From assembly GCF_963675165.1 (NCBI RefSeq), contig NC_087386.1:4036169-4100168 (forward strand): DNA of 64,000 nt, given 5' to 3'. The DNA comes from Halichondria panicea (taxonomy: Eukaryota; Porifera; Demospongiae; Suberitida; Halichondriidae). The notes beneath the pieces are model-generated. The model was not told the origin of the DNA, searched no databases, and saw nothing but the letters and a program-made list of their open reading frames with translations. Both the position numbers and the translations under genes were made by a program. Shown in pieces: positions 1 to 64,000 of this stretch; within the stretch, counting starts at the first letter, position 1; every line of letters begins with the position of its first letter.

Positions 1-261
1 TCACTGATCGTCCATAATCGTACCTGATCTTTAGGTCTTTTTCAGACCCAGTTGTGGCAATTGACCAATCAGGAAAATCGTTGCACAGACCAAGTGCTGT
101 GTAGTGCTCACAAACCTACATAGATATGTACATATACACGTGAAAGTGACATCCAGCATGGAAACACCCTATTATAGCACATGTGTTATGATAGGTATGT
201 ACATGTACAAAGTAACATAATAATACATAATGTACGCATAATTATAGCATACATACAAACC

Positions 262-1458
262 TTAGGTGACATCTATCAGGTGGAATTTTTTTCCAAGAGC
301 ACGCAGACGTCGCCGGTTGTACGCTATCAGCCACCAACCCAATCTTGTATCGAAGACTTCAGCACCAATGCCTCGTTGGGAGTAGTCCAGAACAGAGTGA
401 ACAGCTTCGACTTTGTTGGTACCACGCAGTGACTGGTAGTGGTCTAGGTGATGACCAGTGTGGTGGTAGTTCACTGTGCCAACCTTAACAAATGGCATGT
501 TGGAAGACAGCTATTACTCTACCCACATGAGCCACAGTTAAATTGTCCACTTTTAAACCTGCTGATACCGCCTGTGGTTGACATTGGCGATCCAGAGCGT
601 TCAAAACAAGGAGCATCCTTTTGGCAACAGATTCTGGGTCTCCTACAACTCTCCGAATATACTTCACACGTTCAGAGCGAGTGGGGGGTCCTTCAAGTTT
701 AGCTGCTTCCTTAGCCCTCAATAACTGCTCTCTGTCTGATTGGTGCTAAACAAACATTGCCTGGCTCAAGTCAACAAGAAATTTCTTCCGCCGAGGGTGT
801 TCTGCATTGATTTTGCGTAGTATTGCATTGAGCTTTACACGAAAGATAGTACGCCACAAGGCAGCCACACTTGTGCCTGGGTCACTATGTATAGGAGGAT
901 TACCGGGCTTGCTTTTCACAGAGGTAAAATCCAATGATGCCTTCATCAAATTCGAAATCAGGAATATCTGGGGCGTACACATACCAGGGCTTGATACGTG
1001 ATTCCTTTGGTGTCTTGATATCAACTGTTGACCATCCGGGCACTTTGTTGAAGTCGTCAGCTGCTGGATTGTAGTCACATGTGTACGTTCCGTCGGGTGT
1101 TTCGTACAGGTAGGGTTGTAACAGTTCTCTAAGCACTAATGACTCCCATTTATCAGATGTTCCGCAATATGAGGAGTAGGCAAAAAAGATATTTTCCAAT
1201 TGATGTCCTACTCCATGCTTGACATTTTCCTTCCACATGCGTGCCAGAAGATTGATCAATTCAGTATCATTGTATGGAAATTCCAATGGAAGTTGGAAGC
1301 TGACGATCGTCTTGGCACGAACATGCTTCGCCATAATGTCTAGGAACATCGAACAATCGAGGGGCATGTCGTTCAGGGTTCATTGGTAGTGGTCCTAGAA
1401 TAGAGGTGAAATCAAGTGTATACACATGCGAGAAAACGTACTCCACAGCATCATGCAT
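262..1458 (-). pseudogene. Transposase-like gene fragments, copy A
   Basis: Unnamed repetitive family, which I take to be a DDE-type transposase. Reading the minus strand, one open segment (1367-900) holds aromatic-rich sequence such as WYVYAPDIPDFEFDEG. It is followed by a segment (about 880-746) ending AEHPRRKKFLVDLSQAMF, then by 721-485 with RVKYIRRVVGDPESVAKRM, then by 498-262 with YQSLRGTNKVEAVHS and RGIGAEVFDTRLGWW. The pieces are colinear but lie in different frames, so this is a decayed copy or several exons. The AEHPRRKKFLVDLSQAM stretch recurs in copy B at 8370-8876, which shows a dispersed family. I recall the RGIGAEVFDTRLGWW-type motif from multi-copy cnidarian and fish proteins, but I cannot name the family securely. 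Confidence 0.5.
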
Positions 1459-1479
1459 TACCTGTGAAAGTTTTGCGTA

Positions 1480-2075
1480 TATTATTTGGTGTTTGAGGTA
1501 GATAGCATGCGATAATGATTAGAGGTAGATTGGACAGTGTAGCCATTGTAAAGGTATGAATGGGGACTATACTGTTGTAATAAATAATGATAGATGTAGG
1601 GATCGGAGAGTAGCTAGATACACAAGGTATACTATGTGGTGAGCGGGCACTTATCTCCTTTCCGAGCGAGGTTGCTGTCAGGAACTAGCTGGAAGGCTGG
1701 CAGGTATGTTCAGGTTAGTAAAGTTGGAGCACATGTAAAGTTGGAGCACATGGTATTGCTTTAGACTGTGCATGCGCACAAAACCAATTTAACTTTTCTA
1801 CACTGAACGATCTTCACCTGGCAATTTAAGAATGTTTAGCTTTTCTATACTGAACGATCCTGAGCGTCCGGGGTGGGGGGCCACGCCCAACTACCTCTGA
1901 ACATGTGTATTGAGATAAACAATGTTTACAACACTTCAATAAGATAAACAACGTGAACAATAATTATAAATAATAATCATATTATACGTGCACAAATTCA
2001 AGGTATATATGTTCGTGTTCAGTTCACAGAGTTATAGTTCAGTCCTTCTGTTGAATAATTGTTAGTCGTTGAATG
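1480..2075. other. AT-rich spacer, nothing recognised
   Basis: No open frame with family motifs on either strand. A short imperfect direct repeat around 1725-1755 (AAAGTTGGAGCACATG twice) is the only local structure seen. Confidence 0.5.
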
Positions 2076-2079
2076 TGCT

Positions 2080-2603
2080 TTAAGTGCGTATCCAGCAGAG
2101 GCCTTGTTCGATTGTAAGGGGTGTTTCTTCGAGATCTGGTCCTCTCTCTATGCCGTGGCACGTACTCATGTCCGTGGAAAGGTGGGGGCGGGGGTACATA
2201 GGGGAGGTGAGGGAGAGCGCCGTGATGAAATTTAGGAGGGTATGGGAAGAATGGATTAAATGGAGGTGAATATTGTAGGAGTGGAAGGCCTCTGAAGGGT
2301 GCCGGTGGTGGAGAAAAGCTGTTTCCTGTAGAGCCAGTGCCAGTAATTGAATGTGGGCTGCTGTTTGCTGTAGTTGTAGTTGTAGTTGTAGGTTAGAGCC
2401 AGTGCCAGTAATTGAATGTGGGCTGCTGTTTGCTGTAGTTGTAGTTGTAGTAGAGCCAGTGCCAGTGATTGTGTTGAGAGCTGTGGCTGGTGGGTTGGGA
2501 GCGGGTGACATGTTCAGCAAAGTTCATCCATATTGTCTTCATCCATATTTTCACTTCCTTCTTCCTGGATGTTTAGGTCATCCTCCGGATCGGACATTCT
2601 GAA
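2080..2603 (-). pseudogene. Pro/Thr-rich low-complexity protein, frameshifted
   Basis: On the minus strand an acidic N-terminus (MSDPEDDLNIQEEGSENM, start near 2600) runs into a stop near 2525. One frame over, the sequence continues as MSPAPNPPATALNTITGTGS, a Thr-run and a Ser/Pro-rich stretch, then in a third frame as a proline-rich tail (YVPPPPPFHGHEY) with a basic RTRSRRN motif. The three frames together look like a single acidic then Pro/Thr-rich then basic protein broken by at least two indels. The second indel lies at a tandem duplication (2345-2465), probably slippage. I do not recognise the family; an ORF1/gag-like protein of a retroelement is possible but unproven. Confidence 0.4.
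2333..2468. repeat. Tandem duplication inside the Pro/Thr-rich pseudogene
   Basis: Two adjacent copies of about 65 bp containing AGAGCCAGTGCCAGTAATTG and a GTAGTT triplet run differ mainly in the number of GTAGTT triplets. A third partial copy of the AGAGCCAGTGCCAGT core follows at about 2454. Confidence 0.7.
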
Positions 2604-2889
2604 TTGGCTGTTTCAGTGGACTGAAGCATTTATCCCAGTGGCCTTTTATATAGGCAGAGTGGAAGTCATGATGTAATGAGGTGCTACAACTGGAAAAATG
2701 ATGTAAAAATGATGTTTGGGGTGCTTGGGGTGGAAAATCACATATTTTGGTCGCAGAGATGCATGCTTTTTAAGTATGGGCGTGTTTTGTGTTTTGTGTT
2801 TGTGTCTATGTGACTGTGTGCATGTAGTTGTAGTGTTGTAAATCGTAGCTTGGGAAACAAGGCATTGACGTAATAGTGTCAGTGTTACT

Positions 2890-3116
2890 GGCGACACCAT
2901 ACAGGAAGAACTCTGATGCACAAATACACACAGGCTATTTGTACAAAAACAAAACCACAGGAGAAGTTTCTAGAACACTTCTAAATAAGAATATGCAACT
3001 AAAATAACCGCTAGAACTAACACAGAGGGCGACAGTTACTGTTTACAATAAATCATAAGCTATCTGAGATAGTTCTTAGTCCATATTGTGGTAACATAAC
3101 ATCTTAGGTTACCACA
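2890..3116 (-). repeat. Solo LTR or LTR fragment related to the 44.4-kb element
   Basis: Read on the minus strand from 3116 it begins TGTGGTAACC. It contains a TTTTGTACAAATAGCCTGTG block and a CATCAGAGTTCT block that align with the LTR at 44389-44632 (TTTTTGTATAAATAGCCTGTG and TATCAGAGTTCT). No coding sequence for an element lies next to it. The 5' end is clear; the 3' end is not, and I could not confirm a target duplication. It interrupts the last exon of the tandem exon array just to its right. Confidence 0.55.
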
Positions 3117-3120
3117 GTTG

Positions 3121-3658
3121 TTGGAACTGCCCCACCGATCTGCACCGGTCCAGGTCCAGCCTGTTGAAGCACATTTTAAAAGTAGTTAAAAAACAGCTAG
3201 CAAATTAACTTACAGAGAGAGAAGGGGTGGGTGGTTTAGGTCCACTAGTTGACGCAGACACAGTCACACCCTGCGATAATTGTGAACGTAAAGAGTTAGC
3301 AGCCTGTGAACTTAAAATAATACACAGTAAAAGTAGTTAAAACTAGCAAATTAACTTACAGAGAGAGAAAGGGTGGGTGGTTCAGGTCCACCACCAGTCC
3401 ATACTGTAGGGAGAGAAGCTATGGATCCACTAGTCGACGCAGACACAGTAATAATTGTGAACGTAAAGTAAGAAGAGTTAGCAGCCTGTGAACTTAAAAT
3501 AATACACAGTAAAAGTAATTAAAACTAGCAAATTAACTTACAGAGAGAGAAGGGGTGGGTGGTTCAGGTCCACCACCAGTCCATACTGTAGGGAGAGAAG
3601 CTATGGATCCATTAGTCGACGCAGACACAGTCCACCCTGCAATAATTGTGAACGTAAA
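3121..3658 (-). CDS. Partial gene with tandemly duplicated in-frame exons
   Basis: On the minus strand three similar exons follow each other: 3658-3542 (5' end uncertain), 3485-3360 (126 nt) and 3303-3214 (90 nt). They are separated by two 56-nt introns (3541-3486, 3359-3304) that each begin GTAAGTTAATTTGC and end TTAAGTTCACAG. A further exon starts near 3165 (AGPGPVQIGGAVPTT) and runs into the LTR at 3116. All copies are open in the same phase 0 and encode variants of a Ser/Thr/Pro stretch (TVSASTSG then PPT.SLSLS). Exon lengths are multiples of three, so duplicate copies can be spliced in or out without breaking frame. Function unknown; no start or end of the gene is visible. Confidence 0.55.
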
Positions 3659-3823
3659 GACAGAGAGAGACTGGTGATAGAGTTCCAGAGAGACTGTTGC
3701 TAGAGTTCCAGAGTGACTGTTGAGAGACTGGTGATAGAGTTCCAGAGAGACTGGTGATAGAGTTCCAGAGAGAATGGTGGTAGAGTTCCAGAGAGACTGT
3801 TGCTAGAGTTCCAGAGAGACTGA
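3659..3823. repeat. Minisatellite, inverted partner of 5101-5415
   Basis: About seven copies of a 20-24 bp unit, AGAGACTGGTGATAGAGTTC followed by CAG, with variants. The same unit appears on the opposite strand at 5101-5415, so the two arrays can pair as an imperfect inverted repeat around the gene at 4046-4986. Confidence 0.8.
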
Positions 3824-3875
3824 GCTCGGTTTCAGCTCCACCCTGATCAGGTATTTTGCAGCCTACCTACGACGG

Positions 3876-3941
3876 GCTGGGGGATAAGGGACTGGGAGAG
3901 GGGGGGAAAAGAGGGGGCAGAAAGGGGGGAAAGAAGGGGGC
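3876..3941 (+). other. G-rich purine tract
   Basis: At least six runs of three to seven G separated by short A-rich spacers on the plus strand, followed directly by a T run. The composition allows G-quadruplex formation. It lies between the left minisatellite and the 3' end of the minus-strand gene at 4046. Confidence 0.6.
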
Positions 3942-4045
3942 AAATTTTTTTACAGTAGTTTTCAACCAAAATCAATAGAAACTTATCAAATTATTTCACC
4001 AAATCAACTCATTGATCTATTTTAACCAAATCAACTATTAATTAA

Positions 4046-4986
4046 TTAATTGGTGGATTGTTTTTTCAGCTTTTTAGCTTCGTTAGCTCTTCGCCAAGAC
4101 TCCTGGGTCCTTTCTTTTTGTTCTTTTTCAAAGGCCTCTAAGATACTTTTGGGGTCTGAGTAGGGGCACCAGATCTTGTTGGAGCGTCCCAACACACGAT
4201 GAATATCGCCATGAGGCGTTTTATCTTTATTAGTGCGCAGCTGGTGGCAAACGGAACAGAGACGCTTTCCCTCTAGACTTCTTTCCTGAAGAAAAAGTAC
4301 ATGTTAATGACAGACACTGCAATAATTGTTACCGCAATGGGGGTGACACCAAGTTTTAGCATTGAAGCCTGTGCTCGCTTCTGCCTTTCTTCAAGTTCCG
4401 GAGGGATCAATTTTGGTTTTTTGGTTTTTTGAGAGGGCTGGGCTTGAGTCCGCTTTTTGGGTGGATTCTGGCGAGCATGTTCCCGCCGCTCCTCTGCTCT
4501 GGTTGCATCACTGATTTGTTCAGGACCCAATGAAAATAGCATGGAGCCAGATGAACTGGAGGTGGCAGACGACAACGGGAGGGCCTTACGGGTGGCAGGG
4601 ACCTTACGTCTGGGAGCCAGAGGAGGCTCGAGTGTAACAGGGCCGAGCACAATGGTGGCAGCAGGGGGTTGATGGAAGGCAGGAGGCTGATGGGGGTCAG
4701 AGGGCTGAAGAATAGAGGCAGAGGAGCTTGCTTTCTTCGACAGCTTTCTAGCAGCTGCCTTAACGTGCCAACCACACGAACAAGTCTTTTTTCTTCGATT
4801 CGTTGAGAAAAAGGAGCCTCGCTGACGATCCTTTTGGCATTTATTGATAGACACAATGGCTGCCTTAACTTCCTTGTTGGATGGCTTTTTCCCTCTGCCT
4901 GTGAAAACAGGAAGACCCTCGGCCAAGTCCATCAGTTTGTTGGCATACGTTGCAATCCCATGAAAGTGATGGGACTTGCTACTCAT
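4046..4986 (-). CDS. Two-exon basic protein with CxxCH zinc-like motif, unknown
   Basis: Exon 1 runs 4986-4333, a 47-nt intron (GTAACA...TTCAG) covers 4332-4286, and exon 2 runs 4285-4046, giving about 297 residues with no internal stop. Without the splice, the ORF would end in a hydrophobic tail at 4273; splicing replaces it. The N-terminal third is basic (GRGKKPSNKEVKAAI, RRKKTCSCGW). The middle is Ser/Pro-rich. The end of exon 1 is charged and helical (PPELEERQKRAQAS). Exon 2 has CSVCHQL, then H and WCP, which could bind zinc, followed by a Lys/Glu-rich helix. The gene is framed by inverted minisatellites, so it may belong to a mobile element. I do not recognise the family. Confidence 0.55.
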
Positions 4987-5100
4987 CTAGTAAGACAGAT
5001 AACTGTTAGAACATTGTGTAGGTTTATATTAATAGGTTAGTAGGTTTATTTATTAGTAGGTTAGTAGGTTTATTTATCAGTAGGATTAGTATAGAATTAC

Positions 5101-5415
5101 CTTGGATTCTATCACCAGTCTCTTTGGAACTATATCACCAGTCTCAGTCTCTCTGGATCTATCACCAGTCTCAGTCTCTCTGGAACACCAGTCTCTCTGG
5201 ATCTATCACCAGTCTAAGTCTCTCTGGAACACCAGTCTCAGTCTCTCTGGAACACCAGTCTCTCTGGATCTATCACCAGTCTCAGTCTCTCTGGAACACC
5301 AGTCTCAGTCTCTCTGGATCTATCACCAGTCTCTGTCTCTCTGGAACACCAGTCTCTCTGGATCTATCAGTATCTCTGGAACACCAGTCTCAGTCTCTCT
5401 GGATCTATCACCTGG
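5101..5415. repeat. Minisatellite, inverted partner of 3659-3823
   Basis: Alternating units of ATCACCAGTCTCAGTCTCTC followed by TGG, and of ACACCAGTCTCTCTGGATCT, span the interval. It is low-complexity and yields spurious open frames on the plus strand. Both minisatellites are followed on their right by a shared direct-repeat segment (CTCGGTTTCAGCTCCACCCT, at 3824 and about 5447), so the flank is repeated directly while the arrays are inverted. Confidence 0.8.
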
Positions 5416-5479
5416 CACTCTATCAAGCTTGCTAGCTAGCTCGGTTTCAGCTCGGTTTCAGCTCCACCCTTGAGTATTT

Positions 5480-7430
5480 GCACGCTTACCTACGACCTAC
5501 GACTAACCTGCCACGTGGCTGTCTACTGCGCATGCGCAACCGGCGACCAACGACCTAACTTACCGTTGACCAACGACCTAGTCACACCTCAGACCTACGC
5601 ATTATGGCCTGAGCTAGAGCTATAGCTACTATACCCACCTCCACCTAGTACAGTAGCATACAGTGGCAGATTGAGATCGAGATCGAGCGCGAGTATTTGC
5701 ATCTGTGCAAAGCTTATCTTACTACCCACGTAAAGTACTTTCCATTGGCTCTATAATGGGTAGAATAATTATTGATGTAAAGCAATCTGTGTGTGTGTCA
5801 GGGGGAGGGGGGGGATATACCATTAAGCCTGATGATTTCATTTTTTGCACGCCTTCACTAGTCGATTCTATTCCCGTGGAGTTCTGTGTGGTAGACCCAC
5901 CTTTTGTGAGTTCGCATGTTCATTGTTGCCAGAAGAAGAAATGTTGTTTGGTGAGGGGATATAATAAACAGTACAAGAATATTTTGTTAGTTATACTCGA
6001 AGTTTTCCTAGGTTTTATTGTGGTTGAACGTTTTAGTGGTATAATTAGTAGGGCTCTCTAAAAGAAGAAATAGGTTCATCCGTACTGTATAATTATGTAG
6101 ACTAGCAATAGTGATTTTTTCTTTTTACAAAAACAGCCTTAATGGATTCTTTAAGATGCTGAACACGCATTAAACTTCACGACACATATAGATCCCAATG
6201 ATTTGTTGGCTTGTTGGCATTTCACTTTCCACATGGCATATCTGTTGAAATAGCCGGTTATATTATGAAGCTGCGAAAGAAAAACAACATGTGATAAAAT
6301 AATAGCAGCGCTGATTGTGCTCAGGAGTACAGTAGTCCCTAGGGCCTTACATATATTGGAAGCGACCCCTGCACAGTACGCCTTCGTTCACGAAAACTAA
6401 CCAGGACTTCTTTCTCATCCATGGTTTAAAGAGAAACACGTGTCGTGCTGTAACCAACATAATTATATACTGCTTTTACACGTGATTAGCAATCTGATGC
6501 CATAGAGACCTCTTAGACATTTAGAGGTCTGTCCATTATTATATAATGATGTTTATACAATCATACTGATATTAAATATGCATGCATATAAATATATCGA
6601 CAGAATAATGATAAGAGGCACAGACAAGAAAGAAAGACTCTGTGAATTGCTACTGGCACCATGTCCATACGAGGCTTTTTACCATGTAGGATGTAGACTG
6701 AAATGTTTTCTTGTTGCTCTAAGGAGGTTCTTGTAGCTTCTGATCCCTTCGATACTGCGATGGCCTCCATTATGAGTTGTTCACAACCTGGTTGCAGTTG
6801 TGGCTCAGAGCGTATGGTTTGTTTTGAATCCTTGTATTCCTGCACATGTTCTTCAAGGTATTGTAGGTGCTCGGGAAATGTGTATATAAGGCATTGTATA
6901 AGGCATTGTATAGGTGCTCTGGAAATGTGTATATAATTATAAGCAGTTTATAATTGTAATTAAGCAGTAGATCTGTATTTAAAAAGGAATGCAGCCAGTG
7001 CCCAATTGACGTAGAGCAAAATGAGCAGTTGACAAAGTCTTTTCCAGCTTGTCAACAGGTTGCCAATTTTAGTGACGGTGCATGCATTAATCAATGCCTT
7101 TCATCTGCCTTGCCAGTTGGATAAACTGTCAACCACCAACTCATTGCATGTCACATGTGGAGAAAATCTGGCTGAGAGCTGAGCTCTCCTAGTGCTCATC
7201 TTTGTCAAGGAGAAGAACCACATCACCGCTTGGGTCATCATACAGGAAAGGGAGTGTACCACTTAGACTACGCGCCATAATCTGTGAGAAACCCTTTGCA
7301 ACCTTTTGAGCACACATTAAAACCAATCTTCGCACAATTGGTCTTGCCCCTACCACAGCAGTCCCCTATCTCACGCTTCTCTCTTTTTCTCTCCTACGCT
7401 CTTCCTACGCTTCTCATCTTACCCATCGGC
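5480..7430. other. No recognised gene; minor repeats
   Basis: One 118-codon open frame (5705-6061, plus) has no motif I recognise and ordinary composition, so I do not call it. A short tandem duplication lies at about 6865-6935 (GGAAATGTGTATATAA and GGCATTGTATA repeated). Nothing else is supported. Confidence 0.5.
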
Positions 7431-7884
7431 CCAGGATCTTAATAACACAGTCCTCCGCCGCCGTTGTCGCTGCACCGATCTTGAAACTGTGGCTGCAGTA
7501 CTTGGCCTGATTGACACCTCCTACTCTTCTTCAAATTGCCTTTCTTTGTCTCTTCCGCTTCATTATTTCCATTTTCTGAGCCTGAAACCTTTAAAAAAAG
7601 ATGTACAAATATCGTTGGTATAAGGTCTGCAAGCTTAGCTATAGACGCTCTAAGTACATAACTTTTTAATTGCATATGGGCTCAACTTCAGTGGTTTTGT
7701 ATTTATTAATTCAATTCACTTGTGTGGGAGATGCACAACTTTCTTCTCCACTTTCACTCACAATGTAAGTCTCACCTTCTTTCTCAATGGAACCTGCTTC
7801 TTCTTGCTTTCGTCATTTTGGCACAAAATTTGTCACACTCGTTCACCTTTAGCTGGTCAATTGACAAAAATGAAACCAAGGTAG

Positions 7885-8051
7885 TACTATATAGTGGGTA
7901 ATTTTCGAGGGGTAAACTATTCGTTATGTTCGTGGGCAAGCTGGACCTACACGAAAATGTTCCCCACCAAAACTTAGGCGTGGCTTACCGTAGCGCATGC
8001 AATGAAGGTAAACAAATTTTTTACCCCATGAACATTACCCGCTATAAGGTA
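7885..8051. mobile_element. Short MITE with TIRs, relative of 62404-62675
   Basis: About 165 bp. The left end reads TACTATATAGTGGGTAATTT then TCGAGGGGTAAA; the reverse complement of the right end reads TACCTTATAGCGGGTAATGT then TC. The TIR core (ATAG-GGGTAAT, TTCGAGGG) matches the better-preserved MITE at 62404-62675. There is no coding capacity. Termini at TA suggest a Tc1/mariner-type origin. Confidence 0.55.
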
Positions 8052-8369
8052 ATTGTTATTGTCTTCCAGCAGCTGCTTTCCTCTTATTAGGTGGCGTCTC
8101 CTTCTAAGCCTAGCTTACACGCTTTCAGCTGCACAAAATGTTCACTTTGTATGCTATATAGGTCCATTTTGTATACATACATGTGCACCGGCCTCTTGTT
8201 ATTCCTGTACATATCATTAATAAGCAGTAATGTTGCAGCATACATGTTGGCTTACTCGTCACTACTTTCATGATCACTACTTTTACCATTGTCATCATCG
8301 CTACTCATCCCTCCACTTATTTCGCTAGTCCTTGCTTTCATCAAGCATTCTAAATCCCCCTCGTGTTGG

Positions 8370-8876
8370 GAAAGCATAGCCTGGCTTAAATCAACCAGAA
8401 ATTTCTTTCATCGAGGGTGCTCGGCATTCATCTCGCGACCAATTCTAAACATCAAATGCGGGATCACTCGAAGAGCCACCGCAACACCCGCAATCAACGT
8501 ACAAGTACATAGGAACTTTTTTCGACTTGTGACGATCGATTACCTCTGCCATGGCATTCTTTGCCCAGGAAAGCGCTGTGTCAGGGACAACATAGACACC
8601 ACAAACAATACCAAAATCGCCACATATGGTAAACGTTTGTCCACCACTTCCAACTACCCCACCCCCTAGGGTACACTTGACAACCTTGCGTTGGTGGTCA
8701 ACAGCAAGGCCGTGGTTACTAAGAGCAGCCCGGATCTCTCGCATTATGTGAGGTTTGTTCTCCCAATAGCACATCGCCGTTAAATGCGGTCTACCAGGAA
8801 CAAATCGGGCAGGAAATGGAGGAAAGGAATCACGGGCAACCACGTTAAGTTTGCCAACACCATGCATTGCATTCAC
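8370..8876 (-). pseudogene. Transposase-like gene fragment, copy B
   Basis: Minus-strand open frame 8876-8445 (about 143 codons) contains VPDTALSWAKNAMAEVIDRH and VPMYLYVDCGCCG. The next segment in another frame (about 8440-8375) reads NAEHPRRKKFLVDLSQAM, the same motif as copy A at 750-880. The order 'YVDxxCCG then HPRR..FLVDLSQ' suggests a DDE-type catalytic region, with the Asp of YVD as a candidate acidic residue. The frame breaks between the two blocks, so this copy is decayed or needs splicing. It covers a more N-terminal part of the protein than copy A. Confidence 0.5.
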
Positions 8877-8889
8877 CTATTATGAGAAG

Positions 8890-10805
8890 GATTTATATAT
8901 TATTACCAGAACTAGAGAGTGGCTGATTTTTAATAAGTGTATATAAGGCAGTAATATGTATACCGTAAGATCTCGATCAAGGAAACAACACTCTAATTAA
9001 GCGATATTTCGCTCACATATAGCACCATTGAAAACTGTGTACACAGTCTTGTGTGCATCAGCACCCGCGGTGCTTTCATTATTTTAAGTGACACTTTAAA
9101 TCGAGGTCTTAGGTAGCTATATACGTGTTGCCATCATCGCTACTCTCATTTAAGTTCAGGTTATGAAGACCATGATCACTGTATTCCACATCATAGAATA
9201 GCCGTTCACCTATAATGATTTGAAACCCTAGTGGAAAATGTTTAGCTTCATCCTATAAATGTAAGCATGTATGTACTCTTTATGGAATGTAAACGTAATT
9301 CACATCACTTCCTGCCGTATCTCCTCTGCTATAAACAAATCTTGACCTGGCCATGTACTGGACTTGAATTTAAAAAGAAGCACACATGTTCTTATGTTCT
9401 CGTTAATTTCATGTACAACCCGCAGTTACAGTATAATTATATGCACTGAGTAGGCTGGATACTGATAGTGGGGCTCGGGAAGAAGAATCTGAAGGACCAA
9501 ACTCTGTCCCTATCGAGATGACAAGGCAAATATATGATGATTCAAGTGTGACTGTCCTGGGCGCATACTGCTTGCTAATGGAATTGAAACGACTATGCAA
9601 ACTCCCCTTCGCTACAATGATTGTCCTACTCAATCTACTCCAGATCTCATTGACGGATAATTGTCCACCTACCATATGGACCGTATATACATGCACAGTA
9701 TAATTATGCATACAAGTGTAAGAAATATGTGAACGACTGAGTATTGTCTCTCCTCTGGGCTGTTGGGATCGACCCTCTCGTTGAATGCACAACACCATTT
9801 ATTTTTATTGTGATTTGCTGCGACGCCTGCGAGTAGGAGTGTGCAGCCCACAGTTCTTCTGATAAAAGCCAATGGTACGTTTTTCACCTAATTCTGTTAT
9901 AGTTGAATATAACACTATACGCAGGCAGAGCTACTGAGGCGATAAAAATTGGTTACCTTTGATCGAAGACGAGGAGATCTCTTCACTGAATGTGCTAACT
10001 TTTTGCCGAGCTAGGGAGAAGAGCAACAAACCCACAGACATTATAATGAAGTAAATCAAAGAATAGTATTTATGATCAAAGGCTATAGCAAGCAAATTAT
10101 TTACATACGTTTCTTGTGCCTGTGTTGAAACTCGACAGGTGATGACTTAAGTAGTTTTAAACTGAGATATATCAGCAGATATTTACTTTTTTCTTTGGCT
10201 AAGAGCGAACAATTTCTGTTCAGGCGAGAAAGTGGAAGGACCTGAAGCATTATTATACATACTTTCCCTCGATTTTCTGACTTCAGCCTTTCCACTTCAT
10301 TTTCGGGCACAGCGCCTTGGGTCATTGGGTCAAAATACATCGAAGGCTGGCCCAGCATCCACTCAAAATGTCACGGAAGTCGCAACTATAGTGGACTTGA
10401 ATTGTTTTTTGGCCAACTGCCTAGTTTCTAAAACGACATAATTCAAAAGGAATTGTTCCTGGTCAAGTTCCCGGTGTAAAGTTGCGAGTATGTTATACGG
10501 GAACTCATGCCTCAATGAACGCTAGCTAACACAACGACATAATTTACCCCAAGCATAGCATCAATTCGCATGTGTAAATCTGAGTAACTTACCCAACAGT
10601 TAAGATCTCCTCATTTTACATTACAAAACTAGCGTAAAAACATTAAAAATATGGTGGTGGGTTTGTGATGATTAATAGAACAGAAAATAGTCGGTAATCG
10701 ATCGGTTAATTATAAGTGGAAAAAAGACCAACGCTTTTTGGCTAAGGTATCTTATGCAAAGTTTAATGTTGTATCTACACATCCTATGCAACAATACCAT
10801 CACTG
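8890..10805. other. No recognised gene
   Basis: Several 60-130 codon open frames occur on both strands (for example 9409-9798 minus) but none shows a family motif. I see nothing else to annotate. Confidence 0.45.
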
Positions 10806-10811
10806 CGAACT

Positions 10812-10920
10812 TGCCTGACTTAGTTGACCATCAGAGACACCAGAGGGGAGATCACTAGTACAACACTGCCTGACTTAGTTGACCATCAGAGACACCAGAG
10901 GGGAGATCACTAGTACAACA
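10812..10920. repeat. 55-bp tandem duplication
   Basis: Two near-identical consecutive copies start at 10812 and 10867, each containing TGCCTGACTTAGTTGACCAT followed by CAGAGACACCAGAGGGGAG. Confidence 0.85.
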
Positions 10921-11435
10921 CTACGTTGACACAGTGGGGACATCATCCTGCCAAACTAGCATCAAACATGAAAGGAAGAGCCTGGAAGCGCTTAAGCAGA
11001 GGGACTTACCGTATCCAGAGAAACACATCGCTCCCTTGGTACAGATACCTTAATGCCTCGAGCTGTTTGTCCTTTTAGGACCAGATCTTGCTAGAGGAGA
11101 GAGCAGTAGAGAAGTCGCTGGAACTTGCTGATTTAGTAGCCATGAGTAGCTAGACTGGAAACCACTCCCTTTTTCAGCTAGTCTATAGTGACACGGATAG
11201 TTCCATGACCTTACGGAATAAGTATACAAACAGTTTACTATAGTATCTCCACTACCCATAATTATTTTGGGTAATACTTCGCATGCGCAGAACAGTGTAC
11301 ACTAGGCCTGCGGCCTGGAATCGAGGCAAGTTCTGCTGGTACTAAAATTTAACCTGTACTTAAACTACATTACATCATCTGTAATTGATCTGATTGGCTA
11401 AAAACAGTAGATTACATGGAAGCATAATCTACAAG

Positions 11436-11520
11436 AAGGTACTTATTCTACAGGAAATGGGCGCATATTCTACAGGAAGTGGACACATTCTACAGGAAAT
11501 GGACGCATATTCTACAGATA
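11436..11520. repeat. Short tandem repeat, ATTCTACAGGAAATGG unit
   Basis: Four degenerate copies of about 20-26 bp with the core ATTCTACAGGAA(A/G)TGG. Confidence 0.7.
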
Positions 11521-11529
11521 ATTTGTAGG

Positions 11530-13060
11530 AAGTTCTTGGAATGGTGAAAGTGACAAGAAGATGACAAAAACATTATAAAAAACACAGAATGCAATAGTTT
11601 GTTCAGTCAACATCCATTCTTTCCATGTCCACTGTTACTTTGTATTGCTTTTTCCAGTTGGGCATGGGCGGCCAGGAAGCATCAAAAACACTTTAGCACA
11701 CTTTCTATTGAGTTTTTTAAGCCGGTCCAGTCTGCTCTATACCCCCCTCCACTCCCACCACAGAGCTTCATTCTTCTTCTTGTAGTGTTGCAGTCAGTTC
11801 TAGCATAGTTCTAGGTTCTTTTTACTCTTTCCAGTATCTTCAAGAAGCGTTTCACAAGCTTTACTAAGTTTTACTGTAGTTTTTCATTGTTTTGAAGCCG
11901 TCTTCTTGTCTTTTTCTGTCAACTGGTGTCTCTCACCTGACTCAGGTTGCACCGGTCAAGAATCTTGAATATACACGTAACATTTTCAGATCCTCAAAAT
12001 TCTTTTGAACAATTCCTAAAAGATAGTGGTAACCTGATTGGCTATACAGCCGAACAACAAGTGAGTTCAAAATCCTAGAATTGGCACTAATTTTCACCCA
12101 TATAATTATACAGAAAATATTGTGACCCAGGTGGTAAACTTGTTTCAAGTAGCTTCATATTGGACTATTTTTTGTTGCTTGGCTATCTTCTGGAATTGTT
12201 CTCTTTGTCAAGAGGCATTGTGAAACCACCTCGTACAAAAGTCACACCCCATCCACTTGGCTTCACATGACGTGGTTGCTCGCATACATGGCACCTTGAC
12301 TCGTCAATCTTCTTTGTGCGTTTTATTTATTTATTTGGGCTGGTGATCATACCCCCTTCAATCGACATTATGTATAGCAGAACAGAGGGCAAAGTAACTG
12401 ACTGCTATTCCGACTTCCGACTTCGACTTACATGAGAATTTAAATACCTCTGTTGCAGCTGAGAAAAAAGAAATTTACCACAGCCTGTTTATCGCTTAAT
12501 TAGAGAGCTCGCAAAAGCTGCGATAGTTATTTCTTCAAAGCTGTGTAACTTTTTGAATAGAAACTTTTATGAAATTATTTTTTGTGCTGGAGCTTATATT
12601 ATACCCGGCAATCACCATGCATGGGTCGTTAATCGCATAGGGAAGTGTAGACCTTTTGCATGCATTCTGCATGCATTCGTACCTTTGACACAATAAAGTG
12701 ACACATGCATGCATGCAGTACGTGGCACCCGTTCATGGGACAGCCCAAAATTGCGGCGACTCCCTCAGAATTAAGGTAGGACATAAATATTATATTTAGT
12801 GATGAAGTTAAGTATCGATTTGACCCACAATGTTTGTATCATGCAGTGGCACCTATCTGCCTGCATGGTGAGGTTTCATAGTCAAGCAACCTCATGCGCT
12901 ACATCGCATCTTGCATAATAGCACATGCTTGCACAACATTCGTGGATAGGTCAATTACATTTATGCATGCATTGCAGCACATAAAGGTATATACACCTAA
13001 CTGAAACAAGCCACGAGCAGAGACGATATAGCCTCAGGTAGGAGTCCACTGAGTGTGTTA
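11530..13060. other. No recognised gene
   Basis: AT-rich sequence with GCATGCAT-type short palindromes around 12655-12715. No open frame carries a recognisable motif. Confidence 0.45.
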
Positions 13061-13066
13061 GGGCTA

Positions 13067-13700
13067 CTAATTGAGTCGGTCGGGAACAAATACGGTACAT
13101 GATACAGTAGCTATTATTATAATTATTATGACAGTTCTTGCTTTTCCAAAGGAAAGAGTTGTAGTCAGAATGTCTTCCCTGTCAGCTTCTTGGAAATGCG
13201 AACCAAAAATAGGTACTGCATTGTCGAGATTTCTCAACAGGCCTGTGTCATCAATTCGATATAATGTTGATTGCACATCTAGCATTGAAAGAGTTGCCCT
13301 TTATTTTTCCTATGTCTGAAGGGTCATCGAAAATTGTCCGGAATGCAGTTTAGAATGCAGTCTGGGCGGCTGTAAATTCCCTGACAAAGAACTGGGGGTG
13401 CCAACAAGAGTAAGGGCAGTTTTAGCAGCGGTGGCCAATCATTGGACATATCTCGTACATCTTGAATTGCTTCAAAATGTATTGCTAACTTGACGTGAGG
13501 AGGGTTACTTTTAAAGGTATCTTTGCTGCGTCACTAGTTGGGGACTTCCAATCATGCCACCAAGTCATATAATTATATATTCAGCCTCATCGGAACGGAT
13601 TTTTTCTCCCAATACATTGAGCTGTACCTTGTCGTTTAGCACCCAAGTATTTGAATCTGGTTGACGACCACAGCTTCTCTATGTAGCACCCCCTTCATTC
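13067..13700 (-). pseudogene. P-loop ATPase family fragment, copy A
   Basis: Decayed relative of the genes at 39350-39770 and 57300-58130. On the minus strand QPDSNTWVLNDKVQL (near 13680-13630) matches QPDSDIWVLNDKIQL of the 57-kb copy. A later block, AAKTALTLVGTP (near 13430-13395), matches AAKSALALLGTP just after the Walker A of that copy. A final block, IDDTGLLRNLD (near 13230), matches IDDTRLLTALK. The Walker A itself is not readable here and frames change repeatedly. The family is unnamed; role unknown, presumably part of a mobile element because three copies occur in one window. Confidence 0.55.
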
Positions 13701-13719
13701 TACTGTACAAAACTTATAC

Positions 13720-14510
13720 TTTATACATGTAGATCTATATATACATGCTTCTTGAATATCAGACAATTTATTCATTTTCAAACATTGCAATCAAACTGCA
13801 ACATTATAATTGTAACGTGTACTACTATTACGTGTTACACCGTACAATATCAACAATTCCAAGCTTACACAAATCACACTTTGTTTTCTATTTAGTTTTT
13901 TAAGTTTATCAAATTGTGTTGTTACCGTGCCACTTAGCTCTGAGAATTGGGGTCTTAGCTCTGAGAATTCGCCACTTAATGACACGCTTAGGGTGATAAT
14001 ATTATTTTCGTCAGTGAAAATATAATTATGTGAAGGACTGATTTAGATATTTAAAGGAAGTAATTAGTTAGGTGTGATCCACAACAGTAATCTTATTTCT
14101 AGACTATTCTAGAATTAGTGTGGATACGCAGTTTCGATCTCAAGTAATATCTAGTATCAAAGTTTTCTGTTAGAACAATTTTTTTATCTCATTTTTTGAC
14201 AATCCATTCGGCCCAATGAGCTGGGAGAGAGTTGAGTACCAGTTCACGGATGTAGAGCTTGAGTTGCTTGAGGTAAGCCAGGCTACCAGAGTCGTCGGCT
14301 TCAGTTAACTGAGGTGCACTTGCTTTGAAGGTGGAGGCACTATTGAATAAAGCTTCGAGAATTATAGTCATGTATTTACAGGGCTTGAACTAAGAATTAT
14401 GATCTGTCACTATGCAATTATGTTCAGACAATCATGCATTCAATTAATCAATTAATTTTTAATTTTAAGAATGCGATGTTGTTAATAATGTTGTAAATGG
14501 ATCTATGCTA
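13720..14510. other. Spacer with two unrecognised short minus-strand ORFs
   Basis: 13791-13985 (contains the near-repeat SGEFSELRPQFSELSG) and 14189-14371 are open on the minus strand. They lie between ATPase copy A and the PHD/C48 gene. No motif supports a function; either could be an exon of the neighbouring genes. Confidence 0.3.
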
Positions 14511-14559
14511 GTGTCAATCGGTATATCGAACTAGTATATAACACAAATATTTAACAATC

Positions 14560-14712
14560 AATTGTCTCTGTACAGTCCTTGCACTCCCAGCGAACTTTTG
14601 AGCAGAACACCATGTCAGGAATATCCGCACAGTGCTTGTGAAACCACTTATTGCATTGTTCACATGCAGCCCACTCCTCATTACCCCCTTCGGGCATCCT
14701 GCAAGTAGAATA
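14560..14712 (-). pseudogene. PHD-type zinc finger, probable C-terminal exon
   Basis: Minus-strand frame with the spacing C-R-M-P...W-A-A-C-E-Q-C-N-K-W-F-H-K-H-C...W-E-C-K-D-C, then a stop. This is the second half and core of a PHD-type treble-clef finger, a module that usually reads histone tails. The first expected Cys two residues before CRMP is Ser (YSTCRMP), so one zinc ligand may be lost unless a splice supplies it (a possible acceptor, TTGCAG, lies just upstream). It lies immediately downstream of the C48 protease fragment and is probably the tail of the same gene. Two other PHD fingers end unrelated transposon genes in this window. Confidence 0.65.
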
Positions 14713-14835
14713 CAACTCAACTTCTTGCGATGTCCTAACACCTCCATTCGTACGCTTGCTAGTTACCGAAAAGCGTTGAAAGCATACATTTTCGAGACAT
14801 GTTTCCAGATGTGATCTGATTCTCTTTGGGTCGGA

Positions 14836-15302
14836 TCAAACCCCAACACACAAGTCACGTGCTATGGCTATGGCAAGAATCCCACAGTCTGAGCCATCGG
14901 ATTGCCTCTGCACATCCATCATCTGTATTGTTAGGGTAGTAAGGTTGGGAATGATGGAAGATTTTAATGCAGAGTAGAAGGTGTCGTAAACATTTACAGT
15001 TCCGTCTTGGCAGCCAACATTGGACACCACGCACCAGTGAGCATTCTCTACGTTTGCGTTCTGAACAAAGTTTTCAGGATGAGGTTTAAAACCCCGACTT
15101 GTTGCAGCTGTAACCCGTGTATGTTTGGGAAGTGTTGGAGAAGTAAAAGTTGGCTCACTGTGATCACCGAATCAGTGAGCCAACCATTTGGATTTCTGAT
15201 TGTTTCGCCCGTTGAAGTGTACAGTTGATTAAAAACCCATGTGTTTGGCTGCTGCAAGCCTGTTGTTGCTGACGAAGGCAATCGTCTAAATCTTCGTCGG
15301 AG
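14836..15302 (-). pseudogene. C48 (Ulp1/SENP-like) cysteine protease fragment
   Basis: Minus strand. The substrate-binding start is visible as NPNGWLTDSVITVSQLLLL...HFPNIHGLQ (about 15230-15115). After a frame change come AHWCVVSNVGC (catalytic His, about 15045-15015), VNVYDTF (catalytic Asp), and QRQSDGSDCGILAIAIA (oxyanion Gln and catalytic Cys, about 14905-14860). All members of the His-Asp-Gln-Cys set are present. C48 proteases cleave SUMO or related modifiers; transposon-borne copies are known in plant MULEs and other eukaryotic elements. One frameshift (between GLQ and the His block) argues that this copy is inactive unless it marks an intron. Downstream is the PHD finger; upstream is an acidic segment at 15946-15566. 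Confidence 0.7.
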
Positions 15303-15565
15303 ATGTTCCTGACAGATATGGTCCTACTCTGGTGCCACCTGTACAAGTGAATGTCATTCTGGAGGCAAGGCATCATTTCATCAGGGGAGAAATTCTCAGA
15401 GAGTGTGCCACCCTTGCTGTACCGATTGTTGGTACCGATTGTTGAAGACTTGTACCACTCTGCACGTTAAATGCTTTGATGACATTCGAGCTCTGTGTAC
15501 AGCACAGTTTAAACGTTTTTTGTGGCCTTGTATCGTTTGAAACATTTCTTTTTTCATATTAAGAT

Positions 15566-15946
15566 TCAGGGGGCAGTCCAAGTAGATGTGGAGCAGGTAC
15601 ACAGCTCTTCATCAGAAACGTCCAATACAAAATCGTCCAAGATTGTGGAGGAATTCTCATCTTCAGACGGCAGATCGTCAGCAGAGAGGGCTTCGGATGT
15701 GTTAGGCAGAGGGTCATCTGAGGAACAAACAGCAAAACCTTTAAACGTAACACAATTACTTTGCAGTAACTTTACCCAACACACTAGATGTGACGTCACA
15801 TGTCGTATGCAGCAGGTCGTTGGCAGAGAGAGCTTGGGTGTGTTCAGCAGTCGTTTATCACTTTCATTTTGTGGTTGGAGTGGAATGGACCAAGTCCTTT
15901 TGTTATAAGGACAGTCTTTAGATGTTTTTCGAGTGTGCGTGTGCAC
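15566..15946 (-). CDS. Acidic low-complexity segment upstream of C48 protease
   Basis: The minus-strand frame encodes SSDDPLPNTSEALSADDLPS then DENSSTILDDF and DVSDEE, an Asp/Glu/Ser-rich linker. It lies between the transposase-like pseudogene (17509-16119) and the protease (15302-14836), all on one strand. It is most simply the N-terminal part of the protease protein. No domain is visible and the boundaries are uncertain. Confidence 0.35.
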   Translation of the reverse strand: MHTHTRKTSKDCPYNKRTWSIPLQPQNESDKRLLNTPKLSLPTTCCIRHVTSHLVCWVKLLQSNCVTFKGFAVCSSDDPLPNTSEALSADDLPSEDENSSTILDDFVLDVSDEELCTCSTSTWTAP

Positions 15947-15999
15947 TGGCTTTGTATCGTCTTTCTCTTTTTTTTTTGGCGATCACTTGCAATTTTCAC

Positions 16000-17509
16000 C
16001 TCTTTCTGTTCAACTTATTGTCTCTCTTTTTTGCATGGTCGTCGACACCATAGGTGTCTCTACCGTGCGCATGGGGGCTCTTCTTTTCTGGCGATCTTGC
16101 GTGCAATGCGGTTTTTCTTCACCTCTTGTTTTTTGTACTTTTCCCATGTCCCTCCTCGACACCATGGTAGACTGGCAGTTGCAGCCTCTTGTACAGATCC
16201 GTGATCCAGGCCCCTTTTTTCCAAGCGTTTGACACGTTTGCCTGCAGGAGCCCAAGGTGTAGTCTCTCTTTTCTGAGCACGTTGTGAGATGCCTCTGGCC
16301 AGTTGGAATGTCCTCTTTTCAGTTCAGGATGAACAAGTTCATCTCCCATTGCAGCTTGGTGCTTGATCTCAATTTTGTAGGCAAGAATGTGGAAAGGGCA
16401 TGTTAATTTGATCTGTATGGCTTGCCAGTACATTTGTACTCGGCACGTTCTTCACATTTACCACAACTGCAAATAGTTTTTGGATGAAACTCACACTTTC
16501 CTCCATGAATGTCGCTTATGTGATATGGGAGAGCACGCAGATGCCGACTCGCTTTCCGTGAGGATTTGTGAAAAGTTATTCCGGGATTGTTCCATGAATG
16601 CATGAATGCTTTAGACATGCACCCATAACCGGAGTGGTTTTTCCACGTCACAGACTCCACTTCTGGGAATGCTTTCTTGTTCCTATTGCATGTTCCGTGG
16701 CTGCTTTGCTGTATGACGAGTCAGCATTTTGCCAATTTATCTCCACATTCATACCTCGTTTGTTTAACTCGGTGAATGCAATTTTAGCTGCATAGCCCAT
16801 AGCCTTCTGCCCCTTTGGATGTGCCTTCATAGAGTGGCTCTTGTATTATACTGTCTCGTCCCCTCTGACACAGGTGCTTTCTAAACAGCAGGGCACAGTT
16901 ATTTCGTACGCTGAAAGTAAAGTTCTTACTGTGATACCCCCGTGTCATCCAAGCTCCATCAGCGGTCGTCACTGCTCGGTTCCATGATCCCAGTCTGGTC
17001 ACATCGATGTGTTTCATTGCTTCTTTGCATTGCTCATCAACCATTGCCTTCACCACGGGACACATTGTTCGTATAGTGTCTAGAAATGCTGGAGCACTAA
17101 CGGCATTTATTTCCAGCGTGTGCTGCAAGATCTTGAGGTATGTTGCGTGGGTACAGCCACTCAGGATAAATTGCAATCTGTACAGCAGCTTAGATCTTTC
17201 ATACTCGGTATATTGTCTATGGGAGACAATATGGTTGGATTGTATGACGCCATCAGATTGTGTGCATGCCTGCACAATTTGATTCTTGCGAAAATTTTCT
17301 TTTAACAGGGCAGATTCTTCAACAAGCCTTGCCCATTTCAACGTTCGTGTGTTATACCTGTGTAAGAGAAAATTGACTTTGATGGGGACACTTGTGTTGC
17401 TTTTTCCTGAATATGGTCTTTTTCCTAAATATGGATAGATGGTCAGCATAAACACACCTATTCGTAAACACAAGGAAGAGTTTTTTTCTTTCCAGGTAAA
17501 GAAACTCAC
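16000..17509 (-). pseudogene. Transposase-like gene, frameshifted
   Basis: Minus strand. The frame at 17509-16784 holds VTTADGAWMTRGYHSKNFTF (D-G-x-W...R-G) and YEGTSKGAEGY. The next frame holds GYAAKIAFTELNKRGMNVEI followed by NWQNADSS, and a third holds ALPYHISDIHGGKCEFHP, then ICSCGKCEE and YKCTGKP (zinc cluster). The last frame holds RGHSNWPEASHNVL. The D-G-x-W, E-G-T-S and D-S-S order parallels C-D-G-T-W, E-G-S-S, D-G-D-C-K-S in the Mutator-like transposase at 50040-52022, so I infer a related RNase-H-fold DDE transposase. At least three frame changes make it a pseudogene. I found no terminal repeats. Confidence 0.55.
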
Positions 17510-17519
17510 AAAATAATAA

Positions 17520-18475
17520 AAATTATGTAGACTAACTCCACTTAAAATGGCGGCAAGGAAAACAGCCTCTTGTGAGCTTTCAGTAGCCTTTTTTCGAAAT
17601 AATTATTTCTTCAACCCGCCCTCTATATACTGAAGTTACATTAGACTGTACCCTAAGCTTTAAAGTAAGACTGACCTCTGCATTTCAGCTGGACTTCCAA
17701 CTGGAAAGGATCACTAGATCTAGCTCATGAATAATTAATGAGCAAACGGTTGACCGTAACCTTACCACATACGCTTATAAAGAGAAGAGGGCATGCATAT
17801 CAGAGAAAGGATATATAATAATTATAAATAGGGATATAGAATCAAGTGGTAACAAAGTCAAGCAATTTTGTCTTTGCGTAAGACGGCTCTCCAGTGACTG
17901 GGGGAGTCATTTATTCCTAGGCATGAGTGACCGGGAGTCACTGGGGCCCAATTAAGAACAGAAAGCATGTGTACTTCTACGTATACAGCGTTTATCATGG
18001 TAATAATTATCACAACAAATAGCATCAGGCCTGTTTGTATTGTATCGTAAGTATCTTTCGTCCAGAGGGTATGAGTTCAATGGACGTTTTCAAGTTGTTG
18101 GTTTTCCGCTTTCTCTGTCCTTAGCTTTGTCTGCGTCTAACGAGATCATTTCTGATCAATCGGCCCTCCTCAATGTACACCCTCCGAGCCTTTTAGGGAA
18201 TAACTATATACACTATACTTAAATATAATTATCTTACCACCTTCTCTTTATCATTCCGCATGGGCGGAATGCTGTCCGATCTCCTCTGTTACTACACTAA
18301 GAGTGGCCCGAGTCTTCTACATTATACGATATAATACATAATACTCCATAAAGAAATATTGAATATGCATTTCATAGAACAGTCTACACAATACATAATA
18401 ATGGGTAAAAGAAAAAAATTGAAAATAGAACAGTCTACAATACAAGTCAAGTAATAATTATTGATGGTCAGTCTT
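17520..18475. other. No recognised gene
   Basis: AT-rich; nothing with motif support on either strand. Confidence 0.5.
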
Positions 18476-18479
18476 TCTG

Positions 18480-18760
18480 GCTGCTGGGACCTGGAATGGA
18501 TGCCCCACTTTCTTGCATTGCATCTGTGGTGAGAGTCAACTCACCAGTTGATGCACCCCCACTTTCTTGCATTCCATCTGTGGAGGGAATGGTGAGTTTA
18601 CATCATACGTAAAATACAATACATATAGCAGGAAGTGAGAGTCAAGTCACCAGTTGATGAACCCCCACTTTCTTGCATTGCATCTGTGGAGGGAATGGGT
18701 GGAGTGAGTTTACATCATACGTAAAACACAATACATAGCAGGAAGTGAGAGTCAACTAGA
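18480..18760 (-). repeat. Tandem repeat containing three micro-exon-like units
   Basis: A roughly 115-bp unit is repeated, the middle spacer being shortened in one copy. On the minus strand each unit carries CCACAG, then a 33-nt block starting ATG(C/G)AATGCAAGAAAGTGG, then CAACTG followed by GTGA(G/C)T. The blocks look like a duplicated 33-nt exon with acceptor and donor. The first donor is GTGACT (weak), the second GTGAGT. One spacer is only 21 nt, too short to be an intron. No surrounding gene is recognised. Confidence 0.55.
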
Positions 18761-18764
18761 GATT

Positions 18765-19125
18765 TGTATAGATGTAGGTCACGATACGGTCCCTTTAGAG
18801 AATGGGCTCACCAATTGCACCCCCACTTACAATGAAAATTGTAGCGCTTGTACAGACTCTGAATATTGCTAGACTAGTCGATAACTCACGGAAGCATGCA
18901 ATAAAAACTGGTATGAGACTGTTCATACTGCTCAACAGTCCGATGGTGGCAGTCGTAATTCTGATCTCATCAGCCGATAAATAAATACACACGGACAACG
19001 TCTAACTGGAGGGATAAAAGCCAAGCAACTAATAAATACGTGTGGCCGGGCCAGGCCAATGGCAACACAGGCAGTAAACATCGTGTGCAAACTTTTTAGC
19101 AAAAGTATTCATAATCAGTGTTACC
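18765..19125. other. No recognised gene
   Basis: Overlapping short open frames on both strands around 18795-18998 are unsupported. Confidence 0.45.
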
Positions 19126-19129
19126 ACCT

Positions 19130-19367
19130 TGTAATGTCTTGTAATCAATAACTTAAATAATTAGAACTCTGATAGATATAAAACGTGCACAAATATTTAT
19201 ACAAAAACAGAACAGTAAGAATGTTCCAGAATAAGAAGTTACTAGATTAAACTAGTACAAGGCTAAGTATTTACTACTAACATCTAGAAGGTTCTACATG
19301 TATTAATATCCTGTTTACAAGTCCAAGGTTCTGGTGATTTCCTAAACCACATTACCAGATTACCACA
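19130..19367 (-). repeat. 3' LTR of decayed Ty3/gypsy element
   Basis: On the minus strand the LTR starts TGTGGTAATCTGG at 19367, directly after a polypurine tract (AAAGGGGGAGGAA, 19380-19368). It contains GTTTTTGTATAAATATTTGTG and CTATCAGAGTTCTAATT, which match the LTR family at 44389. The 3' end is placed near 19130 by a TG dinucleotide and is approximate. Confidence 0.65.
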
Positions 19368-20833
19368 TTCCTCCCCCTTTAAGTAGGGGAGGGTACATTA
19401 AGCGTTCGACTGGGCGGCGATCTCGTCTTGGGTAGGTCTTTCGCTGAGGTGGTGAATTGCGAGGTGATTCGATCGATGATTCACTTCCAGTCATTTCAGC
19501 TCTACTTGTGAAATACTCGAATGGGTTTTCTTCTTCTGTGTCTGCAAACTGACGGTCACGCATCTGATCGATGTGTCTGACAACAACGTTCCCATTCGAC
19601 AGCTTAACTTTATACATAGTCGGTCCAAGTATACTTGCAATCACCCCTGACATCCATTTCTTCGATGAGAGATAGTCTCTCACAGTGACAGTTTGTCCCA
19701 ATGTGAATGACCTCAATTTGGAGTGCTGGTCATGGTATTTCTTCTGTTCAAGTTGCTTGTCCTGCACAGTGGTTACTACATCCGATTTGAGCAGATCGAG
19801 TTTGGTACGGAATTTCCTTTGTAAAAAGAGTTCACTTGGTGAACGACCAGTAGTTGCATGCGGAGTTGCTCGATACCTTCCCAAAAATGTACTGAGTCTA
19901 GTGATTAGAGTGTGTCCATCATTTTCACTAGCTTGCATGGCATTCTTAAATGTCTGCACGAATATCTCGGCCAAACCATTTGTTGATGGGTGATAAGGCG
20001 CACTCCTTATGTGCTTGATACCTTGCTGTTTCATTGCTGTTTCGAATTCCTGTGAGGTAAACTGAGGGCCATTGTCTGAGACAAGTTGTTCGGGCAGACC
20101 ATATCTTGAAAAGAATGTAAAGAGAGCTTCAATGGTCAGCGGTAGTGCTTGACATTATGATTACTTCAGGCCACTTTGAGTGTGCGTCCACGATTATTAA
20201 GAACATCTTTCCTTGAAAGGGTCCAGCAAAGTCAATGTGGATTCGTTTTAGTGGTGCCGTAGGCCATTGCCATATGTGCAAAGGTGCTGAGGGGGGATTT
20301 AGTTTGTGTTCCTGACACGGTTTACAGGACTTAGATTGACTTTCAATGTCTTGATCTATTCCTTTCCACCACATATAACTTCTGGCGAGGGCCTTCATTC
20401 TCTGAATTCCTGAATGGCCTTCATGCAGAGTTTTGAGCACTTGTGCTTGGAGAGATTTTGGAACGATTACTCTGATTCCCCATAGTAGGCAGTCAGCCTC
20501 AATAGATATTTCATCTTTTTTAGAGTAGTAGTGTTTGAGCTCGTCTGGGACTTGAGTTGGCCATCCATCTCTTGTGTATCTTAGCACTTTGCTGAGAATT
20601 GGGTCCAACTTTGTGGCTTGTTGAACATCCTTGGAGGTTACTGGCAAAGACAGAATTTGAGAAATGTTGAAAATACGCACTCCTTCTCCTCCCACATCAG
20701 AATCCTGCATCACTGGTAAGGGTAGCCTGGAGAGACCGTCCGCATTGCTGTGAGATTCTGTTGGTTTATACTGTATCTCGTAGTTGTACGCCGAGAGCAA
20801 GAGTGTCCATCTCTGTAGTCGTGCAGTGGCCAA
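19368..20833 (-). pseudogene. Ty3/gypsy pol 3' part: RNase H end and integrase
   Basis: Minus strand. 20833-20129 carries the RNase H C-terminus (SNADGLSRLPLP), the integrase zinc-binding region (HEGHSGIQRMKALARSYMWW, CKPCQ) and the first catalytic Asp (HIDFAGPF). A single-base frame change follows EVIIMSSTT. The second catalytic Asp (SDNGPQFTSQEF) then lies in another frame, and 20034-19360 carries YHPSTNGLAEIFVQTFK (catalytic Glu) and the C-terminal domain. The order is that of an ordinary Ty3/gypsy pol. The stop before 20833 (TAG in IFGA*KGIS) and the frameshift show decay. Confidence 0.85.
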
Positions 20834-20848
20834 TGTGGAAATTCCTTT

Positions 20849-22223
20849 CTAGGCTCCGAAAATCGCAGTGAGTGGCTTGTGGTCAGTTATCAGGGTGAAT
20901 TTTCTGCCATAGAGATATTGGTAAAATTTCTTGACACCGAATATAAGTGAAAGAGCTTCTTTTTCAAGTTGAGAGTAATTCTTTTCACTTGGTGTGAGAG
21001 TGCGTGAAGCAAATGAAATTGGTTTCTCACTTCCATCTGGGAGGTGTGAGATGACTGCTCCTATACCGTAGGCTGAAGCATCTGCTGCCATTTGAAGGGG
21101 TAGCTCAGGATTGTAATGGGTGAGGACATCCGCTGAAACCAATTGATCCTTGGCGTCTTGAAATGCTCGCGAACAGGTCTCAGTCCATTCCCACCTCCTG
21201 TTAGCTTGCAGTAGCTGATTTAGTGGATGGAGCAGACTTGCCAGGTTGCATATGAATTTCCCATAGTAGTTGATTAGTCCTAGAAATGAACGTAATTCCT
21301 GGATATTTGTTGGTTGAGGAGCATTGACTATTGCGTCGACCTTGTGTGAGAGTGCTCGAATGCCTTCCCTGTCAATCTGATGACCTAGATACTCCACAGA
21401 ATTTGTCATAAACTTGCACTTGTCCTTCAACCGAAAACCATGTTTTTCGAGTCTGGATAGCACTTCATTGAGGTTGTTCAGGTGGTCGTCCTCGCTATTG
21501 CCCGTCACCAGAATGTCATCAATGTAGCAAACAACATTAGGTACCCCTTGCAGAATAGTGTCCATGAGCCGTTGGAATATGGCTGGAGCAGAAGCAATGC
21601 CAAAAGGTAGACGTGTGTACTGATACAGGCCTTGATGCGTATTGATTGTGACATATTTTCTGGAGGACTCATCAAGTTGGAGTTGTAGGTAGGCTTGACG
21701 AAGATCCAGCTTAGTGAACTTGTGTCCATTTGCTAGAGTGGCAAACAAATCTTCAGGTTTGGGTAGTGGATATTGATCCACAGTGAGAACTTGATTTATG
21801 GTGACTTTATAATCTCCACATAACCGAATCTTTCCTTCAGGTTTTGGTACTGTCACAATAGGTGTAGCCCAATCACTAGAGTCAACTTTTTTAATGACTC
21901 CGTGCTTCTCAAGTCGATCTAATTCCTGTCCAACAGCATCCTTGAGAGCAAACGGCATTGGTCGGGGCTTGAAGAATTTTTGGTGTCGCCTCTGCTTGCA
22001 CATGGAGAGTAGCTTGCTGTGGTTGGATGGTTCCCAGTTCATCTTTGAATAAAGTGTCATGTCGATCCAGTAGTTCCTTGAGACCGAGTGAAAGATTTCT
22101 GACAGTGGCAATGCGCTGCCAGTTAAGTCGAATGTATTTCAACCAGTTTCTTCCAAAGAGATTAGGGCCATTTCCGGTAACTACAATCAGTGGTAGTTGT
22201 GCACTCTGTTTTTCGTATGTCAC
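20849..22223 (-). pseudogene. Ty3/gypsy reverse transcriptase and RNase H
   Basis: Minus strand, mostly one 420-codon frame (22111-20849). RT motifs are KLDLRQAYLQL, GLYQYTRLPFGIASAP and VVCYIDDILVT (catalytic YIDD). RNase H begins with MAADASAYGIGA and keeps SFASRTLTPSEKNYSQLEKE, the block that is missing from the otherwise younger copy at 46.9 kb. It ends at an in-frame TAG after PLTAIFGA. The N-terminal part (22223-22111, FGRNWLKYIRLNWQ) is in a second frame. Confidence 0.88.
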
Positions 22224-22260
22224 GTTTACATTGAACTGTCCAACAATCTTGAGTGGTTCA

Positions 22261-22855
22261 TCAGTGTAGGTCTTGAGAATGAGAGTACTTTTCTTGGGTT
22301 TTAGCTTTGGAAGAATAGCTTTTCGAGTAACCCTCTGAAATTATAGAGACGGCAGCTCCTGTATCAACTTCCATTGACAATGTTTTCCCTTCAATCTCCA
22401 CTGAAACTTCAATAGGTGAAGTAGCAGCTGGTGTCGTGAGCTTCAAGTTGTAAAATTTTTCTGATTCTGAGTCGGTTTTTGTTGTCTCGTTAGTTTGAAC
22501 AGTATTTGTGTGCTGGCTTCTGGCTGGCTGGCTGGTTCAATCCAGTTGGCTTGGGTTTGGAGTTCTTGGCTTGTTTGGATCTGCAAGCTGGAGCAATATG
22601 TCCTCGCTTCCCACACGCATGGCAAGTAGCGTCCTTGAATTTACAATCCCTGGCCGTGTGGTTGGATTTTCCACATCTGGAACAGGTGGTTGGTAGTTGA
22701 GCCATCCGCTGTTTTGGTCGAAAGTGTAGCTTCTTGATGCCATGCTCATGACTATTGACAAAAAGAGCTGCAGCTTCCATTGCCAAAGCTTGTTCAATAG
22801 CTAAGACCAAGCTTTTAATTGTACCAAATACACCAATCAATACCAGAGCATGCAA
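22261..22855 (-). pseudogene. Ty3/gypsy gag C-terminus and protease, 5'-truncated
   Basis: Minus strand. 22855-22490 carries a gag tail and two zinc knuckles (CSRCGKSNHTARDC, CHACGKRGHIAPAC). 22446-22261 carries the protease active site VDTGAAVSIIS. The gag N-terminus and 5' LTR are missing: homology to the element at 44.4 kb stops at about 22855 and the sequence to the right is unrelated. So the copy is 5'-truncated, as well as frameshifted between gag and protease. Confidence 0.8.
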
Positions 22856-22861
22856 TTTTTT

Positions 22862-23470
22862 TAGGGGACTACCCTAAGACCCCCTTGCAGGCGCACTTTA
22901 ATGTGTGTGCACATGCGTATCAGCTCCCCTTCTAAACTTTTTCCATGCTCTCTAAGTGATAACTCTCTTCCTACGCCACTGCTGTCAATAATTATGTTAT
23001 TTTTTCTGTGTGATATGAGATAGACCAAGTACACACCTCAGCTCAGGGCTGCTGTCGACACTCAAATCGCCTGGACAGAATATGAGCAGCCATCCCCTCC
23101 CTCAAAGCGAATGGTACAGAGCCACTCCCCCTCTCTGTTCAATTAATGTCTGTTACGCTAACATCGGTTGGTTAACGTCAGTAGCATCACCTACTACCCG
23201 GGCGTGGGAAGGGGTTGTGTTTTGCTATAAGCTCAACCCCGTGCCCAAGCCCGCTATGAATATCGTTTCACCCCTGCTGGAGGTGACCCTAATTAATGTG
23301 GGCTATGAATAGCATTAACCCTTGGGCAAGGGAGAATAAATAGGAGGAGCTTGCAAGTCCCCTCCAAGGAAGAAGTAGGTTAGTTTAGTCACCATAGCCC
23401 AAGGAAGTGTATGTAGGTAGGCATGTAAAATATGCATTAGATATACAACACCAGAAAATGACAAATGAAT
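22862..23470. other. Region 3' of the DIRS-like recombinase
   Basis: Lies between the truncated gypsy element and the end of the tyrosine recombinase frame. Several 76-115 codon frames are unsupported. It probably includes the 3' terminal region of the DIRS-like element, but I found no internal complementary region. Confidence 0.35.
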
Positions 23471-23476
23471 GAGTAA

Positions 23477-24480
23477 TCAAGAGGTTTTGTCTGAAGCAAT
23501 AATTGAGGAGTAGCTCGCTAGTGTGTCCTTTGGAGTTTGGATGTACAATTGGTAGGCAGAGCTTTTCCATCTGCCTAACATCTGTATTACCGAGTCCGGA
23601 ATTCCCTGGCCTGGGCGGCTGCCGTGGCCAATTCTGAAGGAATGTCCTGCGTATTGGGACGAGTCTACGCCAAGATGGGACAATGCCTCGCGAATCTTTA
23701 GGATAAATCGGGACGAGGGCGACCATCTGCAAACAGGAATAAGAACCCTGGTCTGTTGCCTCGAATGGCCAAGTAGGACGCTACTGGGCATAGGGAAGTG
23801 TGGGTGCGACCAAATACGATTTCTACGCCTTTTCAGTTTTGGAGGTTTTTAAGCGTATCTTAGCGTATCTTTACTATCCGCGGTGATGAGATATCGTCGT
23901 CCTTGAAGCCGATATGTGAGGACGGCTCGAATGTTGACTCAGAAGGTAGTCATTTCCCCTGAGCGCATAAAACCAAAAAAACAGCATGAAGGCGTCTTAA
24001 TCGTGACTCCTTGCCTCAAAGAAGCCCCTGAGCTTCTGTAAGATATCGATTGTGATGGGAAGACGCTTTGGCGACTGTCCTGGCCTGCTCCATTTTGATA
24101 CCTTTTACCAGGTTTGGAAATGAGGAAATCATCGGGTCTGGGTAGTTATGAGCTAATTGTAATCGGCGTAGGGCCGAGAAGTAACGTTTTATTGTGGTGT
24201 GTGCCAGGTTGTCTCTTGCCAAGAATGACGCGAAACGGCATAGGTGAGTTTCTTGTAACGGTAGTGGTTGTATATACATTATTGCATTGAGTACAAAAGG
24301 TGAGGTAGCGAGTTTGAGCTGAGTTGTACGAGCGGTGCGTGCTGAAAGTAGAATTCCACAGCCTGGTCCAGTCTGGGGATGTCCAGTCTGGTTGGGTAGT
24401 GAGCAGAAGGTCAGTTATAGCTGGTAGGATTGGTATTGGGACTTTCAGAGCCTGGGGGGAGAGCATTGAGGCGTTGTTCC
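23477..24480 (-). pseudogene. DIRS-like tyrosine recombinase
   Basis: Minus strand, three overlapping frames. The N-terminal domain (24480-24146) starts RNNASMLSPQALKVPIPI and has DWTSPDWTRLWNSTFS. The core-binding part (24279-24016) has HLCRFASFLARDNLAHTTIK then SALRRLQLAH. The catalytic part (23791-23477) has QYAGHSFRIGHGS (Arg of the R..H-x-x-R set), IQMLGRWKSSAYQLYIQTP (second Arg and the nucleophile Tyr). These are hallmarks of DIRS/Ngaro-type recombinases, which integrate circular cDNA without making target duplications. Frame changes indicate a pseudogene. The upstream RT and gag parts of the same element lie at 35967-38243, separated by the 11.5-kb insertion. Confidence 0.8.
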
Positions 24481-24486
24481 TAGACA
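24481..24486. repeat. Left 6-bp target duplication TAGACA
   Basis: TAGACA precedes the left terminus and is repeated at 35961-35966 after the right terminus. Removing the element and one copy restores an open reading frame through ADALSR-NNAS of the DIRS-like element, which independently supports the boundaries. Confidence 0.88.
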
Positions 24487-25624
24487 TATGAGGTGCCGTT
24501 TGTGTCAAAACTATGTAAAAGTGAGACATATATATATGTCCATGGGTATTTATAAATGTCCATGGATATTTATATATATCCACGGGTATTTATAAATACC
24601 CGTAGACATTTATAAATGTCCACAGGTATTTATAAATACCCATAGACATTTATATATGTCCATGGGTATTTATATATGTCCATGGGTATTTATAAATGTC
24701 CATGGGTATATATAAATGTCCATGGGTATTTATAAATGTCCATGGGTATTTATATATGTCCATGGGTATTTATAAATGTCCATGGGTATATATAAATGTC
24801 CATGGGTATTTATAAATGTCCATGGGTATTTATTATATTAATGTCCATGGGTATTTATAAATGTCCATGTGTATTTATAAATGTCAATGGGTATTTATAA
24901 ATGTCCATGGGTATTTATAAATACCCGTAGACATTTATAAATGTCCACAGGTATTTATAAATACCCATAGACATTTATATATGTCCATGGGTATTTATAT
25001 ATGTCAATGGGTATTTATAAATGTCAATGGGTATTTATAAATGTCCATGGGTGTATATAAATGTCCATGGGTATTTATAAATGTCCATGGGTATATATAA
25101 ATGTCCATGGGTATATATAAATGTCCATGTGTATTTATAAATGTCAATGGGTATTTATAAATGTCCATGGGTATTTATAAATACCCGTAGACATTTATAA
25201 ATGTCCACAGGTATTTATAAATACCCATAGACATTTATATATGTCCATGGGTATTTATATATGTCCATGGGTATTTATAAATGTCCATGGGTATATATAA
25301 ATGTCCATGGGTATATATAAATGTCCATGGGTATATATAAATGTCCATGTGTATTTATAAATGTCAATGGGTATTTATAAATGTCAATGGGTATTTATAA
25401 ATGTCAGTGGAGGATGTGTGCTTTTCAGGGTGTGGTTTTGTTACATTACAAGTGGTAGTCACATGATAACCTGCCACATGGTCCACAAGAATGGCTGAAG
25501 GTGTGAATGTTGGAGTGTTGTCTAGTGCCCTGGCTGTTTCAATTCAGCAAGCAGTTAGCAGTGGTTAGTTACAGTTACCTCAAGTGCCAACAAGTGGTGC
25601 CAACCAGAGTCCCATTAGTGACAG
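24487..25624 (+). repeat. Left terminal inverted repeat (about 1.14 kb)
   Basis: From the outside in: a unique 45-bp end (TATGAGGTGCCG...GTGAGACATA), a 20-bp-unit minisatellite (about 24533-25405), a unique promoter-like stretch (GGATGTGTGCTTTTCAGGGT, then GTGGTTTTGTTACATTACAA), and the first coding exon from ATG 25491. The right repeat at 35012-35960 is the same in inverted order but about 190 bp shorter, because the minisatellites differ in copy number. Confidence 0.88.
24533..25405. repeat. Minisatellite, ATGTCCATGGGTATTTATAA unit
   Basis: About 44 copies of a 20-bp unit, with variants in the CCATGG core (CAATGG, CCATGT) and in TATTTATAA/TATATATAA. A palindromic block containing CGTAGACATTTATAAATGTC and CACAGGTATTTATAAATACC recurs at about 24584, 24909 and 25169 (spacings 325 and 260 bp), giving a higher-order structure. 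Confidence 0.9.
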
Positions 25625-26966
25625 GTCAGTGACAGACTCTAGCAGAAAGTTTACCATACCGGCGGTATTACCATTACCCTATGGTAAACACCACGTACTT
25701 CAGTTTCCATAATTATACACGGGCAAGTCCCTTGTCACATAAGACGAGGTTCCACTGTGCTATATCTGTATAAACAATAATTCTGATACATAACTGTCTA
25801 TGTGTATATACAGGTCTGATCGTCCAGGAAGGCCGAGGTCCACTGTTACCATTGACGAAATACTGGAAATACGATCACTTCATTACAAATGGAATAAAAT
25901 TGCGTCTATCTTGGGAATATCAAGAGCAACTTTGTACAGACGATTAGAAGAAAATGGAAGATCCTCACAGGATGGGTCGATGTTGGATGATAATGAGCTA
26001 GATGATGTGATCAGTGGTATAAAAAGAGATCACCCGAATGATGGGGAACGACTTGTCTGCGGCCACTTAAGAGCAAGGGGATTAAAAGTTCCTTGGCAAG
26101 CTGTCAGGGATTCCATTCATCGAACGGATCACGAAAATGTCATTGCGCGTCGCTGTACTGTTGTTAGACGCCGTGTGTACAGTGCCCCTCACCCAAATTA
26201 TGTGTGGCACATTGATGGCCATCATAAACTTATAAGGTGGCGTTTTGTGATCCATGGTTCAATTGACGGCTTCTCCCGCACTATCATTTATGTGGCATGC
26301 ACCGACAACAATCGTTCAGAAACTGTTCTCCAGCTCTTCACTGACAGTATCAGGCACTATGGTGTCCCTAACCATGTGAGATCAGATCACGGTGGAGAAA
26401 ATGTGGAGGTATGGCGGTACATGATTGCTGCACACAATAATGATTACAGTTGTGTAATCACCGGGAGTTCTGTGCACAATGAAAGAATTGAGAGACTCTG
26501 GTGTGACGTTCATAGATGTGTTGGTTCCGTGTTTTCCCAAATCTTCCGATCTTTGGAAAGTGATGGACTTCTTGACCCCTTAAATGAAGTGGATCTTTAC
26601 TGTTTGCATCTGATCTTCCTGCCACGAATAAACAAATGTATTTCAGGTTTCGTAGATAGTTGGAATCATCATCCTTTATCTACTGAAGGCAATCGAACTC
26701 CATACCAACTTTTTTTTGAAGGTATGCTGCAAACAAGCGAGCAAGAACTTGGTACTACAGCTAATGTGGACACTTCTGATGTTGAAGGAGAACGTGTATC
26801 AGTGCCAAGAATTAAGTTTATACCATGCTCAATTTTAAAACAAAGTTTCCAAACTATAAATCCCCTTGAAGAAGCAGAAGATAATGGTAGAGGACTCTTT
26901 GTCGACGTACTTCATACTACAGGACAGCATCTTAATGCTACTTGCTCACAATGTATTTGGATGTAA
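25491..26966 (+). CDS. Integrase-type DDE transposase (IS3EU-like), two exons
   Basis: Exon 1 (25491-25624) lies in the left terminal repeat and encodes MAEGVNVGVLSSALAVSIQQ. A 189-nt intron (25625-25813, GTCAGT...TATACAG) precedes exon 2 (25814-26966), and the phase across the junction is kept (ISDR/SDRPGRPR). Exon 2 encodes a helix-turn-helix (WNKIASILGISRATLYRRL), then an integrase core with WHIDGHHKL (first Asp), VRSDHGGENVEVW (second Asp) and HNERIERLW (Glu), and a C-terminal tail. The intact exon-2 frame is about 384 residues. Exon 1 carries an in-frame TAG at 25566-25568 where the matching exon in the right repeat reads CAG, so this copy would make a truncated product unless translation starts later. 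It presumably cuts and joins the element ends. Confidence 0.85.
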
Positions 26967-26984
26967 TATTCAATTATTATAATT

Positions 26985-27062
26985 ATGATAAGAATGAATG
27001 AAAGAATGAATAAATAAATGAAAAAGGAATGAATAATGTGATGATGAATGAATGAATGAACA
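26985..27062. repeat. GAAT-type microsatellite
   Basis: Imperfect (GAAT)n and (AAAT)n run just downstream of the transposase stop, between the two convergent genes. Confidence 0.8.
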
Positions 27063-27115
27063 CAATGAAGTAATACAGCAGCTAAAATGTCAAAGTTGGA
27101 ACTGTTATATACTAA

Positions 27116-30100
27116 CTACGGACCACCACCAAAACCAGCAGAATCCAAAACGCTCATATCCATTTTTTTCTTAAACATCTCATATGGCAGCTCGTCAAAA
27201 GATCTTGGAAAGGTGATGCTTACGTCACATGTTGAAGTCTTAGGGAGAATCTTTTCATTTGTGAAGTGGACACTAGGGATACAAGGAAACCCAGCTGCTG
27301 GAAGCCTCCTAGAGCCAGAGATAAATTGTAGAATGTCACCAATCGACACACCTGATTCATCACCATCTGTGTTGGGATAAATGCTGTAATGTGTAACTGA
27401 CAAACGATAAATGCTTAGTATGTACATATACAGTGCTGTATAAATGTGTGTAACTGACCAGAGCAATCCATGACATAGTTGCTCCACATGAGGTAAACAG
27501 CCTCCTCTGACTTTCTTTTGTTGCTTCCTCTTTCCGAGTAGCTAGCCACAAACCAGTCTAAGAGGTCACCACCATCAACATCAAACGCAATTGAGGTGGC
27601 AAGGAACGAATGCATGTCATCAGGGTATTGGACCATCAAAATTTCCAGCTGGAGGGTCTCCCTCAATCCCTTCCTTAGCTGTTGCAGCTCAGCAAGAGGG
27701 AGGAAATACACAAAATGGAGCCACACTGTCTTCAGGATCTCCTCCTTATCTGAGATCTGCAGCGAGCTGGTTGGTTTCTGGTAGCCACACTCAAAGCGAA
27801 GCTCAAGGTGCTTGTCATGAGCCCCCGGCTGCGCCAAGGCTCGCAGTTGACTTAAACAGAACACGATCCAAGTAAATAGGAGTCTTCTATAACTTTAACA
27901 TGAGAACAGAACTGCACATAACTCCTTCTCTAGCTATTTTATACAGACACATGCACCAAAAATCTAGATTGTTCTACAACACCCACAAAGTTCTAGAATA
28001 CTGAACCTCTGGAAGGTTCTTAACACATAAAGTTCTGGTCCTTTACCACGGAATGTTCTAGTTCTTAATTAAACCAGTCACAGAATGTTCTAGTTCACCA
28101 CATTCCTCTCCCCTTCTCCTGCGACATTCATGTCGGGGTGAGAAATAGGCAATCGGGAGAGGGCGTCTGCGTTTTGGTTGTCTTTGCCCTTCCGATAGCG
28201 GACAGAAAAGTTGAATGGTTGCAAGGCCAGGCTCCATCGGATGAGACGATTGTTGTTCTCTTTCATTCGCTCCATCCATTCCAGGGAGTGATGGTCCGTC
28301 TGGATTACAAAGGGTCGTCCTAGGAGGTAGACTCGGAAAGCTTCAACAGCGAGTTTAATTGCCAGGCACTCCTTCTCCACGGTCGAGTAGTGTTCTTCTC
28401 GGTTAAGGAGTTTTCGGCTAAAATATCCTACTGGGTGTTCAGCGCCATCCCCATCAGTTTGGCTGAGGACTGCCCCTACACCTCGCTGGGATGCATCGGT
28501 TTGGAGGACAAAGGCTCTCGAAAAGTCTGGATTGTGCAATATCGGCTGTGACAACATCTGCTTCTTCAGGGTCTGGAATGCTGTCTCACAAGCTGGTGTC
28601 CATATTACTGTTGAGGGTAAATTCTTTCGGGTGAGGTCGGACAGGGGGGCGGCAATGGAGGCGAAATCCGGGATAAACCTCCTGTAATATCCAGTTAATC
28701 CAAGGAAACAACGCACTTCTTTTTTCGTTTTTGGTCTTGGAAATTCCATCATTGCCTCTAGTTTTGTTTCCTCTGGTTTCACCACTCCACTCCCAACGAC
28801 ATGGCCTAGGTATATACAGTGGGCCATCCCAAACTGACATTTGCTGAGCTTCATGGTTAGGCCGGCATCTTGGATCCGCTCCAGCACCTGACGTAAATGG
28901 TAGAGGTGGTCCTTCCAATTGGAGCTGTAGATTACAACATCATCTAGGTATGCTGCAGCATATTCTTCCAGTCCTTGCAGTACCCGGTCCATTAGCCTCT
29001 GGAAAGTTGCCGGTGCGCCTTGCAAGCCAAATGGCATAACATTGAAGTGATAAAGACCAAAAGGGGTTACAAATGCCGTCTTCGTCTGGGCTTTCTTGGT
29101 GAGGGGTACCTGCCAGTATCCTTTTGTCAGATCCAAAGTGGTGATGTACTTAGCTTGGCCTAGTCTGTCGATCATCTCGTCAATGCGGGGCATTGGGTAT
29201 GCATCTGCCTCAGAAACTCCATTTAGATGTCGATAGTCAACGCAGAATCGCATAGTACCATCTTTCTTCTTCACCAATACAATAGGGGCTGACCATTCAC
29301 TTGTCGAAGGCTCGATCACTCCATGTTCTAGCATTTCCGCAATTTCTTTCTTCACTGTCTCTCGATAGGCATGAGGTAAGCGGTAAGGAGGCAACCTGAT
29401 TGGGCGTGCCGTTCCGGTTTCAATGTCGTGCTCAATGATTGCTGTCCGTCCTGGGGTGTCTCGCATAGCTTCTACGAATTCGTTGGTTAGCTGACGGAGG
29501 TCATACTGTTGGGTCTCTTCCAGTCGCTTGTCCAGGACAATCTTCTTTGTGATACCGTCACTTTCTTTCCACAACGGGAGTTCATCCGTTAATTCTCCTC
29601 TCTCTTCCTCCGCCAAGAGGTTTGGGATCGTGGGGGTATTCCACTTTCGCAACATGTTGATGTGGAAGACTCTTCTCCGCTTCTTGTGATCGAACATGTC
29701 CACTTCATATGTCACCGGTGAAATCACTTTCTTCACGGGGTAGGGACCTTGCCACTTCGCTAGGAGTTTGTTGGTCGAGGAAGGTAGAAGGACTAGTACG
29801 TTGTCCTCTACCTGCAGCTGCCTCTCTCGTGCATTTCGATCATACCACTTCTTTTGGGTTGTTTGGGCCTTCTTCAGATTCTCACAAGCTAGCTCCGACA
29901 TCTTGGCGAGTTTTTCTTGAATCGTCAGGACATAAGAAACGACACTCTGTAGATTTCTTGCTAGATTCCCACGATTCTTTGAGCACATCAAGAGGTCCTC
30001 GCACCTGCCTTCCATACATTAGTTCAAAGGGAGAAAATCCGGTTGATGACTGGGGTACTTCACGGTAGGCAAACAGCAAATACGGAATTAGTTGGTCCCA

Positions 30101-33100
30101 GTCTTTTCCTTCTTCATTGGCGGTTTTGCGAAGCATGGACTTCAAGGTTTGATTGAAACGTTCTACTAATCCGTCCGTTTGAGGGTGGTAAGGGCTGGTC
30201 TGGATCGGCTGTATCTTCAACAAGCGGTAGAGCTCTGCTAGCAATCCAGATGTGAAATTAGCTCCTTGATCAGTCAGGATCTCTCGGGGTATGCCTACTC
30301 TTGAGAAAAACATTATCAGCTCCTTGGCTACGTGCTCAGCATCTATGGTTCGTAGGGGGACAGCTTCTGGGTACCTTGTACTATAGTCGCAAATCACCAG
30401 GATGTAGCGGTTTCCCGTGCGGCTACGAGGAAGAGGACCCACGATATCCATAGCAATACGTTCAAACGGCTCTCGAATGATGGGTAGGGGAATCATTGGT
30501 ACACGCTGCTTTTTCCCCTTTGATGTCCTCTGACACTCTTCGCACGATTGGCATAGCTTCTTCACATCTTCGAATACTGTCGGCCAATAGAACCGCTGGA
30601 GAATCCGTTCTACGGTCTTTCGCTGCCCCATGTGGCCAGCCATTGGAATATGGTGAGCAAGGGACATCACTAGGCTACGGCACGACTCTGGTAGCACCAA
30701 CTGCTGTATCGGGCTGCTGTCTTCGCCATGGGGTGAGATCCATTGACGGTAAATCAGTCCATTTTCTTCGTGAAAGACCATCTTGCTGGCTCCAGTAGCA
30801 CCGTTCATTGCTTCTCGAATACCTTTAAGCGTGACATCTTCTTGCTGCATTCGTCGCAACTCAATGGGGGACAGGTCCAAGGGGTGTGTCTGCTTGTTTT
30901 GAGCCACTTCACGCCTCTGCTGCCTCTTCTCTCTCCTAGTTAGTTGCTGGTGTTTCTTTACTTCGAGAAAAAGATCTGGGTCCATCTCTGCGCCAAGTGG
31001 CATCTCAGCAATTTGGTCATCGGTTACGTCCAAGTCCGTTAGCATCTCGGCTTGTTGGTCATCAGGAGTGTTGGGAGTGTTTGGAACCATCTTGGCCACT
31101 TGGTCATCAGGCATCTCATCAGTGGATGTGTCGGACGTGGTAGTAGGCTGTTTGATTCCCTCCTGTTGTTGTATCTTCTCCAGTTCCACTCTTTCTTCTT
31201 CGTTTTTCTTGGCCTGGGCTCTGGTCATTACGGCAAGGGCTTCTTCAGTCCGAACTGTCCCTTCCTTATTCTGTAACATTTCGAGTAGGTCTGCCACATC
31301 TCGTCCGAGTAGCACTGGTACTGGGAGGGTCTTTGAAATTGCTGCTTCGATTTGGTGTCTTTCTTCTCCGAGGCCAATTTCTACACTTACGAGTGGATAT
31401 TCTCGAACGTCTCCGTGAGCACATCGGATGCGAACTCGTCCTAGTTGCTTCTTCTGTGGTAGCAGATCACTTCTCACCATTGAACGGGCACAACCGGTGT
31501 CAAGGACAATCTCGTCTACTGCTTTTCCCTCCACTGTGCCGGATCGTGTAATCTGGGGGTTGATTTTCTTCTCCAACTTGTCCTCATTCATGTACACCAA
31601 TTCAGTTTCTTCTGTGAATAGATTTGACTTGCTAGGGCAATTTGCGGCAATATGTCCGGTCTCTTGGCAGTTGTAGCATTTGATTTTGTTCCATTCCATC
31701 TTTGTTTTGTTGGCCTCCCTTCGTCCTTTCTCTGTCCTTCGATCAGCCATAGCCTTCCTACAGTCTTTGGCAATATGGCCCTTTATCTTGCAGTAGTGGC
31801 ACGTTTTGGTTGCTCCGCTCTCACTGCTGGGCCGACGAGTCTCTCGTGGCGGTAACTCCTTAGGATCAAGTTGACGGGAATGAACATAGCTGTCGGCCAG
31901 TCTTCCCGCTTCTTCTCCGGTAGTGGGCTTTCGGTCGCCCAACCAAATTCTCAGGTCTCTAGGCATCCCCTCCATCAGTTGCTCCACTACAATTTTCTCC
32001 TTGAGTGCTTCCATCGTGGTGCAGCCTGCTGTCCATTTCTCCAGGAGGTCTCTCAGTTTTGTTGCGAGCTCCAGGTACGCCTCCCCTTCGGCCTTCTTCG
32101 TAGTTCGGAAGCGTTTGCGGTACGTTTCTTCGCTAATATCATAGCGTTGCAGTATAGCTCTTTTCACGTCCTCATAGTTCTTAGCTTTCTCTACATCCAT
32201 TGCAGCAAAGGCCTGCTGGGCTCTCCCCATAAGTTGTGGCGCTAACTTATGGGCCCAGTGCTCTTCTTTCACTTCAAAGGCTGTCATCAGTCGCTCAAAC
32301 GTAGTCAAGTATGCCTCAATGTCTTCTTTTTCCGTGAGTTTGGCTAGGTTCAAATGTCGTAGATCTTCCGCTCGTTTCGCCTTGATCTCCTCTCGACTCT
32401 GATTTAGGTCCATCCAGTTTCTCATCATCTCCACCTGACTTTGCATCATTTGCATTCTTTGTTCACTTTCTCTCTCTCTACGTTCCTGTTCTTCTGCTCG
32501 TTCTCGCTCTCGTTGTCTGTTCTCTTCTTCTCTTGCTCTGGCCCTTTCCGTTTCTGCCTCGTCACGGCTCCGGCGATCTTCCAGCAGCATCTGTAGAAGT
32601 TCAGTCACTCCAGTTCCTGTCTCTGCCATCGTTATTACAGCTTGGTCACTCTCCACGTCTTGTTCTGTTTCGTTCGCCGATTCTCCTAGGTTGTAGATTC
32701 TGCCAGTCCTTGTCACCGACATACAGATCTACCATTCGCTTCTCAAATTTGTGGGTCTCGAAAAACCACTGTCTTCGACTATCCCACCGCTGCCACCAAT
32801 TGTCATGAGCCCCCGGCTGCGCCAAGGCTCGCAGTTGACTTAAACAGAACACGATCCAAGTAAATAGGAGTCTTCTATAACTTTAACATGAGAACAGAAC
32901 TGCACATAACTCCTTCTCTAGCTATTTTATACAGACACATGCACCAAAAATCTAGATTGTTCTACAACACCCACAAAGTTCTAGAATACTGAACCTCTGG
33001 AAGGTTCTTAACACATAAAGTTCTGGTCCTTTACCACGGAATGTTCTAGTTTTTAATTAAACCAGTCACAGAATGTTCTAGTTCACCACAGTGCTCATCA

Positions 33101-35151
33101 GTGAATGACCTGAGTTCCTCAACATTCACAATAGTTAGCATCTGTAGAAATGTAGTAAAAACAGGCACAGGCACACACACGTACACACGCAACCTTCTCA
33201 AGATTCTGCCGAACTTCGAAGTCAGGTATATCTTGAAGGTCTGGAGAACTCCTCACTTCGTCAAACACAATATAGTCTGCAACAGCACGGCTGAAGCACA
33301 CTGGGGGTGGCCCACCTTGTACTAAGCTGGTTGCAACGATCTTTCCAGTGATGTAGAACTTATTTTCAGCTAAGGCATGAACATTGTGCACTGGTACAGC
33401 ATTCTCAGGCCAGCCTGTGAAAAGGCCACTCTTGTCAAAGAGCTCCCTCATGAGTACACTGAACAGCTCTCGCCTGGGACCTCCATCATCCACTGAAATC
33501 TCCCCAATGAAGGTCACCTTCAGCATCTTTGAGGTGTGAAAGGAAGGTTTGGCGAAAGCACACAATGCATCTTGTACAATGTGACTACGGCGTACACATA
33601 TCCGTTGTCGATCTTCCTCATCAGCTGCACCAGTTAGTACTCTCAACTGATGTTGGAGAACTACGTGCTTGGATACAATTAAATTTGTTTTGCGAACCCC
33701 CCTAAAAGATAATAAATGAAACACGGTCATGTTTCAAATTTAGTCAATACCTTTCTTCCAAATCACGTTGAGGTGCAAGAGAAAACTCCACTTTGGGAAG
33801 CTCATCGTCAGTGCCGCTACCTGACATATCGTCGGGAGACTCTTGTGTCAAATCGATAAGGCTTCTGTAAACATCGTAAGACCTAGACAGAAAAATAAGT
33901 GTTATCATGCATGCAGCATGCACAACATAAAGTAATACCTGTGTGCACTTTCTTCCTTAGGTGTTTTTTTGATAGACTGAGGACGAGGTTTCTTACTGGT
34001 GTTTGAGACAGACGTAGGAGGTGTTTCCTCAGATTTGCGAGAGCCATCCTTTCCTGCATGTTCCCAATCATCGCCTGACTCCAAATCTGAGTCCTATTGT
34101 ACACACATAAATCATGTGCATGGTACAAGGTCTCTTACCTCAACATCTGGCAATGTAAGCTCATCTTGGGCCAAAATATAAATTGGATTCTTGTTAGTTC
34201 CTAGCTTTGCAACTTGTTGTGGTGTCCACGTAAAAGTTGCAGATTTTGAGGGAATAGTGAGTGATTTTGATCCAGCTCCAGTGCATTGAAGAAAGACGAA
34301 GGGAAAGTCCTCTCGGCTTCGCATCTGGCGACTAAACACAGATCGTACCTCCATCTCCATCTCATTTTCTGTCATTAAGGAAGTAAGGCGTATTTTGCCC
34401 ATCAAACCCTTAGAAGCTAGTTTAGCACGGGACTTGCCACGGGGAAATGATATTGGGGATTCACCATCTTTCTTTGGAATGCACACAATGTCTCGATCCC
34501 ACACTTGCAGAGTGCTTTCTTTGGATTTCGATTTCTTCTGTCCTGAGCCTCCTTCACTTCCTCTCTTCCTTTTTAGATAAGATGGTAAAATCACCCGTGC
34601 AGATGAAGGACCTCTGCTGTATGCATGATGGCATGGTCCATAACAAACAGCAACTTTTCAATGTAAAAACATACCTAAGGTAAAAACATTTACGCCTACA
34701 AATTTAACCGCAAAAATCTCATTCCGCGCCTAATCAGAAGCAGCGGATGTTTCCCAGCTAATCCAACAACCGACATCAGCATAAAGCATAAAGCATAAAC
34801 TCAAACTCTGCCAAGATTTAATTGTGAAGAGCTACTAAGCTACTAGTATTAATATGGCTTCCACATGCTTGAGGCTACCATTTGAGAGCGGCTTCTGATC
34901 AAGTATACACTGCTATATCAAGTGTCACCCTGCTAAATTATTGTGGGCTGATGCATGATCAAATGCTGCCTATATCTGAAACTTTCATGGGTCTGTACAC
35001 TACATTTGTACCTTTGACTGGAAGTGTGCTGACTTTGATTGGCAGGGACTTGAGGTGACTGTGACTGTCCACTGCTAGCTGCTTGCTGAATTGCAACAGC
35101 CAGGGCACTAGACAACACTCCAACATTCACACTTATTGAGCCTTCAGCCAT
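27116..35151 (-). CDS. HECT-domain E3 ubiquitin ligase, seven exons, split by retrotransposon
   Basis: Exons on the minus strand: 35151-35012, 34613-34139, 34093-33939, 33882-33751, 33702-33194, 33141-33091 joined to 27812-27459 across the LTR insertion, and about 27373-27116. Each has GT-AG borders except the last acceptor, whose phase I could not settle. Exon 1 (MAEGSISVNVGVLSSALAVA) comes from the right terminal repeat. Exon 2 is basic (KRKRGSEGGSGQKKSKSK). Exon 5 starts the HECT N-lobe (VTFIGEISVDDGGPRRELFS, HNVHALAENKFYITGKIVAT). The last exon is the C-lobe with ISGSRRLPAAGF and KTSTCDVSITFP, whose Cys is the thioester residue, ending AGFGGGP. About 700 residues without the insertion and no stop seen. 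HECT ligases pass ubiquitin from E2 to substrate through that Cys. Substrate unknown. Confidence 0.8.
27813..28102 (-). repeat. 3' LTR of Gmr1-like element
   Basis: 290 bp. Matches 32801-33090 except C versus T in GTTCTTAATTAA / GTTTTTAATTAA near the end. It is preceded on the minus strand by the polypurine tract. Confidence 0.95.
28090..30015 (-). pseudogene. Gmr1-like pol: integrase C-terminus, reverse transcriptase, RNase H
   Basis: Minus-strand frame of 641 codons. Near the start it holds the integrase C-terminal part (KKWYDRNARERQLQVEDNVL, KWQGPYPVKKVISPVTYEV). RT follows with TTLDLTKGYWQVPL, NVMPFGLQGAPATFQ and AAAYLDDVVIYS (catalytic YLDD). RNase H follows with FVLQTDASQRGVGAVL, STVEKECLAIKLAV, and NQNADALSRLP at the end. 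The frame is shifted by one nucleotide relative to the upstream frame at about 29950, inside the integrase region rather than at a gag-pol boundary. I read this as an inactivating indel, not programmed frameshifting. Confidence 0.9.
28103..28120 (-). other. Polypurine tract of Gmr1-like element
   Basis: The minus strand reads AGGAGAAGGGGAGAGGAA directly before the 3' LTR. It would prime plus-strand DNA synthesis. Confidence 0.85.
29882..32722 (-). CDS. Gmr1-like gag, protease and integrase core
   Basis: Minus-strand frame of 946 codons. Residues about 50-115 are a charged Arg/Glu coiled-coil-like stretch. Residues about 131-284 resemble the SCAN domain (EDIEAYLTTFERLM, SEETYRKRFRTTKKAEGEAY, LRDLLEKW, LEQ-like VVEQLMEGMPRDLRIWL). 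Zinc knuckles are at 308-321 (CHYCKIKGHIAKDC) and 349-362 (CYNCQETGHIAANC). The protease site is LDTG at 407-410. Integrase follows from about 680: HHIPMAGHMGQRKTVERILQ with CQSCEEC, then IAMDIVGPL, LTDQGANFTS and HPQTDGLVERF for the D-D-E set. The known origin of vertebrate SCAN from Gmr1-like gag makes the gag assignment coherent. The frame runs past the true path at the shift near 29950. Confidence 0.9.
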   Translation of the reverse strand: MSVTRTGRIYNLGESANETEQDVESDQAVITMAETGTGVTELLQMLLEDRRSRDEAETERARAREEENRQRERERAEEQERRERESEQRMQMMQSQVEMMRNWMDLNQSREEIKAKRAEDLRHLNLAKLTEKEDIEAYLTTFERLMTAFEVKEEHWAHKLAPQLMGRAQQAFAAMDVEKAKNYEDVKRAILQRYDISEETYRKRFRTTKKAEGEAYLELATKLRDLLEKWTAGCTTMEALKEKIVVEQLMEGMPRDLRIWLGDRKPTTGEEAGRLADSYVHSRQLDPKELPPRETRRPSSESGATKTCHYCKIKGHIAKDCRKAMADRRTEKGRREANKTKMEWNKIKCYNCQETGHIAANCPSKSNLFTEETELVYMNEDKLEKKINPQITRSGTVEGKAVDEIVLDTGCARSMVRSDLLPQKKQLGRVRIRCAHGDVREYPLVSVEIGLGEERHQIEAAISKTLPVPVLLGRDVADLLEMLQNKEGTVRTEEALAVMTRAQAKKNEEERVELEKIQQQEGIKQPTTTSDTSTDEMPDDQVAKMVPNTPNTPDDQQAEMLTDLDVTDDQIAEMPLGAEMDPDLFLEVKKHQQLTRREKRQQRREVAQNKQTHPLDLSPIELRRMQQEDVTLKGIREAMNGATGASKMVFHEENGLIYRQWISPHGEDSSPIQQLVLPESCRSLVMSLAHHIPMAGHMGQRKTVERILQRFYWPTVFEDVKKLCQSCEECQRTSKGKKQRVPMIPLPIIREPFERIAMDIVGPLPRSRTGNRYILVICDYSTRYPEAVPLRTIDAEHVAKELIMFFSRVGIPREILTDQGANFTSGLLAELYRLLKIQPIQTSPYHPQTDGLVERFNQTLKSMLRKTANEEGKDWDQLIPYLLFAYREVPQSSTGFSPFELMYGRQVRGPLDVLKESWESSKKSTECRFLCPDDSRKTRQDVGASL
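32781..32798 (-). other. Primer-binding site, tRNA-Leu type
   Basis: The plus strand here reads ATCCCACCGCTGCCACCA, the 3' end of metazoan tRNA-Leu (AAG/UAG type) including CCA. Thus the minus-strand element carries its complement two bases inside the 5' LTR. Confidence 0.85.
32801..33090 (-). repeat. 5' LTR of Gmr1-like element
   Basis: 290 bp, beginning TGTCATGAGCCCCCGG on the plus strand and ending TTCACCACA. Target duplication GTGCT follows at 33091-33095. Confidence 0.95.
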
Positions 35152-35960
35152 TGTTGTGACCATGTGGCAGGTTATGTAACAGTCATGTGACTATCACTTG
35201 TAATGTAACAAAACCACACCCTGAAAAGCACACATCCTCCACTGACATTTATAAATACACATGGACATTTATAAATACCCATTGACATTTATAAATACAC
35301 ATGGACATTTATAAATACCCATGGACATATAATAAATACCCATGGACATTTATATATACCCATGGACATTTATAAATACCCATGGACATTTATATATACC
35401 CATGGACATTTATAAATACCCATGGACATTTATATATACCCATGGACATATATAAATACCCAAGGACATATATAAATACCCATGGACATTTATAAATACA
35501 CATGGACATTTATAAATACCCATGGACATTTATAAATATCCATTGACATTTATAAATACCCATGGACATATAATAAATACCCATGGACATTTATATATAC
35601 CCATGGACATTTATAAATACCCATTGACATTTATAAATACACATGGACATTTATAAATACCCATGGACATATAATAAATACCCATGGACATTTGTAAATA
35701 CCCATGGACATTTATATATACCCATGGACATTTATATATACCCATGGACATTTATATATACCCATGGACATTTATAAATACCCATGGACATATATAAATG
35801 TCTATGGGTATTTATAAATACCTGTGGACATTTATAAATGTCTACGGGTATTTATAAATACCCGTGGATATATATAAATACCCATGGACATTTATAAATA
35901 CCCATGGACATATATATATGTCTCACTTTTACATAGTTTTGACACAAACGGCACCTCATA
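35012..35960 (-). repeat. Right terminal inverted repeat (about 0.95 kb)
   Basis: Inverted copy of 24487-25624: the unique outer end (35960-35920), a shorter minisatellite, the promoter-like stretch and exon 1 of the HECT gene. Exon 1 here reads SSGQSQSPQVP without the stop found in the left copy. Confidence 0.88.
35236..35925. repeat. Minisatellite of right terminal repeat
   Basis: About 34 copies of the same 20-bp unit as 24533-25405, in inverted orientation. One palindromic block (35797-35860) corresponds to the block present three times on the left. Confidence 0.9.
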
Positions 35961-35966
35961 TAGACA
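35961..35966. repeat. Right 6-bp target duplication TAGACA
   Basis: Matches 24481-24486. Confidence 0.88.
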
Positions 35967-37160
35967 AAGCATCGGCCCCTATGTATACATTATTAGATAT
36001 GGACCGACGAAAATATAAAATTTCATTTTGCTGCCACAAAGGTGAGACACTGCATCAGGTGCATTAATGAGTTGTCTTTTACTGCCACCACTGCTCTGAA
36101 TGGAAATGGACCGATAGGCCTGGCCAATGTCTCCCCCAAACTAACGATGCTATGACTATAGGCGTCATTTCCTTTGCCGCAATGTACTTTGCCGGTGGCC
36201 ATTTGTATTGAAACCACTGATTGCCCGAAAATATTCCGCACCCCCAGAAGCCTGACGCGTCTGAGTAGACGTGTATGTGTGGGTGTTGGTTGGTAGAGCA
36301 TTGATGTGCCGTTCCAATGTCTAGTGAAGGTACATTATATCAGATCGTGCCGCAACGTTGAGACGTATATATCCGTCGAGATGATTGACTATTGTTGCTA
36401 GGTCAATTAGGCGGCGAAGAAAGGATCTGCCCTGTATGACTACCTTAGCGGCATGTTGAAGGTGACCGATCAGGGACAGTAGATCTCGTTTTCGTGTGGG
36501 TTTTATGTTACCCCATTCTTGCAACGATTGGCACAGGCGGGCCAGTTTGTCTGCTGGTAGGCAGATAATGCGAGCTCTTGAGTCCAATTCCAAGCCTAAG
36601 AAGGTGATGCACGACGTCGGGCCTGGATTCTTCCAATGGAACGCCTAGGCCTTCGCATGTTCTTTTAATGATAGACAGGTTGTTACTGCAATGAGGGGAG
36701 TCTGCGGGGCCAATGGTTATATAGTCGTCCTGATAGTGGAAGATTGGCTGTGCTCCGTTTTGTTCGATGATCCATTGGAGAGCATCTGCCAGTGTGGTGA
36801 AAATGAACGGTGCCGGTCGTAGGCCGAATGGCAAGACTTTGTCCACTAGGATCTCATTGTCCCATTGCATCGTCAGTAAGTGTCGGTCATCTGGGTGGAC
36901 CCGGCACGTTGCGATAGGCATGTTTTACGTCAATTTTTGCCCCGGGAGAGACTATTTCGTCAATTTTTACGTACGAAACCGAGCAGAGGGTCTTGTCAAT
37001 CTCGTTGTTGACGCTATGTCCGTCTGGGGATGATAGGTCTCCTGCATTTGCCCGGTTTGGGTTTTTGGGGATGACGCCGAAGGGGCTAATTTTGTTTGAA
37101 GCGATGCGTCCGGCTACCCTTTCTCGTAGATATTCCGTGACGATTTGGGGTGATCAATAG
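35967..37160 (-). pseudogene. DIRS-like reverse transcriptase and RNase H
   Basis: Minus strand, several frames. The RT part shows ISPFGVIPKNPNRANAGDLS and SVNNEIDKTLCS (about 37095-36985), then LPFGLRPAPFIFTTLADALQ and IFHYQDDYITIG (36850-36710). The second active-site motif reads YQDD, as in DIRS-like RTs that vary at this position. RNase H-region sequence follows (GRSFLRRLIDLATIVNHLD, and MHLMQCLTFVAAKWNF at 36060-36000), ending GADALS at the insertion site of the 11.5-kb transposon. Stops and frame changes make it a pseudogene. The recombinase half is at 23477-24480. Confidence 0.8.
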
Positions 37161-37164
37161 CTGA

Positions 37165-37470
37165 TCGCATGTTGGAATGAGCGCTCACAAAGCTGACAGA
37201 ATGGTTATTGAAACCTATCCTGAAGCCGTTGGTTATGCCCAAGCTCTTTATCTGGGTGGTTGTATAACCCCTGTGCCCATGCTGTTAGGTTTAATGGGGT
37301 CACAATGTTGCGGAGGTGGGGTGGGAGCTTGAATGGGGTAGTGGATTGGTGGAGCGATAAGGCTAAAAGTTGGTCCGTGTAGGGGTATGCGATTCTGTGG
37401 GGGAGAAGTGAATGGTTACCTTTTATTTTATTTAATCTACTTTTTTTTGCATTCTGTATCCCTGTACACC
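37165..37470. other. Linker between DIRS-like gag and RT
   Basis: No clear frame. Likely decayed internal sequence of the same element. Confidence 0.4.
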
Positions 37471-37476
37471 TCCAAA

Positions 37477-38243
37477 CTACTTTAATTTGTATTGATAAGA
37501 ACCCAACACACGCACGAGCACTTGGTTCAGTGGTTCAATTGGTTTCATATCCAATGCTGCTTCAATTGCTTCCATGATTGCTTCCATGTCCCCTGCACAT
37601 GGGTTCGGGGTGTGGGCCTTGGCATATACGACATAGACGACATAGTGCCTAAAATTGCACTTCAAGCCGTATTTGCACACATTTCTATTGAAGTTCACGC
37701 ATATAAGTCTGGTTGAGCTTGTGTCGGTGTAGGCTGCCCGTTTTGCGTGGCCGTTTTTTTGGTAGTTCCCGGGTTTTAGCATATGGACAATTCGGTTGCA
37801 CATGGTCTACCGAGTGGCAGTTCCAACACCAGCTGTCCTGCTTTAGCGTTTGATTGTGACATAGTCTATTTTCGACCAGTCGGTGTTAGCCGCGTCCGCC
37901 GCTTCCGCCCTGAAGCTATTGTCGTAGGCCACCCACAATGGCCTACGGAACCGTTGACGCGATTGTTTTCTGGTACAGGAGAAGCCCTTTCTGGGTACCT
38001 TGAGAGGATGACAGCCGCATATATGGAGAAAGATTGGAGCCACGTCTCGAAGTCTGGTATGAGCCGCTTTGCTGGTACTACAAAGAGATTGCCAACTTTT
38101 TCAAGTGTCGTTTTTATTTCGGAATTAGAATACGATAGAGCTGACTCAATGTCTTTGAGAGCCATCGCAACAACTGGGTCCGGTGTACAAAATCTCAGCA
38201 CTTTTGCATAGAGTAAAAACGTAAAATCTACCAATGCACACAC
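37477..38243 (-). pseudogene. DIRS-like gag with CCCH-type zinc motif
   Basis: Minus strand. 38243-37866 has the helical gag core LIPDFETWLQSFSIYAAVIL followed by SRYPERASP. 37803-37477 has the C-terminal motif CVNFNRNVCKYGLKCNFRH, a cysteine/histidine motif typical of DIRS and Ngaro gag tails, then a Pro/Cys ending. Frames change between them. Position and strand fit the RT and recombinase parts. Confidence 0.65.
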
Positions 38244-38518
38244 AATCTAGCTAAAGGTGCTTGGAAAGTCATCAAAAGCATTTATAACAGCTTGAAAAGT
38301 CATTCTTCTAGTAACTCCCTCTATCTCTCTCTCTCTCTGCAGCTGCTAACACATCGGACATTGATGCCACCCTCCGTTTCGTATTTCTGAATCTGGGAAG
38401 TGAGAATGACACTTCGTTCACATGTACTACTGAGGGGAACTATTTTCTCACACAACATGGAATGAGCGCGCGTGCGCATTACATTCATAGGAATAATTAA
38501 AGGGTGTGTCCAAAGAGA

Positions 38519-39185
38519 TCAATTTCCCTTATTGGGGCCAACACAGTAATTGCTTACCATAAACACCTTGATCTGAAATAAAACAACGATTGGTTTTAAA
38601 CACCCTACGAGAAATTTCTTTCTCTTTACCTCGATCAGTGACTTGGTTTTGCAGAATGAAACGATTTCCTGTACCGTGGTAGTCAGTAGCTCTAGAGAAG
38701 TAGGTACCATAGTAGCAGGCCTAGCCTGATTAGCAGCAAATTTAACCACATCTTCGAATGGCAGAGACTCTTTGCTGTGTTCCAAAACCTGCAGTAATTA
38801 TACTGACCTTTTTGAAAAAAGAGGAGAGTGGCCCAGTTTTTGCACGTCCTTTCACTAAATACTCCCCTCAATCTGTCTTTAACTATCAGCACTTCTTCGC
38901 GCAACTTCTTAGGTTGCTCTCCCAGAGCAATTGCATACTTCACCTCTGTTCACTAGGTCCGCAAACACCTCTTCTTCCTTGTCACCACTGGGTCCAATTA
39001 TTGTTATGAGGCAAAAGTTTAGAATCGTGGCACGAGTGCACACCATGAAAAGAATTGTAGATGAGTGTAAAATGAGGTTTAAATTTTTTGGTACCTTTCC
39101 TCTTTCTTTTAATTACTCGCAACTAGAGGAATTGAAAGTGGCTTTAGTGGTCCACTGCGCAGATTTGCTGTTTGGCAGCCATTAA
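38519..39185 (-). other. Possible exons, unrecognised
   Basis: Minus-strand frames 38943-38692 (ALGEQPKKLREEVLIVKDRL) and 38785-38519 (VVKFAANQARPATMVPTSLE) are compositionally plausible exons and lie just downstream of ATPase copy C. They could be its 3' exons, but I see no domain signature. Confidence 0.3.
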
Positions 39186-39344
39186 ACAAATCTACGATCA
39201 GGCTGTTGATGTCCACACTGCTGCCTTTTTATGTGGCCTTAGGGAGGTCATCAATGGCATATGGCAATGAAGAGAGGGAATGACCTCTCGAGGAAAAAGG
39301 CCTTAACGTACATGGATGACTGTATCGAACCTATAGATTAATTG

Positions 39345-39765
39345 ATGTCGATTTCCCTGTCTCGGAGGCCACAACAATAGGACAACCAGACAGTACTTCA
39401 ACAATTTTCGAATAGTGCATGGCCATGACACCACCACTGACCATGAGCAAACCAGCCAGGTAGTTGTGTTTCAGCGCAACCTTCATTGCTGAAAGGAGGC
39501 AAGAGTAATATATGATCGATCAATAAATGTTGACTAATAATGATGACGTCTATGTGTGATTTACCTGAACACTGCCGTTCAGCACCCACACCTTCTCACA
39601 AGGCTGCAACCCTATAACACACGCTGCCTTCTTAATTGGCAACTGTCCGGTAGAATTCTTCAAAAATTGAAGGTAGGACCCAAACTGCTACTCATTGAGA
39701 ACCAATGACATTCCTCCACAGTGACTCCCAAATGAGCCGTACACTGCCGATTCCATGGTGAAAAA
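39345..39765 (-). pseudogene. P-loop ATPase family, copy C
   Basis: Minus strand. An upstream exon (about 39760-39565) has SFGSHCGGMSLVLNE, then LPIKKAACVIGLQPCEKVWV, and ends LNGSVQ at a GTAAATC donor. A downstream exon begins after CTTTCAG near 39497: AMKVALKHNYLAGLLMVSGG, VMAMHYSKIVEV, then GCPIVVASETGKSTSI, with a Walker A (x4-GKST). The 'MSLVLNE...QP..WVLN' and 'HN/NNY...AMHY...GKST' blocks match copy B at 57.5-58.1 kb. A stop (TAE-like NL*) follows the Walker A. Introns survive in this copy, so the family is not merely retrocopied. Function unknown. Confidence 0.55.
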
Positions 39766-40572
39766 ACATTGCCTGCATGCATAAAACTAGTGACGTTCTA
39801 TAATGTTATTTCAAAAACATGTTATCTTTCACTTCAATGCTCCGTTTCACCACAGCCATGTAGCCAGTGTTACCACCAGCTTCAACCAACGATGTAAGTT
39901 TCATTGCAAAATCTCCCTTGCTGTCAGACAAGGAGCCATCTTTTTGCACCAAGTGCATGCTACATGTTTCCCAGCTGATGGAGAAGTTAGTTTCTGGTCT
40001 GCCACTCCTAGTAGGTGTACTCGTACTCTACATGTTCAGAAAAATACTTAATCTGTGTAGCAATATCCATATGCATGCAACTTACTGAGATTCCACTCTG
40101 TTGACTCAAAACTACAGTTTCATCCCATAATGTGATCAAAGCTTTTAGAAAAAACCACACATCAAATGCAAACTCTTGTCTATTGCTATTGCATGCATGC
40201 ACATGGTTCAGTCAGCTGCAAATTGCATGACTGCATGGCACAAAATTGTTGATGAACGAAATCTGATACCCCAATTAACCCATGGTCATGTATATAACGC
40301 AGCTCACGCATATTTTTGTAGAATTAGAGATTCAAGTTAATTGACACTCTTGATATAATTATACAGTGACTATTATATATACCGCATGGAACAAGTGACC
40401 ATGCATAGTTTCTTGTTATAATTTATGGTACGTATTATGCCAATACCACAATTGATAACATGTAATTGAGTAAACATGTAATTGAGTATATACTAATGTT
40501 TGTCCCGAAAAATGTACATTATCTTTGCAGTCACTTGAGACAAACTTTTGCATTCGATATGCGGAGAAGGTT

Positions 40573-40975
40573 CTACTGTGCAAAAACTAGCGTTACTGTA
40601 GTAGTGACGTGATTGTAGGCATCATAGCATGATTTAGTATAAAAAAATTCACAGAGAATTTCTTGAAGAACAACAGATTCAAAAGAGGACCAAGCACCAC
40701 GTTTTATTTCTTCTCCTTTATCTTCACCAAAGCGTTTGCTGATATAGGCAAACAAATTTGAAGATCATGGGGATGCCGCTTTATCCGTGTTTTCTTTTTG
40801 AGAGGCTTTTCTTTTTCGCCAAAGGGATTTTTGCAGCCATTACACCTGCAAGCGCTCGAACATGCCTGATTGTTTTTTAAGCACAAACATCTGCTTTTAT
40901 ACATTCAACTTGTGGCAGGAGATCCTTTACTATTCACCCCACAATTGCATTTCAATTTTTTAGCTGCATCAAAGC
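40573..40975 (-). pseudogene. CXC (tesmin/TSO1-like) cysteine-rich domain gene fragment
   Basis: Minus strand. KLKCNCGVNSKGSPA (about 40970-40930) is followed, after a stop, by KSRCLCLKNNQACSSACRCN then GCKNPFGEK (40904-40820), giving the C-x-C...C-x-C-L...C...C-x-C-x2-C-x-N pattern of the CXC domain, a zinc-binding DNA-binding module. A frame change leads into FAYISKRFGEDKGEEIKRGA and SSFESVVLQEILCEFF. Immediately downstream on the same strand is ATPase copy C; the two may be parts of one element. The stop between the two CXC halves and the shift indicate decay. Confidence 0.55.
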
Positions 40976-41085
40976 CAGTCACCCCATCTGTAGTGACGGG
41001 ATTTACACCGTCATAATGCCCCTTGCCACCTTCATAGTAAACTAAAAAAACAGTTACGTTGTTAACAGCATTCTCTAGTGTAATG

Positions 41086-41113
41086 TAGGGGTTGCTGAGA
41101 CGGTCTTAGAATT
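41086..41113. repeat. 28-bp direct repeat left of TA-flanked element
   Basis: Begins TAGGGGTTGCTGAGACGGTC and is identical to 42871-42898. With GTGTAATG before each copy it forms an approximately 40-bp tandem repeat whose second copy was split by the element at 41128-42870. Confidence 0.85.
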
Positions 41114-41127
41114 TCTGGTGTAATGTA

Positions 41128-42870
41128 CACTGTTAAAAACGGGGTGTTAATCAACACACTAAATTTTATTGGTGAATGTCAGTGTGTGTTAATGAGCACC
41201 CCAGTGTTCACTAACACACGAAGTGGGTTAACAGAACACACCAACTGAGTAGTGTGTAACGTAACACACACACTTCACGTAAAGGAACACACTGATACCC
41301 TAGGCCCAACTGTAATTCATACACACTATGCTTTTTACACCACTGTACAGGCAAAACAGCCCAGAGATTATGTCACAATTATAAAACTTATAATCGATAA
41401 CAACAAATATCTACGCAACAAACTTTTATGGATAACCATTAAACAAAAACATATTAAAGGTTTCAAGTTACTATATAGCAGTTAATCTTGTGAGTAAACC
41501 ACAGCCAGCTGCACCTGCACAGAGAATTATATGAGTATGAGTACAGTGGTGTAATAATACTACATTTCAATGCTGCTATAACAAATGGGAGCCAGCTAAG
41601 AGAAAATCAGTTCATATAATATTATATATAGCTTGGTCCAGTGTATAAAATTGACAATGGGGGCTTGAGAGAATTTGCATACTGAATAGATCAACTTTTT
41701 AACTTATCTTTAGTATATCCTGCTGTTATCTTGGCTCTCAGAGCAGCCTGGAAAGACTACTGCTGCATTCTCTGTCTCATCTTGTGCCATGTGGCCACTG
41801 GCTCTGGATCACATGATCAATTTTCCTGCTATCTAATTATAGAACAGATAGACTAATTATAGAATGCACATGCGCAGCAGTGCAGTTGCCGTAGCAATCT
41901 TCAGAGCAGCTGCTTTTCTTTTTGATCAAGTCCACGTACCAAGTCTAGTCCTGATCCTTTGAGAAGTCTTTAGACCCGTACTGTTCTATGCATTCAGAGC
42001 TCAAGGGGAAGAGAAGTTTTCAAGTCATAAAGTAAGAGTGAACTTATTAATTGCAATTATGGTAAATAACTGTGCTCATGTAGAAACAAACGGGCATTAA
42101 GTTGAAGGTCAATTTCCAGCCACTCTAAAGCTGTTGTGATGCTACTGTTTAGGTGAGTTTTTAAATTGTAAAGATGTTAATCTTCTATAGATAATATAAT
42201 TATGAGGTTTTTGTCAAGTTAAGTCCCTTCACACCGTGCTGTTCTTTGCTCTAAAGGAGAGCAGAAGTATCAAGTCATCAGCACAAAAGGTAAGAATGAA
42301 CTAGTGATTAATTAATTACAGCCATGTCTTGTTTTATGTACATAGAAAAAAGGTCCGTCATAAAGTTGGACGTCAATCACTCTGAAGCTGATTGTAACGC
42401 TGCTGTTTAGGTGAGAAATTGATTCTGTTATTCAGGAATAATAATTTTCTATTATAGGTGGAGCGCTGTTAATGTTGTCAAATCTTTGCGAGGGAGCAGA
42501 AATCAAACCTGCAGAGGGTACCAAACGATGTAACTATTTTGTACACTTTCTTAGATAGATTAGTCATAGGATGTTTTACTTCGTTCACTGTTAATCATTT
42601 AATTTGAAGTATGCTGTATCAATGCAATGTCTCTTGTTGCTATGACAATGTGATGTACTTGTAACACTTATATGCATGTCATGTGAGCACATTACCTATA
42701 CAGTGCGTGCTATGTAAACACTTATATGCATGTCATGTGAGCACACTACCACCAGTGTTGATTAACACACTCCAGAGTGTGTGTTGATCAACACATCTCA
42801 GTGTGTTAAACTTAAACAGTGCAACGAGCACACTAAATGCGTGTTAATTAACACACCATTTTTAACAGTG
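41128..42870. mobile_element. 1.74-kb TA-flanked DNA element, non-coding
   Basis: Imperfect terminal inverted repeats: left CACTGTTAAAAACGGGGTGT, right (reverse complement) CACTGTTAAAAATGGTGTGT, continuing as TTAATYAACAC. TA dinucleotides flank both ends, as for Tc1/mariner-type insertions. GTGTTAAT/ATTAACAC motifs cluster at both ends. No transposase is readable. The interior has a tandem duplication of about 230 bp (roughly 41985-42175 and 42235-42415, each with AGTTG(A/G)A(A/C)GTCAAT and GCTGTTTAGGTGAG). Confidence 0.7.
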
Positions 42871-42899
42871 TAGGGGTTGCTGAGACGGTCTTAGAATTA

Positions 42900-43245
42900 C
42901 GAAGTTCACAAATAAGGCATTTGACATGGCTAGAGGCATTAAATTCCCAATGCTACTATCGAAATACCCACTAACAAGAAATTTAGAAGTTTCTTCCTGA
43001 TACTCGTCTTGCTGAAGTGTAGTGAAACACCGATAGTGCTCTCGCTTCTATTGTACTACCGCAATATCATTTGGGGGCATGGCTTTCATTTGCGAGCTAT
43101 TTAGCCATTACAGTAGACGGTAAGCGTTAAAACGTTCGATCTGGAGTTCCACGTGCAGGATAGGGCCTATATTTAGCATAGTTAACCAGTTAACAAGATT
43201 ACAGAGAGTTTTGATCCACAATTATATGGTCTAGATTTTTCTAAA
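42900..43245. other. No recognised gene
   Basis: Nothing with motif support. Confidence 0.5.
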
Positions 43246-43249
43246 CTGG

Positions 43250-43786
43250 GTGTGTCCATAGATAGAGTAGAAGAGGGATTGGAAACGGAAGTGATTCACG
43301 TGATGTTTTACAATGAAGTCTACGTAGTGGCTCTGGGACTCCCGCAAAAGCCCGGGAAACTTATTGTGTCCAAAGCATACATCTTAGAGCTACCCCCATT
43401 ACTGAATCACATGCCCCCTGATAGTAGGTATCAATTGGAAACCGTGAAAGAAAATATAATCTCGATTGTCGTGAAGTAGCTAGAGGTACACAGAGCGCTT
43501 TTTCATGCTTGTGTTCCTATAGTACCTTTGATATAGCTAAGGCTTTGTAACTAAATAGTGTCCTGTGTCCCAAATGGCCTCAAGTATTAGAGAAAGTTGA
43601 TGTTTAGCAGCAGAACTGCTCATGGACTTCTTACAGAGAGCAAAACAATTCTCATGAATTATTCATGTTTTAGCCCTCGTGTTAAAAAGTAAGCCTCGAT
43701 TAAAACCGCAGAGATACACGGATGGTACTTCAAGGGTACTTCCATTTTTCCAATCCCTTTTCTACTCTATCTATGGTGTGTCACAG
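43250..43786. mobile_element. Inverted-repeat element of about 0.54 kb
   Basis: A 40-bp stretch with CATAGATAGAGTAGAAGAGG, then GATTGGAAA, at 43257-43285 recurs inverted at 43747-43776. The interior contains an unrecognised 75-codon frame (43252-43479) that begins inside the left repeat. It could be a MITE or a fold-back structure; no clear target duplication was found. Confidence 0.5.
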
Positions 43787-43789
43787 CAA

Positions 43790-44160
43790 AAAAGTCTATA
43801 AATTGAATAACACAGGATGTTTCTAAAAAAAACGTTTTGTAATATTGAACAGATATGTTTTCTAAGCGGAACCATTTTTAGCTATTCACTAAAAATGGCT
43901 TGCTGTACCTCTTCTGGGTGATATTTCTTCTTGATTCTTGAGGTAGGCACTAGTAGGATAGTGCTTTAAGTATAGTAAAGGACCTATGTCTCTACTGGCA
44001 GCAGTTTCATAGTCAGACTAACCGTTAGAGACAGAAGGTGTTCCAATTACCGGTAAGACATTCCAAAAAGATCACGTGATCTAGAGGTAAATTAGGGACA
44101 GCGTGTATGCGCATTGGCACCATACCCATAAGAAGATAGTAGGGGGGTGCTCCTTGCAGC
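43790..44160. other. No recognised gene
   Basis: AT-rich spacer before the minisatellite. Confidence 0.5.
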
Positions 44161-44164
44161 AAAC

Positions 44165-44388
44165 TATATAGTTTCTCAGTTCTCTGGTACTCCATGCAGT
44201 ATCTATCCGCAACAAACTAGTTCCCCGGTTCTCTGGTACTCCATGCAGTATCACTCAACAACCTAGTTCCCCAGTTCTTTGGTTCTCTGGTTCTCTGGTT
44301 CTCTGGTACTCCATTCAGTATCACTCGCTCCCCAGTTCTCTGGTTCTCTGGTATACTCCATGCAGTATCACTCAACAAACTATATATA
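44165..44388. repeat. Minisatellite, AGTTCTCTGGTACTCCATGC type (left part)
   Basis: Several copies of a roughly 50-bp unit built from GTTCCCCAGTTCTCTGGTTC, TCTGGTACTCCATGCAGTAT and CACTCAACAAACT. It is split by the LTR retrotransposon; the rest is at 48824-48975. Confidence 0.85.
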
Positions 44389-44632
44389 TGTGGTATCCTT
44401 ACGACATGGAACTAACATTAAGATAAAGACTTGTGATTCCGTAAATACTGTACTGTAAACCTGTGATTCCGTAAATACTGTGTTGTGTTAGTTCTAGTGG
44501 TTTCATGTTCTTATTTAGTCATTTCTGTACTATTGTTCTAGAAGGTTCTTTCTAGTATTGTTTTTGTATAAATAGCCTGTGTATTTTGTATGTATCAGAG
44601 TTCTGATTTAATGAATTATTGAAGTTATCTCA
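44389..44632 (+). repeat. 5' LTR
   Basis: 244 bp, TGTGGTATCC...GTTATCTCA. It contains a direct repeat of CTGTGATTCCGTAAATACTG and a TATAAATAG promoter-like box near 44570. Confidence 0.95.
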
Positions 44633-44633
44633 C

Positions 44634-44646
44634 TGGCGACGAGGAT
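44634..44646 (+). other. Primer-binding site, tRNA-Ser type
   Basis: TGGCGACGAGGAT is complementary to the 3' end of metazoan tRNA-Ser (GCU), CCTCGTCG plus CCA. It lies one base inside the 5' LTR. Confidence 0.85.
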
Positions 44647-44669
44647 TGTGGATCAAGTAGCCTACAGCA

Positions 44670-46979
44670 ATGGCAGCCACACACTATGGAACTCTCAACA
44701 ATTACAGACCAGACCAAGAGTCTATCAAGACCTACCTGGATCAGGTAGACCTCTACTTCACGGCGAATACAGTCCCTGATGATAAGCAAGTACCTATTCT
44801 CCTCAGCTCCATTGGTGCAACGACCTACAGTCTTCTATGTGACTTGCTTGCACCTGAGGCTCCCAAATCGAAGACAAAGGGAGAAATATTTGCTGCACTA
44901 CGGAAGCACTACGAACCGACACGAGCGGTGATCGCAGAACGTTTTCATTTTCAAAAAAGGGATCAAGTCCCTGACGAATCTTTAGCAGAATACGATGCAG
45001 CTCTACGCAAGCTGGCAACACACTGCAATTTTGGGGCGTATCTCACTGAAGCCCTACGTGACCGTTTCGTTGCAGGACTCCGAAGCGAAGCAATGCAAAG
45101 AAGACTATTAGCCGAAACAGAACTTACTTTGAAGAGAGCAATGGAAATCGCACAGGGAATGGAAGCAGCAGAAAGCAACACCAGAGCACTCAAGGCCAGC
45201 AACCCCTCCATCAAGAGCATACAAAGCAAAAGGAGACCGCAGCCAAACCAACCTTGTTACCGCTGTGGAAAGTCGAATCACTCTGCAGCTGATTGCCGTT
45301 TCAAGGATGCAGAGTGTCACTCATGTGGAAAGCAGGGACACATAGCACCAGCCTGCCGCTCCAACCCACCCTCTCAGTTCAAGAAGACAGAGAAGAGACG
45401 ATTCAAAACTCACCTAGTGGAACCAGATGGGAACAGCTCGACTGACTCAGAAGCTGACACTTACCACCTATACCGATTGACCGAGCCTTCTACACAGCCG
45501 ATCACAGTTACAGTCAAGATCGAGGATACTCCACTCAAGATGGAAATCGATACCGGAGCTGCAATATCTATTATCTCTGAGGCCACCAGAAAGGCCAAGT
45601 TCTCTAAATTCAAGCTGCGTAAGTCAAATATTTTGCTAAAGACATATACAGATGAGGCTATGATGGTAACGGGTCAGATTAATGTGTGTGTTAATTATGG
45701 AGAACAGGTGGCTCGGCTGGTGCTGGTGGTGGTTGCTGGAAGTGGACCAAGTCTTTTTGGACGCAATTGGCTGAAGTACCTCCAGTTGGACTGGAAATGT
45801 ATTGCAACTGTCAAATCTCCCCCTGCAGGTACACTAAAGAATTTGTTACACGAATACGATTCATTGTTCAAGGACGAGTTAGGTACTGTGACCTCACACA
45901 AAGCCACTCTCAGAGTACGGCCAGATGCTACTCCTCGGTTTTTCAAACCACGTCCTGTTCCTTATGCAACCAAAGAGGCTATTGGAGATGAATTGGACCG
46001 CATGGAGCAACAAGGTATCATCCAGAAAATACCTAGCAGTGACTGGGCAGCACCGTTGGTCGCAGTTCCCAAGAAAGACGGACGTTTTCGACTCTGCGGC
46101 GACTATAAAGTGACTATCAACCAAGACCTTGAAGTTGATCAGTACCCCTTGCCTAAACCCGAAGACCTATTCGCAACACTAGCAAATGGCTCCCTTTTCA
46201 CTAAGCTTGATTTGTCACAAGCGTATCTACAGGTCGAACTCGATAAGGACTCTACCAAATACGTGACTATCAACACCCATCAAGGGTTATACCAGTTCAG
46301 CCGACTTCCTTTTGGCGTGGCGTCAGCCCCAGCAATATTCCAAAGACTGATGGACACCATCCTACGTGGAGTGCCTCACGTTATCTGCTACTTAGACGAT
46401 CTGTTGATAACAGGAGTGGATGAAGAAGACCACCTACACAATCTGGAGCAAGTCCTCAAACTTTTTATGGAACACGGGTTGCGATTGAAGAAGGAAAAAT
46501 GTATCTTTTTGGCCAAGTCGGTAGAATATCTTGGTCATCAGATCAGCAAAGAGGGAATCCAAGCTCTTCCAAGTAAAGTTGATGCTATTGCACAGGCTCC
46601 AGAACCAAAGAATGTTCAAGAACTTCGCTCCTTCCTCGGGTTGCTGAACTACTACGGAAAGTTCATCAAGAATCTCTCTAGCATCCTTTACCCAATCAAC
46701 CAACTTCTGCAAGCGAGTCATAAGTGGGAATGGACACAGGAATGTCAGGAAGCTTTTACAGAAGCAAAGAAACAACTTACATCATCTGATGTGCTCACCC
46801 ACTATGACCCGGACCTACCAATCAACATGGCTGCGGATGCGTCAGCCTACGGCATTGGAGCCGTTATTTCTCATGTACTACCAGACGGGACTATGCTCAA
46901 CTCGAGAAAGAAGCACTGGCATTGGTATTTGGTACCAAGAAGTTTCACCAGTATTTGTATGGCAGGAAATTCACGTTAA
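44670..46979 (+). pseudogene. Ty3/gypsy gag, protease, RT and start of RNase H
   Basis: 769-codon frame starting 37 nt after the LTR-proximal primer site. Gag covers about residues 1-190 (AERFHFQKRDQVPDESLAEY). Zinc knuckles are at 196-209 and 216-229 (CYRCGKSNHSAADC, CHSCGKQGHIAPAC). The protease DTG is at 294-296 (MEIDTGAAISII). RT has TKLDLSQAYLQVEL, FSRLPFGVASAP and VICYLDDLLIT (about 573-580). RNase H starts MAADASAYGIGAVISH, then after LPDGT the sequence jumps to YAQLEKEAL in another frame. Comparison with the 20.9-kb relative shows a block of about 17 residues (about 52 nt) missing. Gag, protease and RT look intact; RNase H is not. Confidence 0.92.
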
Positions 46980-48562
46980 TCACTGATCACAAACCTCTGA
47001 CAGCTATATTTGGCCCAAAGAAAGGAATACCGTCCCTAGCAGCTGCTCGTCTCCAACGTTGGGCAATTTTTCTCTCAGGTTATGATTACAATATCCAATT
47101 CAAGCCCACTCAAGCACACAGCAATGCTGATGCATTATCACGTCTCCCCTTGCCAGTACAAGATTCATACGAAACGGCTGACATTAATGCTATTCACACT
47201 TTCAATGTGGCTCAAATCGAAGCTCTTCCTGTAACATCTCAGCAGGTGCAGACGGCTACCCGACGTGACCCAACCTTAAGCAAGGTGTTAAAGTATGTCA
47301 AATCAGGATGGCCACAGAAAGTGACACCGGATCTACAACCATATTTCAACCGCCGTCTTGAAATTGGCATCGAAAGTGGTTGCTTGATGTGGGGAATTCG
47401 CACAATCATTCCACAGAACCTGCATGCAAAGACCCTTCGTGCTCTCCATGAGAACCACCCTGGAATGTCCCGAATGAAGGCTATTGCCCGCAGTTACGTA
47501 TGGTGGAGTGGACTCGATAAAGACATCGAAAACCAAGCAAAAGCGTGCCTATCGTGCCAGGAACAAGCCTCTAAACCTGCAGTAGCACCACTCCATCCTT
47601 GGGTTTGGCCAAACAGCCCATGGAAAAGGATCCATATTGACTACGCTGGTCCATTCTTGAACAAAATGTTTCTAGTGGTTGTAGACGCCCATTCCAAGTG
47701 GCCAGAAGTGATTCAGATGTCTTCCACTACGTCTCAAAACACGATCGAGGCACTGCAAGCACTATTTGCTCGGTATGGACTACCAGAACAGATTGTTTCC
47801 GACAATGGTGCACAATTCACATCCCAAGAATTTAGCGATTTTGTTCAAGCCAATGGCATAAGACACATACGAAGTGCTCCATACCATCCCTCCACGAACG
47901 GCCAAGCTGAACGATTTGTACAAACGTTCAAAAGAGCCATGAAAGCTGGAGAGAGAGAAGGACTGAGTTTGAAAACAAGATTGGCTCAGTTTTTACTGTC
48001 ATACCGCTCAACTCCACATGCTACCACTAACGTCTCACCGAGTGAACTGTTCCTTCAAAGAAAAGTACGTACACGATTCGATCTCCTCAAACCAAACACA
48101 GAGGGAAACGTATCTGACAAGCAGATGAAACAGAAACAGCAACATGACAAACATGCTAAACCAAGGACGTTCTCTGTTGGTCAACAAGTAATGCTCAAAG
48201 ATTTCCGAACAAACGGTACATGGCTTCCAGGAAGCATTGTACAACAGACAGGACCAGTATCTTACAAAGTGGAAATTGGTGATGGCAGGATACTACGTCG
48301 ACATATCGACCACATATGTGATAGAACTCATTCTCTTTCCACCACCGAGTCGTCACAAGACGATATAACAAATCCAAACGATTTCGACGATACGGCAGCT
48401 CACAAGGATTTGCAAGATTTTGAAGTTTCTCCTGATCAGTCAACTGATCCGTCTCCGACCCCACCTGATGAGTCACCCTCGACTGGTGCATTAACAGCTC
48501 GACAATATCCGCAAAGAAATCGCAACAGGCCTGATCGATATGGTGGGTACACTAACATTTAA
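46922..48562 (+). CDS. Ty3/gypsy RNase H C-terminus and integrase
   Basis: 546-codon frame continuing pol after the deletion. It opens with FGTKKFHQYLYGRKFTLITD and NADALSRLPLP (RNase H end). Integrase has the zinc-binding HENHPGMSRMKAIARSYVWW with CLSCQ, then catalytic HIDYAGPF, VSDNGAQFTSQEF and YHPSTNGQAERFVQTFKRAM. A C-terminal domain (LPGSIVQQTGPVSYKVEI) follows, and then a Pro/Ser/Asp tail ending at 48562, just before the polypurine tract. Apart from lacking its own start it is intact. Confidence 0.92.
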   Translation: MVFGTKKFHQYLYGRKFTLITDHKPLTAIFGPKKGIPSLAAARLQRWAIFLSGYDYNIQFKPTQAHSNADALSRLPLPVQDSYETADINAIHTFNVAQIEALPVTSQQVQTATRRDPTLSKVLKYVKSGWPQKVTPDLQPYFNRRLEIGIESGCLMWGIRTIIPQNLHAKTLRALHENHPGMSRMKAIARSYVWWSGLDKDIENQAKACLSCQEQASKPAVAPLHPWVWPNSPWKRIHIDYAGPFLNKMFLVVVDAHSKWPEVIQMSSTTSQNTIEALQALFARYGLPEQIVSDNGAQFTSQEFSDFVQANGIRHIRSAPYHPSTNGQAERFVQTFKRAMKAGEREGLSLKTRLAQFLLSYRSTPHATTNVSPSELFLQRKVRTRFDLLKPNTEGNVSDKQMKQKQQHDKHAKPRTFSVGQQVMLKDFRTNGTWLPGSIVQQTGPVSYKVEIGDGRILRRHIDHICDRTHSLSTTESSQDDITNPNDFDDTAAHKDLQDFEVSPDQSTDPSPTPPDESPSTGALTARQYPQRNRNRPDRYGGYTNI

Positions 48563-48574
48563 CAGGGGAGGAAA
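48561..48574 (+). other. Polypurine tract
   Basis: AACAGGGGAGGAAA immediately before the 3' LTR. Confidence 0.85.
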
Positions 48575-48818
48575 TGTGGTATCCTTACGACATGGAACTA
48601 ACATTAAGATAAAGACTTGTGATTCCGTAAATACTGTACTGTAAACCTGTGATTCCGTAAATACTGTGTTGTGTTAGTTCTAGTGGTTTCATGTTCTTAT
48701 TTAGTCATTTCTGTACTATTGTTCTAGAAGGTTCTTTCTAGTATTGTTTTTGTATAAATAGCCTGTGTATTTTGTATGTATCAGAGTTCTGATTTAATGA
48801 ATTATTGAAGTTATCTCA
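48575..48818 (+). repeat. 3' LTR
   Basis: 244 bp, identical to 44389-44632 as far as I can read. Confidence 0.95.
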
Positions 48819-48823
48819 ATATA

Positions 48824-48975
48824 GTTCCCCAGTTCTCTGGTTCTCTGTTACTCCATGCAGTATCACTCAACAACCTATACTGACTGTTCCCAAGTTCTCT
48901 GGTACTCCATGCAGTATCTACATCAACAAACTAGTTCCCCAGTTCTCGGTACTCCATTCAAGTTTCCCAGTTCTC
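48824..48975. repeat. Minisatellite, right part after LTR element
   Basis: Continues the array at 44165-44388 after the LTR insertion. A core of about 30 bp (GTTCCCCAGTTCTCTGGTTC then TCTGGTACTC) occurs inverted in the array at 61560-62050. Confidence 0.8.
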
Positions 48976-49024
48976 TAGTGCCTCAAAATATACTTCTCAA
49001 TAAGGTGAACAGCAAGCGTACGTC

Positions 49025-49493
49025 TAGTCTCATGAATCAGCCGCCGTTCTTTTGGAACCACCGTCTGAGCACTCTTGTCATGAAGTCATTTCAAAATGGA
49101 ATGTTGATTGCTCACAAAACCAATGGAATGTAATTAAATCGTGATCTTACGCCCACACATATTTCCTAATTGTTATACAAATCGCCAAGCGAAGGCATCT
49201 CTCTCTACTTGTGTTTTGCTGTGGTTCTAAATCTGTGCCCAAGGACGCCTGCTTGCCTTGCTTATGCTTCGTAGCAGCTTCTATGTATGAAGTGTTTACC
49301 ATGCGTAATGCATGCGTAATGATTATCCAAATGCGTTGAGCAAAGTGCAGTTCTTTGCTGCCTCCAAGTTCATCACCTGACTGGACTTCTGCAATTTGAT
49401 TGGTCAAGACGAAATTCCGTCTTGGCACATAAAACGATGACAAGAGTGCTCAGACGGTGGTTCCAAAAGAATGGCGGCTGATTCATGAGACTA
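49025..49493. mobile_element. 469-bp MITE with about 60-bp TIRs and 9-bp target duplication
   Basis: Left terminus TAGTCTCATGAATCAGCCGC, then CGTTCTTTTGGAACC; the inverted copy ends at 49493 with one mismatch in the part I compared. The flanking duplication GCGTACGTC is at 49016-49024 and 49494-49502. A 9-bp duplication and long TIRs fit a Mutator-type non-autonomous element. No coding sequence. Confidence 0.9.
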
Positions 49494-49558
49494 GCGTACG
49501 TCACCGTATTATCACCACTTTTTGTCCAAACTTAAGGGGGGGGTATACCATTTTGTAC

Positions 49559-50039
49559 TGTATTTTTGGTATCCATCATAACTTCCTCGTTTTGCATCCT
49601 CTGCTTATAAAATTGACATCAGCATGCAGCTCATTCGTTGTTCTTTCTAATGCTATGCTTATGTTTTGCATACTTACTCTCCAAGGTGAAGTACTGCCAC
49701 CTGATGTGGTTTTTTCTATATATTCATAACTCAAACCACAATTGGACTAACCCCTTCCCACTTTGTGTACACTTAAAACTAACCACAAATCTATTGATTG
49801 AATGATGGATTTTTTTTATCTTTATACAGAAGAGAGTGCCAATAAATTTTTATAAGGAACTTACAAAAGATTGATACATATACATTGTATAGATTGTATA
49901 CTCAATCAGAATCAAAATTCCATCATTCATTTGAAAGAGTAGGAAGAGAGCTTTCCAATGGTATCTTAAAGTTGGCTCAAGTCCAAAGATTGAGCTAGTA
50001 ATTTTTTTTTCAATATAAAAAACAAGTTTTTCACAAAAA
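49559..50039. other. Left subterminal region of TTAA element
   Basis: No gene. A short inverted repeat, GAATGATGGATTTTT at 49800-49814 against AAAATTCCATCATTCATT at 49915-49932, could form a stem. Confidence 0.5.
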
Positions 50040-52022
50040 TCAAAAGTTTCCTGCTAAGTACGTAGTACCCTCTTCATCAATGTGTTCTTGCTCTGTACGT
50101 TTATCCCTGAGATGTAATGTCTGCCTCCTCTTCTTTGTTACTACCTCCATCTTTGACTCTGACCTCTTGATGCGTTCATAATCTTCAGCCTTCAAATAGG
50201 AGGTGCAGAGTGGGCCAACAGGAATACCAAGCTGGTCCATAAGCTTCACTAAGGCCTGTTTTCCACTGTTGAAGACGATAACAGCCTGGCCAGTTGCAGC
50301 CTGAATGGTGTCCAAACCACAATACTCAGTTTTTGGTGCGCGCGCCCATACAAAAGCATTGAAACTTTCGTTTCGATTTTGTGTAGCTCCGAGCAAGCAC
50401 TTCTCAAGGAGCTTTGGCGAACACAATGATCGCCATTGAGGTTCCAGATAATCCTTGTAGTCTGCTGAAATTGTGGTGTGATGGCGTGGTGTATCTTCTC
50501 CATTAGCCACAGCACGCTAGAATTTGCACCAGCTTTCCTTGCCTTTGGGGCAACAATAATGGCAAGGGTTGTCATCAGTTGAGAGTGAGTGATAAAATAT
50601 CGCCCAACAAGCATCTGTCATATTCTCAAGATCTCCAGTGTTGCCCCGTATTGCATTTCCATAGTATTGTTGTAGAATATGAATCATGTCATCCAGCAAT
50701 TTACCTTCTGGCACCTTCACATTTTCCAACTCATTCTCTAAAATCTTCAACTTCTTCTCCCCTTCTCTCTGCTCTCCGACTATCTTGTCTTTTCCTGTGC
50801 CTTTCTTAGTACCTCTCCTTCTGCACCCATACTGCTGCTTCACCTCCTTTATCTTGTCCTTCAATGTCTTCTCCTTCTTCTTTGCGTCAACTCTGTCTCT
50901 CTTAAATAACGTCCTGGCCAGCTTCAACTTGGGCGTCACTCTCTTCTGCACATGACCTACGCATTCGTGCTTGATGATTGCAACATCCCCGTATGGTTGA
51001 TGCTGGTTCAGGTGCGTGAGTGACTTGCAATCCCCATCTGAAATCATCTGGGTGTAGCGAAGGTGGTATTTTAACACAGACCGATTCCAAATCTTGAGGA
51101 CTCCAGCACATTCCATTGCCGGAGAAGAACCCTCATGGTTAATCGCACACTTTGTCCGATGGCCTTCCATCCACTTGACATATTGCTCTGAATCTTCTCC
51201 CCACCTGGTTTTTTGCCGTTCACAAGCATTGCACCTTTTTGACAGAATTTCATAGTCCAGCACCTGCCCACTTTCCCAGCTGATAACCACCACAATACCA
51301 TATGTAGCTGTAAATCCACGCTTCGACCATGTTCCATCACATGTCACAGCAATATCGATAACTTCTGTGGGCTCGGTGCCATGCAAAACATGCAGATATC
51401 TAGCAGCAGCAAGCATATCATCCAATGCAGCTTCCTTAGATGCAGAACCAATAGCCTGGTTATGAGAAGAGAATGCATGTTTGGTGACAGGCGGAAGCAT
51501 ATCCATTATTCCACAGAATGACGCCATGCTAGAATGTCCTCGGCCTATGAATCTCATAGCTAGGACGGATCTGGCATTCAACGCCTTGGACTTGTGAGCG
51601 TAAGGGTTAGACATCACAAGCTCATAGTCACATTCATCATTCGTGCAAACAGTTTTCATATGTGATACCAACCCTCTTCTTGAAGCTAAACTCTCCGAGA
51701 GGGTAAGAGGAGATTGACAGGAAGGACATACACCATTATCATTCAATTCCTTCATATATTCCTGACAGTCGACGAGGCGGTACCCCTGAAGTAAATGCTT
51801 AGAGTCTAACTTGCATGTTTGGGTGTCTTGGCCATCAGCTGTGGAGGTGCTGGGGCTACCAGAGATTGCGAACTTCTTGCCACTGGATGTCTGAACAGGT
51901 TGAGGCCTCTCAACTGGAGCTGGAGTCTCAGCTTGATCTGGTGATGTCTGTGGAGGCTGCTTCCACTTTGGTGTGCCTTTAAATCCTTTACAACGCCTTT
52001 TCCTGCCATAGCTAGCAGCCAT
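50040..52022 (-). pseudogene. Mutator-like transposase, one in-frame stop
   Basis: Minus strand, 660 codons from ATG 52022 with a single TAG at 50519-50517 (codon 502, after ESWCKF). The frame continues open to 50040 (residues 503-660), so one substitution, probably CAG to TAG, separates it from an intact gene. The N-terminus is basic. A zinc ribbon has Cys at about 99, 102, 126 and 131 (CPSCQ...CTNDECDYE). The catalytic region has VTCDGTWSKRGF (228-236), NHEGSSPAMEC (295-305), SDGDCKS (328-334) and HECVGHVQKR (352-361), then a Lys/Glu-rich coiled coil (about 370-440), QQYYGNAIRGN and the late CLLGATQNRNESFNAFVW. It presumably excises and inserts the TTAA element. It is divergent from the RecQ gene with 242 bp between the starts. 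Confidence 0.88.
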
Positions 52023-52067
52023 TGCATGTCAATGAAGTTGTATAGCTAGCTAGATCTTATGAAAAAG

Positions 52068-52172
52068 AAATGTGGCAGGTGGGTTCAACCTAGCTGGGCG
52101 GAGCCCGGCACCCGTTCCCAACGGGTGGCCGGGTGACACGCTTATATAGGATTTGTACTGCTGCACTGAGAA
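52068..52172 (+). promoter_or_regulatory. Inverted-repeat divergent promoter, copy 1, with hairpin
   Basis: Lies between the transposase (minus) and RecQ (plus) starts. It contains TTCAACCTAGCTGGGCGGAG, a hairpin at 52104-52133 (CCCGGC/GCCGGG and ACCCGTT/AACGGGT around loop CCC) and a TATA-like CTTATATAGGATTTGTACT pointing to RecQ. The whole block recurs inverted at 54136-54236. Confidence 0.7.
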
Positions 52173-52264
52173 GTGCAGCCCAATCAGATTGCAGTATTGC
52201 AAGTGGTTGGTTAACACCCACTTAGCTAGGTGGGTGTGCAGCTGGGCGGAGCTGCCTTGAGCAA

Positions 52265-53706
52265 AATGGAGAAAGTTACACAAGTTGTCACAGAAGCTGC
52301 TAACGAGCTTGGAAGTAGTCACTTCTTTTCTGAGAGACAGAGATGTCTTTGCTGTATTGCCTACTGGATTTGGAAAGAGCCTTTGCTATGCTTGTTTGCC
52401 TGCAGCATTTGACAAAATATTGGAGAAGGAGAAAGGTCATTCTATTGTAGTAGTAGTAGTTACTCCAGTCCTCTGCTGGCCATCATTCATGATCAGGTAT
52501 GTAAGGCTAGATAGAACATACATATAATTATACGTACATGTGCATATGAGCTGTTTACACATAACTAGATCATTCTAAGCTGGAGGCTTTTATTCTATTA
52601 TTATATAGGTAGCCATCTATTGTTCTAAAGGCATCTCTAGCACATATGTCTCGGGCGAGATGTCTGATGCAGCTACAATGGATGCGATCTTCCACGGAAA
52701 GTATCAGCTAGTATTCTTTACACCTGAAATGATCATCAGCAAGAAGCATTGGAGAAGACTTCTGGGGGGAGATGTGTATGCTAATAGACTCAAGGCTTTG
52801 ATAATCGATGAAGCTCATTGTGTGAAGAAATGGTATGTATTTGACTCATCGTTTATTATTAACATGTGTACCAATAATATTATTGCAGGGGTGAGACTTT
52901 CAGGCAAATGCTGTTGAGAATTAGAGAAGTGCGCAGCCTCATTCCAACATCAGTTCATGTGATGGCGCTAACAGCAACAGCTACCCGAAGTGACATTTCA
53001 TTCATTTCTCGTATTGTTGGCCTAAGAAACCCATTTGTCATTACGAGAGTCCCAGTAATCCCAAATTTGATTTATGCTGTTGGATTGTTCAAAAGTATAC
53101 CAGAGACATTCCAAAACTTGGCCCAGAAATTGGTAATCGAGAGAAACAAGTTTCCCACAACAATCATATATGGACGTTCTTTTGGTGTGTGGTGACATGT
53201 ACCTCTTCTTTAAGGATTACCTTGGAGCTGCATTCACAAATCCTGATGATGCACCTGATCTTCCTGAATTTCGCCTCGTGGACATGTTTACAAGTGTCAC
53301 TGATCCAGCCCATAAATCTGAAATCATTCGTTTATTTAAGGGTGATGGCAATCTTCGCATTGTTGTAGCTACTATGGAATTTGGTATGGGTGTTGATTGT
53401 CCCAACATTCGGTAAATCATTCATGTTGGCCTGTCAGACGATATCAGTAGCTATGTACAAGAGACTGGTAGAGCAGGTCGAGATGGTAAACCATCACGTG
53501 TAACCCTTTTGAAGGCAAGAATTTACCATCAAGTTGATAATGAGATTAAAGAATATGCTTCAAACTTCAACACTACAGATTGTAGAAGGGATAGTCTTTT
53601 CCGAAATATTGACAATTACAAACATGTTGATCTCGGTTTCAATTGCTTGTGCTGTGATATTTGTTCTAAGTCATGTTTATGTGGACAGTGTGACCCTAAG
53701 ACTTAG
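52265..53706 (+). pseudogene. RecQ-like ATP-dependent DNA helicase, decayed
   Basis: Superfamily 2 helicase motifs occur in order: motif I DVFAVLPTGFGKSLCYA; QLVFFTPEMI (motif Ib region); motif II ALIIDEAHCVKKW (DEAH); motif III VMALTATAT; motif V RIVVATMEFGMGVDCPNI; motif VI YVQETGRAGRDG. A Cys-rich end follows (CLCCDICSKSCLCGQC). Two introns are visible: 52497-52608 (GTATGT...TATAG) and one between KKW and GETFRQM (about 52833-52889). Breaks: a frame change between the N-terminus and motif I, another just before SPLLAIIHDQ, another near 53170, and TAA at 53413-53415 in NIR*IIHVG. RecQ enzymes unwind DNA 3' to 5'; here the gene is cargo next to a transposase. Confidence 0.82.
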
Positions 53707-53762
53707 TTACTTCTTTCAGCTAATTACAAATTTTATTTTCATTATTACCTGTGCTTCAAGAA

Positions 53763-53994
53763 AGCTGCTATATCTACCGAAACATTTCCTGCACATTTTG
53801 GGCAATCTGTTTTTATCACTGCCATTTACAATACTGTTAATGTCGACATCAGCACACATCTGTTCTTCCTCATTCTCCAGTAGCATTGTCCACAGGTCCA
53901 ACACTTCCTTTCCAGCTGGACCATCAAGAGCTCTTCTGTTACCAGGCCTTGATAGCTCATCCCCACATCCAAAACATTGTAGCACTTGGGCCAT
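53763..53994 (-). CDS. First exon of a zinc-finger gene (C-x2-C...C-x2-C)
   Basis: The minus-strand ATG at 53994 opens MAQVLQCFGCGDELSRPGNR, then DGPAGKEVLDLWTMLLENEE, then LPKMCRKCFGRYSSFLEAQ, ending at a GTAATA donor near 53763. Two CxxC pairs about 57 residues apart resemble a ZAD-type N-terminal zinc domain. Downstream exons are not found: the RecQ gene occupies the opposite strand. It is headed by inverted promoter copy 2. It may be a relic of a gene whose remainder was replaced. Confidence 0.5.
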
Positions 53995-54135
53995 TCTTGC
54001 TCAGTACTTTATTTATTTAGTAGCAAAGTCATGTTGTTCAGTGCCAGCCAGTGTGGTGCAGTGCGGTGCATATTGCGTTTAACACCCACTTAAAATGATT
54101 ATATTCATGATGCTCCAAGCAGTATTACATAACAC

Positions 54136-54236
54136 ACAAGTACAAATCCTATATAAGCATGTCCCCCGACCTCCCGTCAGGGACGGTCGGGCTCCGCCCA
54201 ACTAGGTTCAACCTGCAGACCAGCCCCACCTCTTTT
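54136..54236 (-). promoter_or_regulatory. Inverted-repeat divergent promoter, copy 2, with hairpin
   Basis: Reverse complement reads GGTTGAACCTAGTTGGGCGG, a hairpin (54165-54191: CCCGA/TCGGG and CCGTC/GACGG around CCT) and CTTATATAGGATTTGTACT, matching 52068-52172. It lies between the zinc-finger exon (minus) and the Ras-like gene (plus). The stem sequences differ from copy 1 but pairing is kept. Confidence 0.7.
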
Positions 54237-54302
54237 CACATGTAGTCCTCTATCTATTTATGTGAAACTGTGCTGTAACAAAAGATTATTAGAGAGAAGC
54301 AC

Positions 54303-54892
54303 ATGACAAAAATGGAGTATAATATTGTGGTGATTGGCGCCAACTTGGTGGGAAAAACTTGTCTTATCAACAGGTTTGTACGAGGTACCTGTGTCTTAGA
54401 TAATTATGTTCCAACACTTAAAGACTCTTACAGGAAGACCATTTGCTTTGATGGGGAAAGCTGCTTGTTGGAAATATTGGATACTGCTGCATGTGCTGGG
54501 GGACAATCTCTTTCTGTGTCAACAATATCTAAAATCAGAAAAGGAGATGCCTTTGTCTGTGTATTTGCAATAGACTGTGTCAATTCATTTCACATTGCAA
54601 TTGACCTTGCAAAAAAATAAAATCTATCAAGTCTGAGCAGAATATAAAGGCATCGATAATGATGGTTGGAAATAAGTGTGACATTAGCTCAGAGAGACAG
54701 CAAGTGACCCTGAAAATGGTTCGTACTATTCCAAGTGACAAGTGACATCCGTTTCTTCGAAGCTTCAGCAAAATGTGATAGAAATATTTCTGGGGCCTTT
54801 CGTTATGCAATTCAAGATATTCAAGTTCAAAAGCAGCAAAGAGAAGAACAAAGAGAACAAAAAACTGACAAACAGTGTTGCACGATATGTTA
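54303..54892 (+). pseudogene. Ras-like small GTPase, intronless, two frameshifts
   Basis: MTKMEYNIVVIGANLVGKTC carries the P-loop (GxxxxGKT). YVPTLKDSYRKTICFDGESC matches the Ras effector/switch I region, LEILDTAACAGG the switch II start, and KGDAFVCVFAIDCVNSF the core. After an indel in an A-run (near 54615) the frame continues with MVGNKCDISSE (NKCD motif). A second shift near 54740 leads to FFEASAKCDRNISGAFRYAI (SAK motif) and a C-terminus KTDKQCCTIC, a CaaX-type prenylation signal. The positions equal to Gly12-Gly13 read N-L and those equal to Gly60-Gln61 read A-C, so GTP hydrolysis would be altered even if the frame were whole. The lack of introns suggests a retrocopy or captured gene. 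Confidence 0.78.
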
Positions 54893-55072
54893 GTTACATA
54901 ATTTCTAACATAACGTTTTTTCATATCACCCCCATATCCATATCATTGGCATTATGAATAATAGAAAAGCTATGAAACAGCTTACAAGAGAAGTCTTACA
55001 AATGAAGTACAAAAAAAAGAAAAAATCTTTTTTTACAAAATGTTCCCAAAAAATGGTATACTTCCCCCTTAA

Positions 55073-55345
55073 CATTCCTTGAAAAATTTTGATAATACAC
55101 TGATTTTTTTTAAACAGTTCCTTTAATTGGATATACAGCAACATTCTCTATTAAAAAAAAAGACACTGTCAGCAACTTGAGAAGCAACATTGCTATATTC
55201 TGCTGAGTAAGTCAAATGGTGATAATAGTATCACCATATGAATTTTGGGTTGAATTGAAGCTGAAAATAACAATATCAATACCGAATAAGCACATCAAAT
55301 AGTAGCTAGCTATAGTGTAAATGCCTCAAGACTCAAAGTTTTGTC
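55073..55345. other. Spacer after TTAA element
   Basis: No gene recognised. Confidence 0.5.
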
Positions 55346-55349
55346 AATA

Positions 55350-57340
55350 GATCAACTTGAACAGTTTTCACAGACGAACCGACAGTTTGTGTAATTCTTC
55401 CCGTAAACGCAGAAAACATGATACCAGTTACCGCAAACATCGCAGTCAATCCAAAAGATGTGACCTTCACCACAGCCTTCAGGATTTCTCTTGTGGCACT
55501 TTTCACACGTAGTATCAGATTCGTTACCATCTGAACACTCGTTTTGAAACGGGATGGCATACGCACTTTCCTTTTCGTCGACTGTATTCTTGAAGGTCCA
55601 GGATCTGATTCTGGAGGAATTGGGGACTTCTTTTTTTTTTGGTTTTGCTTTTGTCTTGTCCTGTTGCTCCTCATCTGCATTAATTGGAATCCGTCCCAGA
55701 TGGTATTGGAGTTGGAGATTTCTTTCTTTTGCGTTTCACAGTTTTCTTTTTGGTTTCTCTTTCCTGTTTCTTTCTGTTGTTCTCTTTTTCTCTCTCTTCC
55801 TTTCGCCTTTCACGTTTCAGTTCTTTGTCTTCTTTCTCTTTTTCCTCATCCTCCGTTAACACTCTGGCTTTGATAATTCGACGTTTTGGTTGAATCTCTG
55901 GCTCGTTAGCTGCTAAAATATCGGCTAGATTACTAGGAACCAGTCCAGCTTTCACTAAAGGATTAACCACAGGTCCTGCTGTTGAGCTACAGCTTGAGCA
56001 AATGCTAGTATTAGACACGTTAGGAGTGCTGAACAAAGTTGGTGAGAAACCACTGTTACTGGTGTGTTGCATTGGACTAGAAGAAACGTGGGAAACTGTG
56101 TCAGATGTCTGGCCATCGTTGGATTGATCGTCATCACTTGCTAGTACACCCGAATCTTGGCTAGCGGACGTCAAAGCATTTAGCGGATTTTCGACCGGCT
56201 TGTACATACTCGAAGGTGCCATCTTTGCATCGTCGACTACATTTCAATCAAAAGGGAAAATTCCACATTTCTTTTTGAGGGTGGTGATCGAAAATGCCAT
56301 TTCGAATGGCTCCTTCACGACACGCGCAAAATCACGTTTCGAAGCCATAAAATTCTTCTTAGAATAGCAAAATGCTCGCAAAGATCGGGCAAAGTGGGCT
56401 TTTAGAGCCTTAAAAACGGACACATCAAGGGGTTAAAGTGCGTGGGTCGTGTGAGGTGGGAGATAAAAGGATTAACTGATTTTCTCTGGCGAAATCGATT
56501 ACATCAAGGGTGAGGTGGGACGCATGACCATCAACCACAAGGAGGATTGGTCTTTCAGGAACAGCAAACTTTACAAACAACCACAGAAAAAAAAGCTCCG
56601 AATCAACCCACCCAGAGTCACTCCTGGCATACAAGAATCATCAGGCCCACCAAACCTGTACTGGCCTCCTGGATAGGCTTTCGGATATATTATCATCGGG
56701 GGAGAGCACCTCCTGCAGCTGATCCAGCACACAACATTGTGATGTGCTCTGTTGTGCCCATCGACTGAGAGTAGACTGTTTTGGCATTCTTGACAGTAAC
56801 CGCTTTCTCTTTTGATTCGTTTAAAGGGAGAAACGTTTCATCCGTATTATAGATCTGACGCTGTTTTCTCCAACAGATCGAAATATCGACTGACTACTTC
56901 AGGACTCAATGCCTCCGCTCTGGATCGCTCTAAATTGTCCATTTTCCGGAGTGTCAAGAATCAAGTAAACCAGTTCTTGCTTGGTCCGTTTTCAAAAGCG
57001 ATCAGCCTTGCCTGAAATTGCCCATGCAAAAGCGGTTGTCATTCTAGGGGTTAGTGGGAAACCATTTTTTGCCATATGAACGAGGTATGACACTAGGGCA
57101 TCCGGCTGTCAGAGGGCCTGGTTTTGTGCCATGCACAACTTTGCCTTTGGCTCTGTCATCCTGGGTACATTATACTTCTTGCGTATCCGCTGGTTGACAG
57201 TCATTTTTTCCTCAGCAAACACATCTGACAGTTTCTTGTCCACACCCCCTCTGACTGTCTCGGTTAGTACTTGATCCGCCAATTCTGTTTCTACTTTTAC
57301 CTCTGGATACAGCCGTATAGTTTCAAATTTCTTTCCCAAG
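55350..57340 (-). pseudogene. pogo/Tigger-like transposase with C-terminal PHD finger
   Basis: Minus strand, many frames. 57339-57109 has VDKKLSDVFAEEKMTVNQRI and KYNVPRMT (helix-turn-helix region), followed in the next frame by LVSYLVHMAKNGFPLT. The DDE part is clearest at 56634-56425: SDSGWVDSELFFLWLF, RPILLVVDGHASHLTLDVID and ENQLILLSPTSHD. 56222-55680 is a 180-codon Ser/Asp-rich then Lys/Glu-rich tail (PEIQPKRRIIKARVLTEDEE). 55511-55350 encodes CEKC...WIDCDVCGNWYHVFC...CENC, a PHD-type finger, then a stop. pogo-like elements encode a DDE transposase that targets TA; the PHD end suggests chromatin targeting. Decayed throughout. Confidence 0.75.
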
Positions 57341-58130
57341 GAAATGAACAGAGACCCTTGAGTGCTGTAAGTAGCCGGGTGTCATCAATTGCCACACCTG
57401 ATTCTGAGGCTGAAGCTATGGTAGCTGGCTCAAAGGAGATGAAGACTACACGGCTGCTCTCCCTGCATAGTATGTAAGCGTACAGTAAGTTTTGTACTCT
57501 ATTACAATACAAGTATAAACTCACTTGAAATTACTGTGTTGATGGTGACTATTCCCACATGTACAGACCTTGCAACGGTAGTGCTCCGGGAAGTGCATCT
57601 TGCACCAGCATTGAACGAGTTGTCAATCATGGACTTCACCTTTCCAATGTCTGATGGGTCGTCATAAACTGAGGGAAATGTTTTTCTACTGTTGAGTGCT
57701 GACGTCTGTGTGGCCGTAAAATTCCTCACAAAAAACTGTGGAGTGCCTAACAGGGCAAGAGCAGATTTGGCAGCTGTACTTTTGCCAGTATTCTTCGGCC
57801 CCACAGCGACAGGTGTGGGACACATTCCATACAGTGATAGTATATACTGTCTCATAGTGCATGGCCAATCCTGCACTTGCAATCAACATGGATGCAGGCA
57901 CATAGTTGTTGTTAACAGCCTGCTTGAGGCACACAAGAGTGTTGTCTAGTGCGTTTTGGGCGGTCATCTTCTCTGGAACAAACTTGCTGGAGCAACATTT
58001 GGCAGTTTCCTGTTTCCGATCATGCTGCCCAGCCAAATGAATTGAGATTCTTCTTGAGCCACCTTAATCCCAGATCCGGTCAGCTGAATCTTGTCGTTCA
58101 AGACCCATATATCAGAATCTGGCTGTTTTC
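57297..58130 (-). pseudogene. P-loop ATPase family, copy B
   Basis: Minus strand. QPDSDIWVLNDKIQL and QFIWLGSMIG (about 58125-58020), LKQAVNNNYVPASMLIASAG then LAMHYE (about 57930-57850), then CPTPVAVGPKNTGKSTAAKS (Walker A, about 57820-57765), ALALLGTPQFFVRNFTATQT, FPSVYDDPSDIGKVKSM, NSFNAGARCTSRST and HVGIVTINTV. The final block is GVAIDDTRLLTALKGLCSFP (about 57410-57350). The YDDP acidic motif after the Walker A could be a Walker B. The longest intact copy of a family also seen at 13.1-13.7 and 39.3-39.8 kb. Frame changes at AMHYE and after TINTV. An AAA or helicase-like ATPase is plausible; I do not know the family. Confidence 0.6.
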
Positions 58131-58139
58131 CCAGACAAA

Positions 58140-59295
58140 CAGCTGCTTTATTGATGTACTGTACTTTTGGAATCTCTTGGCGTAGCTATTCTCTGCAAAA
58201 GCTGTTTGTCATGTTCATCAACAGCTTGCTAAGCTCAGCACTATACAGTTGGCACATGAGAGAACCAGACTCCATGGATTCATTGAGGAATGCTGCTCTT
58301 TACATCTTTCATCGTGAAAAAGCATTGCAAAAGTGCATGAACCACAAAACCAGTGTCAAAAACCATAATCATAGCAATACATGGTGTCAGGTAACTAATA
58401 ATTATACCATCTCAGTGTGCCAACAGCCACAATTGTAGTACCACAAACCATTTATCAATAAAATCGTGTAATACAATACTTACTGTTCATCCCCTCCAAG
58501 GACATCAGTGACCACCACAATCCACCCTGCCTCCATCCCTTGCAGTTTCATCTTCATTTTTACACTGCTGATGTGGAAGTTGCTCTCCTCTGTAAATTTC
58601 CATTTGGCAACTCACAGCCCATGACACCATCTAAGAGAGAGTATTTTTCACCGGACATCCTTGATTATTATGATTGTACTTACTTCTCACAATCACAGTC
58701 CTGTGGCGACTTCCAGATTGACTGCCATTTAGACTGCCATACTCGCTGAGCACGTCTTCTTCAGTGTCACCTACGTGTATATTAATTGGTTACGGTTAAT
58801 CACAAGATTGTATGTGCATGCATGATACCCGATCTATAGCAACTGTAGAGTCATGGGAAAGAAACGGTTATCATGTTAAGTTTATGTAGTTAAACAAGCA
58901 TGACATTTCTGTACGCTATCAACATTATTTTCTCCTAACCACAGAATCTGTATAATTATGTATGACAGTATAAGCACAATCAAGCTACTCTTGGTATAGT
59001 ACAATGTAACACATTCATGGGTCTGGGTGCGGTACGGTGCAGACAGCAGTGTAAAAGTTTTTTAAATTACAGTAGTCTCGAATGCATGAGCATGCAACTT
59101 ACACATGTTAGTATCCTGTAGATATTGTGTCTAGCTGCTCCTGCTGTAACTCAAGTCGATAGTAGCTAGCTCTCAGTTCACTGCACTCTACACTGCACAC
59201 TGGACGTAGATAGACAATAAGATCGGCAGCGTGCTATTGCATGTGTAGGTATTTGTGCGCATGTCTTTAAATCTAGATCCTTTAGGCCATAATTA
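58140..59295. other. No recognised gene
   Basis: Several 60-115 codon plus-strand frames (58091-58749) run antisense to the direction of the ATPase family and lack motifs. The upstream exons of ATPase copy B may be here, but I cannot delimit them. Confidence 0.4.
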
Positions 59296-59300
59296 TAGAA

Positions 59301-61480
59301 ATGGCAGAATCAATGGATACAGTAGAATCAATAGATACAGTAGTTCCAACGTATCAATGTAAATATTTTCCTAAGGAGTACAAAAGCAAGAGCGGTCTGT
59401 TCAAACACTGCAAAGTACACCATCAAGAACAATGGGAGGCAGACAAGGAAAATGATACGTGCATATCTACAGATGCTGGTCACATTGAGTGCGACAAATG
59501 TCCTGCTAAGTAAAGTTTCTACCCATTTCTAACCCTAACCCTAACCCTACATAATATTTATTATAGACCTATACATCATATACTTATAGTTAACTTATAC
59601 ATTAGTCACAATAATAATTATAGATCTACATAACAAAGCAGTATTAATTATTAGATCTACTTCCCTATTGTATTTGGTGGTTATATCTTAGACGGAAAGA
59701 CTATAAAGACCTATATAATTATTTACTTTTAGTCTAATCAGGGTGTACAATCAACTACAATGACAGTCATACTTATTTTTACTCTTCAATTTTTTCTATA
59801 GATTTCGTAATCTTGATCTGTTGATTAAGCATAGAGCTGAGAGTCACAACATCGAAGCAACATTTCCACTCACACATTTTTGTCGCTAAACCAGTTTTGA
59901 TTGGAAAAAGAGTACTGAGCTTGACTCTAACTCGCTATACGTTCAACAGTGCTCGATGCAATCATCACAGTCCAGTCGTAGATGGTACTATTATTGTAAT
60001 CGTGGTGGGAAATACAAGTCCAAAGGCGAAGGTAAAAGAAGTATTAAGGAGCAAGGTACAAGCAAAATCGGTTATTGTTGCACAGCAAACATGAAAGTTG
60101 TGCAAGATGTATTGTCTGGCGACGTAACAGTGAGATTTTGCACTATACTCATAACCATACCATCACTTTGGGTCATCTTCCAATTCCTGATGACTCACAA
60201 ATGCTTATAGCCCAGCAACTACAAGAGGGGGTGGCTATCGAGAAGATTTTCGACAATATTCGAGACAATGTGAAAGGTCTGTTACGTGGCTCCATATCAT
60301 CAACAGGCAAGACGTTCTCAATATTAAGCGACAATTTAATATTGAGGGTGTTCAAAAGCACAAAGATGACCAACAGAGTGTCTATGCATGGGTAGTGGAA
60401 TTGCAAGAACTTGAATATGACCCTGTCACTATTTTCAAACCCCAGGGCCAAGAATGTGCTACCAACACATCTTTAGCAAAGAATGACTTCCTCTTGGGGA
60501 TTCAAACAAAGTTTCAATCTGAAATGATGAAAGCTTTTGGAGAGAAGCTCATATATGTATAGATGCAACGCATGGAACAAATCATTATGACTTAAACTAG
60601 TCACGATACTTGTGTTGGACGATTTTGGTGAAGGAATTCCTGTGGGCTGGCTGTTGAGCAATAAAGAAGATGGTACTGTACTGAAAGCATTTCTAAGATC
60701 ATTGCTCGCAAGAACTGGACCAATTCAAACAAAATATTAGTATTTTTCTTTGTGGAAACAAGTTTTTGGAGCACAGCCAAGGAAGTTGCTATGTGCCTGG
60801 CATGTCGATAAGGCATGGAGAGCAAAACTTCCAGTCATAACAAACAGTGAAAAGAAAGCAATTGTGTATTGTTGCCTGCGGACTATATTTCAATCACTAA
60901 AATAATGTTAGAGAATTTCGTAAAATGATGCAACAGGCTATTACTTGGATGCTTTCTGACTCAGATACAGAGATTTTTGGCAAATACTTTCAAACGTTTA
61001 TTCAGCGCGATCTGAACAGTGGGCATACAACAATCAAAACTAAGTACAGAGGACTTCTAAATAAACTTCAACAGTTTTTAGATGATGATGGCTGTGATGA
61101 AGAAACATTTCAAGCTGGAATATCACCCCTCACTAGCGCTGTTGGTGTAATGAACAGCATGAAGAATAGTAATGTTCAACAGCTAAAGCAAAAAGAATTG
61201 CACTAAATACAAACAGTCCATGTCAACCCAGGTTCCATTCATCAAACGAATTTTCACTCTCAAAACCTACAGCAATTAAAATGGACGAGTGCAAAGGTAA
61301 TCTCTCACAATTATCAGTGAACGTCTGCGGCATGTGTTTTCGAGAAGAATTACGAACAGAAGACAGTACTAACACTGCAGTCGACTGGATTGAATGTTCC
61401 GAATGCTGTGGTTACACATGACTTGTGCAAATATTACTGAGAGGTCTGATTTAGATTCATTTGTTTGTTCTTTTTGTACT
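59301..61480 (+). pseudogene. MULE transposase with C2H2 and PHD fingers
   Basis: Exon 1 (59301-59509) has YQCKYFPKEYKSKSGLFKHC and ends CDKCPAK. A 292-nt intron (59510-59801) splits a C2H2 finger that continues FRNLDLLIKHRAESH. Next come a FAR1/WRKY-like segment (RRWYYYCNRGGKYKSKGEGK, GYCCTANMKV) and the linker HNHTITLGHLPIPDDSQMLI. The MULE core follows with LGIQTKFQSEMMKAFGEKL, then DATHGTNHYD (in a shifted frame), VLDDFGEGIPVGWLLSNKED, LCAWHVDKAWRAKL, and REFRKMMQQAITWM. A PHD finger ends it (61322-61480): CGMC...WIECSECC, then after a one-base shift WLHMTCANITE and FVCSFC. At least six frame breaks. Mutator-like transposases cut and paste DNA; this copy is dead. Confidence 0.78.
59529..59549. 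repeat. Interstitial telomeric-type repeat
   Basis: About three and a half units of TAACCC (CTAACCCTAACCCTAACCC) inside the intron of the MULE gene. Confidence 0.9.
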
Positions 61481-61559
61481 ATCTCTATCAGAGATCTAGA
61501 ACTGGGGAACGTAATCTACTATATAGAAGAGCTTACCATAATTATTGTTGAGGAGACAC

Positions 61560-62050
61560 TGTGTAACTAGGGGATCTAGAAGAGCTTATCATCTTTTTGA
61601 GAGACACTGGAGTACCGGAGAGCCAGAGAAATAGGGAACTAGAGAGACACTAGAGTACCAGAGAACTGTGGAACTATAGGAGAGCTTACCATCTTTTAAG
61701 AGACACTAGAGTACCATGCAGAGAACCAGAGAACTGGGGAACTAGATCTAGGAGAGCTTACCGTCTTTTTAAGTGACACTAGAGTACCAGAGAACCAGAG
61801 AACTGGGAAACTAGGAGAGCTTACCATCTCTGAGACACTAGAGTACCAGAGAACCAGAGAACTGGGGAACTCTAGGAGAGCTTACCATCTTGAGAAGCTA
61901 AGAGTTACCAGAGAACCAGAGAATCAGAGAACTGGGGAACTAGGAGAGCTTACCATCTTTGTGACACTAGAGTACCAGAGAACCAGAACTAGATCTAGTA
62001 GAGCTTACCGTCTTTGTGACACTATAGAGTACCAGAGAACCAGAGACGAG
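61560..62050. repeat. Minisatellite, inverted relative of 44165-48975 array
   Basis: Eight or so units of about 60 bp: TAGGAGAGCTTACCATCTTT, then GAGACACTAGAGTACCAGAG, then AACCAGAGAACTGGGGAACT. The AGTACCAGAGAACCAGAGAA-CTGGGGAACT core is the reverse complement of the core at 44165-48975; the rest of the unit differs. Confidence 0.85.
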
Positions 62051-62320
62051 GTCGTCCCAAGAGTAAGTGTCTGAATAACTAATTGTTACAATTTGTTTAT
62101 GTAGAGAGTATACCGTTACAGATGACTCAAGGCAGAGACAAGATCGTCCCAAGAGTAAGTGTCTGAATTATTTACCCTTCTTTATGTAGAGAGTACTGTC
62201 ATAGACGACTCAATGTCTGAATCAATTAAAACAATTATTGTTATTCCCCTGGTTTATGCAGAGACTGAGAGTACGGTTGCTGATGACTCTAACCCAAAGC
62301 GAGATTACCATCACTGATAC
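62040..62320 (+). repeat. Tandem exon-like repeats
   Basis: Units of about 70-100 bp each with TTTATGTAG, then AGAGTA, then GACTCAAGGCAGAGACAAGA, then CGTCCCAAGA followed by GTAAGTGTCTGAA. The arrangement resembles a duplicated exon with acceptor and donor; intron-like spacers are 42 and 35 nt, which is short. A last copy (TATGCAG then AGACTGAGAGTACGG) ends in ITDTQTD and a stop. No gene identity. Confidence 0.45.
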
Positions 62321-62403
62321 CCAGACTGATTAATGTGCTTGTGCTAGTGAAAGTATAAGTTTTATTTGATCTCTATAATTTTTTTCATCATGAATATATT
62401 ATA

Positions 62404-62675
62404 CCGTATAGCGGGTATATTTCGAGGGTATAAATTTTCGCAGATGGACCATACAAAGGATTTCGCGAATTTTATTTTCGTGGTCTGAGTTCCAGCCTTT
62501 TGGCGCATGCGCACATCAACATGCAGCTGTACCTCCACACCATTAGCCTCGAATCCATAGTACTGAACACGCCTACTATTATAAATTTTCGTGCATGGGT
62601 ATAAATTTTTGCGGTACAGGCTCAATCCGCAAAAACCGCGAACATTTATACCCTCGAAATATACCCGCTATACGG
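62404..62675. mobile_element. 272-bp MITE with 38-bp TIRs, TA target
   Basis: Left CCGTATAGCGGGTATATTTC then GAGGGTATAAATTTTCGC; the inverted right end matches at all but one position. TA flanks both ends. The interior contains further TATAAATTTTCG-type inverted copies. Related to the MITE at 7885-8051. Non-coding; Tc1/mariner-type origin is inferred from TA. Confidence 0.88.
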
Positions 62676-62801
62676 TAATTCATTTGAGAAAGCCCTTGGG
62701 ATCGAAGCTATGATATGCGAGTGACTCAGCAGAAATTATTGCTGCATGGACATACAATGGCCCCCAAAGGCAGGAGGTGGCTACATCTACATGGATGATC
62801 T

Positions 62802-63262
62802 TCATGCACTGGAGCAAGTGGTATCAAAGGGAGCCCCACCGCTGGACTGTTTGGGGGCCTTAATCTCAATAATTACTATGCGCAGATGGGAGGGTTTGTT
62901 AAAAGAACGATCGTTCTTCCTTGCAGTTCCCCCTCTTGAAGCCTCACTGGATACACGGGTACGCTTCGATTTTGGGATTACCCCAAACCTATTCACATGA
63001 ATACCAGGGGTGTCCACGGGCAAGGGGCCAATTACTCTGTTCAATGAGCATTCTGTGCCCAAGTAGCACCTGAGCGTTATCTCTCGCCGATTGCAGGTTA
63101 CTGTTTGTACTCTGAAATTGCCCGTTTATGAGAGATGGGTCTACACCAATGCGAAAACCCGATGTAATGCCACGAACAATGTAGGCCACAAAGTCCCTGT
63201 CTGGGTGGGATGCTAGTAGCCTCTCCCACTCTGCCACGACATAAGGTGTAACAATGGCAGTC
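62802..63262 (-). pseudogene. DIRS-like reverse transcriptase N-terminal fragment
   Basis: Minus strand. 63237-62989 reads WERLLASHPDRDFVAYIVRG then ITSGFRIGVD, and 63062-62802 reads NRVIGPLPVDTPGIHVNRFG then VIPKSKR. These are the DIRS-type RT entry motifs (HPD..F..YI..GI..GFRIG and FGVIPK). The fragment is bounded by inverted copies of a 39-bp sequence (62812-62850 and 63258-63296). Confidence 0.7.
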
Positions 63263-63289
63263 TAGCGGTGGGGCTCCCTTTGATACCAC

Positions 63290-63740
63290 TTGCTCCACGA
63301 AGTGATTGGGGCGGCTTGTTGCCTGGGTTTCTTCGGTTTTCTCCGATGTGGCGAAATGACTGTGCCCAATGATGACATCCATCTTGCCGTCTGTCATATC
63401 AGGATCTGGCGGTGGATCACCAGGACAAGCCCAACACCATCAAAGTACGCATTAAGGTGTCCAAAACAGACCCCTTTCGTGAAGGTGTGGACGTCTTCTT
63501 GGGTCGGACTGAAGCAGATTTGTGTCCTGTAACAGCCCTGTTGAACTACCTTTGTGCTAGAGGTTCTTCGCAGGGTCCCTTATTTGTTTTCGCGGACAGG
63601 AATTGTTATCTCGTTCTCGATTTGTTGATCGGCTGCGAAAAGGTTTGCGGGAGGCCGGTATAGACCTTACTACTTATTGCAGCCACAGTTTCCGTATTGG
63701 CTAAGAAGGGTGTGGAAGACATTAGTTAGGGGTTGCGGGA
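63290..63740 (+). pseudogene. DIRS-like tyrosine recombinase fragment
   Basis: The plus-strand frames include CLGFFGFLRCGEMTVPNDD (63330-63390), then KVRIKVSKTDPFREGVDVFL, TEADLCPVTALLNYLCARGS and QGPLFVFADRN, then near 63680 CSHSFRIG in another frame. FLRCGE supplies the first catalytic Arg and HSFRIG the H-x-x-R motif; the nucleophile Tyr region is not visible. It is opposite in strand to the RT fragment next to it, so the original element has been rearranged. Confidence 0.7.
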
Positions 63741-63744
63741 TGGG

Positions 63745-64000
63745 GTCAACCCCCCCTCCCCTCGGGGAACGCCTTTGCCAAATCTCTACACAATGGCCAT
63801 GTCTTAACTTGGTTGCTGTGGCTTATTTTACAGTGTATAAGATTAGGTGGTTGGTGTTGAGAAAATACGAAGGTGTTAACTAAAATTAATGGCAGCTCTT
63901 AATCTTGCACCTACCACTACCAATAGCTAGCGTTCTAGTGCAGAGCTAACTGGAGTAGCAACACTCGGTGAACAAGTTTTGCTACGAACTCTTCTGAAAA
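63745..64000. other. No recognised gene to window end
   Basis: Nothing with motif support. Confidence 0.5.

What the first reader, a model, noticed from the sequence alone, without database searches (positions are those of the whole stretch)
24487..35960. DNA transposon that encodes its own HECT ubiquitin ligase
Seen: an element with verified 6-bp duplication and about 1-kb inverted repeats contains an integrase-type transposase and, convergent to it, a seven-exon gene whose last exons are a HECT N-lobe (DDGGPRRELF) and C-lobe with the catalytic TSTC motif. No stop was found in the HECT exons apart from the later LTR insertion, so it was intact when the retrotransposon arrived. Known: HECT proteins transfer ubiquitin; IS3EU-type elements are described by their transposase. 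Inference: the ligase is a standing part of the element and could act on host factors or on the transposase.
Basis: partly seen in the sequence, partly recalled or inferred. Interest (0 to 1): 0.92.

Follow-up and report, generated by a model that had tools for sequence, protein, structure and literature searches.

The report
Transposon family carrying a ubiquitin ligase
A mobile DNA element in a sponge carries, besides the enzyme that moves it, a gene for a ubiquitin-attaching enzyme, and this pairing recurs across many related elements in the same genome and probably in fish, so it looks like a built-in part of the element rather than a passenger.

Summary
The element is exactly 24487-35960: 6-bp duplication TAGACA, TA..TA termini, long TIRs, an integrase-type transposase and a convergent seven-exon HECT gene, cut by an LTR retrotransposon. 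All 7 fetched copies with both ends and a matching duplication hold both genes; one has both intact. Genome-wide (probably Halichondria panicea), at least 73 of 116 transposase loci have a convergent HECT within 8 kb (about 0.4 expected). Of six HECT-negative loci inspected, two hold decayed HECT genes, one a weak match, three none. Pairing spans about 16 diverged families; transposase and HECT distances correlate (Mantel r 0.37, 4/9999). Two HECT classes occur; one sits on two transposase clades, so the ligase seems exchanged rather than dispensed with. In the main family both genes begin with nearly the same exon, because it lies in the TIR; in a cichlid, a HECT protein and a PF24764 transposase share their first 40 residues. 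The ligase is best read as a standing second gene of animal IS3EU elements, probably also behind fish genes named 'G2/M phase-specific E3 ligase-like'. Its function is inferred. Fungal IS3EU carry an alpha-kinase in that orientation; my searches found no paper joining IS3EU with HECT.

The parts
24481..24486 (.). left target-site duplication TAGACA
   Evidence: sequence; six sister copies have their own matching 6-bp TSDs
24487..25588 (+). left terminal inverted repeat: TATGAGGTGCCG terminus, 20-bp minisatellite array, single-copy stretch with start codon and most of the first exon
25491..25624 (+). transposase first exon, mirrored copy of the HECT first exon; in-frame TAG at codon 26 in this copy only
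   Evidence: in L009 exons 1 and 2 join in one open frame of 428 codons
25814..26966 (+). transposase main exon, integrase core PF24764; D134, D191, E226 of the 383-aa frame 25815-26963 (DDE reading is mine)
27116..27383 (-). HECT exon 7, C-lobe with TSTC
27455..27807 (-). HECT exon 6, 3' part (beyond the LTR insertion)
27813..33090 (-). LTR retrotransposon inserted in HECT exon 6; later event, not part of the element
   Evidence: direct repeats 99%; flanking 5-bp GTGCT read
33091..33141 (-). HECT exon 6, 5' part
33194..33701 (-). HECT exon 5, N-lobe (VDDGGPRRELF)
33751..33882 (-). HECT exon 4
33939..34093 (-). HECT exon 3 (mostly deleted in four sister copies)
34139..34616 (-). HECT exon 2, N-terminal domain without Pfam match (deleted in four sister copies)
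35012..35151 (-). HECT first exon MAEGSISVNVGVLSSALAVAIQQ..., mostly within the right TIR
35045..35960 (-). right terminal inverted repeat
35961..35966 (.). right target-site duplication TAGACA

Best explanation
The element is an IS3EU-type DNA transposon whose normal complement is two convergent genes: a DDE transposase and a HECT-type ubiquitin ligase. Shown: both genes travel together in recent copies and in many diverged families; the C-lobe TC motif of the catalytic cysteine is kept in every C-lobe aligned; the HECT is under coding constraint. In the main family each TIR carries upstream sequence plus a first exon, so the two proteins begin with nearly the same peptide; in fish a HECT protein and a transposase also share their N-terminus. 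Inferred: each TIR acts as promoter for one gene, so both are made together. The ligase charges its cysteine with ubiquitin and is brought to the transposase-DNA complex, perhaps through the shared N-terminus. There it ubiquitinates the transposase or nearby host chromatin, repair or silencing proteins, helping to take apart the strand-transfer complex or to blunt the host response. My own estimates: pairing is a standing feature 0.95; active ligase 0.8; serves the element by ubiquitination 0.5; recruited through the shared N-terminus 0.25.
For: 7 of 7 fetched copies with both ends and TSD hold both genes; L009 has both open. 73 of 116 transposase loci have a convergent HECT within 8 kb against about 0.4 expected (0.00365 per locus; counts are lower bounds). 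Both 'no HECT' loci fetched for checking, L048 and L049, hold decayed HECT exons. A second family (L024) has TIR, TSD GCCAGC and both genes. Distances co-vary: r 0.55 over 17 loci (0/9999); r 0.37 over 16 without the near-duplicate (4/9999). Constraint: main versus L035 HECT, 505 codons, identity 0.57/0.71/0.33 at codon positions 1/2/3, like the transposase 0.57/0.69/0.37. TC invariant in 7 C-lobes, six sponge and one fish, and present in all 17 rows. Relative P0141 (55% identical) is modelled at pLDDT 83; the 50 PDB ranks printed are all HECT entries. Shared N-termini: sponge, cichlid 42/48, first 40 residues identical. Three HECT/transposase protein pairs report the same longest-contig length: 6014, 640814, 2676.
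Against: No expression, biochemical or transposition data. 38 of 116 transposase loci showed no downstream HECT; I looked into six of them: L048 and L049 hold decayed HECT exons, L020 a weak match (E 0.013), L023 and both transposases of L019 none. Five loci have the HECT on the same strand. Only three of seven main-family copies have an open HECT frame: L009, L011 and, in the shortened form, L013 (damage in the others). Four copies share a deletion of exon 2 and most of exon 3. The shared first exon was not found in families L032, L034 or L035, so it may only be a by-product of long TIRs. Congruence within class 2 alone was not significant (594/9999, 5 families). Sponge and fish N-terminal domains gave no profile match. 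The P0141 model aligns to solved HECTs with only moderate TM-scores (0.37-0.62 of the query). In fish, linkage on one element is inferred from proteins, not seen in DNA.
Confidence: 0.6

Rival explanations
1. The HECT acts only on host targets: it degrades or redirects host silencing, DNA-repair or immune factors so that the element persists, with no contact with its transposase.
For: HECT class 2 sits on two transposase clades, as expected of an exchangeable host-facing module. Kojima 2025 (PMC12730594; abstract and passages seen) reports TET/JBP dioxygenase genes, said there to help transposons escape methylation, in fungal IS3EU beside an alpha-kinase gene.
Against: The shared first exon in the main family and in fish hints at a link to the transposase; no host target is known.
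Confidence: 0.35
2. Passenger capture: a host HECT gene was caught once by this element and has no role in it.
For: DNA transposons do pick up genes (recalled); four of seven main-family copies have damaged HECT frames.
Against: Pairing in about 16 diverged families and at 73 of 116 loci, and a likely counterpart in fish; coding constraint. 25 HECT loci found by PF00632 alone, many of them multi-exon, lie away from transposases.
Confidence: 0.03
3. The HECT-like protein has lost ligase activity and works as a binding or structural partner of the transposase.
For: PF00632 scores are modest (49 bits for the full protein); sequence similarity to solved HECTs is weak (best 1.8e-5).
Against: The TC motif is kept in the six sponge and one fish C-lobes and in both classes; the modelled fold of a relative is a HECT domain.
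Confidence: 0.12

Closest known systems
IS3EU / GingerRoot superfamily (Kojima and Bao 2023, PMC10045372; abstract, outline and passages seen)
   Same: 6-bp TSD, TA..TA termini, integrase-like DDE transposase
   Different: that paper's main text has no occurrence of HECT or ubiquitin
Fungal TET+ IS3EU elements with an alpha-kinase gene (Kojima 2025, PMC12730594; passages seen)
   Same: the second gene is a protein-modifying enzyme in the orientation opposite to the transposase
   Different: alpha-kinase plus TET/JBP in fungi; here a HECT ubiquitin ligase in animals; no occurrence of HECT or ubiquitin in that paper's main text
[quoted passage not shown]
   Same: 25-26% identical to the sponge HECT protein P0001; in Archocentrus centrarchus a HECT protein (P0124) and a PF24764 transposase (P0155) share their N-terminus
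   Different: annotated as host genes; many carry an N-terminal zinc ribbon instead of the sponge peptide
Other transposons with ubiquitin/SUMO-pathway genes (Ulp1-like protease in plant MULEs, OTU protease in some Helitrons, RING domain of RAG1): recalled, not looked up
   Same: a mobile-element protein acting in the ubiquitin or SUMO pathway
   Different: proteases or RING domains, not a separate HECT ligase gene convergent to the transposase

Membership tests
IS3EU superfamily | 6-bp target-site duplication | tested here: met
   7 of 7 fetched two-ended main-family copies over 1 kb; the 415-bp fragment L017 has none; two other families, GCCAGC and CTCCCT. Ends of L032, L034, L035 were not found
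IS3EU superfamily | TA..TA termini | tested here: met
   TATGAGGTGCCG..CGGCACCTCATA; TATGAGGGG (L024) and TATGGAACG (L029), both ends; TATGGCACG (L033, left end only)
IS3EU superfamily | integrase-type DDE transposase | tested here: met
   PF24764 2.7e-78, rve 2.3e-9; D134, D191, E226 invariant in 12 sequences
IS3EU superfamily | transposase groups with Repbase IS3EU sequences in a tree | not testable with these tools
   Repbase is not held here
HECT ubiquitin ligases | N-lobe plus C-lobe HECT domain | tested here: met
   PF00632 8.8e-13; model of the 55%-identical relative P0141 matches HECT structures
HECT ubiquitin ligases | catalytic cysteine in the C-lobe | tested here: met
   TC invariant in 7 C-lobes and present in all 17 rows aligned
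HECT ubiquitin ligases | ubiquitin transfer activity | not testable with these tools
   needs an enzyme assay
G2E3 (true G2/M-phase E3 ligase) | PHD fingers in front of the HECT domain (definition recalled) | tested here: not met
   Pfam finds only PF00632 in the spliced protein; so 'G2/M ... ligase-like' is a database label, not membership

The most novel reading that the evidence does not exclude
Animal IS3EU elements are two-enzyme machines in which a self-encoded HECT ligase, carrying the same TIR-encoded N-terminal peptide as the transposase, joins the transposase-DNA complex and takes it apart or shields it by ubiquitination; and the many fish genes named G2/M phase-specific E3 ligase-like are genes of such transposons, some possibly co-opted by their hosts.
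Probability: 0.3. Interest if true: 0.92.

Novelty: new variant of a known kind. Interest (0 to 1): 0.82.

Why it matters
It would make ubiquitin ligation a normal part of the toolkit of a eukaryotic transposon superfamily and give a small two-gene system in which to ask what a transposon-encoded ligase does. It would also mean that an E3-ligase-like gene family annotated as host genes in fish is at least partly mobile DNA, which affects gene counts, claims of lineage-specific expansion and the search for domesticated ligases.

Tried and rejected
One-off capture of a host gene: rejected by the genome survey. Homology between the sponge HECT protein's N-terminal domain (exon 2) and the fish N-terminal region looked possible by eye, but profile comparison gave probability 0.1, so it is not claimed. 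The shared first exon as a universal feature: not found in families L032, L034, L035. Relatives in viral contigs: 22 pattern matches, none confirmed. Rfam over the window: nothing at the gathering score. A stop that one search flagged in the L011 HECT match lies in the intron, not in exon 5.

Literature (open-licence PMC library only; Repbase Reports not covered): IS3EU with HECT, 0 papers; IS3EU with ubiquitin, 2 papers, judged irrelevant from the listing; IS3EU with alpha-kinase, 1. Of 32 IS3EU papers (20 listed) I opened two. Other HECT-and-transposon searches listed nothing that by title reports a HECT gene in such an element. PMC5549377 (two passages seen) draws a G2/M ligase-like gene next to 5S rDNA in a carp BAC; not used.

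The element-type HECT loci without a detected transposase C12:3279889, C14:3862792, C5:3948507, C1:8127569, C10:3909560 were translated and not resolved. A formal dN/dS was not computed: between families silent sites look saturated (third-position identity 0.26-0.43), and main-family copies differ too little.

Full report
Observation. The element lies exactly at 24487-35960 and is flanked by the 6-bp duplication TAGACA. Its ends are TATGAGGTGCCG and the reverse complement. The two arms align at 92% over 722 bp and, in a shifted register through the minisatellite, at 87% up to and into the first exons. Inside are a transposase exon (PF24764 2.7e-78) and, convergent to it, HECT exons. A 5.3-kb LTR retrotransposon (27813-33090, direct repeats 99%) sits in HECT exon 6. 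Exon borders were located, and two uninterrupted sister copies, L009 and L011, each give a single open frame of 694 codons through seven exons.

Copies. The genome that holds the window has 131 Mb in 39 contigs. It is probably Halichondria panicea: a 97%-identical protein is named from that species, on a contig of 5,741,248 bases, near the 5,739,701 of contig C17. Seven fetched main-family copies have both ends, each with its own matching 6-bp TSD (window, L009-L013, and the C17 copy L014/L015). All seven hold transposase and HECT. L009 has both genes open: HECT 694 codons, transposase 428 codons over two exons. The HECT frame is also open in L011 and, in a shortened form that skips the deleted exons 2-3, in L013 (483 codons). 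L010 has a stop, L012 and the C17 copy have gaps in exon 7, and the C17 copy and the window carry insertions. Four copies (L010, L012, L013, C17) share one deletion of exon 2 and most of exon 3. L016 is one-ended and keeps only part of the last HECT exon. L017 is a 415-bp two-ended fragment with neither gene and no matching TSD. One search also lists about six short loci with diverged TIRs that I did not fetch; none coincides with a transposase or HECT hit.

Genome survey. 73 of 116 transposase loci have a HECT on the opposite strand downstream within 8 kb, 5 have one on the same strand and 38 have none. About 0.4 convergent pairs are expected by chance (0.00365 per locus times 116). The tool states that its counts for large families are lower bounds. 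I looked into six of the 38: L048 and L049, fetched for this, both hold decayed convergent HECT exons; L020 has a weak one (E 0.013); L023 and the two facing transposases of L019 have none found. Of the 113 HECT loci, 36 were not matched to a transposase: 25 were found by PF00632 alone, many multi-exon, and look like ordinary host HECT genes (inference); one is the window's own N-lobe, split from its C-lobe by the retrotransposon (the window's C-lobe is the one counted as paired); ten are element-type HECT without a detected partner. One of these ten, L029, is a 2.9-kb element with TSD CTCCCT and a HECT but no transposase hit.

Depth and constraint. I compared 17 loci with both genes, two of them close relatives, so about 16 families. 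Distances of transposase and HECT C-lobe co-vary (Mantel r 0.55, 0 of 9999; r 0.37, 4 of 9999, without the near-duplicate; class 1 alone, near-duplicate included, r 0.70, 0 of 9999; class 2 alone r 0.82 but 594 of 9999). The C-lobes form two classes (100/100), and class 2 falls on two separate, supported transposase clades, so at least two changes are needed. I read this as exchange, or loss from an ancestor with both, of a module that must remain a HECT. Codon-position identities show protein constraint on the HECT (0.57, 0.71, 0.33 over 505 codons against L035) like that on the transposase. One C6 element (L044/L045) appears split by another IS3EU copy lying between its two genes; I paired the halves because they match family L040 at 90% (transposase) and 96% (HECT) amino acids.

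Beyond the sponge. The HECT protein finds fish proteins of similar length (36 proteins at E 0.001 or better, candidates capped), several named G2/M phase-specific E3 ligase-like. The same search returned two fish PF24764 transposases, because they share an N-terminal zinc ribbon with the fish HECT proteins; in Archocentrus centrarchus 42 of 48 residues match and the first 40 are identical. In the sponge family the transposase's first exon mirrors the HECT's first exon and is open in six copies (L009, L011, L012, L013, L015, L016); it is frameshifted in L010 and has a TAG in the window copy. Of the other six (P0141, P0146, P0151-P0154), three report the same longest-contig length as one of the 120 transposases listed (6014, 640814, 2676), so they probably lie on the same contigs (inference). 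The relative P0141 is modelled as a full HECT domain (pLDDT 83.3; the 50 best PDB ranks printed are HECT entries, TM-score of the query 0.37-0.62).

Mechanism and place among known things. The element meets the testable IS3EU criteria. What is new against the literature I could search is the HECT as standing partner. Kojima 2025 states that all TET+ IS3EU families of fungi have a TET/JBP gene between transposase and alpha-kinase genes, which are in opposite orientations (PMC12730594, passages), so a second, protein-modifying gene in that orientation has a precedent. I favour a ligase that acts for the element at or near the transposase-DNA complex; that step is inference without biochemical support, and the shared N-terminus that suggests it is not found in all families.

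Noticed in passing
window 25566-25568: The window copy alone has an in-frame TAG in the transposase first exon; six other copies have a glutamine codon there in an open frame and L010 is frameshifted just after.
   Followed up: yes
L010, L012, L013, L014/L015: Four copies share one deletion of HECT exon 2 and most of exon 3; joining exon 1 to exon 4 keeps the frame, and in L013 this gives an open 483-codon HECT protein.
   Followed up: partly
L033 family: C16:4428567-4447632, C8:779798-797953, C13:4272500-4282170 and others: Copies of this family come mostly as neighbouring inverted pairs about 10-29 kb across, like composite elements with two transposase and two HECT genes.
   Followed up: partly
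L019 (G000:C6:2971000-2980600): Two different IS3EU transposases face each other, with a TATGGGGTGCCG left end and no HECT found between them; by eye a close relative of the left transposase (L048) does have a decayed HECT.
   Followed up: partly
C4:2653247, C4:3498270, C15:5970426, C7:4193342: A small subfamily has the class-2 HECT about 3 kb downstream on the same strand as the transposase.
   Followed up: no
window 24525-25400 and 35250-35920: The TIRs consist mostly of a 20-bp minisatellite (TTTATAAATGTCCATGGGTA-like, by eye; 20-bp spacing) that is itself partly palindromic; possibly an array of transposase-binding sites.
   Followed up: no
P0150: A predicted 558-aa protein of unnamed source joins a THAP domain (PF05485) to the N-terminal region of the fish HECT protein: a possible chimera.
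   Followed up: no
L030:4492-5190 and L028:4983-5516 (minus and plus strand): Open HECT N-lobe exons without a transposase detected within 8 kb; candidates for decayed elements or co-opted genes.
   Followed up: partly
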